From: Symmetrospora coprosmae | Taxonomy: Eukaryota; Basidiomycota; Cystobasidiomycetes; Symmetrosporaceae | Direction of reading: 5' to 3' | Length of the DNA: 64,000 nt | Assembly (NCBI GenBank): GCA_008802785.1 | Contig: VUYT01000022.1 | Span: 62,001-126,000, forward strand | Shown here: one piece after another, positions 1 to 64,000 of the stretch | How the letters are laid out: each line of letters starts with the position of its first letter | How positions within the stretch are numbered: position 1 is the stretch's first letter | Position numbers and translations under genes: made by a program | Notes under the pieces: model-generated | The model's input: only the letters and a program-made list of their open reading frames with translations | Told to the model about the DNA's origin: nothing | Database searches by the model: none

Positions 1-93
1 CACACTCCGCCGCGGCAGCCAAGTCTGGCATCACTTGCCGATAGGCCGCCTCACTACCGTTCTGTATCGCATGCGCCGTCGCTCGAGGGAAAC

Positions 94-1930
94 ATGCCAT
101 ACCAGCATCTCGGTGGCTCCCCTGCCCCTTCCTTCAGCGTCTTGGGAGCCAACGCTTCTCCGGCACTCTCGGAGACGTCATTCGACTTTGGCAAGCTGGA
201 GGAGCAGCCACTGGTGTCCGCGTCCGGGAGACGGCATGCTCGAAGCGAGTCCTTGGAGTCAGATCCAGCAGTATCAGCCGCAGCTGGCTGGTCACGGAGG
301 AAGAAGATTTGGGTCACTGCGGCAGCGCTCCTCGTTCTGGCGGCTGCGGCTGGCGGTGGTGTCGTGGCATATCTCAGGCTCGGCCGACAGCAGCAAGTGA
401 GCTCTCCCAGAACAGGCGGACACAGCACGTCAAGCACGCTGCACACTAGCAAAGCAGCAACGAGTACCAGTACCACGAACGCAGCTGCACCCAGCTCCAC
501 TCTGAACATCAATGGGTGGACAAGCGACATGGTCTATCCCTCGGGGTATCCAGGGACCGGGCTCAATGGTCGTCTCAGCACTACCAAGCCGAGCTCAAAG
601 CCAGTATACACGCAGCTTCTGGCGTGAGTGATACATGCAACCACTTTAGGCAGGAAGACTCGGCTGACAGAAGACCGCAACGTGCTACTACCTTTCACCT
701 TAGGTTCGGGTCCTCCTACTCAGACAATGGCCACCCACGAGCTCCGCAGCTCGCTCGTAGTAACTCGCCGCAAGGATACTGGCAAAATCGTTGGAGCAAC
801 GGGCCTGGTGAGCTATGCCATGCTATAGAGAGGAGTGTCGTGCTCAGCTTCGAAGACTGACCTTCATGTTGCGGCGGCTTGCGCAGTCTGGGTGGAGTAT
901 CTTAGCCAGCTCCTTGGCGGCACGACCGGTGCAGCGGTCCCCCTCCTCAACTATGCCTACGGTGGTGAGTGCTGCTGCATGCCGGTCATGACCAGGATCT
1001 GGCTGATGCGCAGCTGTGCTTCGAATCACGCCAGGTGCCACCACAGACAATGCAGTCACGAACTCGGGCGTGCCAGATACCGGAGAGCAAATCGCAGCAT
1101 ACCTAAGCCAACACGCGGCGCGCGACACAAAGTCCCTCGTCGCCCTATTCAGTACGTTTCTGTCTGCACTGCATCCAGAAAGTACGTCAGAGCTGAAGCT
1201 GCCTTGCTCGCTTGCGCCGTGACAGCCAGCACCAACTCGGTCAGCATGATCATGCAAGCCTACACGCACCCGGGCAACCCTCTCTACCACAACGATGCGG
1301 CTGCTTTCACCGCGCTTACACAGTCAGCCCGGGCTCTCTTCACGCAACTGCGCTGGCTCGTCCCCGCTGGAGCAGGCACAATGGCTCCCGACTTTCTCGT
1401 CTTGCCCATCATGCCTCTCGACCTGACTTCCCGCGGGCAATATCTGGCCACGTCTGCCAATGAGAAGGTTGACGTCATCCGCAACTTCACGCGCGCTTAC
1501 AATCAGGTCATGATGGAGGAAGCGCAGAAGTTTGCGACGGAGTTGGGCGCCCGAGGACAGGTCTTCACCTACGACTTCCCTTCGTGAGTGGCAACACCAT
1601 CTGAGTCCCGAGGTCGCGGACCCTCTCAAACAGTGGTCCTAGACTGACCATCCGCGGGTTTGCACTGCAGTCTGATGTACTCCATCGTGGAACAGCCGCA
1701 CAAGTATTCCATCATCAACGCAACCGAAGGCTGCTTCTTCGTCCAGTGCAAGAACCCAGAACAGCACGTCTTCTGGTGAGTAACGTCTGTGACTCCTGTC
1801 TCCTGTTCCTTCCGAACCGGATTGATGTGTCACCGGCCTAACCCCCAGGGACAACCTCCACCTCGTCACTTCGATGCACAAGCAGGTGGCTGCCATCTCG
1901 GCAGAGATCGTCTTGTCTAGTAGTGCTTAG
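94..1930 (+). CDS. Membrane-anchored SGNH/GDSL esterase (CE16-like)
   Basis: Predicted type II membrane protein with a lumenal or extracellular SGNH hydrolase domain, probably an acetyl- or carboxyl-esterase; the substrate is unknown. The N-terminus is cytosolic and Ser-rich. A basic stop (RRKK, about residue 69) precedes a hydrophobic helix at about 72-93, followed by a Ser/Thr linker. Exon 1 (94-623) splices to 704-807, giving LAFGSSYSD, the block I nucleophile motif in which the usual GDS reads GSS. Exon 3 (887-964) reads VWVEYLSQLL and a YAYGG block II. Block V is DNLHL (Asp-His dyad) in the last exon, and the stop is at 1928-1930. Block III, normally GxND, is degenerate (STNS) but keeps the Asn. 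The start is the first ATG in a good context. The family is recognised from motif order; CE16 membership is inference. Confidence 0.72.
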
Positions 1931-2391
1931 GTTGGCTGTGCTACGATCCAACCTATCTACCCCTCGTTCTATACCAAAACAGCAAGCTCTGTCTTTCGAA
2001 CACACTAATTGGCATGGCAAACGGACAATGCAGTTCGCACTTTCTGTATCTAGATCATCCTGCTTGCAATCTCCTAGCGCGTAATGTGAAACGAGGTGCT
2101 GTTGGGGCAGAACATCGGGGGCGGTCCTGGGGCTCCTTGGACGCACTTGCGCGCACTGAGCCCAGGTTTGCCCTCTGCACTTTAGGAGGAGCGGACGGAA
2201 CAGACGAGCGCAACTCGACGTCTCCCAGCGTAGGCAACAGGACCGCATCGGTCTTCGCCTCGCAGCAGCAGCTTCTTCAGCCCCGCGCTCAAAGGAGAGC
2301 AGTGACAGCACGCCCGCCGCGGGTCAGTCAGGCACACAGAAGGGAGCGCCAACACGGGCAAGCATAGCTGCTACGGCAGAACAGCAACAGC
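1931..2391. other. Intergenic, esterase to ChAPs
   Basis: About 460 nt between two + strand genes. It should hold the 3' end of the esterase transcript and the promoter and leader of the ChAPs gene. I see no conserved reading frame and no RNA gene in it. Confidence 0.5.
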
Positions 2392-5300
2392 ATGGCCGCG
2401 ACAGACACGTTCAAGGACATTCCAGAGTTCTTCGAGGTGCGTGTGCCCTCTCCTCGCTGTCCTGCACTGTGCCTCCTGGTAGAGGTGCCGCTCACACGCG
2501 TTCGCGCCCTTGTCCGCCGCTCTGAACCACCTGCAGGTCGACCTCGGCGAGTCCATCCTCTCCAGGACAGAATCACTAGGTGAGACCGGATCAAGCTGTC
2601 GTCCTTAGATCTGCAAAATCCAGCTGAATAGCCTCATCGCTGCGGGTAATAATGCACGACAGCCAACTTCCGCGAGCTCGGCCCGCCAGACCTGTGCCAT
2701 GTCATCAAAACGACAGGCAGGAGCGGCAGCAAGGACGTGAGTGCTTGTGGCTCTCGTCGACCTCGCTGCTGGTACTGCGGCTCAAGCTGACCCTGCTGCT
2801 GTCTCGCTCGGGACGCTCCAACCCCTCCACAGGTCGGCTCCTACCACTACGTGTCCGGCGTGGATGCCTCCTCCTCTGCATCGCTCGCCGCATACATCAA
2901 CTCCCTTAGCTATTCGCTAGAGGAGACGCCGGGCTGGTTCAGCTCAAAGGGAAAGAGCGAGTGGAAGATCCGGTCTGGGTGCTACTGGTGAGTTGCATGC
3001 GCCCCCCTTGGTTGAGCCGCAGGCGCAGAGAATGCGGGCACAGAATTGATCCCCCTATCATGCGCCTCACAGTACCTTCAATGCCTTCTCGCGCGTCGAT
3101 GTGCGCGTAGAGGTCAAGATTCCTGGAGGCGTAGAAGCATACATCGTCGACCTCCGCGGAGAACGGCACGCGCCTACGCAGGCGGTATGGACAGAAGTCT
3201 ACTTGTCTGCCATCTTGCGATCGATACTGTACGCCGATGATCCCAGTTACAAGATCGCTGGCTATCGCAAGATGGACCCAATCAAATCCCTCGAGGATGA
3301 AGTGCGATTCCTGGCAGCAGCCGAGATGTGCGCAAGTAGAGGTCAGTGAAATCAGCAATCGAGCGAAGCGTGCCACGTGCCATTGGCATGATCTCATGCT
3401 GTAGCGTATCCCATGCAGGCTGGCAGCTTGGCTCCGACCCGGAGATTCAGATCGCGACGAATGTCTCCAACCACCTCACGGCTGGCATCATGAAGTACTT
3501 TGGCGACTCGGGGCGGTTTGGACCCGCAGTCAACCTCTTCGAGAAGCTGGTGGTCCGCGATGGAGAGATGGCCAGCTTGCTGGCAAAAGCCTATCTTGGC
3601 ATGGGTGAGTGTGTCGAGCATGACCAGGTCATGCGAGACATTACCGCTAACCGTCCTGCCCTCTATCTGCCAGACGAGGAGGTCAAGGCAGTGCAAGTCC
3701 TGTATCGAGCGATTCAGGAGCACCCGCAATCGTATCCCCTTCTCCACGTTCAATGTGACGTTCTGCGGAACAAGGTGAGAAAACCTCTAATTTGACCGGA
3801 GCAGGTTGGAAAGCCCGCTCAGTATACGTGCCTGCATGTCCATCAGGGCAAGTCCGAATGGGCTTACAAACTCGCCAAGCAAGCCGTCAACTGCGCACCT
3901 TCGGAGTTTGTGACCTGGTCGAAGCTCACCGAAGTGAACATCGAGCTGCGTCGATACACCGACGCGCTGCTCACGCTCAACTCTTGTCCGATGTTCACCT
4001 ACAACGAGCGAGATCTGCACCGCATGCCTACGCCTTCGAGGACACACCTTCCAACAAAGGCATATATCCAAGAGAGTGGGATTCTAGCATCGCTCGAAGG
4101 TCCGAATGGCGATGCAGACGCGAACGAGGCCGATGTCGCTCTTCTCCGCTTGCCTGGCCCAAATCTCAAAGGCACTTGGAAGAAAGCGTACGAGTTGCTC
4201 GCCAAGCTGGTCGGGCAGATAGGGTGGGACGAGCTGCTCAAGGCCAGAAGTGAGGTCTTTGTCATGGAGGAGGAGTATCGGATGCAGAAGCAGACTCAGG
4301 ATGGCGGCTCGCCAGTGCAGGAGGGTGGAGGTGAAATGGAGGCTACGCAAGAGGCACGGAGTACTGGCGAAGAGGGAGGTGCTGCAGGAGCCGACGATGA
4401 TGCCTCGGTAAGAGCTGTGCGACAGGTTGCTGGGGCTCAGTCGGAAGGCCCGAACGACTCTCACGCGCGCGCCAGCACGGGCGCAGCCAACGGCGTCCTC
4501 TCGCCTACAGACGAGCAGAGCGTCCTCCGCTCGCCGGAACCACCGGCATCTCCCATTCCCGAGATTCGGATATCACGGCACTCGGAGGAGAACCCATCAG
4601 CTCAGTTCTCCCAGCTCCTGTCCGCGGACACGAATGGCCAGGGCGATGGCGCTGCAGAAGCCGACAGTGGAGATGCCACGGAGGCTGGTGTCGAGGCTGC
4701 TAAGAGCGACCTCGCGGGCCCAGCACCGGGCGTGGAAAAGCCGGCGTCCACGCATCTCAGCGAAGCTCACGATGCGAAGGACGATGAAGTGGCCAAAGAA
4801 GCTGCGGCGGGAGACGAAAGTGTCGGGCGTATCCACAGTGATGAGCAGGATGGTAGCCGTACGCAGACGGTGCAAGATGGCACCGAGAATGAGCAGCAAA
4901 CGCCAACGGGAGCGCACGCTTCTTTCGTGAACAAGCGGTTGTGTGAGCGGTGGCTCGACAACCTGTTCATGGTGCTGTACGAGGTAAGTTGACCGGAGAG
5001 GCAGAGCTCCGAGAGAGAGTTGTTGACCGCTTCGTGACTTCCAATCAGGATCTGCGCGTGTACACCATCTGGCGGTCAGAGATTACGCACTTCAAATCGC
5101 AGCATTTGCCCTACAACAAGACGCCAACGGAATGGGAGATCCTAGGCGACCTGGCAGCTCGACTGCACCATCGTGAAGAGGCCAAGGATGCCTACCAACG
5201 CTGCCTCGAGAAAAAGTTCTCTGCCAAGGCGTGGGGCCGTCTCCTGGAGTACTATGTGGAGGAAGGAGACGTTCAGCGCGCTCTGAATGCCATCATTCGA

Positions 5301-5589
5301 CTCCAGACCTTCCAGCACCGCTGGTATCAGGAGATGGCGTACCCTACGACTGTCGCCAAGATGCTGTATACGCTCATGCAGCGCGAAGGCGTTTCCAAGC
5401 TCTCGTACTCGCTGGTTTCGAGTGAGTCGCCTTCTGACGGCACACTGCGGCGTCGCTGCGAGGCGCTGAGACGACCTTTTCCTGACTTACCCCCCTGCAG
5501 TGAACCTGCCTCAGCCGGTCCTGAAGCAGTGCCTGCAGCCTCTATTCCAGTACGCGCAATCGCTGAATGTGCCTGGCTCTGAGTTCTAG
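2392..5589 (+). CDS. ChAPs family exomer cargo adaptor (Bch1/Bud7/Chs6-like)
   Basis: Chs5-Arf1-binding protein. In yeast these proteins form exomer with Chs5 at the trans-Golgi and sort cargo such as chitin synthase to the plasma membrane. The family is seen in the start (MAATDTFKDIPEFFEV), the GSYHYVSG block and the long helical TPR-like part, including NVSNHLTAGIMKYFGDSG, WLDNLFMVLYEDLR and EWEILGDLAARLHHREEA. The C-terminus is conserved (LPQPVLKQCLQPLFQYA) and the stop is at 5587-5589. There are about eight exons; exon 1 is short (2392-2436) and splices to about 2538. An acidic Ala/Glu/Ser-rich low-complexity insert of roughly 200 residues (about 4290-4920) interrupts the TPR region. I cannot tell which yeast paralogue it matches; basidiomycetes often carry few ChAPs copies. 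Confidence 0.88.
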
Positions 5590-5965
5590 ACAATCTGCCG
5601 ATTTGCCCGGTTAGCTGTTGTGCGACGATGAAACCTGACAAGGGTGGGACTGTCCCGTCAATCGCTCGCCAAGAAATGGCACGAGCATCATGAGAGACTT
5701 GTCCGCTTGTCTCCATCCTTGCTTGTGGTGTCGAGACAGTTCGATGACATTTGGCCCGCGTCTCTGCCGTTGCGGACTCGGAGCTTGCCCCTTGCCCCGA
5801 AAAGACGGCAACCAGGACCTCCGCTCGTCTTGCTTTCTCGCCGTCAATATGTTACTTTTGGCGATACCTCACCCGTGACACTTTCGAGCAAGCTCGTATG
5901 CGCGAGAAGGTTTTCACAGGGTTGTCGCCGCATGCTGGTCCAAAGCGAGTTCGTCCAGCCGCGAG
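5590..5965. other. Intergenic, ChAPs to PIG-A
   Basis: About 375 nt between co-directional genes; the promoter region of the GPI transferase. No supported reading frame or RNA gene was seen. Confidence 0.5.
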
Positions 5966-7829
5966 ATGACCTCAAGAGGGCCCGAGCCCGGAGATGACAA
6001 TGGAGGACGCGATCCGAAGCTCAGCATAGCGTGCGTCACTCGATAATCAAGTGAAGTTACCTCGATATTGACGTCTCGGCATCCGCAGAATGGTCTCGGA
6101 CTTCTTCTTCCCCAAAGTCGGCGGAGTCGAGACAACGGGTTTCATTCTCAGCCAGGCTCTTGTCCGCCGCGGACACAGGGTGGGTCCAACTACAATGTCG
6201 TCGTGGTGATTGCACGCTGAAGCGCAGCGAGATAAGGTCATCATCATTTCGCACCGCTACGCGCCCGACCGCGTCGGAGTCCGCTATTTGACATCGGGCG
6301 TGAAGGTCTACTATGTCCCCATCCACACCATTCCCCCTCATGCGATGCATGCCACTCTTCCTCAGTTCTTCGCCTTTCTGCCATTACTACGTTCCATTCT
6401 GGTCCGCGAACGCATCGACATCATCCATGGCCACGGGACATTGAGCAGCATGGCTTGCGAGGCAATCATCGGAGGCGGGACAATGGGAGTCCGTGCCGTC
6501 CTGACGGACCACAGCCTCTTTGGCTTGGGCGGCAAGGGCGAGATGTGGGGCAATAAGATGTTGCAGGCGACTGTCTCTGACATCGGTGCCGTTATCTGCG
6601 TGAGCCACACTGGGTGAGTTCCTTCGGGGAGGATCACCGAGCCCGTCAACGCTGTGATGGGCTAATCTCGTCGCGAGACATTGAACAGGAAAGAGAACAC
6701 TGTTCTTAGAGCTGCAGTAGATCCCAGGCTGGTCTATGTGATACCCAACGCGGTTGTCGCATCTAGCTTCCTCCCGGATCCCGCTCGAGCGCCGTCGCAT
6801 GAGGGCAGAGGTACGTAAGGCTATTTGGAATGCATAGTCCAGAACTCTAAAGAAGCGCTTCGTCCGCCCCGTACAGTTACAGTTGTCTGTATCAGCCGTC
6901 TCGTTTATCGCAAGGGCATCGACCTCCTCATTGGTGCTCTGCCCAGGATCTGCGCGATGCATTTCAACGTGGACTTCCTCATAGGAGGGGATGGGCCAAA
7001 GATCATTGAGCTCGAGCAGATGCGAGAGAAACACCAAACGCTCCTTGGCGACCGGGTCAAGCTACTGGGATCTGTCAAGCATGAAGAGGTTCGCGAGGTA
7101 AGCCAGGCGTCTGGAAGACTCAGGGCACCCACTGGCAAGAAGCTGATCCTCTACCGCAGCTCCTCGTCCAGGGTCACATTTTCTTGAATCCTTCCTTGAC
7201 AGAAGCATTCGGTATCGGCATCCTTGAAGCGGCCTGTTGCGGCCTGTTCATCGTCAGTACACGTGTTGGGGGTGTGCCGGAGATCTTGCCAGATGGAATG
7301 ATTGCCTTTGCGGAGCCGGACACCGAGGGTGAGAGACGTTGGACCTCTCTTCCAGAACTGGAGAGCCTAATTCGGAGCCTCTTATTCGCAGATCTCGTCC
7401 GGGCGCTCGACTACGGGATCAAGCGCATTCAAGCTGGCGAGCACGATCCTATGCTAACTCATCAGCAGGTCAGGCAGATGTACAGCTGGTCCAATATCGC
7501 AGAACGCACCGAGCGCGTTTATTACGACGTCCTGGAGAGCGAGCCACCAACCTTCATTGAGCGCCTGCAGAAGTGCGTGCTTGACCAGCTTGAATGGCCA
7601 AGCCGACGCAAGCGAGCAGAGCTGACCCGTGCGACCGATGAACAGGTATTACGCGTGTGGGAAATACTTCGGCAAGATTCTCTGCCTCGTGCTGGCCGTG
7701 CAGACCATGTTCTTGTACGTGCTCGAGGCCATGTCTCCGGCCTGCGAGATCGACGAGGCTCCTCATATACGATTAGACAGACTAGAGGTACCGGAGGCTG
7801 AGGGTACAGCCGAGGGGCAGACCAAGTAG
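5966..7829 (+). CDS. GPI-anchor GlcNAc transferase catalytic subunit (PIG-A/Gpi3/Spt14)
   Basis: Catalytic subunit of GPI-N-acetylglucosaminyltransferase. It moves GlcNAc from UDP-GlcNAc to phosphatidylinositol on the cytosolic face of the ER, the first step of GPI synthesis. Exon 1 (5966-6030) joins at 6089 to give [19 protein letters not shown], the family start. Further motifs are [40 protein letters not shown] and [17 protein letters not shown], the GT4 EX7E motif. The last exon follows RLQ and reads [12 protein letters not shown], leading into a C-terminal hydrophobic helix ([18 protein letters not shown]), the expected ER anchor. The stop is at 7827-7829. All catalytic blocks look intact. 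The ATG at 5966 was chosen because only this frame splices into the conserved KLSIAMVSD. Confidence 0.95.
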
Positions 7830-7965
7830 AAGTTAGTAGCTTCTTGTAGCCATAGACGAGCCTTTCTCGAGCTGTTGTTGCCACCTTGGAGAGTTCGGAC
7901 AATCTCCGGCCAGTCTCTCCTTATACGTATACGTCTTCACGACCCAGGCCCTCCACAACGCGGAT

Positions 7966-8610
7966 ATGGTCATGCGAATGTCGTCTCGAGAACTCGAGCA
8001 CGTCATTCGCTCGCAGCTCAACGAGATCAAGGATGGGCACCTAGCAGACGAAACCATCGAATCGCTCCTCCTGACGTGCGGAGACAGCATGCTCCTCGCC
8101 GCACTGGACCTAATCGACAGCAGGGAAGGTCCGTGTGCACGATTTCCCCTCCTCCGTGTGTCTTGCTGACCGCGACACATCCACAGTCTCCAGAATAGTA
8201 GCGCCGTCCGGTCGGGCAATGTACCAGGTGCGACATTGCCCACAAGCGCTTTCGGCCTGCTAAAGCCCTGCGGAGCTCTATGACTAACACCGGTGCTTGC
8301 CGCAAGTGCTCTGGCACCTCCAAGACGTACACAATTCATCTGGAGCCGCTCTACTGCCCATGTCCGGCTTTCTCGCAACAAGTTCTCTACCTTAACGCCC
8401 ATGTCGTCGTGAGTGTCTAGCGAGACCGCCGGGCTCTCTATACGCTGCTGATAGACTCCTTCGGTTGCTTGCTAACGGCATGTCCAGTGCAAGCACCTGC
8501 TGGCCTGCCTCCTTGCACAGCGCCTCAACCGCTTTATCATGAGGAATGGCACGCTCGACCTTCTCGCCATTGTGGCTGGCGCACAAACGGCCCAAGCTAC
8601 TACGCATTAG
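7966..8610 (+). CDS. SWIM zinc-finger protein (Sws1/ZSWIM7-like)
   Basis: Small protein of about 150 residues with one SWIM zinc finger: YCPCPAF, then CKHLLACLLA after splicing (CxC...CxH). Family members (Sws1 in fission yeast, ZSWIM7 in human) form Shu-type complexes with Rad51 paralogues and help homologous recombination. The N-terminal helix (SRELEHVIRSQL), the SRIVAPSGRAMYQ block and the CSGTSKTYTIHLE strand before the finger fit that family. Exons join at about 8128/8188, 8226/8306 and 8408/8488; the last pair brings the CKH half of the finger in frame. The stop is at 8608-8610. The second acceptor ends in AAG and is less certain. It lies 137 nt after PIG-A on the same strand. There are in-frame Met codons at 7966, 7972 and 7978; I took the first. 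Confidence 0.75.
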
Positions 8611-8909
8611 CGAGACTTTCCGGACCGATCAGCAATGCGCGGTGAGCGATGACTTTGCGTGGCTGTCTCATTCATTTGTGCACAGAATGGCAGGTGAGAA
8701 AGCTGATACAACATCAAGTAATCGCACTTCCTTTGTCATCTGACTTCTGACTTATGAAGATGGGGACTTCTAGATATGCTAGGTATGCAATGTGACGGCG
8801 GCAACGAAGGACGGCTATAGTAACTGCTGCAATCGATTGGGGAACCGGTGAACTTTGCGGATCCCCGCTCGTGGCGTGGGCACGTCTCCTAGAATAAGGC
8901 AGATCCCGG

Positions 8910-11900
8910 CTATCGGATGGGTGACCACATGATCTGGGAAGGGACGATGACGCCGTCTGTCCGGACCAGGAGGATCTGGCGGTCCATGTGGTGGGCGAAT
9001 TCGTCGAGGACCGGCTCCATGCACTCGAGCACCTCAGCGCAAGTCGAATCTGCTCGGCCGGGACTGGGCAGATCACCGCTGTATGTGGAGGAAACCAGTG
9101 AGCCTACGGTCTCGCTCACTGTACCGAGGCAGCCATACTCACAACCAGACAGTCCATTCGGGCCCGAAGTTCTCTCCGTATAGAGCTAGATTCGGTAAAG
9201 GCAGAGTTAGTGACGAGATTGGCTCAAGCTCCAGACAGGTCGTACTGACTGATTGTGCGCTGCTTCTTCAGTGTTGCCAAAGACGGTGCTGCAGTAGACG
9301 ATCGCGCATTGGCTGCTTTCGGCTGATTGACAAGATACCTTCGCACAAGGGGCACGTTCGATAGAGGCATTGACGGGATGGGAGTGAGGAAAGAGTCGGG
9401 ACAACCAGTCGCTTTGCATTTGTACGGGGTGAGGCCGTCGAAGCAGATTGGCGGGACGTAGAACGTGTGTCGAGCGATCTCTGTGGAGGCAATGATGATG
9501 TCAGTTTCTATTAGAAGTAAGCTGCTCTTCCGCACAGCAGCCTCAATTCGGATGGAAGGAGTCGCACCTGTGCCGACGATTGTCCATGTGCCCGCTTCAC
9601 CAGCGTCCTGAGTCCATACGCCTTCGACATTCTCTGCCTCTACTGCCGATGCTAGGCCAGACGAGGAGTTACCGCGTTTCCTGCCCTTGATGGGCCCGGC
9701 AATTGGTGAAGCCAGAGAAGCGGCACCTTTCTTGCCGCGCTTGACTTTTCCTCCATCGTTGGTGATGGGCGTCAAGAGATCAGGATCGGGCATCCCAGGT
9801 TTCGGACCTCGGCTGCCGGGAGCGCCCATAGCAGCCTCTTTGGCGGCGAGAGCTGCCGCATGTCCCGCGAGCATGACATCGAATGGGTCTTCGCCGCTGC
9901 CTCCGTCAGGACTGACATTGCCGAGCGCTTGGTTACCGACCTTCGGGCTGCCCTTGACTTCAGAAGCGTACTGTGTGCGGATCCCTTCGGCCTTCCTGAC
10001 GCCGACATTCTCGCCGAGACACGAGAGGTACGAGCCGCCACCCGCAAAGCCAGTGAGCGGCTCGGACGGTATTCCATACGCTGCAATCGGGTCGGGTATG
10101 ACCTCGAGGGCGATCCTGTGCAGCTGCGAGACAGCATCTCCGAGCGTCTCGCCAGGCGCTGTAGGCAGCTCATATGCCGGTCGAGACGAGTATGGATCGG
10201 GCGTACCACCGCCAATTGCGTGGTTGCCCTTCTCGACCTTTCGAATGACCATGATGGGCGAGACGACGGCGGTGTTGAGACACTGCAGCACGACTGGCTG
10301 ATTATAGTAGATAGGCATATGAACGCCGTTGTTGGGCAGTGGAAGTGCATTTGTCGGCGGTGTAGGGAAGCCAACTCGAGGGTGGGCTGGCATGTGCGCC
10401 TCATCGTCGTGTGCAGGGCGCCGAGGGTCGACGGCGTAGATGACGAAGCTATCCCAGGCCGTCGTTCGTGCTGCATGGTGACGTCGCGTCAGCGATGGCT
10501 CTGCAGACCAGCCAGGAGGCAGGACATACCGGTGAAACAGCTAGCTGCATCTCGCGCAAACGGCTTCTCGTCTGTACCCGTCATTGCATGCCAGTCCCAG
10601 GCTGGGAAGCTGGCAGCAGCAGACGATACACACAAGAAGCGCGTGCTGACGGTTTCTGCGAGAAGGAAAGGATCAGCCCGGTTGCATGCCCGTGATACGT
10701 CTACTCGGTGCCGACTCACGAGATCTCAGGCGGTTAAAGAGCGCCACCGTCCCCCCATGGGTGACCTGGACGTTGCCCTTTTTGCTGTTCTGCGCCTTCT
10801 TGCTCGGCTTGCTGATAACCTTGATTGGCCTCGACGTGAAGGTTCCGATAGTCCTGTGCAAGTCGGAGCCCTGACCTGGCGAGACGATGGTGACCAACGC
10901 CTCGACAGCATTTTTCGTATCCTTGGTCTGCCGCCCGCCATTCTCGTCTTTCCCGTCGGGGATGTACAGCTGCTTGCCGACGACACGCCCGCCGACTGCA
11001 AAGTCCTCGGCAGAGGCAATCTTGTCGGCCGTGTTGCCATTGTACGTCGTCCACTCCAGGAAAGGCTCCGTTGCCACCGGGTCATGCGCCATGGCGACCC
11101 GTACCTCGGGAGGCATAAGCTGTACTGCCGGGTTGCCGGCGAAATTGAGCTTGGCTTTGCTGTTATTGGAGAAGGCATCGGGGAGGTGAGTCCACCAGCT
11201 GCTGCCGAGAATGTAGGCACTCGGAGGGGGAACAAGGAAGCGGCGCTCCGAGCCTGTTTGTGCGAAGGTAAAATCAGCGAGGTCTATTGGTAAGACTCTG
11301 AGTAGTAACTGCACGTGCAGCTTCATCATACTCACCGTAAGACTTCTGTCCGACTGTCGTCGACATGATGACGACCGTCCTTTCGCCTAACAGCATCTTG
11401 TTCTTCGTTTCCAGATAGCTGGTGACATGAGGTCTGAGCAGAACACGCGTCAGCTCGGCCACCATCTCACCACGGTGCTGGGGAGACCTACTTCAGCAAT
11501 GCCTGGACTTCTGTCTCCGACTCAGGGCGGCTAGGTAGCCTGGCCCACGTGTCGAGCGAGTCCTCCGGCGCAACCGCACCGTCCGCCCCGGACGTGTCCA
11601 TCAGGCCGAAAGAAGACATGGTCGGAAGTAGAAAGTCTGGTTGCTGACGAGGCGGGGCGCGTGGGGGTTGAGGTAGTTGCTGTGCACCACTGAACTGGTT
11701 GAAAGCATTGTGTGACGGACCGGGACCGGCTGAGTACGGTGAAGGGTAGCCATATGCGCTCCCGTCTGAAGGGGAACGGCTGTGCGAGAACGGCTGTCGG
11801 TAGTCCTGCGAGGGCGTCTGGTACGGACTGTTGTGGTACGTCGAGCTGCTCCCTGACGGAGAGGCCTGACGAGGGAGAGGCTGCTGATGCGCGATGGGAG

Positions 11901-13554
11901 ATGGGCCGGCCCCGAGATACTGGCCATACTGCCCACCCGACAGGTGGCGGCCGTGATGCTGTGGAAGCTGCCGTTGTGGATGATTCGGCTGCGGCGGCGA
12001 CGGGTGATAGCCGTGGTGCTGGTGCGGAATCACCATGGAAGGGTACTCGTCGCCATAGGGCGATGTGGCGAACGGCGACGGCTGGCGCGAGTCTGAAGAT
12101 GCAGAGTGGGGAGATGAGCCCCGCCCGCGATAGTCGAAGTACTCGCCGCTGCGCTTGACAGCCCCGCCGTATCGCTCCACTGCAGACTCGGGATGCAGGC
12201 CAGCCTCCTGCACAAGCTCATGGGCACGCTCCAGCAGCGATGTCTCCGATGCCGTGTGCGATGTCGATGGGTCCGCAGAGAAGGTGAGCTCGGGTCGAGC
12301 GGATGAAGATGCCGTTGACAATGAGCCCACAGGACCCCGACCTACGGCTGTCTGTGTCGAGCCTGAGGACCATCCGCCAGCGAGGGTGCTGTCGTCTGTG
12401 AAGAGCGACAGTGATGGCTTTCCCCTCGCTGCTGCGGACAAGGGTGTATCCGCGGCTGTCGAAGGTGGAGAGACATTCATCTGCAAACCCTGGCCTTGGG
12501 AAGTTGCACTCGAACTGCCCTTGTTGCTGCCGCCAGCAGATGGAGGCTCTGCCGCGGCCATCGCAGTCTCTCCAGATGCCGAGCCATGCAGCTGGTCGCT
12601 CATGCGCTGCTCGTCTGCACTGGCTCGGAGCAGCGTGTTGATGGGGTCTTCGGCATCGTCAATGTGCCCTGGGTCGTGGCTGCTCCCGAGGATGTCGCCA
12701 GCGGACACGGAGCGATGGATCGGCCCACCGCCGCTTGACGAGGCGAAAGAAGATGAGCGCCGGTTGTACTGCTCCAGCTCGCGCTCGTGCTGCTGCGACG
12801 GCGAGCGGTTCCAGAAGCCAGAGTCGACTCTGTCGTGCATGTGGCCATAACTACTGGAGATTGAACCCGTCCGGCCTGTTGGGGACAACAGGTGTTCTGA
12901 CTGGCTGTGGTGGTGTGAGGAGGCCGACGAAGACGGAACAGCGCCGGTCTCGGTGTGAATGGAGGCGTCCGACATGGCCCGCTGGCGAAACCCGCCAGAA
13001 GAAGCCCCGAGGAGATTGCCCAGAGCGAGGGCCATCCCGCTTGCGCTATGTTCGCCAGCGCCGCCAGACGGGATGATGACTGGCGCTGGAGATGGCAAAA
13101 AGGCGGAAGGAGGCGCGGGAGTCCCATTGCCGTTATGCTGTATGTTGATCTGGGGCAACTCCCCGGGCGAGTTGAGAAGGTTGCCGAATGGGTCGCCCGG
13201 AATTGAGGATCCCTGCTGCTGGCCCTGCAGCAGCGAGCTCTGGCCAGACTGCTGCTGGTCTGCCGGATGGAAAGCCATTGCAGGCGTATCGGAGAAGTGT
13301 CTCTGATGCTGGGTCGTCCGCTGTGGCTGTTGCGCTCGATCCGAAGAGAGCGGTGCGATGGCTGAGGAAGGGGAGGAGGATGAAGGGGACGGATGGAACA
13401 TGGCAAAGGGCATCTGACGAGGCGATGTCATCTGCTGCTGAGCCGTTGCGGGAGCGGTGCCTGCGGTGGCGGATGCCGCGGACGTGTCGAGATCTGTCGG
13501 GTTCTGCAGCTGCTGCTCCCAGGGCTGCTGATTGTTGCTGTCGCCGAAGTCCAT
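8910..13554 (-). CDS. CSL-family transcription factor (RBP-J/Su(H)/Cbf11-12 type)
   Basis: DNA-binding protein of the CSL family. Fungal members (Cbf11, Cbf12) bind GTGRGAA-like elements and affect cell adhesion and the cell cycle without Notch. Exon 1 (13554 to about 11490) encodes some 690 residues of Gln/Ser/Pro-rich disordered sequence. The core then starts: RTVVIMSTTVGQKSYG joins SERRFLVPPPSAYI, with LNFAGNPAVQLMPP, KVISKPSKKAQ and VALFNRLRS. The beta-trefoil follows (FPAWDWHAM, DEKPFARDAASCF). A long insert with a basic patch (KVKRGKKG, KGRKRG) is a possible nuclear signal. The IPT/TIG domain closes it: LYGENFGPEWTVWF and ILLVRTDGVIVPS, with the stop at 8910-8912. The very long N-terminus fits the fungal F2 (Cbf12-like) class by inference. 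It is convergent with the SWIM gene. Confidence 0.92.
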
Positions 13555-15631
13555 CGCTTTCTGAAATCTGGCTGGACGCGCGTTTCACGCTGTCTTCATG
13601 CGCGTATGACGCCTGGCACGGCGACAATGTCTCCAAAGGCGCAGTTCCGACAAGAGACGCGCGCGTGTGCGTATAGGTATTGTCGCTCGGATGGGAGCTG
13701 GAAGAAGCTGCTGAGGTGCATGGAGGGATCCGTCAGCGGAAGGTCGAATGCGCAATGATGGAATATTGCGGGTCCCGCGAGGCGTTCGGGCGTCCGGGCA
13801 ACGGGGCCCAAGCACCGTGAGAGCTCACACTCACTGCCTTGCTCTCCTGGTCCGCGTTCTTGCGGAAATTGAAGCGCCGTCACTGGCTGCACAGCCTCTT
13901 TCCTTCGGTCAATTCAGGCTCGGGCTTCAAAGAGTGACACACTTCCTCGGGTAGACGCCGTCGCGTGGGAGGGCAGGAGTGTCACCTCACTACGTATAAC
14001 ACGTATGTATACGGAAGCCTAGGCGGCTGTAGGGTAGTGTTGAGCTTCTGCGGGGTTGTGCAGAGGCCACATCCAGGAAGCGGTTAGAGAAAATCCTCGC
14101 CTCCAAGCAAAGAGACTGCAGGACGGAGAAGGGAGTTCTCTGGGCGCGACTCACCAAGCAAGCTGTCACTCGAGGCGGAGGCGGAGGCGGAGTAAGCGGC
14201 GCGCAGGCAGACAGCCACACGGCCCGACACACCAAAGGAGCAGCGGCGGAGCTCCAGCTGGCGAACAGAGGCTTTCTTTTGTGTGTGCGGTTAAAGCACG
14301 CACGGCTTTTAGAGTCCGCAGGACGGACAGGCTGGAGGGCGATCGACGGACGGGCGAGCGGCACGTGAATCTGTTTTGGCGGACAAAGTGTGCAGGAAAG
14401 CCAGCAGAGAGGCCCAAGGTGCAGCTCTGATCAGCTATATACCTTCCTTGGTGGGTGACAACTACCATGAAGGCGCACGCTCGGCACGCGCACCGAAGCG
14501 CAGCGTCCGCCAGCTTGACCCACCTCGAGAGTCTGTGGACCTTGGGGAGCGAGGCGGCGCTTGCCTCTGCGCGCCTGAGCCAGGAATTGGACAGCAGACG
14601 GAGCAGCAGAGAAGGTGATGCAAAGCAGCAGTCAGTCATCTTTCACGCATCCCAACTGTTCACTGGAATCGCGCACCTCCGTCAAGCCGCGGCTGGCAGC
14701 TTTGACGAATCAAGCTGGAGGGCGGATGCTCCTCTCGTGGTCGACAAGGGCTGGAAGGTTGCGTGACGACGGGCGCGGTGATGGCGCTCTTCGATAACGA
14801 CAATGCAACGAGGGATAACTAGTCACGCGACGCGAGGGTGCTTCCGAAGATGCCGCTGCGTGGGAGGCTGTGGTGAGGGGAGAGCAGGGGAGAGAGAGAG
14901 AGAGAGGTGTGCGACTCCCACACCCTCGGGAGGATAGTCGAGCTTGCGGTCCCGACCAAGGGGACAGGACAGGTCCGACCTGGCCCTGAGTTTGGCCTGA
15001 TCAGCCAGGCGAGCGCACCCTCACTCGGTCTACCTGCTTCAAGGCCGGGAACAAGGGGCCAGCTGCCCGACTCCCATTCAACTTTCGCTGCAAAGTGCGC
15101 ATCGGAGGACCTTCAGCAGCTACTGTAGCAGGCGATTTCGGCCCAAATGCGCATTCTCGGTTCCTCTCCCGCCTTTGACAGCTCCGCGCACCTTCCGGGA
15201 CTTCCGCGTTCCCACACATACATACACGACACCTCTGTTTGTGCTCGCTTCCAGCGCTCCGGCTAGCAGCCTTCTGGACCACTCCCCTCGCTCGCCTTTC
15301 ACTGAGATGGGGCCGCGTCAGTCTCGCAGGAACAGGTCACTGTGAGACTGAGATGGGCTCGCCGCTGCAGTGCGTGCGGCTCTGTGTGCCAGCAGCCGTT
15401 TCAGTGCGGCGCACTGAGCCACGATTGCGAGCGCTCAGAGGCGGTCAAGGCCAATTGTATGCGTAGGCCGTTGCGTCGGGATAAACGCCCTGTAGGCCAA
15501 GTGCCATGCGTGTATCTGCGCCTTACAGGCTGCTGGCTACACTGTGCGCGAGGGATCCCGATGAATCCTACCTTGCCGCATCTTTCACCGACGGTCATGA
15601 TTTGCCTCTTGCTTGGACACTGGGCCCCCTC
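13555..15631. other. Gene-poor 2 kb region upstream of the CSL gene
   Basis: Roughly 2.1 kb without a coding region I can support. Open frames here (for example 14166-14639 minus) have low-complexity, Arg/Ser/Cys-rich translations with no motif. It contains a (GA)n run at 14891-14906 and a GGAGGC-rich stretch near 14172. It lies upstream of the CSL start and downstream of the kinase-like gene, so it probably holds a long CSL promoter and leader. Confidence 0.5.
14891..14906. repeat. (GA)8 microsatellite
   Basis: A pure run of AG dinucleotides in the gene-poor region upstream of the CSL gene. GA runs are common in fungal promoters; no function can be assigned. Confidence 0.85.
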
Positions 15632-16797
15632 TCACAACTCTCCACGATCGTCGAGCTCCAATGCGCTCTCGAACTTTGCCTCTATCTGCTCCCAGACCTC
15701 GTCCGCTGGCCATTCGCCGGTGATCTGCCATTGTCCGAATAGGCACGGTCGCATCTCAGTCCAGCTCAGGCCAGCCAGCTTGACTTGTTCGGGAGCACAA
15801 TGCTACGCGACGCACCTCGAGTATGTTCCCTTCGTCTCTGAAGCGCTTGACGATAGCGCGCGACTTGTCCTCGAAGCGCTTCCAGTTGATGCGTGCGTCG
15901 TTCTGGATGCTCTTGTCGCGCTGCTCGAGGCGGGCGAGCGCCTGCTTGGCCTCGAGATCGATGAAGAGGACGACGAGAATTGGACAGACCTGCGTGACCA
16001 TCCGGACGTTACCGCAATGGCTCAGCCGCGATTGGTCGCGTGGAGATTGGGCGCTTAGCTTCCGAAATGTCCGAAGGGCCGAACTCACATCGCGCTCGAA
16101 GCGGTCCGACTGCTCTATCGTCGTCGGGAACCCTTCGAGAATCACACGCGGCTTCTTGCCTTTAGGCGCCGAGGCGATGGCGGCCTCGATCTGCTTTGGG
16201 ATGTCGTCCGAGGCTGCGGCATGCGTCAAGACCTGTCAGTTGGCGATCGGGCCACACAGCCTCTGCTCATATGGTAGGGCAGTACGCACCCTTAACTTGA
16301 GTCAGGCCAAAGCGCTTGACGATGTTCTGCATCTGCGTGCTCTTGCCTGCAGCGGGTCCACCTGTGGCGGCCGGCGGGACAGATGTGAGCAGCGCTCTTC
16401 TCCGAGCTTCGGCACAATGCCAGCACGCACCGATGATGCAGACCACAGATACATCTCTCTTCGTGTACTTTGCAGCCTTTGGCTGTTCTCCTTCAGCCAG
16501 CATAGGTGTGCTTTTCGCGAACAAGGTGCATCCTGCCACGGCACCCGCCAGCAGCAGCAGGCTCAAGGCGGATGTGCCAGAGGGTCTAGTGTCCTGCCTT
16601 GGATGTGCCGTCGAAGCTGTCGAGGCAGCCCTGGAAGACATGAATGGGTGTCTCCGCATGGCTGCGATTGCTGTCGGTCGCGTCATCGCAGAAGCTGTCG
16701 GGGTGGAAAAGCATCGCTGTCTTGCTGGCGTGCTTGCGCCAGACAGGAGACACGCTGCGGTCACTTGTGCGCTTCGGCCTATTGCTCCTCGTAGCAT
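15632..16797 (-). CDS. UMP/CMP-kinase-like protein lacking the NMP-binding segment
   Basis: Five exons (16797-16431, 16361-16290, 16213-16089, 15989-15816, 15724-15632) splice in frame to 276 residues. About 120 N-terminal residues are Arg/Ser-rich with a hydrophobic stretch near 77-90 (ALSLLLLAGAVAGCTLF), suggesting mitochondrial or membrane targeting. The P-loop GGPAAGKST (about 123-131) and the strand PRVILEGFP are typical of the adenylate/UMP kinase family, as are FIDLEAKQALARLEQR, the NILE strand and a C-terminal WEQIEAKF helix. The segment after the P-loop helix that normally carries GDLLR and the NMP-binding domain, about 45 residues, is absent: the third exon goes straight to SDDIPKQIEAAI. 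The lid lacks the usual RxDD. It may be inactive on NMP or a regulatory pseudokinase. Family membership is firm; function is open. Confidence 0.7.
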
Positions 16798-17267
16798 TGT
16801 AGCGGTCCAACTATCAGTGAGCGGACACAGGTGTCGACGCGACGACTTGACGGACCCGCGAGCTTACGGCGGAGATGTCGATCGGGAGCCAGCCGGACCC
16901 CGGGCCTCCTGCCGTTTCGGGTCAATCCAGGAGGGGAACAGCAGACAGATGTACGATATTATTGCTGCTATGCACATTGACTGTAGACTGTGTGTATGCA
17001 CATCCTCGCTCCTGCTCTCTAGATCTGTTTGTCCTACCCGGTCGGCCCCCAACCCCCTTATCCGGTCTCCGCTGCGATAACCCGGCCGGCGGCTTGTGGC
17101 GACTCTGGCTGGGAGGAGGGTCACGCTGTCCCCCTTTGGCTGGTCTGATGCTCCTTCGCCCTCTCCTTCGCACCATATCGCACCATCTCTCTGCCTCGTT
17201 CATCTTCTGGCAATAGTGCACCCATCTACAGCCATCCTCTCCCATCGCACATAGTCGATAGTCCACG
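16798..17267. promoter_or_regulatory. Divergent promoter region, kinase-like gene and subtilase
   Basis: 470 nt between two start codons pointing away from each other. The part next to the subtilase (about 17130-17250) is C/T-rich on the + strand, as is common just upstream of fungal start codons. No specific binding site can be assigned with confidence. Confidence 0.4.
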
Positions 17268-19514
17268 ATGAAAGGCTACACGTCGACCTTCACGGCGGGC
17301 GTCGTCATCGCCTTCGCCAGCGCCGCCCTGACGAGCGCGACCCCGCTGCACCGCGTCCACCACTCTGAGGACGGCCGGGCACCCTTGTACACCCCGCCCA
17401 ACGTGTTTGGCGGCGATGGCAACGGCGATGATGGCATGACGGTCGCGTCGTCTGCATCAGACTCGCACCTCATTCCAGACTCGTACCTCGTCATCCTAAA
17501 GGAGTCGCATGCCCACCACTTTGACCTCCACCTCGACCACCTCCGCAGCACCGTCCTCAACGCCGGCCGCGCCATTGTCGACTTTGCAGAGGAGGTCGGG
17601 CACCACTATGCCATTGGCGACATGCGCGGCTACTCCGGCAAGTTCTCCGAGCAGTCCATCGACTGGATTAGGTTGCACCCGGCCGTCGACTTTGTCGAGC
17701 GCGACTCGATCGTCCGCACCATGGACATTGAGAGGGGCGCACCGTGGGGTCTCGCACGGATCTCGCACAGAAAGTCGCTCGGCTTCAGCACTCTGTGAGT
17801 CTCCGCTGTGCTATCGCTTCATTCTGGGTTGAAATACTCCAGAGACTGCCACGTAAGCGGAGACACGAGCTGATTCAACCACTACTCTCAAATAGCGGCA
17901 AGTACGAGTACGCGCACGGCGGAGGCGCCGGCGTCGACGTCTACGTCATCGACACGTCAGTAGTGTCCTCTCGTAGATACAGGTCTCCGTCATTGATGCT
18001 GACGTACCTTCGTTCCTAGCGGAATCAACGTGAACCACGTCGAGTTCGAGGGTCGTGCCAAGTGGGGCAAGACTATGCCGCAGAGTGAGCTACAATTAGG
18101 CATGTCTGCTCCCTCGTACTGCGCACTGACATGGTCTTCCGCCCATCCCCCACCAGACGACGTTGACCTCGATGGAAACGGCCACGGCACCCATTGCGCC
18201 GGCACGATCGCTTCAGCCAAGTACGGCGTCGCAAAGGACGCCAACCTCATCGCCGTCAAGGTGCTCGGCTCGGGCGGATCAGGCTCCATGTCGGACGTTG
18301 TGGGCGGTGTCGCCTGGGCCGCACAGGCAGCCACCACCAAGGCCCAGTCCGAATCGGCAAAGAACGGCTCTCACAAAGGTTCCGTTGCTGTAGGTCATCG
18401 TGCTAAGCCCTGATTGATGCTTCAGCTCGCATGCTGATTTCCCGTTGCCGCGTGCGCACCTTCAGAACATGTCCCTCGGAGGCGGCAAGTCGCCCGCCCT
18501 TGACCTGGCAGTCAACAACGCCGTCAAGAAGGGTCTGCACTTTGCCGTTGCAGCCGGAAATGACAACCGGGATGCATGCAGCTGTGGGTCTGTTTACAAA
18601 GTCAATCGTAGTCCCTTCCCTGCTGACACACATGTGATCTCCCGCCCAGACTCGCCTGCCGCCGCTCAGAACGCCATTACTGTCGGTGCCTCCACCATCC
18701 TTGACCAGCGCGCATACTTCTCCAACATTGGCAAGTGTGTCGACCTGTAAGTTGGAATTGCCTTTTGGCTTGCAGCAGCGCGCATCGCACACTCCTCTTA
18801 CACCTCCACTGCGTAGCTTTGCACCCGGACTCAACATCCTCTCGACGTGGAACACTGGCAACCGCTCCGTTAATACCATCTCGGGCACTTCCATGGGTGA
18901 GTGACGTGGCCCTACGCCCGAGATATTCGTGCGCGCGCCCTCTGCTGACTCGGTCCGGACGGTTCGGGTTGCGTGCAGCCTCGCCCCACATTGCCGGATT
19001 GACGGCTTACTACCTCTCGCTGTACGGCACCGGCGAGTTTGCCCCGACCCATGCCGACTACGAGGCCGCTGGTCTCGCGTATCCCGGTTCCGTCGAGGAG
19101 GTGTCCGCTCGCTCGCTCGAGGGCCTGTTCAGCCGCGGCCGCCAGCTCATCTTCGGCAGCGGCGGCAAGAAGGCCGAGTACGCTGGCGCCGCAGCCAAGC
19201 CGCTCGACCCGCTCGTCCTCAAGAAGGCCATGATCCGCCTCTCGACCAAGGACGCGCTCGCCGGCCTCCCCAACGACGGCACACCCAACTACCTCGCTTT
19301 CAACAACTTCACCTCGTCCTCGTCCTCGTCCTCGTCCAAGTCTGCGTCCGCGCCCGCGGCTGCGCGCATCGAGGAGATCACGCCCGAGCAGGACCTCGAG
19401 GAGGAGATGGTGCACTTCCAGCCCGTCTTTGACAAGGGAGAGGCCATGGTCCAGGACACGTGGGAGATGCTTGAGGAGATTGTGGAGGAGATGGTCGAGA
19501 ACATGTCGCAGTAG
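17268..19514 (+). CDS. Secreted subtilisin-like serine protease (S8A, proteinase K/cerevisin type)
   Basis: Preproenzyme. A signal peptide spans about residues 1-24 (VVIAFASAALTSATP). An inhibitor I9 propeptide follows (SYLVILKE to VDFVERDSIVRTM), then the S8 catalytic domain. Catalytic Asp is in VDVYVIDTGINVNHVEFEGRA, with an intron just after the Asp codon. His is in DGNGHGTHCAGT. The oxyanion Asn region is AVAAGNDN. Ser is in ISGTSMASPHIAG, formed by joining SM to ASPH across an intron at about 18898/18980. A C-terminal extension of about 150 residues carries a Ser tract and ends in a very acidic tail (EEMVHFQPVFDKGEAM, EEIVEEMVENMSQ). The target is vacuole or outside of the cell, as for fungal relatives. 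The ATG at 17268 opens the signal peptide. All three catalytic residues are present, so it looks active. Confidence 0.93.
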
Positions 19515-19849
19515 GAGATTGGCGCGCGTGCCTCTCTTCGATATGACCGTTTACTCGTTTCTGCACCCATCGCCACCAGCTCTAGTCGTCTCGTTCCGCC
19601 CGGCCCCTATACATAGCCCACTGTATCACCTCACCCTCGCCTTTTGACCTTCTCTGAAGTGGCATCACCGCGCACTGGATCATTCATGTAACCATGCTCA
19701 TATGGTCTGTCTGCTGTACCTCCTGCATATCGCAATGTTACTGTATCGATGAGAACAGCCGTGCCTGCCTCTATCTCACGCATTGCTCTCTCTCCTTAAG
19801 CCGCGCCAAAGGACAAGCGCTAAGAAATGGCCACCGGTAATCTGCTCTT
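19515..19849. other. Convergent intergenic region, subtilase and carrier
   Basis: About 335 nt between two stop codons facing each other. It should contain both 3' UTRs and polyadenylation sites. No gene was seen. Confidence 0.5.
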
Positions 19850-21843
19850 TCAATCTGACAGATCGCCAGCAACCATGGCATACACGAGGAAACCGTAACA
19901 ATAAGGCGGTATGATGCGAAAGATCTTTCCTAGCGTCAGCCGACTCCGGGTAGCGAGCGGCGCTGTCGCGGAAGAAGAGAGAGTCGGCCTCCCTATCCGC
20001 TTCCAGAAGCGCGTCCGTCGGTGTTGACCAGGCATTGCCCGTCTCTCTTCCGGCTCAGGCGCAGGCGGGAGATTGTCGAATACGGACGTACCGCCCAGCG
20101 CTGGATGTTCCGACAGACTCTCGAACGCGCTCTGCACGACAGCTGGTTTCTTGCCCTTGGCCCGTTGTGAGGCAGGATTGGACGCTGCCTGCGTCCGCGA
20201 GAGGACTGCTCGCACCCTGGTGACCAGAGCTGATTCGGAACTCGTCCAGAAGCCGAGCATCGCCCACGTCCCTTCCTTCCTGTACTTCTCGCGCAGAATG
20301 GCACGCGCCGAGGGGACAGCTCGCGAGGCCGTGTATGCCGGAGGGTGCATGATGCTCGGCTGCTTTAGCGGGTGCTTGGGAGGCTGCGCGTCTCGGGGCG
20401 GGTGGAGGGGCAGACGCGTCTCGTGCATGCTCATTCGCGAATGCCGCCCGCGATGCGTAATGCTGCTCGGTATTGCGTGATGCGTAGCTTTGCTCGACGC
20501 ACGCGGGACAGCTTTCACAGAATCGCCTGGCTTGATTGCACGCTTCTCGGCCTCTGCGTCGGCTTTCGCTGCACGCCGTCTCTCCTTCGCCCAATCTTCG
20601 AGGCCCTCCCAGACAATTGTCCGCGCTCGATCGAAAGGCCTGCCTACGATGCCATAGCTGCGAAAATTTGCAAAGCAGGAGTGTCAATACACCATCACCT
20701 AAGGTTTTCGCTAGCTGGGTAGCGATACATACTCACCCTAGTCCCGCGAGAACTCCGAACGAGACGATGATGAGAGCCTGTGCAACGCGGCCCAACCATC
20801 CGCGGCCTAGTACCTCGTTCTCGAGCAGGTCCTGAATATCGATGCCGAGCGCCTCGCTACGGGCTTTAAGATCCGCCTGCCAGCGGTCCACAGCTTTCCC
20901 TGCACTCTTTGCGATGGTACGGCTGAGCTCAAAGACGGAGAAGAAGACTGCAAAGCCTAGCGAGTCTCGCATGAGTGTGAAGGAGAAGAGAGCCCAGGAG
21001 GAACGCCACCAGTTGGCGAAGAAGCGCAGGGGCTCTTTGCGCGGATGGCTCGAGGTGATGAGCCAGCGGGGGAAGAGCGCCTGAAAGGCAATGTGCCGCC
21101 AGCCGCGCCACTCCTGGGCTACGCTCTTCGAGGCGGAAGGATGCGCTGTGAGCAGCGCGCGGACGTTGTCGAGTGGAGACGAGATGAAGGATTGCGCTGC
21201 TCCGGCGAGGGCGCCAGAGATGGCAGGGATGAGGTACGGCGAGACCGGCTCCGACGGGAAGTACCGCAGGGCAGACTCGCTCAGAGTGTATGTCGAGAAC
21301 AGGGTGAAGCCGATGAGGCTGTTTGCAAACATGGGCGGAAAGGCCTCACGAAAGAAGAAGGACCACTGGGGAAGTTCGGCGCAGACGTCAGAGTGTCAGC
21401 GCTCCACACAAGCCCGTCTTTGCCCAGTGAAGCGGTTCAGCGGTTCCTGGTAGCCCCGCGGGTGGACTCACTCACGCCCTGCTTGCTGATGATGCCGCGG
21501 AGGAAGGACGTGCTGACGCTCTTGTGGCCCTGGCTCTGAGCAACCTGCTCAAAGGCTGTCCAAGCTGATATCCGCTGCGGCCGGAAGAGCTTGACTGGTC
21601 GTTTGCTATGTGGGAGAGGTCCACAAGCATCAGCTGCTGCGCCGAGAACCAGCGGCAATCTAGAGGTTCCCGGAATGGAGAGCGTGCGCACAAGTAGAAT
21701 GCCAGTGTGCCCGTCACGCTCCTTGCCAGCGCGCTCTTGAGTGACTGGCTGCTGTTCGGAGTGCCGACGGCGGCTGCATTGGCGTTGACATCACGGCGGC
21801 TCGACGCTCCCTGCGCAGGCGATGCTACCGCGACGCTGGCCAT
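19850..21843 (-). CDS. Divergent mitochondrial carrier (SLC25-like) protein
   Basis: Predicted inner-membrane carrier of the mitochondrial carrier fold. Exon 1 (from 21843) splices to KRPVKLFRPQRISAWTAF, then to SFFFREAFPPMFANSLIGFTLF. The second repeat has the carrier signature as SSPLDNVRALL (PxDxxR) after ISGALAGAAQSFI, and a later hydrophobic pair ends near GRPFDRARTI, a weak third signature. A polar, Ser/Pro-rich stretch follows (about 20050-20560) before a final hydrophobic segment (IIPPYCYGFLVYAM) and the stop at 19850-19852. The first repeat lacks a clear PxDxxK motif. The substrate cannot be read from the sequence. Similar divergent carriers occur in fungi. A (CAG)8 run lies directly before the start codon in the leader. 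Confidence 0.68.
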
Positions 21844-21845
21844 TC

Positions 21846-21869
21846 CTGCTGCTGCTGCTGCTGCTGCTG
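21846..21869. repeat. (CTG)8 trinucleotide repeat at the carrier start codon
   Basis: Eight perfect CTG units on the + strand, which is (CAG)8 in the carrier transcript. It ends two bases before the start codon at 21843. As leader sequence it is not translated in the chosen model. Length variation here could affect initiation; that is inference. Confidence 0.85.
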
Positions 21870-22114
21870 AGGTGTCGATTGCATGGAGGATGCTCGGGTT
21901 CCCTCAGATGGGCAGCTGCTGTTGGAGCATACGTATGGGCTGCGCAGTCGTACAAAGGAGAGAATGGTGAAGCAAGCAGGGACGCGTCTGTCTCCGGCGG
22001 GCAGCGGGTGCGGTGGCAAGAGAACAACGGACAATTCCATGCAGGTGCAGATAGATCTATCTATAATGGCAGTCTAGTCTTCCGGATCGGATGAATGAGC
22101 AACAGCAATGCAGC

Positions 22115-24052
22115 TCAAAGAGCCGCCCCCACCTCGTCGATGGCCCGCACCAACGCCTCGACCGTCTCCCTGCGCGTCTGGATGTTGACGACAACACGCA
22201 GCATCTTCCCCTTCGGCCCTGGCGCGTAGTCGACCATCATCCCCCTCTTGAGCAGACCTTGCGCAATGTCCCGAGTCCGGGCACTGACATCCTCGTCCTC
22301 GTTGCCAAGCTGCCCTCCCACAGCATGGTAGAAGCACACCTGCGTGCAGGGCAGAGGGAACCTTGAGACCGGCACAAAGTTGGCCGACCGTGAGATGAGC
22401 TCGTAGAGATAGGATGCAGTCGCGAATGCTCTCTCGACAGACTGGCATAGGCCTGACGTGCCATAGTACTGCCAGGACAGGAACAGCTTCAAGCTGTCTG
22501 CCTTCCGCCCGCACTGCGGTGTCAGGTCTGCCAGGTCGTACATTTCTGCTGGATCAGGCGTAGCCTGCGCGTCGTTGTGAAATAGACTGAGCGATAAGAG
22601 CGTCATTAGCTGACGAACCTCGAGCAGCCTGGCAAGCGCTTGTGCGCAAGGACCCACTAGCCAGCAGGCAGCGTAAGTGCCTTCCAGAATTGTCGAAGGT
22701 CCTTGGCAAGCAGGAAGGAGCACGTCAAGGGCACTCCGAGCATCTTGTGCGGGTTGAAGGCGACACTGTCGGCCCGCTCAACGCCCTTGAGCCGATCCTT
22801 CCGGAGCTCCGGCGAGAAAGCGACGGCACCTCCCCAAGAGCCGTCAACATGCAGCCAGAGCTTACGTCTCTCGCAGACGTCAGCTATCTCGTCTATCGGG
22901 TCGAAAGAGCCTAAGACGGTCGTGCCAGCCGTCGCGTTGACGTAGAAAGGTGTCTCTCCGTCCGCTTTTGCCTTCTCGATCTGCGCCTCCAGCTCTGAGG
23001 GAATCATTCGGCCCTCCTCGTCGACTGGCACAGAGCGGACAGCCTTGGACCCGAATCCGTGGATCTGGGCCGCCTTCTCTAGCGAGTAGTGCCCGTGCGC
23101 GCTCGTGAATAGCACGAAGCGCCGACTGCCCAGCCCGTCCGTCTTGGTCTCGGGGTAGAGCGTGTTGCGCGCAACGATGACACTGGTGCTGTTGGAGGCG
23201 CTCCCGCCTGGCTGCGAGATGCCTCCTGCGTGAGGCGACGTGAAGCCATACAGCTTTGCGAGCTCTGCGGTCGTGTACTTTTCGACGAGCGTAAGCACGG
23301 GTGATACTTGGTAAACGTGCACATTCGTGTTTCTGGATTGTTGAATGCGAGGCTCAGCTTCATCTCTAGGACGTCACAGATCTCCTGGGCCAGAGACCTA
23401 CAAGACGGCAAGCAGCAATTCCGCAGCGACTCCAACCTATCGACAGACACGCAAGACACTTCAGCTGGGCCAATGTGGCTTCGCCTTGCGCAGGCTCCGG
23501 CGCACCGCATTCGTCGAAGCGTAGAGCTTGTCCAGAAAGCCCTGTGACCAGGTGTTGACGCTGTACTTGAGCACAGTCTGCACCATATCGAGGAGCGCAT
23601 CTTTCCCTCCCGCGTCATCCCGCAGGTTCAGTGCGAGCAAATCTCGAAGTTCTTTTGGGCTCTGATGGTCCAGTAGCACCGGTATGCTATCGGCACTGTT
23701 GCTGGGCTTTGTGCCGTTCGTTTGGAGAGAGCTCGAAAAGGAGAGATCGTCATCGGCCGCGCGGATCCATGGGACGACGAGCTTTTGCACCGAGTCCAGC
23801 AGCTAAGGGAGGAACGCAGGGGCAGAAAAGAAGAGCACATTGAAGGCCAAGTATCAATGCGTGTGCAGCAATCGCATAGAAAACGGCGCTCCAGAGAGAC
23901 GTTTCGGATGTGATCCGATGACGCGATGCGACGGAGCTTCTCGCTGCTGCACTCACATCTGCGACTTCGTCCGCTCTGCTGAGACCTGGCTCGAGAGTGC
24001 TCTTCTGCTTCCCGTTCGAATGCGCCGCAGCCGTTCTACCCTGACCATTCAT
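22115..24052 (-). CDS. Group II PLP-dependent decarboxylase (glutamate/cysteine-sulfinate decarboxylase-like)
   Basis: Pyridoxal-phosphate amino-acid decarboxylase; the likely substrates are glutamate, cysteine sulfinate or aspartate, which the sequence alone does not settle. Exon 1 (24052 to about 23960) joins LLDSVQKLVVPWIRAAD at about 23810. Motifs are NTWSQGFLDKLYASTN, FTSPHAGGISQPGGSASN, LFTSAHGHYSLEKAA, VNATAGTTVLGSFDPI and HVDGSWGGA. The cofactor lysine is in VAFNPHKMLGVPL. The last exon reads YLFHNDAQ, then LTPQCGRKADSLKLFLSWQYYGT, as in the animal GAD/CSAD group. The C-terminus ends GAAL at the stop 22115-22117. Length (about 500 residues) fits the family. Expected to be cytosolic. 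It sits head-to-tail with the carrier downstream. Confidence 0.9.
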
Positions 24053-24349
24053 CCTGAACTATATACACGAGTTGGTGGTAGAAAATCAAGCTGAGCTCGG
24101 AGGAAAAGATGCCGCCACCTCTGATGCAGGCACAGTCGACCCGGTTATCCGAGACCGAGCCGATGTGTGGAGGCCCTGATTAGCCCTGTAACGCACTGCC
24201 TGAGCGCGTCCATAGCACAAAACGCAGCTCCGGATTGCGCGGTAGGGCTTTGGGATTATGGAGCTGAGACGCGTTTGCAATTGGCGCTAATGGGCTGAGG
24301 GACATGTCCCCAAATAGCAGTCTGAGACCGACCAACCCGCAATGTACAT

Positions 24350-25383
24350 CTACTTCTTCTTGCTGCTCTTCTTTCGCTTACGACTGCTCCGCGGACGAAT
24401 GACCTTGCTCAGGATGCGATAATCTGGCGTCTCCTCGACCGATGCAAAGGTGAAGTTGCTCGGACAGATGGGATCGCTGTCGTATCCAATCTGCTTGTAG
24501 AAAGAGCGCGCTTGTGTGTTCGCTGAGGTCTCGAGCTAGTCGTCAGCACGGCACCCGTGTTGTTGGACAGGTTTTGGCAAACGCACCGGTAAAGACAGTC
24601 AGCATGACCTTCTCCATGCCGTATGCTCGCGCAAACACCTCAAGACTCCGCATGAGCGAACGTCCAAGCCCTGTCCCTCGATACGCGTTGGCTATCTGCA
24701 GTTCGTAGCTTGCGAAAAGTGTCAGCTCCGGCTAGGAGGGGCCCTGCACAGGTAGCGGACGGCAGCACACTCACCAGTAGAGGACGTCAATCTGCACACC
24801 ATCTTCCGAGCTAGTCTCGGCCCCGCTATCTGTAGAGGCATCCTCCCTGTCGAAGCGAAACATAGAGTACCCCGCCAGCGCGCTTGTATCTGGTAATCTG
24901 GCCACCAAAAAGCGCGAATCGCTGTGAAAGAGCTCTTCCTGCTTCTCGCCCGCGTTGTAGCCGGCTTGCGACGAGCGATAGAGGGCTTCCATGTTGGAGG
25001 AGAAGAGGGTGAAGACCGCGTCGCGCTCGCTTGGAGACAGGCTCGCAGCTTTCTGCACGGTCAGGGCCACACGGCTGCAGGTCGCTCGTGAGTGGGAGGG
25101 TCCGAGACTGACACAGGCGCTGGGAGCGAGCAGCGCACCGGCCGTCCTTCAGTTCGAGGCCACCGTCAGACTCCAGCGACTTGACGTCCTTTGCAGCCTT
25201 TGTCAATGCCGCAAAGAGAGCGGACTCGTTGGCCTGCGGAGAGCGGGCAACGCGTGTGCGCGTGGTTTGACGAGCCTCAGATATCTGACCAAGGCCACCT
25301 CGTCAGACAGCGCGGGCAGACGCATGCCGAACCTGGTTTGCTCTTTCCGTTGCACTGTCGCTGCTCGTGTCATTGCTAGCCAT
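24350..25383 (-). CDS. Histone H4/H2A N-alpha-acetyltransferase (NatD, Naa40-like)
   Basis: GNAT enzyme that acetylates the N-terminal Ser of histones H4 and H2A. The short exon 1 (25383 to about 25330, MASNDTSSDSATERANQ) joins ANESALFAALTKAAKDV, then RRVALTVQKAASLSPSERDAVF. The core has FLVARLPDTSALAGYSMFRFDRE and the acetyl-CoA loop YRGTGLGRSLMRSLEVF (RxxGxG type). It continues MEKVMLTVF, then NTQARSFYKQIGYDSDPICPSNF, diagnostic for Naa40. The tail is strongly basic (RPRSSRKRKKSSKKK), probably a nuclear or nucleolar signal. The stop is at 24350-24352. An acidic Ser/Glu insert lies before the catalytic sheet (TDSGAETSSEDG). It is divergently transcribed from the dynein gene with only 123 nt between start codons. 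Confidence 0.9.
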
Positions 25384-25506
25384 CCTCCTCCTCCTCGTTG
25401 TCCTGCATCTGTATTGGGCTGACGGAGAGGGAGGGAGCAGCCGGTCGTCGCTTGTTGCCCTTTTGCCCGCTGCACGCGTGACAGGGGAGGCCACACTGCT
25501 GCCAGC
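25384..25506. promoter_or_regulatory. Compact bidirectional promoter, Naa40 and dynein LIC
   Basis: Only 123 nt separate the two opposite start codons, so the two genes must share one promoter region. No TATA element stands out. The stretch is rich in CCTCCTCCTC next to the Naa40 start. Confidence 0.55.
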
Positions 25507-28269
25507 ATGGAGGACCGGAAACAGCAGCAGCAGCGTGGCGGCCCGATAGCACTGGCAGCAGCAGCAGATGCATCATCATCGTCGTCGTCCACCTCGCTGT
25601 GGAGCAGCATCCTGGCCAGCACTGCGAGGCGGAACGGCGGAGGGCGTGCTGGTGCTGGCGCTGACGCTGGTGCTCAGGGCACGAGTGGATCAAATGAGCA
25701 GGGCACGGGCGGCAGCAACAGCAGCAGCAGCAGCAGTAGCAGTGGATCCAGCAAGCGCGTCATCGTCATGGGTGGGTATCGCCCATCCTCTCTGGATGGC
25801 TGCCATGCTCGCTCTGACGCTTGATTGCGTTCCCATCCTGTTCCCGTCAAAGGCGCCCATGATGCTGGCAAGTCGACCCTGATCTCATCGTTCGGGCGCA
25901 GGGGACAGACCTCAAGCAGTACAGGCACAGGCACAGGCACAGGCGCGGCCTCAGTGATAGCTGCGGCACAGAATGCGCGGGACAAGGGCAAAGGCCCGCT
26001 CGTCGTGCGCCGGACAGACGACTCTGCGGCAGACAGCGTGCCTGACCTCGGCATCAACTACGAATACATCGACTTGACCGAGAGTACCGCTTCTGCTGCT
26101 GACGGCCCTGCTGCGTCAAGCGTACGCCTAGGCTCTGCTGCGGCTGAAGAGGGTAAGCCGTCTTTCACCTTCCTGTCCTGTGTATCGCCATTGCGAGATG
26201 CGAGACCTCGCGAGCTGACGAGGGCGATACGCGTCTCCTGCAACAGACCTGCCCTCGCACCTCTCAGTCTACACTGTCCCCTCACCGATCTCGACATCAC
26301 CGACAAAACCTTCGCCTTCGTCGCTTCTTCCGTTGGCACTCACAGCTGAAACGCTGCTCGATTCAGTCGTCCTCATTGCTCTCGACTGGGAGAAGCCCTC
26401 ACAATTCGTTGAAGAATTGCAGTCCCGCCTGGCAGAGGTACAGGCGTGCGTGCAGGAGATAGAGAAGCAAAAGGGGAACGCCTGGATCGTGCAGGAAGGG
26501 AGGGACAGCGGTGAGCTCTGTCCGTTGCCTTGCCTCAGGCAGACGATGCTGATGTCGATTTGGGTAACGCAGTCGAGAACCACGTCCGAAACTATGTCGA
26601 GCCGACTGTAGTCAAGGACGTTGATGGAGTGTCGTCTCTTAGTAGTGTGGCATCGACAAGCGCGCTGGCTACATCGGCCACTCAGCAGGACCGACAACCG
26701 CTGCCGGAAGGGACGCTCGAGATCAATCTTGGCGTGCCCATACTCGTAGTCTGCACAAAGGTGAGTCCTGCTCGTACTCATAGACGCAGAAAGCCGAGAT
26801 GCTGACAATCTCTCTGCCACCGAATCAACCGCAGAGCGACAATATACAAACGCTGGAACGGCAAGCACAGCTGCAAGAAGAGCAGGCTGATTACATCCAG
26901 CAGACGCTAAGGAGCGTATGCTTACAATGTGCGTGACCCTGTGGTTCTGACTGCCACGCCGCTCACCTGCTGATACGGCTAGGATTTCCTGCCGACAGAC
27001 GGTGCCTCCCTACACTTCGCGACTCGCAACTCCCCTGCTACACTCGCACGACTTCGTGCATACGTCATTCACCGGTTGTTCAGCACCGTCGTGCATCTCG
27101 CCCCACCACCAGCTGCCGCAGCCGCAGCGGCTGACACTTCACAGGCCTTAGGACAGTCTACGACGCATGTACCAGCACCGCATCCGCAACACGTGCCATC
27201 GCGCTCATTTCCATTCCCCTTTCGAGCCAACGCAGTGGATAGAGAGGCGCTGCTCGTGCCCAGTGGGTGGGACTCGTGGGGAAAGATCAAGGTGCTTCGG
27301 GAAGGCTTTGATCCAGGCAAGACGCTGGCGGGTTGGAGAGAGGATCTCGAGACTCGCGCAGCCGCACCTGGTCCATCGGCCAATGGAGTGCGCCAAGAGT
27401 ACAAGGCCGCTGTCGGGGCTATCGGACTGGTGGGTAGTGCCTGCCCTGTGCTGCTGATGCTTGGCTGCAGTCAGAACAGGACTGAGGAAGCCGCTTTCCT
27501 ATCTTGGCGTTGTGCAGTCGGAACTCACGAGGCCAAGCGGCGCATCAAGCCGTCTGGATATCCAGCACGAGCAGGATTTCTTCCGGGCACACTACGAGAT
27601 ACTGGCGCGCGAGTCTACAAAACACCAAACGCAGAACTTGCAGAATCAGTCCTCCCAGCAGCAGCAGCAAGGCGGTCCATCTCGGCCAACCCATTCAAGA
27701 AAGATGTCGGCGCTCTCGCCGCAATTAGGCGACGGCAGCGAGGCTCTCGCGCAGGCACAGCGGTACTTTGGTAGCGGAGGCAGAGCAGGGGTCGTAGGCC
27801 CGCTGGCCAGCGGAGGCCTGAGCTTGCCAAGCGTAGAGAAGGTGCTGCAGCGTGACAGCGCTCAGAATGGCCTCGATGCCAGCGCAAACATCGCTGCAGC
27901 TGGCGCACCGAGCGCTGCACGGAGCTCCGGTCTCAGCAGACGCGTGAGTGGTCCGTGTAATGGGAACCCCCCTGCGCAGGAGACTGACCCGCGTCTGATC
28001 GGAATCTGCAGGACTCGTCCCGTCCAGGTGGCGCCGCTGCCAACGGCATGACCTCGCCTCCTCTACCTATCTCGCCCGCAACGGCTACTTCGCCCACGCC
28101 CGGATCTGCAACGCAGCCTCAGAACGAGGTCCTCGCCAATTTCTTCCAGAGCCTCCTCAACGCACGAAGCGACCGGAGCGGGTCGCCTGTCCCAGCTGCA
28201 TCTGCGAAGGCCAGCCCGACGCCTGGAGCCGAACAGGTCAAGCGCAGCGACAGCCGGTCAGGGAGATGA
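25507..28269 (+). CDS. Cytoplasmic dynein 1 light intermediate chain
   Basis: Dynein-1 subunit that links the motor to cargo adaptors; it has a Ras-like fold with a degenerate nucleotide site. Exon 1 is a Gln/Ser/Gly-rich leader ending RVIVMG, which splices to GAHDAGKSTLISSF (P-loop). The canonical LIC block EYIDLTE follows, then LLDSVVLIALDWEKP, the conserved Asp-Trp after strand 3. It continues LEINLGVPILVVCTKSDNIQTL, then GASLHFATRN, RALLVPSGWDSWGKIKVLREGFDP and FFRAHYEILARE. The C-terminal half is disordered and contains FFQSLLNARSDRSGSP, the family's adaptor-binding helix region, before the stop at 28267-28269. Short GGCACA and AGC repeats encode Thr-Gly and Ser runs. There are about seven exons. 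It functions with dynein heavy chain in nuclear and endosome transport along hyphae. Confidence 0.92.
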
Positions 28270-28884
28270 CGGGGTTCGGGACTGGACGTTGGAGTGCTTT
28301 TGCTGGAGTTGTGTAGCCATAGCATAGATGGTGTGACTGAAGGCGCGCGTGCGCGAAATCTTCGAGCTGCACTTTTTCGCCCTCCGCTGCGCTTGCCGTA
28401 CAGTATGCGCTACGTGCAGGCACGTTTCAGCCTGTCTTGTGAGGGGAAATGAACAACGATGAAAATGTTGCACGATCCGTCACTTTGGGCCTCGACTGAG
28501 CGAGCACATGATTGCGCCCTGTCAGCCGCGTGGCAGCGGCGGGATCTCAAAGGCGCACTTCCGCTGACTCGACCTCCAGAGATAGCAGAGGCTGCTCAAG
28601 CAGAGAACGACCACTGGCAGCAGGGAGGTTTCTCCTCTGCTCTGCCTTCGGCCAGCCAACTCGCTACAGTACTCCAGTCAGGCCTCCACTCCACTTCGAC
28701 GCCGGTTCCTCCAGAATCAAGAAATAGCTATTCACGTGCAAGGATTCGTGCAAGCCTGACCCTACCGGTACTAGAAGCGCACGGCATAGCGGACGCGCAA
28801 GCTCTGGATGCGCAAGGCGTCGTCAAGGAGCTTTGAGAGCTATCCCTCGTTGCGGAGCGTCATTCACCAAGTGGCTCGCACTCA
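28270..28884. other. Intergenic, dynein LIC to ABCC transporter
   Basis: About 615 nt between co-directional genes; 3' UTR of the dynein subunit and promoter of the transporter. The open frame at 28459-28836 has no recognisable motif, and I do not call it a gene. Confidence 0.5.
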
Positions 28885-31800
28885 ATGCCCGCCACTCCCT
28901 GTCTGCAGGATGCCTCTTTTGTGAGAGGACGAGACTTGCAGACATGTCGGACACGTCATGACGCCGTGCGCGAGCTTGAGCTGAACGACTCGCGTCGCGC
29001 TTTCGACTGCAGGGCCCAGTCTCCACCTGCCGCACCTTCGACTTTACCCTCCTCTTCGAGTCGGCAGTCCTTTCCATCCTCCCGTCCGCCCTCTTCATCC
29101 TGCTCGCGCTGCTCCTCCTTTATGACCTCTTGTTGCGGAAGCCGACGCGCGTCCTGACTCCGCTTCGATACCTGCCGCAACTCGGCAAGCAACTTATCGC
29201 TTGGAAGATCGCCTTCTCCGGAGGTGCTATAGTGTGCGATGCCATCGCCCTGGCTGCCTGGGTATCTCGGGCAGGACGAGCGGATGCCACACCGGGGTTC
29301 AGCGCCACCACAGCATCGCTGGCTCTGCGACTAACAGCGGCACTGCTCACGGCACCGGTCGCCTACCTGGAATTCTTCCGTCGGCTTCAGGGATCCCCTC
29401 TGCTCCCGCTCGGTCTCCTTATCTTCACTCTCTGCGATGCAGCTCGCATCCGCACATTCGGTTTCTTCTCGCTTGCTGCATCACCCAGCGACAGTCTCTT
29501 CTTCGGGACATTCGTTGCAGGCGTTGCATGCCGGGTCGCCCTCTGGATACTTGAGACGGCGCCCAAAGGGGCGTTCGTTGAGCGAGCAGAAGGGGACAAG
29601 GCAATAACAAGCGAAGAGACATCCTCCTTCTTTGCTCGGCTGCTCATCACCAGCGTCGATCCTCTTCTATGGCGAGGCTTCAGAACGACACTCACCATTC
29701 AAAGCCTCGGGTCCATCCACTCGCGCTACGACGCAGAGCGCCTCTACAGCGCTGGCATCGATCACTGGCGGATACTCAGCAAGGACGGCAGAACAAAGCA
29801 CCCGCTCTTCAGGACCATGTTCAAAGCCTTCGGATCTACCCTTGTTGCACCAGTACTTCCGTGTGTGATCTACTCGCTGGCGCAAATCACCCAGCCCACG
29901 CTCGTCTCGGATGTCATCACTTTTGTGGAGTGGGTCCGACCGATCCCAGGGAGTGCGTGTAGGCGCGGAGCAGAATCTGAGCCATCTTGACATCGCAGGT
30001 CCTACCAGACGGGCAACGCTGCAGATCAGCAACCTGTTCAGAATGGCTACGGCCTAATTGCGGCATACTTCCTTGTCTTCGCCATCTCCACGCTATCGTG
30101 GTCCCTCTTCCAGATGAGCGCCCTGTGAGCAGTCGTTCACGCACTGCAGAGCAGACGGGGCTAGCAGCGTCTAAACAAGCTTTCTTCCAGCCGTTCGGCC
30201 GTGGCCGTCAGAGGCTTCTTGGTCCAGATGATCTATCGAAAAGCTCTTCTGATCCACCAAGATGTCGCAAAGGAGATTGGGACTGGCTCCAGCACCTCGC
30301 TCATGAGCGTCGATGTCGAACGCATGGTCACCCAGCTTGAGCCGTTCCACCTGCTCTACTCCTCTTTCATCATCGTCACCGTCGGTCTCGTCATCCTCTA
30401 TTACACAGTCGGGATCGCTTTCGTGGCCACCATCGTCGTTGCCGTCCTCTTTATCGCCTCTGTGCCCATAGCCACGCGATCCATCCCGAAACATCAGCGG
30501 GCATGGTCCGGACGGACCGACTTGCGCGTCAAGTTGCTCAACTCGGTCATTCGGAACATCAAGGCTGTCAAGTTGAGCGGATACGAGGAGCTCCTCATAC
30601 GCAAGCTGGAAGCCTTCCGAAATCACGAGCTTGAGAAGCAGGCGGCTTATCTATGGAGGATCTTGGCAGTCTCGCTCTGTAAGTTGCATTGATACCGGAT
30701 CATATGGGTAGCTGCACCCTGGATAGTAAGAAACGGCTGATGCAATGCCGCTTGTCCAAGACTCGAACTCGTTGAGATCGGCGCTGTCTATTGCGACGTT
30801 GGTCACTTATACCATTATCTCGCAGCACTCGGAGGCACATGCGGTCGACACAGCCACCTTCTTTACCGCGATCTCCGTCTTAGCGGTCGTTTCCGACCCG
30901 CTGCTGATTGTAGCGCAGCGCTTCGGAGCCATCATGGCCGCTACTGCGTCCCTCGCTCGGATCCAGGAATTCCTGCTGAAGGAGGAGCGCCAGGATACAA
31001 GACTTGACGCCGGCGAGAATGGGTCCATCTCTGGAGAGGGACTATCGCTTGGGACGAAGGACCTCGCCCTACTGCGCGACATGACTTTTGCACTGTCGAG
31101 AGGGAGTCTTACCATGGTCGTTGGTACAGTCGGTTCCGGCAAGACCACTTTCCTGCATGGCCTCATGGGCGAAGTAGACGGCACACAAGGCATCCTCAGG
31201 TTCCCGAAGGCAATGTCTGTCGGCTTCTGTGCACAGGACGCATTCCTAAGGGTGAGTTAGCTGATGAGAAAATGGTTCGACGAGATCGACTAGCAGTCCT
31301 GATCCCGCGTACCTCAGCCTGGCGACACCATCAGGCAGAACATTCAATTCTTAAGCCCGGCTCAACCTGCACTGTATCGGGCGGTGGTGAAGGCTTGTGC
31401 GCTTGATATCGACTTCAAAGTGAGCCGTACTTCCTTGCAGCATGGTCGGCACTGCTGACAGGCTCGAGAATGACAGGTATGGCCTCAAGGCGACAAGCAG
31501 AAAGCTCAGGGGCTTTCGGGAGGCCAGCGCCAACGTATCGCGCTGGCACGAGCGCTATACGCGAGACCTGACATTCTCGTACTGGACGATATCTTCTCTG
31601 CGCTGGATAAGACGACTGAAGAGCACGTCTTTCAGGCCTTGTTCGGCTTGGGAGGCCTTTTGGTCGGCAAGACGGTTGTTCTCAGCACCAATGCTGTTCA
31701 TCGCCTACCGAATGCCGACCAGATCCTCCTGCTCGAGAACAACACCATCGGCCAGCAAGGAACTTTCGCTGAGCTTTCGGAAAATCCTGGAGCAGTCAGA

Positions 31801-34209
31801 GATCTTCTCACACTCGTCAAGGAGACGCGTGAACACGATCAGGATGTCAGCCGCGAACCAGGCGCGGCAGCTGCAATGGGTCATGCCGGCGAAGACGCTG
31901 CCAGCTCCTATCTCGCCTCCTTGAACCTCGCAAACACGGTAGACGAGATCGAAGAAGAGATGGCTGCTGAGCGATCCAAGAGATCGCCAATCAAGGTCTT
32001 CATGACTGCTGGCGGTCTCATTAGCTTTGCCATCATGATACTCCTCTTAACCGTAGCTCCTGCTGCCAGTGCAGTCGTGCCTATTTACGTACAAGAATGG
32101 ACGTCGGCCATCCGAAGCGACCAAAGTCAGATCTACACGTACCTGGGTGGCTAGTGAGTGGGAAGCAAATAGGATGCGTGCTGCAAAGCGAGACTGACCA
32201 GTCCGCATTGTTGCAGTGTCGCCTTGGAGTTCTGCGCGGCTCTACTGCTGGGTCTTGGCTTGTACTACATCTTCCTTGGTGCGAAGCGCGTGTCAGGCGA
32301 CGGCGTCGAAGCGACGGATGGCTTATCTTCCAGCCTCCCCCGCAGTCTACGTCCGACGCAGCAGTCGTCGCTTGCACGGCAAAGAGGTCCGCGCCATCCT
32401 TCGGACGAGCTTGTCCTACTTCGATAGTGTGCCCATCGGCCGGATCCTCTCGCGGTTCTCACAGGATCTGTTCGTCATTGACTTCGAACTTGGCAGTGAG
32501 TATAACGTGCGTGCATCGGGCCACATGCACACCAGCTGATGTGTTTGTGACCGTTCCATTATTGAGACTACTTCTGCAACTTCTGGGCTCTCCTCATCGA
32601 AATGCTGGTCACCTGCGTGGTTCTGACAGTAGCGGCACCTTACGTGGGCATCGCCGTGGCATTCACGTTCATCCTTTGCATTGCTATCCAGCGCTTCTAC
32701 CTTCGGACGAGCCGGCAAGTCCGGCGGATGGACTTTATCGCCAAATCGCCGCTATACACGCTGTTTGCCGAGACAGTCGACGTGAATGGGTTGCGCACTT
32801 TCCGTGCTGCTCGGGCGGAAGACTCTCTGGCCGGCCTGGCCGTAGCCAAGGGCAACACATCGCAGGTGCCATATTATTACATGAATGGCGTAAAAAAGTG
32901 GCTCAATCTTGTTCTCGGCGGAGTTACGACGGGAATCAACACCATACTCGTCACCGTGGCCGTCATCCAGCGGGCCAATACAAGCTCGGGCCTGCTTGCA
33001 GTCGCTCTGGTCCAGGCGGTTCAGCTTACTTTCTTCCTCAACCACACAATCGTGTCGCTTGCCGACTTCGAGACTGCCCTCGTGGCTCTCTCCAGGATCC
33101 AAGAGGTTATCGAGCTCCCGCCGGAGGAAGTCGTCGGACCGGATGGCAAGAGCCACGCCCCCGTTGGCGGTATAGACTACTCGGAGGATGTCGATGATGA
33201 AGACAAGGATGTTGGGATCCCGCTCAAGCAGAAGGGCAAGGCGGACGAGTGGGACTGGATCACGGCGGGAAGCGTGCGCTTCCAGAACGTGGTTCTCAAG
33301 TACCGGCCTGAATTGCCGCCTGCGCTCAAGAACCTCAGCTTCAAGGTGCCAGGCGGTCAGAAGGTGGGCATTGTCGGGCGCAGCGGGTGCGGCAAGAGCA
33401 CGGCGCTTCAGGCGCTCTTCAGGATGGTGGAATGCGAGAGCGGGAGCATCTATATTGATGGGGTGGATATCCGGAGCATGCCGCGGACGATGCTGCGGAG
33501 CGCAATGACCATCATTCCGCAGGGTGCGATTCCTGTCCCTGCTTTCACATCACCGAAGGCTGCATAAGGCTGATTCCTGACCGCCACCGCAGACCCGCTC
33601 CTGCTGGAGCTGTCTATCCGCGAGAACCTCGACCTCGAAGGGACGTGTTCGGACCAGGAGCTCTGGGCGGCGCTCGAGCAGACGCAGTGCAAGTCGCTGG
33701 TCGAGGCGCTGCCAGAGAAGCTCGAGACGCTTGTCTCCGGCGACGGCGGGGACTTCAGCCGGGGCGAGAGGCAGCTCCTCGCGCTCGCTCGCGCACTCCT
33801 GCGCAAGCGCAAGATCCTCGTGCTGGACGAGGCGTCGTCCAGTCTGGACATTGCGAGCGATGCACGGATGCAGGAGGTCCTGCGGCGGGCGTTTGACCGG
33901 TGCAGTGCGTGTGCTCTTCTGGGCCTTTCGGTTCCGCCCATCGTGGGCTCTGCGCTTTGCTGACAGGCCGTGCCTGGCTCGTCTCCTCGCGCAGCCATCA
34001 TAACGGTCGCCCATCGCCTGAACACGCTCCTTGACTACGACGAGATCATTGTGCTCTCGGCGGGAGAGCTCGTCGAGCAGGGCAACCCGCAGCGGCTGCT
34101 GCGCGGGAGTCCGAACGGCCCGTTCAGCCAGCTCGTCCGGGGCGAGCAGGCTGCCGTAGAGGGAGAAGAGGCACAGGAGGACCTGGACATTATCAGGGAG
34201 TTGGCGTGA
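28885..34209 (+). CDS. ABCC-type full ABC transporter (MRP/multidrug resistance-associated family)
   Basis: ATP-driven exporter with TMD0-TMD1-NBD1-TMD2-NBD2 order, as in Ycf1/MRP. Exon 1 is tiny (28885-28920) and joins 29011 to give CLQDASFGPVSTCRTFDFT, the typical ABCC N-terminus. NBD1 has Walker A GTVGSGKT, signature LSGGQRQRIALARAL and Walker B ILVLDDIFSALD with Asp instead of the catalytic Glu. That substitution is normal for ABCC NBD1. TMD2 carries FIAKSPLYTLFAETVDVNGLRTFRA. NBD2 has Walker A GRSGCGKST, a variant signature FSRGERQLLALARALL, Walker B ILVLDEASSSLD and switch ITVAHRLNT, the last across an intron (about 33906/34000). The stop is at 34207-34209. There are about 12 exons and about 1,450 residues. 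Likely vacuolar or plasma membrane; substrates such as glutathione conjugates are inferred from the family only. Confidence 0.93.
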
Positions 34210-35793
34210 TACACGAGTAGTTCTGTTGGTTGTACCGACGTGTGTCGACTTAGCTAGCGCTGTCGGGACGTTGATTCTGATTCTGTACCGTAGGAGGAAG
34301 ACGGATCTCGTTGAGAGGTATCTGTCTCCGTTTTGGGGCACTGGGCTCAAGGAGGGTCTTGGTCCTCTGCTATGGGCTCGCCTTGCAGGTGTGCGGGTCG
34401 TCCAGTACGTTCTCGTCTGCCAGGCGCCGCTTCGTCGGCTGTCCGTGGGTGGGTGTCAAGACTCGGCGGTGGGGCAGCCCGTCGTTGCGGGTGGATGACA
34501 GTGACAGGGGCCCAGAGCGAGCCGCCGACTGCAACAAGCCCACGATCTGCGCCTCCCTTCGCGCTTCTTTGACGACTGCTCCTGATGCCGTCGACTCCGC
34601 TTGCGCTGCCCGTTCAGCCTGCTCAGGTGAGACCGTCGCACGGACAGGGCAGCAGGCTGCCAAAGCATCGAGGGCATTCACTCCTAGTCGATACTCTGCC
34701 TCCCTTGTTGATCAGGCTACGATTGCATGGCAGTGCAGTCTATTCCATACGGGATGACCGTAGATATATGTAGTTGGCGAAGGGGATGCCCTGCTCTCCC
34801 CTGCCCTGCCCTGCCTGATCCCGCCGGGGCCCGGCAGCCACCTGCTGATCCTGAAGCGAGCTTCGACGGGCTGGCTGCACCTCTTCTGCAGAACAACGCC
34901 TTCGTCTACGCGCAACAGCGAAGTATTCACAAATCGACCGTCACCTTGTTCTGCGTGGCCTGACCTTCATCCCATCGCAGCTGCCCTGAGGTGCTGGATG
35001 AGCCGGTGGTGACAGCGACGACCTTCAACGCGCGACGGCGGACAGGCTGCAGCCCGCAGGAGGGAGACAGAGAGAAACAGCTGCCATCGAGGCGCAAGCA
35101 GGGACTTCGACGAGTGAGTGCCGCCAGAGGCTGGAGAGAGCTCATGGCACATGGATGGGCGCAGTGCATGAGCTGATGCTGCCCATCTGTTGGCGTGGAA
35201 GCTGTCGGCAGATCCCTCCTCGTCCTCTCTGGAGAGCCAGTCAGTCAGTCAGGGCCCAGACGGCACGGCACCAGCGGCTGGCCTTGCGATACAATAACAG
35301 TACATCCGAGACGGATCCCACATCATGCGTGAGTTGCTAGAGGAGCTGGCGCCGTTCACCCATTCCCCCCGTGCGAGCCGCGAGCTCCCTGCGCGCGGGC
35401 TCGGAGTCCAAGTGCGGTCTCCGGCATGGTCCGCTGTGCGCTGCATTGGGAGTGCAGCCGAGGGGCTGCCGCAGAACGGCACCACCTATGGAGCTCTGCA
35501 GGATAGAGAGCTCTGGTGTCTCGTCGTAGCTGCTCCTGTTGCCGCCGACGGCCGTACGGCTCCTCCCTCCTCCTTCTCCTCCTGCGGGCTCAAGCGGCGG
35601 CCAACCTACGCGTGGTCCGGTGCATGACGGCTGACTCCCTCTGTGCACTCCGACTCGCCCACTCACAGCCGCCGCAGACGAGACCGTCTCCGGCGTCACA
35701 AGAGCCCAGCTTCAGCATGAGATCGAGTCCATACCAGGCCTCGCAGCTGCAAGCTCCACCTCAATATCAGCGACAGGGCCGGTCAACGCGGCA
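34210..35793. other. 1.6 kb region between ABCC and PHD genes
   Basis: No coding region beyond a possible upstream part of the PHD gene. It contains CCCTG repeats near 34795-34820 and a CAGT repeat near 35235-35250. A frame continuous with the PHD protein stays open back to 35635 without a Met. An ATG at 35326 followed at once by a GTGAGT donor could be a four-base first coding exon splicing to 35669. The rest looks like 3' UTR and promoter. Confidence 0.45.
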
Positions 35794-38700
35794 ATGCCCC
35801 TCGATCACCCCGGACAGGCAGAGCCAGCAGCTGTTCCGCCACTCCCGGTCTCCGAGACCAACTTGGCAGGCACAGAGGCAAGCGTGTCAGAGGATCAGCA
35901 ACTCGACCTGCCTGTCTCCAACGGTCAACAGCCTGCATTACAGCTTGCGCCTGTCCCGGCCGCTGCTGCAGCTGCCGCTACCGCCCTGGACCCGGCTCTG
36001 GCTGCCCTTGACGAGCCCGCCAGCAAGGGTGCCGCAGCGCCAGCCGACAGCGATGCCTCGAGCCTTCGTGTGAAGGTGGAACGGCTCGACGACTCGCACC
36101 TGTCAGGCGGCCTCGAGCTGCCCCAAGGCAGCGGGCTGGCATCTGCCCCACCCACCCCGACCAGTGCGTCCCTACCCACAGCCACAGCCACCGCATCGGC
36201 ACCAACATCCGCAGCACCGACACCCGTCTCTGCTACGTTTCCAGTCACGGCATCGGCTTCGACGTCCGCATCGATCCAGCCATCGCAGAAAGCACGGTCA
36301 TCCAGCGCAGCCTCCACCTCTGGCTCGCGCTCGCGTCGCCCTCCCGCAGGCAGCAGCAGCAAGGACAAAGGCAAGGAGAGAGAGTCTGCCATACCCGAGG
36401 CGGCGGACGACGGCTCCAGCGCCTCTACCTCTGCTCGGCCCTCGCGGCGGTCCGGCAACGCCAGCAGCAGAAGCAAGGGCTCCGCCACGCCCGCTGGTCC
36501 CGGTGACAAGCCCTCGGTCGCCGTTGCTGCGGGTGGCACCGCCCGGACGCGCGAGCTGGCTCAGAAGCAGATTGAGAAGGAGAAGGAGCGCGACAGGGCT
36601 AAAGCAAGGCGTGCGAGTCGGGGCGGCCGGAGAGGGAGCTCCTCCTCGAGCGACGAGGACGATGGGGACAAGGACCAGCAGGACGGCAGCGACGTTGAAG
36701 TCGAGGCCGAAGCCGGAGCTGCGGAAGAGCCGGTCAAGACGACCAAAAAGTCTCGGAGCAATGGCAGCAAGAAGGGAGGTGCTTCCGCCGCCGCTGCCGC
36801 CGTTACGACTGCAAGCTCGACTGCCGCTACTGATGCAGCCGCAGGCGACGAAGAGGTTGATGAAGGCATCACGCGCTGCGTGTGCGGCAACAATGGTGAG
36901 TCTGTAGACGGTTGCCCCGCCATCGAGCTGCGCGAGGAGCTAAGCAGTCTTGACATGTCGACCCGAATCTGCAGAGGACGACGCTCCTGGCTTTATGATC
37001 CAGTGCGAAACGTGTCGAGCATGGCAACATGGACCTTGCATGGGCTTTAAGGAGGAGAGCAAGTGCCCGGACGTCTACTTCTGCGATCAGTGCCGGCCGG
37101 ATCTGCACCCGAACCTCGCTGTGCCTCCTCCGCCGCCGCCGCCGGCAAAGCCGGCGGCCAGTAAGAAGTCGCACGGTCGCAGCGCATCCGCCTCCGGCAA
37201 GGGCAAAGCTGGACAACAGGCCGACAGTAGTGCAGCAAATGGCGAAGCACCAAGCCATGCCCTCGCGAAACCAGAGTCGCGAGGTAATTCTCGTCCGCCG
37301 AATAGCCGAGATCGCGAGTCTTCAGCATCGATGCCGCCGTCAGCCACAGCTCTGCATCACAGCCTGAGTCACAGTCACTCTTCCTCTCACTCTCAGTCGC
37401 ACCATCGTCCAAGGGCATCCGCAGATGCCTCCATCATCCAGTCCTTCCTCGATACCAAGAAGGGCTCGCCCTCTCCTACCCCATCGGCGGGCTCGCCGAG
37501 AGAAGGTCCGCCTTCTGCGTCCTCACAGCATGGCAGTAGTGTTCCCCTCGCAGCAGATGGCAAGCGGCCCATGTATCCCGCGACTTCGCACCTCTCAGCA
37601 CCACTGCTGCCCAAGCGCAGGTCGACCATGAATTCGCGCGACTCTGCCGCATTTGACGAGAGCATCATGCTCGCCAATGTCAACGCCTTCAAGGAGAGCA
37701 GGCTCATGGCCGCCGGCGCTGGGCACTCTGGCGGAGAAGGGAGCAGCGGCAACCGGCAGCGGAAGCGGCGGCGGAGGGGCAGCACGGACGGCGAGGAGGA
37801 CGAAGACGACGACGACGACGATCACCCACTTGGGGGAAGTGACGGCAAGAGCAGAGACGAGAGCATGTCTGCCGTTGGCAACTCGAGCCTCATGGAGATT
37901 GTGAAAGAAGAGGAAGAGGAGGACGACGGGTCTTCCGCGCAGCCGCAGTACAGCGCGCTGCATGCACCGTCAAAGAGCAAAAGACAGCGGAGGGGCAATG
38001 CCGAGGCGGCAAAGGATAAGATGCGCGAGGGTTCTGCAGTGGCTGAGTCTGTAAAGCCGCCTGCACCGCCAGCGACCGGCACAAACGGCTCGCATGCAGC
38101 CCAGGAAGATGCGGAGATGCCCGACGAGAACGAAGCCGACGAAGGCGATCAGGTAAATGCCGACTCTTCGGCTGCTGCAAACGCCAAGAAGCGCCGGAAA
38201 AGACGGGGTCCGGGGGCCACGGCGCCTGTGCGCAAGAAGACGCCAGCAAAGCCGCTCAAATCTGCCAGAGCGGGTTCGGCTGCCATCTCGAATACAGCAG
38301 GAGACGAAACGGAAGATCCGCAAGACACGCCAGTGCAGCTTGATGTGCCTGCTTTTGAGGCGGCCGAGCCGTACACGGTCGGCTTGATCGAATTGGCGAG
38401 TTCAGAATCTACGGGTGCCCCATCTAGCTCCAAGAAGCGCAAGGCGGTGTCTGCTGGCAACCCCTCGAGTCTTCCGACGAATGTTGAGGAGGGTTCTGCC
38501 TCCACTTTGCCAGCCCTGCCGGCTCTGGACACGAGCAAGATCGACAAGAGCCGCCCGACATCGCCGACAGTGTCGACGCCCGCGACCGAGTCTTCGCATG
38601 CGAGTTCCGACAAGCCGCTCGCCGTACAGATAGCCCTGGAAGCAGCTGCTAGTCTCAACAATAGCACCAAGAAGCGCAAGACGAGCCCGACGCCTTCGGC

Positions 38701-39946
38701 TTCGGCTTTGCATGCAGCAGGCATCGGTCGGGAAAGCGACGCATCTGCTCGGAATATCGAGGTCGCTGCGATAGAGTCGACGGGAGCTGAGAGGGAAGCA
38801 TCGCCAGCTGCGCTAGCTCCTCCGTCTCCTTCGATCGCCTCCAACGCACCCAGTCCAACAGGGAGCGCGTTTACCGCTGCTGTGCCGTCTACGGCCAGCA
38901 AGGGCAAAGCGTCCAGCCTTGCACCGCCTAGTGCGGCAGCTGCCGCTCTTGCCCGCGGCAAGCGAGCGCCAAAGCCGCAGCAGGGGCCAGAAGAGACCGA
39001 GGATGATGAGACGACCGAGAGATGTAAGCCAGAAGCGGATTTCCACCTCCTTTGGGATGATTTTGAGCTGACTCGCGTTCTGTCATTGCTGCCCCCAGCC
39101 ACAACGCCAGCCGCATTCGCAGCTCCTTCTGCACCTTCGAACGCCGCGACCGCCCGAGGCAAGCACCCGAACCAGTACACGTACAAGGCGCGTGGCGGCG
39201 CCGGTGCGCGGGGTGGGGCGGGCAAGTCACCTAGCAAGCGGGCAGGCCTGGGCGGAGCCATCGACCGGCGAGGCAGGGACCGCGATGATACGCCCGGCGG
39301 GTTCGAAGACCTGTTGCACAACCCTCCGAGCTGGCACCTGCCCGATCATCTCTCGCACCTTGCGCATCTCCTGCCATCGTCGACACCGCAGCCGCTGGCC
39401 GTCCCATCGTACCCTGCAACGCCCGCCGTCTCGTCGGCCGCATCGCCATCAGATGCGCCGGGCGTTTCAGGTAGCGTACCAACAGACGCAGTTGCGGGCT
39501 CAGCGCCGCTTGGGGCGGGGACCGAGCCCGTCATGGCTACATCATCTGCAGCCTCGTCATCCTCCGGCAGTAACGGCAACAGCGTCTCGGTGCTCCCCGC
39601 CGCGGTAAAGCACCTCGAACCGCCTGCCAAGGTCCGCTTCCCGCCGCGCCGAGTCTCGATGTCCGAGATGAAGAAGCGCGCAAAGCACGTTCTTGACTAC
39701 CTTGGCAGGGTCCAGATGGAAATGGTCGAACGCAACAATCGCAATCGGGCGCTCGGGCTGAACCAAGGCTATACCAAGACCGCGGCCATCGCCGAGGAGG
39801 CCACGAACGGCGCAAATGCGCCGAATGGCCGTGCTGGATCGGGCAGTGTCTCGACAGCGTCCGATCTGGCACAGGTACCAAAGAGCGCTCTCATGATGGA
39901 CGACCTCTCGCGACGTTTGATAGGTTTTCAGGACAAGTACGTCTGA
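35794..39946 (+). CDS. PHD-finger protein, Cti6-like (Rpd3L-associated)
   Basis: Large (over 1,300 residues), mostly disordered nuclear protein with one PHD finger. The finger is split by an intron (about 36895-36981). ITRCVCGNN joins EDDAPGFMIQCETCRAWQHGPCMGF, then CPDVYFCDQCRP, a C4HC3 set of the Cti6/Rpd3L type that reads H3K4me3. Ala/Ser/Thr-rich and basic segments flank it, with acidic runs (EEDEDDDDDD). The C-terminal block KVRFPPRRVSMSEMKKRAKHVLDYL resembles the conserved Cti6 C-terminus. The stop is at 39944-39946. The ATG at 35794 is the first in-frame Met; the frame is open upstream to 35635, so an extra exon may add about 40 residues. A second likely intron (39024-39098) is 75 nt and stop-free. 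Role in histone deacetylation is inference. Confidence 0.8.
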
Positions 39947-40314
39947 CTGAACAGACAGACATGTTTCGCTCATGATCATAGATAGGTGGGCTGCGTGATA
40001 GGGGAATCGTTCGCAGCCTGTTTCGTAGTTTCTTTCACGTTGTTGTGATTTTGATGCTCAGGCTAGGGCTCCTGCTCGCGCCTATAGACCCGGCTGGCTA
40101 ACCACGCCCGTGCAACAATATCGAATGTATAGCTCCTCTCCTATATCGAGACGCACCGAAATCGGAAAGCGCATCTAATGATTGCAGCATGCTCGCATCT
40201 AGCACCGATGGTGCCCGTCTACCGCGCGCAGTAAACGCATGCGCGCGCCTTCTAGCTCTAGAGAAAACGCATCTATATAAATTCCTGCGCTGCAGATTCT
40301 CCATCGATTATGCT
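39947..40314. other. Convergent intergenic region, PHD and cytochrome c peroxidase
   Basis: About 370 nt between facing stop codons; both 3' UTRs. No gene was seen. Confidence 0.5.
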
Positions 40315-42528
40315 CTACTTGCTGGCCTTGGCCTTGGCTGCGTCCTCTTGCTCCTCGATCGTCTGCAGGAAGAGCTTGTCCTTGCCGGCAAAGTTTTTCT
40401 CGGGGACACCGAGCTCGAGAAGCTCGCTGAAGTACTTGCTAAAGTCCGAGAAGAAAAGCTCCTGGTCCTTGGCGTACGACTGGGCGATTGGGCGCATGTC
40501 CTTGTCCTGCGTTAGCGCCATGTCCTGTCGCCGGCAACGAAGCATCACCCGGTCAGCAGATGGCGATACAAGCAGTCGAGTCCGTCAGGTAGACGCACGG
40601 TCAGGAGCATCATGAGCCCTTTGGTCTTCTTGTCTTCGAACTGGGGCGGTCCGTTCCACTTGCGCACGCTCCACTCCTCGTCGAACAGGAGCTTGTAGTA
40701 GTCGTTGGTGAACGTGGTGGGAGAGAATGTCCAAGGTCCGTCAAAGCCAGATCGGTCTGTGTGGCATCGTCCCAGTGCGTGGGCACCGGAGAGCGCTACG
40801 ATAGCACGGTCGTTGAAGCCCATCTGTCGTGAGCAATCGAGATCAGCGGCGAGGCGAGAAGAACCCATAGGTGTTAAGTTGAGCACACCTTGTAGAAGAT
40901 GTGACGAAGGTGGTCAGACCCTTTGTCGCCGTCTGGGAGTCGACCATCCGGGGTGCAGTGCTCAGCCGTACGATCCTGTCTGCCCGAGCGCCATCCGATC
41001 TTGGGACCCTGCATCTCCTGGACGGCTACGACGCCAGCGAGCGTCCAGAGATCAGAGTAGGAAAGACCAGGGTATTGCTTCTTGATGGGCTCGAGCAGGT
41101 CACGGACGACCTTGAGTCCTGCGTTGGCGCCGTGGTCTGACTCAGGCGCGAAGCTACAATAGGGGAGATGCGTGTGAGCAACCTATTGCGGCAGACTCAG
41201 AGGTGTTGCCATACATAAGATAGAAACAGGCAACTAACCGCATTGTGGCCGCGTTGGAGCCTCCCGTGCCAGAGTGCTTGTCGTATGTGCCCGAGCAGTG
41301 CCAGGCGAGCCTGTATGCCAGGGTTGAGGTGATTTAGCCGCGTAGACATGCTTCAAACTCACATGAAGCAAGCAAGCGCAGTCTCCTACCTGACAAGAGT
41401 AGGACCGTAGCTGCCATCGTCGTACTCTTCACCGTCGAGGACTGCTCACATGGAAGGGGGAAATAGGGGAGGTGCCAGCCAGCGTCAGCGGCACTATCTC
41501 AGGGATCGGGCGAGAGTATCTCTCAGGATGCGTAGAGGGATGAGCGAAGATAGTATGGCTCTTGGACAGGCTCCATCTGGGCGGCGTGCATGAGCGGGCG
41601 CAACGCCCTGGCCACTTCGTGCAGTCAGTCAGGCACGCCACGTGCCTTCTCCGCAGATCAGGCACGGCCGTCACTGCTCCAACAAGGCAGATACCGTAGC
41701 ACTCGTGCAGGAAGCGCTGCAGTGCAAGGCCATCTTCGAAATGGTGCAGTATCTGGCTTGTCCCAGTCCCAAAGGCCGCCTTCCTTGCACCCCGCATTCT
41801 TCCCCGCGCCTCGGGTAAAGAGGGCAGTGGCGCACGGCCGCCACGGCGCTTCACCTCCAGACGGCGGACGCTGCGGGGGGGAGGGTGAAAAAGAGCACAG
41901 GATGAAGGGGAAGGACCGGGGGTGACTCGGGCACGGCCTGATAGGCTGCAGGTTGTGCAGGTGTGGTCGCAGTGTGTGGTGCCAGGATGCGAGAGATGCG
42001 AATGAGTGTGCGTGCTCACCTGCTGCGACAGAGTTGTAGACCTGATGATCATCTCGTAAATTCAGGCACAAGATTGCGAGATAACGAGAGAACAGGCCCA
42101 GAGAGCGCGCCCGCGAAAAAGTGGTGCGTTCATGACGGACGGACGGACGGACAAAGCCAGTCGCAAGAGAGAGGGAACGGCAAGCAGACATCAGTGCCCG
42201 GAGCAGAGCAGCGGATCAGCTGCGTGCAGCCTACCTGCTGGTAGTCGACCTCGGAGCCGGGCTTTCGCATGCCCTCCTGGGTCGTGGCTGGGTCCTGCTC
42301 CTTGGACAGGCCAAAGTAGGCGCCGACCGATCCAAGGCCGAGCAGGCTGATGGTCGCTGCTGGAATCTTGTTCTTCTTGCTACCGCTGCTGCTGCCGCTG
42401 CCGCTGCTGTACTGCCTGTACGACGACCTGGCGATGGTTGCCAGAGGCGCAGCGCGGGCTGCAGGACGGGCAGCAATGGTCGCCTGAGCCTGAGCACTGG
42501 CTCGGAGGACGGAACGGGAGAGGGACAT
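40315..42528 (-). CDS. CCP1: Mitochondrial cytochrome c peroxidase
   Basis: Haem peroxidase of the intermembrane space that reduces H2O2 with electrons from cytochrome c. Exon 1 (42528-42235) holds a mitochondrial presequence ([34 protein letters not shown]) and a hydrophobic sorting segment ([15 protein letters not shown]). A 22-nt microexon (42041-42020) encodes VYNSVAA. The distal site is [14 protein letters not shown] (Arg, Trp, His), and the proximal His is in [34 protein letters not shown] and [22 protein letters not shown] are conserved in class I peroxidases. The stop is at 40315-40317. The introns on either side of the microexon are long for this window (193 and 578 nt). All catalytic residues are present. 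Confidence 0.95.
42134..42152. repeat. (GGAC)n tetranucleotide repeat in a CCP1 intron
   Basis: Almost five tandem GGAC units inside the first long intron of the cytochrome c peroxidase gene. A simple repeat with no coding role. Confidence 0.85.
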
Positions 42529-42869
42529 GGTTGACTTTTGGTTGTAGTTGTCCCTGTGTAGAGTACGCTGTTCAGATATTGCGCTGTCTGCGGCTGCTGA
42601 GAAAGCAAAAACGAAGGCCGTCCTTGCTCTCTCCTGCTGGGCTGCCGGCAGTGAGCAGCGGCAGGTGGCGACCACGCGGCTCTTGTCCCGGGTCGCCCTT
42701 AAGCTTCTTGCACGCGCATCCTCTTCCAGGACCGAGCAAGCACTGCTCTCTCTGCTCCAAGCCTACCACGCAGTCACAGCAACGATATAATACCAGGAGA
42801 AGCCGTGTAGCACGCTACACACTGCCTGGAGCGGGCATTGTTTTGTCAAGAGCAGCGGGGAAAGGTACC
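42529..42869. promoter_or_regulatory. Divergent promoter, CCP1 and peroxisomal ABC transporter
   Basis: 341 nt between opposite start codons. A TATA-like GATATAATA lies at about 42783, about 85 nt before the ABCD start, and the ABCD start has an ACCATG context. Co-regulation of H2O2 disposal and fatty-acid import would make sense, but this is inference. Confidence 0.45.
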
Positions 42870-45734
42870 ATGTCGGGACCCGGGGCCGCCACGACGTCGA
42901 CCGCGTCGGCCGCAGCTCGTGGGGGAGCCATGGCGACCACAGCTGCCAGGAACAGGCTCGCTCACCTGTACAAGTTGCATCCTGTAGCACGTACACGCCT
43001 CCTCATGGCCGCCTACGTCTTCTGGGCTGGCTACTCGACGTACAGCGGGTTCAGGCCAAAGGCAAAGGGCAAGAAGGGGAGTCCGGCTACCTCGGCCCCC
43101 GTCACTAGCAAGGATGGCAGCAACAGCGCCGTCGACGCCAACGCCAACGAGCCTCTTGCGTCCTCCTCGTCCTCGTCCGCGTCCTCTCGGAAGAGCAAGA
43201 GGCGGCGCGCACCCAGGGTCGAGGTGGACGCCGCCTTCTTTGAGCGCCTTGGCAAGATCCTCAGGATTGTCCTCCCAGGCAACAGGAAGAAGCTCCTGCT
43301 GCACTCGTTCTTCCTCGTCTTTCGAACCATGCTCTCGCTCTACGTCGCCGCACTGGACGGGCAGATCGTGTCTGCTCTGGTGCGCGGAGAAGGCCAACTG
43401 TTCATCAAGCGAATTGCCACATGGATGGTCGTTGCCATTCCCGTGGGTGTCCACGCACGCACACATGAGCCTGGACCCTCGCGCAGCCCGCTCATCCGGT
43501 GATCTTCCCTTCCCGCCCAGGCCACATACACCAACTCCTTCCTCTCCTACCTGCAATCCCGCATCGCCCTCTCGTACAGGTCACGCCTAACAGCTCACGT
43601 CCACACCGCCTACCTCTCCGACAACACGTTCTACTCGCTAGGCAACCTGGACGACCGCATCAAGAACCCGGACCAGCTGATCACGGTCGACATCACAAAG
43701 TTCAGCAACTCGCTCGCCGAGATCTACTCCAACATTGCCAAGCCCACGCTCGATGTCTTGCTGTACAACTATCAGCTGAGCAAGAACGTCGGTGCCGAGG
43801 CGTTGATAGCGCTCACTATCCTCGTGCAGGGATCTGCTGCCCTGCGTAAGCGAAAGCCCCGCGTTCCGATGGTGGAGTTCTGTCACCTCGACTGGCTGAC
43901 ACCGCTGCCTGTCTGTCCTTCACGATGCGCACACAGTCCGCTTCTTGACCCCCGCATTTGGGCGATATGCGGCCGAGGAGCAGCGCCTGGAAGGCGAGTT
44001 CCGCTTCTCGCACTCGCGCCTGATCGAGAACGCCGAAGAGGTGGCCCTGTACAACGGGCAGGAAGTCGAGAAGAACGTCATTGAGCGGCACTACTTCAGC
44101 CTCATCCGCCACGTCAACCGCATCTTCCGCCTGCGCCTCTGGCACGGCATGGTCGAGGACGGAATTGTCAAGTGGCTTTGGGGCAGTCTCGGCTTGTGCA
44201 TCTGTGCGATCCCCGTGTTTGGCCCGACTCTCCTGCCTGCTGCGGCGACAGCCATCGGTGCCGGCGGCAGCGCCGGCGGAGCCAGCAAGGTTGACTTTGG
44301 CAGCCGAACCGAAGGCTTCATCACCAATCGGCGGCTCCTCCTCAGCTCATCGGATGCGTTCGGACGCGTCATGTACTCGTACAAGGAGCTGGCCGAGCTC
44401 GCCGGGTACACGGCCCGCGTGGACGAGTTCCTCACGACCATGAATGCTGTAAAAGCGCGCCGCTTCGAGAAGAAGCTCGTCAGCTCGGCGGGAACGGAGG
44501 AGAATGCCAGAGGTGTGTCGCGTGGCGCGATCCTGCTGTGTACGGCGATCAGGCTGACTGACCAAATCACGTCGTGGTCGCTACAGTCCTCCAGGGGAGA
44601 GGGAAGATTCTGCCAAGCTACGACGACTCCATCGTCTTTGACAGAGTGCCTATCGTTTCGCCCAATGGTGACATCCTGCTCAAAAGCCTTTCCTTCCGCA
44701 TCACACCAGGCGTAAGTACTTGCATCTCCTCGCCGAGCAGCCTCTCGCTTGCTGAGTAGCCTATCTCTCCAGGATCACCTCCTCATTGTCGGTCCTAACG
44801 GCTGTGGGAAATCTTCGTGAGTTGACGATTCTGTGCAAGACCTGGCGGTACTGTTGCAGCTGAGCTGACGAGTATCGGACGCCCGGGCGCGCCCGGCAAT
44901 CAGCCTCTTCCGACTCCTGGGCGGATTGTGGCCGGTCTACGGCGGGACAGTCACCAAGCCACCTGCGTCAGATTTCACCTACATACCGCAGCGGCCTTAT
45001 TTATCCCTCGGGACCCTCCGCGATCAGATCATATACCCGCACGATGAAGCCGAGATGCGCGCCCGTGGGTCGATCTCCTTTCCCCCCTGTGCAGCAGATT
45101 GGATTCTGGGGACCGAGCTGATCTTGCATTCTTTACAGGCGGTAAGACGGACAAAGATCTCTTCGAGATTCTCGAGATTGTTCAGATCGCCAACATTGTC
45201 GATCGCGAGGGCGGCTGGGATGCGCAGCGCGAATGGCGAGATGCGCTGTCCGGAGGCGACAAGCAGCGTATCGCAATGGCGCGGCTGTTCTACCATGCAC
45301 CCAAGTATGCCATCCTCGACGAGTGCACGAGCGCCGTGACGCTCGAGGTTGAGAAGATCATGTTCGTATGCCCTGGAGATCGCGTCTGTTAAAGAGGTGC
45401 CGTGTAGCTGATAATCCTCAACGCAGGTACGAGCACGCTATGAAGCTCGGGATCACTTTGTTGACAGTGTCGCACCGAGCAAGTCTATGGCAGTAAGTCT
45501 GCGCCCTCCAAGGGTCCGGCTGGCTATGTGGAGTCAGGCTCACCTTGCTGTACGCCACGCAGGTATCACAAGATGATTTTGCAATACGACGGGCAGGGCT
45601 CGTACTACTTTGGCGAGCTAGACCCGGAGAAGCGCCTCGGTCTGCAGGAAGAAAAGCAAGCACTTGAGGCCAAGCTGCTAGAGGTGCCGAAGCTGCAGGC
45701 GAGACTAGCAGAGCTCGAGCGCAGACCAGCGTGA
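42870..45734 (+). CDS. Peroxisomal ABCD half-transporter (Pxa1/Pxa2, ALDP-like)
   Basis: Half ABC transporter importing long-chain acyl-CoA or fatty acid into peroxisomes. The N-terminus has a hydrophobic segment ([18 protein letters not shown]) and a Lys/Ser linker. The TMD holds the ABCD hallmark [13 protein letters not shown] and the [12 protein letters not shown] motif (EAA-like). The NBD has Walker [11 protein letters not shown], split by an intron at about 44817, then [14 protein letters not shown] and [22 protein letters not shown]. The signature is [15 protein letters not shown], and Walker B is [16 protein letters not shown]. The switch ([20 protein letters not shown]) is followed by a coiled-coil tail and the stop at 45732-45734. 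There are about nine exons. It needs a partner half-transporter; I cannot tell Pxa1 from Pxa2. The SET gene follows 154 nt downstream. Confidence 0.94.
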
Positions 45735-45888
45735 GCAGCCACCTGTTGCGAGCAGGCTTGCGGTTGTCGCGTGCTCGATGGTATCGATTGTGTATACGAG
45801 CAGAACGCGTGCATAAGCTGGGCATAACCCCTGCTGTCGCGACTTGCCTTTATGCCAACATGACGTTTCGAGCTCATCCGTGAAACGC

Positions 45889-47064
45889 ATGCAAGACATC
45901 ACTTCTGCAAAGGAATGTGTCAAGATACCTTTGCGAGCGCGGTCCGAAGATGGGGCCGATCCGCATAAGGCACTTGAGCGCTTAGTGGAAACCTTCACCT
46001 ACTCAAGCTGCCACGTCCTGCCGGCGGGCGTTCGCAATCTGCTGCAGGACGCTGAAGACGGCGACGGCACGAACGATGGCTGCGACTGCAGACTAGCTCA
46101 GTGCGGGACCGCAGATGCCGACTGCGACTGTATAGACGAGCACGGTAGGCGGCGAGGTGCGGACTCCTCCACTCCACGGAAGGCTGACCTAGCTGCCGGC
46201 GCGTAGGCTGTTTCTACGATGACAAGGGCCGCATCGACCTCGACGCCATCCCTCCGCGCTTCGCTCTGTACGAGTGCGGACCTGCTTGCAGCTGTCGAGG
46301 CGAATGTCGCACTCGCATCGTGCAAGCTGGAATCAGGTTCGTGAGACACAGCGCGGCCCACAGGCATTGATCGTCGGTTGACAGTTGCTAGTCTAGTCAA
46401 AGGTGCGAGGTGCGCTGGGTTGCCGGCAAAGGATACGGCCTCTTCGCCCTGTCGGACATCCGGAAAGGCAGTTTCCTCTGCACGTACTCTGGGCAGATCC
46501 TCAGCACGGCTGAAGCAAGGCAGCGGTGGACTCGCCAGGCCGAGACAGGCGAAGACAACTACATCCTGGTCTTAAAGGAGACTATCTCAAGCAACGACGG
46601 CCGCCAACAGACACTCAAGACCATTGTGGATCCGACCGAGGTGGGCAATGTGGGCCGTTTCATGAGTGCGTGCTTGCCCAACTTGCAATGCGCGGCCGAA
46701 GATGTCGCTGATTTAAGCTCAAGCTGCGATCCGCAGACCATGCCTGCCCTCCCGCAGCGACGCACATCATGCTGCCTGTGCGGACTGTAGGCACGCTGAT
46801 CCCAATGCCAGCGCTTTTCGCCGTGCGCGACTTAGCTTGCGGGGAGGAGCTGACCTGGGACTACGGAGATGCCGGCGGCGAAGGCTGGTTCTATGGCCGT
46901 CCGTCAGACGTGGCTGTAGGCGAGAGACCATGCGAGTGCAACAGCTCCCAGTAGGTCGCTGGTAATGTGCTATTCAGTTCTCGCCAAAGCGAGAGAAGCT
47001 GATGTCTCAACTCTGCCGTCCACCCAGATGCCGAGGCGCCATTCCGTACGATGCCACCTTATAG
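45889..47064 (+). CDS. SUV39-clade histone H3K9 methyltransferase without chromodomain
   Basis: SET-domain lysine methyltransferase related to Clr4/DIM-5, which methylates H3K9 to build heterochromatin. Pre-SET cysteines read CDCRLAQCGTADADCDC, then YECGPACSCRGECRTR. SET begins RWVAGKGYGLFALSDIRKGSF. Splicing 46665 to 46737 creates GRFMNHACPP, the catalytic NHxC motif. PALFAVRDLACGEELTWDYG follows. A last intron (about 46952-47035) is needed to finish the post-SET: PCECNSSQ joins CRGAIPYDATL, giving CxCx4C and the stop at 47062-47064. Unspliced, the frame ends one residue before the third Cys. Only about 55 residues precede pre-SET, so there is no chromodomain, as in Neurospora DIM-5. The start is the first ATG; an upstream TTG frame exists. 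Confidence 0.88.
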
Positions 47065-47165
47065 ATGTTGATGGCCTTGGAGAATGTCGTTGTATTCATT
47101 TGCATAGCCGTCATACATACTTCAGCTTCGGTACCCGGCGGAATTCTGTCTCTGCTCCGGACAAC

Positions 47166-48527
47166 ATGCCTGCCGCTATGACCTCGTACGAGACATTTCC
47201 GCAAGACGGTATTGAGCGATCCTATGGAATCATCCCGCTGCGCTTCTCTGGCGATGCCATCGAGGTTCTCCTGATCCAGCAGTGCGTCTTTCAATCAAGC
47301 TCAAGCCGGGGTCGTACAGATCTAGCCCTAGACCCTGATCCTCGAGTTCAGCCTCTCGACCTCCGAATGGGGCTTCCCGAAAGGACACGCCGAGCCGCAA
47401 GATGCCAGTCCACTGGCCGCTGCGAAGCGCGAGCTCCTTGAAGAGACCGGAGTGCAAGCTGCTAGACTGCTCTTCGACCCGCACGAGGTATACTTCGAGA
47501 GCCGGTACACCAACCCGCGAACGGGCCGCGAAAAGGTGACCACCGTGTGGCCCGCCGAGATTCGTGACGATGCGCAAATCACCGTTCAGCCAGACGAGAT
47601 CATCGCGTACCGTTTCGTGCCCATCGAACACGCCAGCAGTGTGCTCTCGTTCCGCGAGGACCGCGACACGATGGCCCAGCTCGCGCCTCTTCTCCGTGCG
47701 GAGCCGGACCCGGCTCGGTACCCGAAAATCATCCTCTTCGGCGATTCTCTCACACAGTTCTCGCATCAGGCTGGAGGGCTTGCGCAGCGCTTGGCCGACA
47801 CGTATCAGCGTCGGCTCGACGTCGTCAACCGGGGTTTCTCGGGATACAATAGCACCTGGGCCCTACAGCTTCTTCCGCATATCTTTCCCGTTGCTCAAGA
47901 GGATCATGGGAGACCGCTCGAGCTCGTTGCCATCTGGCTCGGCGCAAATGACGCGGCGGGCCCAGGCTCATCACAGCACGTCCCCGTGGCACAGTACTCG
48001 GACAACCTACACCAGATCGTCGAGCATGTCCGCGTCGCCGCTCCACGCGCAAGACTTGTCTTCATCACACCGCCGCCTGTCCTTCCCCCATTCCGCGAAC
48101 GTAGCTTGACGATCCAGTACGTCGAAGCACTCCGCGCTATTGGGGCACAGCTGCAAGTCCCGGTGGTGGACTCGTTCGCGGCGATCGAAGCAGCAGCTGG
48201 CGATGCCGAAGGCTTGCGGGATTACCTGAGTGATGGACTGCACCTCATACCTGCTGGCTACAAGGTGAGTGCCTGCGTGTGTCTCGTTGCAGAACAGGCT
48301 AGTCGCTGACTCCTTGCGCGGGAGATCATCTACGACGAGCTGCTTAAGGTCATTGAACAGCACACTCCAGAGCTCAAACAGTCAAGACTGCCCATGATGT
48401 TTGCCCCGCACGAGTATGTACAAGCACACGTTCTGTCGAGAAGCGCCCTTAATGACCATTCTGTTTCAGTCGCATCATACAACACCAGCCCGAAAAGGCC
48501 TTCCGGACCATCAGGCACTACGTATGA
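47166..48527 (+). CDS. Nudix hydrolase fused to SGNH (isoamyl-acetate-hydrolase-like) esterase
   Basis: Four exons (47166-47281, 47352-48264, 48325-48413, 48470-48527) splice in frame to 391 residues. Residues about 18-145 are a Nudix fold: SYGIIPLRF, VLLIQH and EWGFPKGHAEP, then the Nudix helix KRELLEETGV (65-73). The first Nudix Glu position reads Asp, with one extra residue before RE. It resembles diadenosine-polyphosphate or diphosphoinositol hydrolases. After about 20 residues, a complete SGNH domain starts: ILFGDSLTQ (Ser171), RGFSGYN (Gly203), IWLGANDAA (Asn238) and SDGLHL (Asp333, His336), closest in style to yeast Iah1. Exon 2 alone carries the Nudix helix and all four SGNH blocks, so the fusion is not a splicing guess. 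Both domains look catalytically competent. It follows the SET gene by 101 nt. Confidence 0.85.
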
Positions 48528-48770
48528 TATCGTTGCAGAGGCAGTACAATTCGAGGCACGGGCGCGGGAGCTAACGAGGGGATATATGAACATATGAAGG
48601 AAGCACTGCGTGTGGTCGCTACTTTCCGAATCGACCAGCGAGTTGGGATACGCGTCCAGACCCGTTGACGGGTACTGTCGGGCTAGCGATAGCCTGCTTG
48701 CGATTCTCGATCTCTTGACTGTAGCTGATCGATCAGCTTGCGACTCCTTAACCGAAGGAAGGCTTGCGAC

Positions 48771-51700
48771 TCACATAAGCGCGTGTGATCGTGTAGGCGA
48801 TGGCTTGCTGGGTGGAATCGGCGCTGCAGTCGGCGATGTGACGAGTAGCGTAGGCACGACCTCCTGAGATGGATGACCCTTCACGTGCATACGAGGCTGC
48901 AGCGTCTGCTGAGGTGATGACAGGTGGACTCCGCTATCGCTAAGGGCGACGTCTGCCTGCGTATCCGCTCCTGACCGAGACGATGTTCGGGGTGGCGGAC
49001 CCTCGTACATCGAGCCTCGCCAGATCGGGTCCCCATTGGGCGAGTCTTGTTCGCCATCTGGCCCGATATGGCGATCGGCAACGTGATTGGGGACAATGAC
49101 CTCTAGGTGCTCGTCGCTTGTCGGAGCGTCGTCAAGCCCATCGTACGGGTTCTCCGAGAGGGCTTCACTGACTCTGCGGTCACCTCGCTGGCTAAGATAC
49201 GGGCTTTCGCTGCGATCATACGCATTCACAATCTCCTGAGCGTCCATAGCAGACACGCTGGTCATGCGTCTGGCCGCGTTCGCCTCCTCCTGTCCAAAGC
49301 GGGGTGGCGACGGGAGCTCGCGGTCATGGACAGACGTGGAAGTCGAGATGGTCTCTTGCGACGGACGAGGAGCTGCGGGACCAATCTCTCCCGCCTGAAT
49401 CGTATTGTGAGACGGGAGCATCCCTCTAACCCTTGCTGGCGAAGGCGAAGGCGAAGGAGAAGAGGCTGTGCGTTCTCGCTCTCGCGCAGTGTCGCCAATG
49501 TCGCTATGGCCAGAGGTAACCTGCGTGTCCATCGTCCGCGACGTAAGAGCGCTCGAGGAGGGTGGGGCGCGCACATAGCGCTGTGCGTGCAGTTCAGGCG
49601 ATCCTTGCTGGTCCATCTTTTCCACCCAAATCTGAGCATGCTTATCAGCATGTGTAAGTGGTGTCCCGAGCTGTCGAGACAAGCTAGAGCGCTCACCGTC
49701 GGACTGGCCATTGGCTGACCACTGCCTGCTACTCCATGCTCCTGTAGATTGAAGCCGGCAGAGGCTGCTGAGGCTGGCGTGTGCAGCTCGGTTGGACTGT
49801 CGATCGGGGTCCGTACGGCGCTCCTATTGGTAGCTTGCGGCGTCCCGAATGTGGTGGGATTTAGAGTGCTGCTGTCTTTCCTCCTGGTCGTCTTACGCAT
49901 CATGTCCATGAAAGCGTTCCCGCTCTTCGCAGCTGGCTTCGTGTAGCCAATGCCGCCCGTCTGTGAGCTGTGACCTACACCAGCAGGACTGGAGGTACCA
50001 GCGGGGCGCTGACTGGAGAGCGTCCCGCCGATGCCGTTGCTGATGTCTTCGCGGTGGATGACGACAGGCGGTGTATCGATAGGCTCGGAAGTCTGCTCCT
50101 CCGGGATGGTATGAGCGGTCGAAGAGTGCGACATGCCAGCTGACGAGAATGACTTGGTCAAGGAGACCACTTTGGTGGGAGGTCCGCCAGATCCAGGCGC
50201 AAAGATCGAGTCGTCCGGTTGCTTGAGAGCCGGACTCGTACTGCGACTGCCGTGTACAACAACCGCGCCCGAGCCGTTCCTTGACGGGGTGTAGGGCAAG
50301 CTAATCTTGCTGCCCTTCGAGCCAGCAAGGATATCGGCCGAGCCAACTGGACTGGAAATGGTGGGCAAAGGCGGAGCCTTTGACGACTTTTTGCGGACCG
50401 AGCGCAAGAATGAGATGCGCCGAGATGACTTGGGCTTCTGTTGCTGCAGACCCGCCTCGAGCAGTGCAGCCCGATACTCTGCAGGGACAATCTCTTCGAT
50501 TAGAAACCAGGTCTCGTCGGTACGCCCGTCCGCAGCTGAGCCAGAAGACGGAGACCGGGTGCCGGCATCAAATGGACGAGTCCGGTACTGCACGAGAGCC
50601 CAATTTGACTCCTTCATCTCGTCTCGAGCCCAGCCGGAGCTGCAAAGCACATCGCTGCAATGGAGAAGACCTCGTCGTCAGCTTTGCCGCACGCTCCGAG
50701 AGTAGGGTGAGGTGGCACTCACGCAAAAACTTCTAAGAACTGCTTGTCGACCTGGATAGGACGTTCCTCTCGCGGAGTGATGTCGAAGTTGAAGGGCGGC
50801 AGGCTCTTCTCGATGCTCCTTGCCTTGTTAGCTAGAAACTTGCGATGTTCTTCATCCAGCACATCGAGGGCATTTGCGTTCTTAGAAGACGGCGAGGCAG
50901 TACTTCGCAACTGACCGGGACGAGGGAGCCCAGGCGCACCATAAGTGACGAGATCGTTCGCGCCAGGATTGAAGTTGAGATCGTTGTCGAGGAAAGTCTC
51001 GCGTCCTGCGAAGCCGCTGTTTTCGAATGCGGTCCAGTCGATTGTCTCGTGGCGCTTTCGCCTGTTCTGGCGTTCGCTCTCTGCCACGATAGCACGAACT
51101 CTTAGCCGCGACCTGCTGATGAAAGGCATGCACGGAACTCACCGGTCAAATCGAATCTCAGCTTGTTGGCATCAGGCGCCGCGAAGCCAGTATGCATGAA
51201 GCTGCTCCATTCCTTTTCCACAACGCTGCCGAACTTCTGCATCCCTTCGCCATCGTCATCATCCCCCTCTGCGGAGTCTGAGCGGATGTTGAGTAGGTGC
51301 CGGTAGCCCCATGTATACGAGAAAGGTGAAGCTTTGGCTGCGATATCCATGCCTGCCGAGTCAAAAGTCTGCAAGGGCGAGATCATTGCCCAAGCTTTTG
51401 AGCGCGGGACGTCCCAGCCGCTGAAGGAACGCAGTGTCAGCACCGGATGCGGGAAAGAGAGGCTAGAGCTGTTTAGGGTAAGGCTCACCCCGCAGTCTGC
51501 ACAAGATTCTTGGAGTAGAAGCGGATGTGTCTGCGTATGCGCACGACTTGCTGCAACTGAGCGCCCACTGGAGGCTTGTTGAGATTGGTAGGCAGGCCAT
51601 GCGGGTAGTTCTGGATCAGCTCGCGCAGCCGGGCTGGGACCGGCGTAGACTCCTGCGCGATCTGATCGCGGATGTAGGCGAGAAGCAGATGCTCTGTCGC

Positions 51701-52912
51701 GTGTGAGAAGCGATTAAAGGCAGTGTAGCAGTGCTCGAAGGTGCCGTCGTCTGGTAAGCCAAAGATGTATGGCGAGAATAGGGTCGAAAGCTTGCGTGTC
51801 GTGCAGCCGTTCTTGGTCCTGTGCGAGCAACACGACCGATAGTCAGTCAAAGGACTAAATGGCAGACCGCGCATGGTGCCAGCACATACGTGTACGCTAC
51901 AGCACTGCTCATCAGGTCGAAGAGGGTCGTCAGGAGTGCAGCAGCCTGAGTCGGTAGAAGGTAGAGCATGTGCGTAGTGATGTATCTGACGGGGAACTCC
52001 CGTTCCCTCTCTCCGAACCTCCACTTCTCGAACATCTCCCAGGGGATGCAGCCGCGTCCTCCTTGCGGATTGACGTAGCGTCCTAGCGCCCATTTGATAA
52101 GGCCTGCCAGGTCATGTGGGTTGGCGAATCGCAGGTCGCGTCGCCAGGTTTCGCGCTCGCGGACATCGAGGTGGGTGCGAATGAGATTGCAGACGTGCTC
52201 GCTGTTGATGTCGAGCGCTTTTGTCGAGAAGAGGAGAGGCTCCTCGATGCCCCGCGACCGGATCTCGGCCCCGCAGAGGCGGACGACCTCTTCCACCTGG
52301 ACGAGGTTGAGCTCCCGCTGCGTCTCGATGGGCCAGTATCCGTAGCAGAGCTGTAGGCGAGCGTTAGGGCTGCGTGAGCTGGAAAGCGCGGGGTGGCAAG
52401 GGTACACCACATTTACGCGTGCTGCTCACCTGCAATTCGGCACCGGGGTCCGTATCGCGCATGAGCCCATCTATGGACGGCACGCTTCCTGTGCTGGCTC
52501 TCCTCGTCTGCTGTAGCGACTTTGTGCTGGCGTTCGCGCGCGACCCGGATCCGGCACCACCGAGGCCCGTGTCGGGCAGCGGTTTGAGGTACGACGCGCC
52601 GTTCCTGTTGACCATGAACGCAGGTGGCGCCGTGCTCTGAAGGGGATGCGGGTGTGCAGCATCCTGCCCTCCTCCCCGCTGCAGCTGCCCGAATTCCTCT
52701 GCTGCTCCGCCATTCGCACCCTGGCGACCGCGAGGTGCGCCGCTTGCCGTGCCACTACTTGCATTCGCGTTCGCTTTGACGGGCAGAGGAGGTGCCTTGC
52801 CGTCCCTGCTGGAAGCCGGCAGTGACGCAGAGAGGAACGACTTGACCGGCGACGAGGAGCTGCCCTTGCTGCCGCCATCGTTGCTGTCCTTGTTCCGCCG
52901 GAAAAGGTGCAT
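48771..52912 (-). CDS. Msb1/Mug8-family morphogenesis protein
   Basis: Cell-polarity protein of the Msb1 family. Msb1 has a RhoGAP-like fold and works with Cdc42/Rho1 and Pkc1 at growth sites. Exon 1 (52912 to about 52430) starts MHLFRRNKDS and is Ser/Ala-rich. It joins LCYGYWPIETQRELNLVQVEEVV, then LLFSTKALDINSEHVCNLI, LAGLIKWALGRYVNP, YLLPTQAAALLTTLFDLMSS and KLSTLFSPYIFGLPDDGTF. Next come GWDVPRSKAWAMISPL and IDWTAFENSGFAGRETFLD. ETWFLIEEIVPAEYRAALLEAGL follows. The C-terminal third is disordered (Ser/Pro/Thr) with a basic KSSRRISFLRSVRKK patch and PSPSPSPS repeats, ending at 48771-48773. There are about seven exons and roughly 1,150 residues. An upstream in-frame Met region (to 53164) looks like leader. 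It is convergent with the Nudix-SGNH gene. Confidence 0.82.
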
Positions 52913-53262
52913 CCTGCCGACAGACAGACGACGCGTGCGTCCAGACACCCGTCGTGTTTCACCGCGCGCAGAGTGCTGTCGTGCAATGACAGGGTTGACT
53001 AGAGAAGACGAAGGTCTGGATGTGTATGAAATCAGGGCAGAAGTACCGTAGCTGGCGGCTTTTGAGTCTTGTTTGGCTCCATGCTCTGCGCACGCGCCCA
53101 TCCTCCGTTGCAGCGGAGAAGCGGAGAAGAAGAAGGAACAGGCACAGACCTGTCGTGCAATCAATACGTACTGATACTACAGCCGGCCATTCACTGGGCC
53201 CACTACTACTTCAGATAAGGCACATATAGAATGAATGCGAAGCTCTACTCTGCCGGCAGGCA
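52913..53262. other. Intergenic, alpha/beta hydrolase to Msb1
   Basis: About 350 nt: the 3' end of the hydrolase transcript and the Msb1 promoter. The Msb1 reading frame stays open upstream to about 53164 but without family-like sequence. Nothing else was seen. Confidence 0.5.
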
Positions 53263-55717
53263 CTAGAACTGCTGTGCTGCTCCAGACACGGACCTGCTTC
53301 TGCTCCTCTGGACCATCTCCTGCTCCCTCTCCTTCCTCTCCTCGCTCTTCTCCTCGCCACCCTCGACCTGCTGCTTGTCCCTCTTCGCCGACAGCTTACT
53401 CCAGAGCCCGACAGCCATGTTGTTCTTGCCGGTTGGCTCGTCCACAGGCGCCGCCACCTTTCTAGCCAAGCCCGAGTCGTGCCAGCTGACCATGGCGCAC
53501 TGCGGCGGCTGCTCGCCCTGCAGCGAGCGCGTGAGGTACCCTTCCTTCTCTGCGATCGCATAATCTTCCTCACGGATCCGCCTGAATCTGTTCAGCTCCT
53601 TCGCGTACTTGCTCTCGTACTTTGAGCGCGTCTCAAGCCACTTGCTCACGGGTCCTGCAATGTGCACACGCCCGACGTGCCCTGGCGCCATGTTGAGCGC
53701 GGCGATGTCCGCCTCACCCTCCATGGGCCGAATGTATCCGTGGCAGCTGACACGCTGTCTGATCATGTGCGTCGACGGGTCAAACGCCGGCAAAGCACCG
53801 AGGACTGTGATTCTCTCTCGCACTGGGCGATCAATGTCTCCGTCCCGTGTGCCGGAGGGCGAGTGGTCGACTGATAGTGACGAGGACGAGCGGGAAGAAG
53901 CTGAGCCTTCGGACTGGACATCGTCCTCCCTCAATGGCTCGAGGTTGGCGGCCTCGTGCAGTCGGTCGGCGAGCTGAGAGCCATTCGACCCGCTTCGATG
54001 CTGCTCGCGCGCATCATGGACACCGTTGCTCGACAGGCGTCCGTACGCCTCCGCGGCGGCGGGAGCCAGGGTCGAGGAGCGCGAGGGCACAGCAGAAGGC
54101 GATGTCGAGGACTTTGCGGCTCTGTGAGCAAGTTTCTTCTTGGCAGCGCTCAAGGCCCAGAGGTTGAAGTTGGCGGCAGAGCGGTACATGTACTGCAGTA
54201 CCAGGCAATCGATCGGATGGTCAGCCTTACGCTTGATGTTCGCGAGCACCTTCAAACGCTCACCTTGGCAGGAGTCGTGATGCTCAGCGTCGGGATCACA
54301 TGAGCACACCCGTCAAATACCTGCAGCTGAACCCGCGTCGGCTTGTAGCGGTGGAGCTGCTCGCCAAGCACCGGATAGTCGTCGAGGACAGCCTGCGACG
54401 GCGGATACCGCTCCGGATTAGCTGCCTTGTGAGCGAGGTAGATCTGCTCATCGCGCAGAAGCTCGCCACCGCCGGAGTGCTACAGGCGTCGATAGTAGCA
54501 AGGCTCAGCCGTTGGCAACCCCATCCCACCACCATTGCGAGCACTCACAATCAGGAGGGGACACAGCCCGCCGAGACTGCCCTGATTGACTGGCGATACT
54601 AGCGGATGTGACAGAAGTACATTCGGGCAGTATAGCTGGATCTGTTCATCAATCGCCAGAGCTGGCTGTCCGGGCTCGTCCGACTCTATCGTTAGTACCG
54701 AGCCCTTCACAGGCGGCCAGGCCAGTCTGCGCGTATTGAGTGTTCAGTCGGCGTCCGATCTGAGCAAACTGCAAGGGCTGAGAGCACTCACGATGGCTTG
54801 AAGTGGAAGCCGTTTCCTGGGATGTAGTCTGTTTCTGCGTTCGTCAGGATGCTCGGAAACGAGTGACAGAGGTCGACCCAAGGGCTGAAGAGATCCGCGC
54901 CTGCTGGCATCGGCAGGCCGAGGTCACGAATGCAGACGAGGAGGCTGATGACGCATCCCCCGCCCGCACTGTCGCCGGCCAGGATGATGTTACGCGGGTG
55001 GATGGGCGCGTGTGCCGCGTCCGGCGGCGGCGAGATGAGGAAGAGGTACGAAGCGAGAGCGTCGAGGAGCGCGCATGGGAAGGGGTACTGGGGCGCCAGT
55101 CGATATGCCGGTGCAAAAGCACGACCGCCGAGCTTGCGTGCGTGGCGCTGAATCTGGTAGCGATGCGTGTCGAGGGATGAGAAGAAGTACGCTCCGCCAT
55201 GGATGTAGAGCATCACTCGCTCGTCCTTCTCTTCGGGAGTCCCTCCTTGCGCTTGCGCTGGCGCTGGCGCTGTCGTGCGCTTCACATAGTCCTTCTTCAT
55301 CTCTATCCATTCTCCCTGGAGCTCCCGACCGCGCACCTTCCACCAGTGCTTGCCACCGATCCTCTCCATGCTGACTGGGCCATAGCTCTCCAGTTGACGC
55401 TGCAGCAGTTCCTCTGCCTTGTCGATGCACCCATCCTGCGGGACGGTGACTACGGTGCGCTTGACCCAGGATGGCGCAGGCACGTGCGTTGCCGTGAACT
55501 GCTGCGTCTCTTCGAGCGTGTGCTTGGCCGCGAAGGCCAGGAACGAGCGGATGACCTTGATGCCCTCGTCGTAGGTGATCTCTGCGGTAGGGTCGCCGTC
55601 TTCCTCCTTGGTCGCCTTCTTCTTGCGCCACTTCCGCCGAGAGAGGTAGTGCGACAGGAAGGTCCCGATGACTGTGGGCGTCGTGGCAGCCCCGACGGCA
55701 AGGGTACTGATGGTCAT
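53263..55717 (-). CDS. Alpha/beta hydrolase, hormone-sensitive-lipase-like, membrane-anchored
   Basis: Predicted esterase or lipase of the alpha/beta hydrolase-3 (HSL) group. The N-terminus has one hydrophobic segment (STLAVGAATTPTVIGTFLSHYL) followed by RRKWRKKK, suggesting an ER or lipid-droplet anchor. The core has the oxyanion motif VMLYIHGGAYFFSSLDTHR, FAPAYRLAPQYPFPCALLDA and the nucleophile elbow IILAGDSAGGGCVISL. FSPWVDLCHSFPSI follows. Later exons give LSHPLVSPVNQGSLGGLCPLLI, GGGELLRDEQIYLAHKAA (acid loop) and LQVFDGCAHVIPTL (catalytic His). After an intron the frame goes on as YMYRSAANFNLWALSAAKK, then about 280 disordered residues ending QQF at 53263-53265. The family is common in fungi and often described as steryl acetyl hydrolase-like; the substrate is unknown. 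It is divergent from Dre2. Confidence 0.87.
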
Positions 55718-56369
55718 TGTGTGTGTGCGTGTGTGTTCGCGACCCGATGAGGTGAAGTGGTGCGTGCTCTGACTGGGATGGCTGCAGGCGCAGCGTATGT
55801 CACTCCCCTGGGCCGTTCGGCTTTCACGCGCCTCCTGGGTTGTTGACGGCCGGCTGATGGGACCGAGGGGAACTGAGAGGAAGGAGCGTGGTGCCGTGAG
55901 TGCGTCCGCAGAGATGAGCGTCTGCCTTATGAGTGAGAGAGAGAGAGAGCCGTGGGTGGAAGTAGTGAAGCCGGGGGCAAGCCATTCCGCTTCAACGGCA
56001 ATCGTGCACCGTGCCCAGGCACTGGCAGTACGGTGGGGGATGGCCAGCCGCGTCCCCGGCACCGAGAGAGTTGGTCAACAGGTTTGCAAGGGTGCGATGC
56101 ATGGGGAGGACAGATCCAGTGCAGCAGTACGGCTGCGTCAATGGGGCTTATAGTAAAGGAAGCATGATTGCTCTGCAGTTTGCTTACTGCCCGTCCCCGT
56201 CCTCTCGGCCGGCTCTTCCGCCTGCTGACTTGCACTCTTTCGACGACGACGGCCCGACCCCGTGCAGACAACCCTTCAGCTCAGCTCGCACCCGTCTCTC
56301 AAGTCGATCCCACACTACGCGCACACGGACACACACAGACCCAGATCAGTTCGTAGCAGCGCCTTCGCC
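55718..56369. promoter_or_regulatory. Divergent promoter, alpha/beta hydrolase and Dre2
   Basis: 652 nt between opposite start codons. It holds a (GA)n run at about 55934-55950 and a (TG)n-like run at about 55717-55738, directly next to the hydrolase start. No gene was seen. Confidence 0.45.
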
Positions 56370-57643
56370 ATGAACGGCTCCTCTGCACCCTCCTCCACCG
56401 CGGCGACCCCAATCAGCGACGAGGCAATCCTCCTCGTCAGCTCAATGGACCTTGCGCCCCAGTTCACTAGCCTCCTGGACGAGCTCAAGCACACGCGGAG
56501 CAAGCCAGTCAGAGCAGAGATGATCGACAGGATTCTCGATGGCGGTTAGTTGCTCTTTGCTGCTGTGCAAGCGGTCCTTCGTACACGCCAGGCTTTTTCG
56601 CCGCCGGCTTACTCAGACGAGCCAGAAGGATTCAGGAGATGCAGATGCCCTGCACACCGCTACATTTTCTGGTCAGATGCTGATGCTGCTTGCCTCATCG
56701 CTCTCTGCTCGATAGCCGCCTCACTTCCGACCTCTACCTTCCACCGCTTCATTGTCCTTCTATCCTCCGACAAGATCATCGATTCGTTGCGGCCGCTCCT
56801 ACCACACGTCACACCGTCTCTCGATTCGACAGCAAGGATACAGGCGCAACTCCCGTCAGCTTCGTCCGACAGTGCCGCGACTCTCGAGCGGGTGGCAACG
56901 ACGCTGCAGGGAGCGGGATACCGTGAGGTTCGGATAGAAGGGAATGAGGTCCTTGCCACTGCGCCTGCGAAGGTTACGGCTCTGCCACTGCGGCGCAAGA
57001 AGATCGGCGTGGCCTCAACCGATGGAACGTCTAGCTTGGGCTCGAGTGGAAGCTCATCTACCAAGAAGTCGCTCTGGGCATTCACGGACTCGTCTGCGTC
57101 CACGAGCCGCACGCCTCCGACGATTGATGAGTCGACACTGCTCACGAGCGAGGACCTGAAGCGCGCCCAGGCCGTACAGCGCCCAGACTGCGACGTCAAG
57201 AAGACGCGAAAGGCATGCAAGAACTGCTCGTGCGGTCTGCGGGAGCTGTTGCTCGAGGAGCAGGATGATTGGAAGGGGAACGGCACGAACGGCACAAGTG
57301 GGACGAGCACGCCTGCTGCTGCAGAGGCGGATCAGCCGGAGGGACGCGCGATGAGCGGGGTCGACCGGAAGCAGGCAGACGGAACGCGAAAGTCGGACGT
57401 GCAAAAGGTCAACACCGGCGTGGTGACGTCGTCATGCGGGTCGTGCTACCTGGGCGATGCCTTCCGGTGCTCGAGCTGTCCCTACCTCGGTGCGTCGAAA
57501 GCGGGCTATTCGAGCGATTCTGCGATCTACCTGGCTGACTCTAGTACTTCTGCGTACCCTTTCTCTCCACTCCAGGTCTGCCCGCTTTCGAGCCAGGGCA
57601 GAAGGTCGAGATCTCGGCTGGCATGATGGACGACGATATCTGA
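56370..57643 (+). CDS. DRE2: Cytosolic Fe-S cluster assembly protein Dre2 (anamorsin/CIAPIN1)
   Basis: Electron carrier of the cytosolic iron-sulfur assembly (CIA) pathway; with Tah18 it donates electrons for early cluster assembly. The N-terminal methyltransferase-like domain covers exon 1 (MNGSSAPSS to RAEMIDRILDGG) and STFHRFIVLLSSDKIIDSL. Motif A is RPDCDVKKTRKACKNCSCGLREL (Cx8Cx2CxC, a [2Fe-2S] site). Motif B is SSCGSCYLGDAFRCSSCPYLG (Cx2Cx7Cx2C), followed across an intron (57492-57575) by LPAFEPGQKVEIS, ending GMMDDDI at 57641-57643. All eight cluster cysteines are present. The linker between the motifs is longer than in yeast. The first two exon borders (56545-56720) are uncertain. Confidence 0.95.
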
Positions 57644-57936
57644 GCTTGATTTCCGTGCCTTCGTCATGTTCCTGTCGCGCTGCTGTACAGACCTGTCCTC
57701 GTTGTTGCAGAAGCACAGTCCTTGCACGGACTATACCAGGCGCGTCCCTCTTCGCGCATGTGTATCCAAGTTCGTTGTGGGTGCCTTTCCCTTCGCTCCC
57801 TCCGGCCGAACAGCTGTTCCGAGATGCCGGCTCAAAGCCGACTGCCCGCCAGCTGCAGGGCGCCTGTCAAGACATGCTGTCTGGTGCTTTCGTTCCAGCC
57901 AGACTGACCGTTCCCATATCTACACTCTGAGGGAGC

Positions 57937-59155
57937 ATGTCTCCACAGCATGAATCGAGCTTTAACGAGCCTATCCCGGCGATCGCTGACGACGTCCTGA
58001 AGGTCTCGTTCCCCGCCGAGCATGTTCTCCACATCGCCATGAATCGGCCGAAAGCGTACAATGCCATGGTGCGCGCAGAGCCTCTCCAGACGCGTAGCAC
58101 AGCGCGGAACTGAAGCCGCCCCAAGCAATGCTCGTGTCTTGCCAGAACGCGGCGATGGAACGAGCACTCAACGTCATCTTCGACTGGTTCGAGCGAGAGC
58201 CAACGCTCTATGTCGCCGTGCTAGGCTCGACTCAGAAGAAAGCCTGGTGTGCAGGACAGGACCTGAAGGAGATGGTGCGCAAAAACCTCTGCCCCCGTCT
58301 CTTCCCGATGGCAGGCACACACTGACGTCTTTCCTGACCCCGCCAGCGGGAGCGGCGTGAGAACGTGTCCAACCCTCTGGTCGAAAAGTCTCGGAATGGC
58401 TTCGGAGGGATGAGTACACGCTTCACAAAGTATGCGTCAAGGCGTGTCTGGTTTCTGGTTCAATGTCTCCTGTCAAAGCTGAAGGGGATCGGCGGTTCGC
58501 CAGGAAACCCATCATCGGAGCTATTAACGGCTTCGCAATGGGAGGAGGCAGCGAGATGGTCGTCAACCTGGACCTAGCTGTACTCGGAGAGTCGGCCACG
58601 TTGGGATTCCCTGAAGTCAAGCGCGGAGTCACAGTAGGCGCTGGTGGCGTGCCACGTCTCGTCCGCCTAGTCGGGCATATGCGAGGTGGGCCAGACAGCC
58701 GACACACTTAGATCGAGCGAACTATATACTGATCATGCGCTCACTTGACGTAGCTACGGAGCTGCTCCTGACGGGACGCCCGATACCCGCCCCTGAAGCG
58801 CTTCAGCTGGGCCTCGTCACGCGGGTAGTACCGGACGTGCAGGTCGACACTGAGGCAGTCAAGCTGGCGCAAGAGATAGCGTCGAACAGTCCCGATTCTG
58901 TTCGCGTGCTGATGCACGGGATCAGGCTCAGCGGAGAGGTCGCGTCCGTCGACCGTGCTTTTGCGCTCAACATGAACGGCGCGGAATGGGATGCAATGTG
59001 GAGCGGAGAAAACCTCAAGGAAGGGTGAGTGACTGACGAAGTGCCCTTTGCGCGCGCTCTTTCCGTGCGAAAGGCTGTTCTTACGGCTCTTTACCCACAG
59101 CCTGAAGGCGTTTGCGGAACGGAGAGAACCCAAATGGCGGCCGAGCAAGCTGTGA
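57937..59155 (+). CDS. Enoyl-CoA hydratase/isomerase family protein with peroxisomal PTS1
   Basis: Crotonase-fold enzyme, probably in peroxisomal beta-oxidation or branched-acid catabolism. Exon 1 starts MSPQHESSF and reads VLHIAMNRPKAYNAM. It joins NAAMERALNVIFDWFE, then AWCAGQDLKEM, RERRENVSNP and GFGGMSTRFTKKPIIGAINGFAMGGGSEM. The oxyanion residues and both candidate acid residues (GGGSEMV, GFPEVKRG) are present. A later join gives GHMRATELLLTGRPIPAPEALQLGLV. The last exon (about 59101-59155), reached through a GTGAGT intron, ends AERREPKWRPSKL. The Ser-Lys-Leu tail is a canonical peroxisomal targeting signal. There are about six exons. It follows Dre2 on the same strand by about 290 nt. 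Confidence 0.88.
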
Positions 59156-59720
59156 ATTTGTACGGGCATGTACAGGATGCCGAAAGAGATGCATCGAAGG
59201 CACCCTTTGCCGAACTGACACGTATCAGGCAGCTCAGTCGTGCGGCTCTGTCACTCCGTGTTCCTCCCCTTCCTCCGTCCTGCCTGGTTTCTCCTTTGAC
59301 CACACGCTACCTTGGTCCTCACCATCTATCGGGTATGCTCAGCAAAGTCGCAATCTCGTCCAATAGCTGTTCGTGGAAACGATTCACTCCAGGCCCAGGC
59401 CACCCTCATCACAAGGGCGATGCTCCGCAAACGTTGACATACCCGGCCCGGAGCCGTAACGACTGACGTGCCTTTACACGGACCTCCCGCTTTCTACAAC
59501 TCTTATCACGTAAGCCTCGGCTATCACGACGTCCACTGACGGACCCCGTGCGTCAATGCGGTGCGTTCGCCTCGGCAGCCACGTCATGCTGGAGCTGTTC
59601 GGAGGTTGCGCCTTTGGCCATAAAAGGCGAGGTGCTGCTGTCCTCGCCGGCTCTCTCCTCTTCAAGCATCTCGCATAAGCACAGATACACCTGACTCACA
59701 CAACAGCTCAATCAGCAATC
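59156..59720. promoter_or_regulatory. Promoter region of the Hsp12-like gene
   Basis: 565 nt upstream of the stress gene. A TATA-like CATAAAAGG sits at about 59619-59627, about 100 nt before the start codon. A CCACGTCA (TGACGTGG on the other strand) lies at about 59579-59586, a CRE/ATF-type half-site of the kind bound by stress bZIP factors. CCCCT (STRE-like) occurs near 59263. Sites are seen in the sequence; their use is inference. Confidence 0.4.
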
Positions 59721-60631
59721 ATGTCCGACGCATTCAGACAGACCCCAGGAGAGAAGATCCACGTGAGTAACGTTCGCCCAGCACTCGTATTCATCGCGCG
59801 GCGAGGCTTACCTTGTTCATATGGCCTTCCTCTCGCATCTCGCATCTAGAACGCCGTCAAGCCTGATGCGCAGAAGACGTGGACCGAGAAGAAGGGCGAC
59901 CAGATCAGTGGCACTGTCGACAAGGGCCTGTCTCATGGCCAGCCTGAGCACAACAAGTCTGCCACGCAGAAGGTCATTGACAGTGAGTGTCGCGACATCC
60001 GTTCGTCCGCGCCACAGAGCGGTCCTGACGTATGTGCCCTGACGCTCTCTTTGCTGTACAGGCGTGACCCCAGGCAACGACGCCCACACCACCACCTCGC
60101 ATGACGTTGGCCGAAGGGACCCGCTCTCCTCTGCCCAGGCAGCCCTCACGCCCGACAGCCACAAGTCGACTGGCACTTACACCAAGGACCAGGTCCTCGG
60201 CCACGGCGATAACGCAGCTGCGCACGTCCAGCCCAACAGCCAGAAGTCTATCGGTCAGAAGATCACCGACAGTGAGTCTATAAGCTCCACTCAATCATGT
60301 CTTTTCGTGGACACCGACTGACCTTGTTATTGTTCTGCTCGCAGCTGTCACCCCTGGCTCGACCAACCACTCGGTCGAGGACCACACGAGGCGCGATGCG
60401 CACGACACCGCTGGGGCCAAGCTCAAGCCAGACGCCTTCAAGACCCAGGGCGAGATCAACCACGACCACGCCGCGGGTGTGGCTGACAAGAAGGCTGCTC
60501 AGCACACCGACCCGAACCACAAGAGCATCGGCCAGAAGATCAAGGATGTGATTACGCACCCCAAGGAGGCACTCACCCCGTCGCACAACACGACGACCAC
60601 CGGTACCTCCGGCACCCACCACCGCGCTTAA
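59721..60631 (+). CDS. Hsp9/Hsp12-like hydrophilic stress protein
   Basis: Small, very hydrophilic protein of about 200 residues resembling fungal Hsp12/Hsp9 (hydrophilin), which protects membranes under heat, osmotic or stationary-phase stress. Exon 1 (59721-59762) reads MSDAFRQTPGEKIH. Exon 2 has KPDAQKTWTEKKGDQI and ends ATQKVID. Exons 3 and 4 start SVTPG and TVTPG. The unit KSxxQKxxD-xVTPG recurs at each join (KSATQKVID/SVTPG, KSIGQKITD/TVTPG) and again as KSIGQKIKD near the end. Both inner introns are phase 1 at the same place in the unit, pointing to internal exon duplication. His, Lys, Thr and Asp dominate, and Cys and Trp are nearly absent. It is longer than yeast Hsp12 (109 residues). 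The stop is at 60629-60631. Confidence 0.75.
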
Positions 60632-60885
60632 GCCTGTCTTTCTTGATACACGTCAGCACGTCAGCAAAAGTCAGTGCGATGAGAAGCCACTCCTTGTAGC
60701 AGTCTAGCATTAGTCCAGCGACCACATCTTGTGTCATGCACAGCCGTAGGCAGTCAATCATCAACTCGAGTCTCACATGAACTTGCGACTGCTTATCTGT
60801 GCCAATGGCTACGAGAGCGGAGCGTTTCGCCGTTCCATTCAGAGTTAGTCAGAGGATGTAGATGGGACGTGCCTGGAGCCGATTA

Positions 60886-62462
60886 CTAGCACGCGAACCG
60901 CGGTCGGGGCAGCCGAGCTCCTTTCGTTGCCAGCTCGTCTATCGCAAATACAGACGGCAGGATGTCTTCTACCGCCTTTAGATCTACACGCCACTCTCTC
61001 ATGCTGACGTGGCTTAGAGCGCGGATGCACCGGTCTGCGGGGATTTGGAAGAGAGACAAGGCATTCAGCCCCAAGATCTGCTGCATCATCGTACATGAGA
61101 CCCTACGCACAATAATATCGACCAGCTCGTTGGTGATGACGGCCTGGCGCTGCCTGTTGAATTGCATCTGAAGCTTCGAGATCATCTCGTTGGCATTCTT
61201 GGACGCGTTGTCCATGGCGTTTCGGCGGGCCGAAACCTCGGTGGCGTGACCTGCAGGGAATGGACGGGATCACACGCAATTCAGCTCTGCCACTCCTGCG
61301 TGTCTTGTGCAACACTGTGACTCACCCTCGACGAGAGTCGCGTAGATGGCGTTAGTCAGGGCGAAGCTCGCAAGGTCGGTAACGAGGGCATCGTCAGAAT
61401 CCTCGAGCTCATAGGCGGCGAATTTGGGTGAGGCCTTGAGGGCATCGGCGTTGTGGACCTCCATGATGGACGCCTCGTACGAGATTGACGAGACGAACTG
61501 TTGGCCGGGCAGTGTATTGCGTCAGCGGTCATATACCGCGTTATAAGCGCAATCGCCTGCCCATGGGGGCAGCCTCAATGTAGAGGAGACGTACTCTGTT
61601 GTAGATGATCTTGACGTTGTCGTACTTGAGGTCGAGCTCCTCAATCTGGTCTGCGATAGCGCAGGCATCTGCAAATGTGGGGACGTTCCTGCCAATCTGG
61701 TTGAACGAGAGGCGGACGTTGTTTGGCATTGCCCTGCCGAGCTGCTGCTTTGGCTTGTCGCCGAGGATGATGACTGGGATCTCTGCGTCGGGCCCCGTCT
61801 CTGCGCCGTCCGGGTTGAGGGTGCGCTTTGTCAGTTTCGAGACGGACGAGTGGATGCCGCCGCACAGTCCTCGGTCGGACGAGACGACGATCCAGAGCGT
61901 CTTTTTGCCAGACTCGGCAGAGTCCTCGATAGCAGACTCGTTGAAGACCTCGACGTTGGCGGCGCCGTACTCCTTTGCAGTCCTCATGGCTGTTGGCGGG
62001 TGGGGGCGCCGACGCAACCACGCACACACACGCACGGGCGGGGTCAGCAGGGCAGATCCCAGGGGGGATGGATCGAGAAAGCGCCGCACCCGCTTGAGCC
62101 TTGTTGAGCTTTGTGGTGGCAATCATCTTCATCGAGCTGGTGATCTGTTGCGTCCGTTGTCGTTCGTGACGGATGGATTGCGAGGTAGCAGCAGCAGCAG
62201 ATGCAGGGCAGAAGGGAAGCCACAGGAGCACAGCAGCAGTCAGCCTTCAACGCCAGCAGCAGGGCACACACACACATGCGCACACGACAGTGGACACCAT
62301 GTGACGCACCTTCTGGATGTTCTTGACCGACTTTACACGGCGCTCGAGGTCGCGCAGGGTGGCCTCGGCTGGGGCGCTCGAGGCAAAGGTCCTGGCTGCG
62401 ACATTGGCTGTGACGGGGAGAGCCCGACGGGAGAGAGCGGTCCTGCTTGCGACGGAGAGCAT
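60886..62462 (-). CDS. ATP3: Mitochondrial ATP synthase gamma subunit
   Basis: Central rotor shaft of F1-ATPase. Exon 1 (from 62462) has a mitochondrial presequence ([26 protein letters not shown]) and reads [16 protein letters not shown]. It joins [18 protein letters not shown], the conserved N-terminal helix that enters the catalytic ring. [16 protein letters not shown] and [21 protein letters not shown] follow, the latter with the family core SDRGLCG. Next are IIYNR to [14 protein letters not shown], and finally [38 protein letters not shown]. The conserved protein should end within a few residues after this. The last exon is not clear: the frame runs open through a GTGCGT donor to 60886, and an intron to a short final exon is likely. 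The main body is certain; the 3' boundary is approximate. Confidence 0.93.
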
Positions 62463-63023
62463 GCTGGCTGTGCTATGCTATGGTGGTGCGGCTCTTGCTT
62501 GGGAGAAGTCGGGAGTGAGAGCAATCAATCTCTCCTCTCGCACGGCTCAGCAGCGACAGCGGGCAGCGGGCAGCGGCGGCCTCAGCGGCAGGGGCCGGGA
62601 CAGCCGATTGGGCAAGGGCGAGGCCGGGCTTGGAGAGGCAAAGCTGCAACAAGACGTATACTCGAGCGATGGACTCTGACAGCGCGTCAAGCAGGCCGTA
62701 CATGTGCCATGCCTAGGACGTTACTGTGCGGTTGCGTGGCCCTGGCTTCTACAACGGAGTGGGCCGAGGGCACGGAGGCTGAGGACACATCCCATGTTCG
62801 GGGCCATTCGGGCAAGCTTCAGATCAGATTAGTCTATGCGGAAACGCAAGCCACGCCCATAGACCTGATGCCTGACTGTGTTCGAGTGCTCAGTACCTTG
62901 TGCATCTATTGCTTTGCGTCGCGGCCAAAGACGGTCGGTCCGTACGCGCCTGCCTCCAGAAAACATTGCGATACATAGTGGCCAAGTCCAGCAAGCACTG
63001 GCAGCTTGCGCAAACAGTGCTGC
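62463..63023. other. Intergenic, eIF2-beta to ATP3
   Basis: About 560 nt between two minus-strand genes: the 3' UTR of eIF2-beta and the ATP3 promoter. Open frames here are shadows or short and lack motifs. Confidence 0.5.
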
Positions 63024-64000
63024 TTAGACCTTCTTTCTCTTTGTCGTCGCCTGGTATCCGACCTTGATACTGCTGACAGACTGCTTGGAGCCGCACGTCT
63101 CGCAAGTGACAAAGAAGATACGGTTGTCCTGGAAATGAATGGGCGAAAAGAAATCAGCGATCTGTGCAGACTCTATATTTGGATTCGACACAGGTGCGTA
63201 AAGTGGTGCAAGAACTGACCTTGGTAAGGAGCGTGTCGGGCGACTTGCACGTCTTGCAGGTGACGTATTCGACTGTGCGGCGGCACCGAAAGCGAGAACC
63301 GTCAAAAACGGATCGACCAGGACGCAGAAACTGGCGGCCTGCGGTCGCACGCACCAATGTACCGCCTGAGGACGTTCTCAATCTGCTTCTGCTGGAACCG
63401 GCCCTTGATGATGAGGCGCTTGCTTCCGTCGACGGACCCAGACGTTCCCAGCTCGGCAAAGAGGAACTGGATGACGTGTTCGGGCTGCCTGTGCATCTTT
63501 TTGCAGATGTCCTCGATGTTGGCAAAGAGCGTGCGCTTGGACCCTTCGCGCTGCACATTGGGAGGTGCAATCGTGTAGCGCTTCTTGCCGCCACCTCGCG
63601 ACATGGACGGGTGCGACGCAAAGAGCAGCGAGTAGAAGCGGCCAAGCAGCTCTGTGTACGTGTAGTCGCGGTCGGGCTCTTGCAGCCACAGCTTCTTCTC
63701 GGCCGCAATCTCGGCCTTGGACTTGCCGTCGTCGGCTGCATCGTCGTCGCCGAACGGGTTCTGTGCCAGGTGGCGCGAGAGCATAGGTGCATCGTCAGCA
63801 GCGTGTGCGAGCGATTCGAGTCACGCCATATGTGCGCAGTCATTGCAAGCAACTCACGTCGCCCTCTGCCGGTGGGGCGTCGCCGCCTGCACCTTCATCG
63901 TCCGATCCTCCTGCAGCAGGCGTTGCCTCTCCAGACGCAGGCGCGGTTCCTCCCTCCACGGCCGCTAGCTCCTTCTCGAAGCTGATGAATCGCACAACAG
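63024..64000 (-). CDS. SUI3: Translation initiation factor eIF2 beta subunit (partial, runs off right edge)
   Basis: eIF2-beta binds eIF2-gamma, eIF5 and eIF2B in start-codon selection. The visible part is the C-terminal two thirds. An acidic Ala/Gly stretch ([17 protein letters not shown]) near the right edge joins [18 protein letters not shown]. Then come [67 protein letters not shown] and [14 protein letters not shown]. After an intron come [17 protein letters not shown] and, after another, [26 protein letters not shown]. These form the C4 zinc ribbon. It ends TTKRKKV at the stop 63024-63026. The N-terminal polylysine blocks and the start lie outside the window. Confidence 0.95.

Follow-up and report, generated by a model that had tools for sequence, protein, structure and literature searches.

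A Nudix hydrolase domain and an SGNH esterase domain fused in one predicted polypeptide of Symmetrospora coprosmae

Nudix hydrolases are recognised by a signature box with the consensus G-x5-E-x7-REU-x-EE-x-GU, and SGNH esterases by conserved blocks I, II, III and V, which carry Ser, Gly, Asn and Asp-x-x-His, respectively. The asymmetrical Ap4A hydrolases human NUDT2 (3u53) and chlamydial CT771 (4ilq, 4mpo) share the Nudix fold, a PKGH stretch and the RE..EE residues with the N-terminal half of the protein reported here, and are the best PDB relatives of that half by both sequence and fold. Unlike them, the present protein is fused to an esterase, has an insertion in the Nudix box together with Asp56, and is uncertain in the position of its X-loop tyrosine. 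The C-terminal half resembles yeast Iah1, whose 240-residue chain (3mil) fits a single domain, whereas here a Nudix domain precedes the esterase. MutT1-type 8-oxo-(d)GTP phosphatases (9cxx, 5gg5, 3fjy) offer a further comparison: their longer chains, of 341–364 residues, are matched by the Nudix domain close to the N-terminus. We take this type to be a fusion of a Nudix domain with a histidine phosphatase, and so a precedent for Nudix-hydrolase fusions with a partner other than an SGNH esterase; the Nudix match to these chains is much weaker (E 1.4e-4 to 0.039).

The locus lies at 47166–48527 on the plus strand of the window, the whole stretch of 64,000 nucleotides that was analysed. Predicted splicing yields a four-exon gene with GT...AG introns of 70, 60 and 56 nt and a coding region of 391 residues from ATG to stop, in agreement with the product proposed by a sequence-only reading of the same DNA. 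Exon 1 (47166–47281, 116 nt) supplies the N-terminus and the start of the Nudix domain and has an A at position −3 of the ATG. Exon 2 (47352–48264, 913 nt) holds the bulk of the Nudix domain, the linker and the SGNH catalytic residues in one frame; exon 3 (48325–48413) encodes the C-terminal end of the SGNH domain, and exon 4 (48470–48527) ends with the stop codon. The intervening introns, at 47282–47351 (GTGCGT...TTCAG), 48265–48324 (GTGAGT...GGGAG) and 48414–48469 (GTATGT...TTTCAG), are bounded by splice sites that are predictions. Longer starts at upstream in-frame Met codons were rejected, although the stop-to-stop frame 46920–47441 is open upstream; the predicted start at 47166 was kept because homology begins at residue 17.

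In the spliced protein, Pfam NUDIX (PF00293) matches residues 19–142 (3e-17, 63.3 bits against a cut-off of 21.1) and Lipase_GDSL_2 (PF13472) matches residues 167–344 (3.1e-26, 93.4 bits against a cut-off of 32.9). Both families are also found in the unspliced 325-residue open frame at 47332–48309 (3.6e-15 and 2.6e-26, respectively), and since this frame alone carries both domains, the fusion is independent of any intron call. These spliced and unspliced matches bear out the earlier claim that the two domains share the 913-nt exon, and the frame is open across the junction, with neither a stop nor an intron between the domains, as had also been proposed. By a codon score whose reference was four hand-picked stretches, and which therefore gives weak support, the reading frame beats the other five in 9 of 11 scoring windows of 90 nt, those over the linker included. 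The two that do not favour it start at 47803 and 48253, and most of the second falls within intron 2. Open frames of at least 250 residues number 33 across the six frames of the 64-kb window, and because long open frames are so frequent here, openness alone proves little. Frame openness and codon bias are both weak, and each was rejected as proof of the fusion by itself. At this level of evidence, the proof is the homology on both sides within one frame and not the openness of that frame; within the reach of sequence analysis, the fusion is real at the level of the gene.

The Nudix half contains a GFPKGH stretch and the Nudix box at residues 46–73 (47371–47454, plus strand), including the RELLEETGV helix that the sequence-only reading had located, at residues 65–73. 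This helix fits the consensus, while the box as a whole departs from it, reading G50-x5-D56-x8-RELLEETGV. It is one residue longer than the consensus and has Asp56 in place of the first Glu, in a column that is nearly invariant Glu in an alignment of 18 sequences (A3); neither the Asp nor the insertion occurs in the 24 bacterial open frames aligned, where the position is always Glu. The RE..EE residues are present, and they are invariant throughout the same 18-sequence alignment. The box is relaxed in a domain that still matches its family profile, and Asp56 and the insertion may change or reduce Nudix activity.

The nearest PDB sequence for the Nudix half is chlamydial CT771 (4ilq, E 7.7e-14, residues 17–148), and further matches to Ap4A hydrolases include human NUDT2 (3u53, 5.9e-9) and 1xsa (3.9e-8); 3i7u is also so named. 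PDB chains named DIPP 1 or 2 match at E values of 0.017–0.12 and cover only about residues 9–76. Of the two types offered by the earlier reading, these sequence comparisons favour the Ap4A type over the diphosphoinositol type. No NCBIfam family reaches its cut-off for the protein, the best being MutT1 at 27.7 bits against 475. In ADP-ribose enzymes, a proline lies about 16 residues after the Nudix box. The present protein has Pro82 and Pro94, which are 9 and 21 residues beyond Val73, and no proline at 16. PMC5389931 describes a proline downstream of the box as common to ADP-ribose Nudix enzymes, and an X-loop tyrosine that touches adenine in Ap4A hydrolases. The position of Phe87 is almost always Tyr in the other sequences of A3; Tyr86 and Tyr91 are close to it, and the alignments differ in this region.

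The SGNH/GDSL domain occupies residues 167–343 within exon 2 (47734–48264, plus strand), and its Pfam end at residue 344 falls in exon 3. All SGNH block residues are present, each at the residue of the spliced protein given by the earlier reading: Ser171 in GDSL (first base of the codon at 47746), Gly203 (47842), Asn238 in GAND (47947), and Asp333 (48232) and His336 (48241) in DGLH. By analogy with the SGNH family, Ser171 is presumably the nucleophile, His336 and Asp333 the base, and Gly203 and Asn238 the oxyanion hole. The nearest solved sequence is yeast Iah1, an isoamyl acetate-hydrolyzing esterase (3mil, 2.6e-25), which aligns over residues 162–361 and so into exon 3; the next SGNH entry in the PDB is 1yzf at 1e-7. 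This supports the Iah1-type assignment that had been proposed for the esterase half. The SGNH alignment (A2) leaves out sequence L026, which stood in a wrong reading in alignment A1 (24% identity).

By Pfam bounds, the inter-domain stretch spans residues 143–166 (47662–47733, plus strand) and holds Met146 (47671). The earlier estimate of a linker of about 20 residues was therefore right in its order of size but not in its exact figure, the Pfam gap being 24. Structure models, which are weak, place a helix at residues 140–154 and the first SGNH strand at 165–169, so that the free linker would be about 10 residues long. One model covers exon 2 and used 17 Nudix alignment rows (mean pLDDT 67.9, pTM 0.47), and the other covers the SGNH domain alone and was made without an alignment (mean pLDDT 58.8, pTM 0.63); exon 1 and exons 3–4 are absent from both, and sequences L024–L028 were left out of the modelling. 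In Foldseek searches, the Nudix part of the model matched CT771 (4mpo, with Ap4A products) and human Ap4A hydrolase (4ijx, 3u53), and the SGNH part matched E. coli TesA and PAF acetylhydrolase. Iah1 (3mil) is not among the best 50 Foldseek matches listed for either model, so the link to Iah1 is one of sequence. The models appear compatible with both folds and give no basis for domain packing or for facing active sites; because they are weak, nothing is drawn from them on packing.

The gene content of the window looks fungal. It includes a match to ChAPs (Chs5p-Arf1p-binding) proteins at 3796–4989, a family of fungal range, as well as SET, ABC-transporter, PHD-finger, CIAPIN1 and dynein light intermediate chain matches, and its predicted introns are short. 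Upstream of the fusion, 46188–46954 (plus strand) carries Pre-SET (below cut-off) and SET pieces resembling a histone methyltransferase and ends about 210 nt before the fusion start. About 2.5 kb upstream, two open frames at 42351–44712 (plus strand) carry pieces of ABC_membrane_2, which we take to be the family of peroxisomal fatty-acyl transporters. A second esterase-type frame lies at 54791–56074 on the minus strand, with an Abhydrolase_3 match (2.9e-26) and a weaker match to Say1_Mug180 steryl acetyl hydrolase (1.7e-7). At 9227–10540 (minus strand), a beta-trefoil DNA-binding (BTD) match reaches 24.6 bits against a cut-off of 25 and perhaps marks a CSL-type transcription factor. Rfam and ARAGORN scans gave no matches, and a tandem-repeat scan of 45000–51000 found none.

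No listed match carries both domains, whether among 724 genomes from three bacterial phyla or among plasmids, phages and PDB chains. The PDB search matched 58 distinct sequences at E values up to 1, and in none of them does the best stretch span both halves. Searches with exon 2 (P0001, 304 aa) matched one domain or the other. In genome contigs, at least 23 loci were matched (at least 594 stretches); the 23 listed are all Nudix, and phmmer at E 0.1 found no SGNH open frame of 50 aa or more in flanks of up to 3 kb around any of them. Matches occurred in 21 of 294 Planctomycetota genomes at 1e-6 (22 rows, one domain each), in 159 of 232 Chlamydiota genomes at 1e-6 (the Nudix side in all matches listed) and in 15 of 198 Elusimicrobiota genomes at 1e-7 (15 rows, Nudix side), the first and last of these sets being samples from larger groups. 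Distant SGNH partners would escape these thresholds, and the three phyla sampled are uninformative on fungi. Only 5 of 72,556 plasmid records and 2 of 50,697 phage records matched, no place covering 80% of the query, and three scans of viral contigs turned up no relative. The best-scoring bacterial Nudix matches are from Chlamydiota, with 38–43% identity over about 100–110 residues in the top three rows.

Some Nudix-side rows extend to P0001 residues 129–145 through stop codons (for example G090, G207 and G682), and others lie inside open frames of more than 500 aa (G163, G183 and again G682); none of these five bacterial places has an SGNH frame at phmmer E 1. PF13472 had no match in one planctomycete genome, and 9 of 14 control genomes were matched, of which the named ones are all prokaryotes, so that this search says nothing on fungi. 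Certain planctomycete SGNH domains (L024:370-2616, L025:403-2616 and L028:118-2634) lie within frames of 738–839 aa and are perhaps fused to other parts. In three bacterial genomes (L035:3-1325, L036:3-1349 and L037:2-1330), the Nudix match ends a frame of at least 441 aa that is truncated at the edge of the stretch analysed, and because it sits at the frame end, a different part may precede the Nudix domain there. A fusion of a Nudix domain with a GDSL/SGNH esterase is not named in the titles or abstract openings of the literature searched, and the terms GDSL, SGNH, lipase and fused do not occur in the text of PMC5389931. As far as these collections and this literature show, the pairing of these two well-known families is new.

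The protein is probably one polypeptide with two independent active sites, an Ap4A- or cap-type Nudix hydrolase tethered to a small-ester SGNH esterase. Two working sites are expected because each half retains the main residues of its family, and both halves are accordingly likely to be active. In the Nudix site, Glu66, Glu69 and Glu70 would hold Mg2+, as in the family at large, and the water so activated would cleave a nucleoside polyphosphate, for example Ap4A or a 5′ cap. In the SGNH site, Ser171 would attack a small acyl ester such as an acetate, together with His336/Asp333 and Gly203/Asn238, the substrate again being that suggested by the family. The short linker would tether both domains, and the tether may serve less to channel substrates than to keep the two activities co-expressed and co-localised.

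Enzymes joined in one chain often belong to one pathway, and the in-frame fusion is tight, as would suit a two-step enzyme acting on a single acylated nucleotide (O-acetyl-ADP-ribose, acyl-AMP or an acyl-CoA-like compound), with the Nudix domain cutting the pyrophosphate and the SGNH domain de-acylating. Against this, the closest relatives of the Nudix half by sequence and fold are Ap4A hydrolases, and the absence of a proline at the ADP-ribose spacing (Pro82 and Pro94 lie at 9 and 21 residues) is weak contrary evidence; we consider such an enzyme quite improbable. A shared two-step acyl-nucleotide or CoA pathway was the interpretation of the sequence-only reading, whose fusion and family assignments hold while the pathway itself finds no direct support beyond the fusion. 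It is also decidedly unlikely that the protein is a dedicated bifunctional enzyme for an undescribed fungal step, in which an acyl-nucleotide is cut and de-acylated, or one in which Ap4A on the altered Nudix domain gates the esterase. The insertion and Asp56 in the box would be in keeping with one domain having lost or changed its catalysis to become a binding or regulatory module, such as a Nudix domain that senses Ap4A and tunes the esterase, but RE..EE and all five SGNH residues are present, and this arrangement is unlikely.

The lack of any two-domain relative in the collections searched, and of any named in the literature searched, would be expected if neighbouring genes had been merged by a deletion and the product kept without functional meaning, an account to which we give little credence. 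An assembly or sequencing error joining two genes is very improbable: only a single copy was seen, but the Pfam domains are just 72 nt apart, a gap too short for one ordinary gene to end and another to begin, and across the junction the frame stays open and is favoured by the codon scores.

If two independent, tethered sites are the correct reading, acyl or acetate activation is a possible common theme of the two halves, since acyl-CoA synthetases can make Ap4A, possibly via an acyl-adenylate, according to PMC7705103; that such synthesis was the cause of the fusion is speculation. The same paper describes S. pombe as being without a Nudix Ap4A hydrolase and using the HIT enzyme Aph1 instead, so Nudix Ap4A enzymes are not universal in fungi. 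Were the fusion confined to one species, it would be a curiosity. If it is conserved among fungi, it would suggest substrates for both halves and would be a clue that a stress nucleotide, or nucleotide caps, and acetyl-ester or acyl metabolism are connected.
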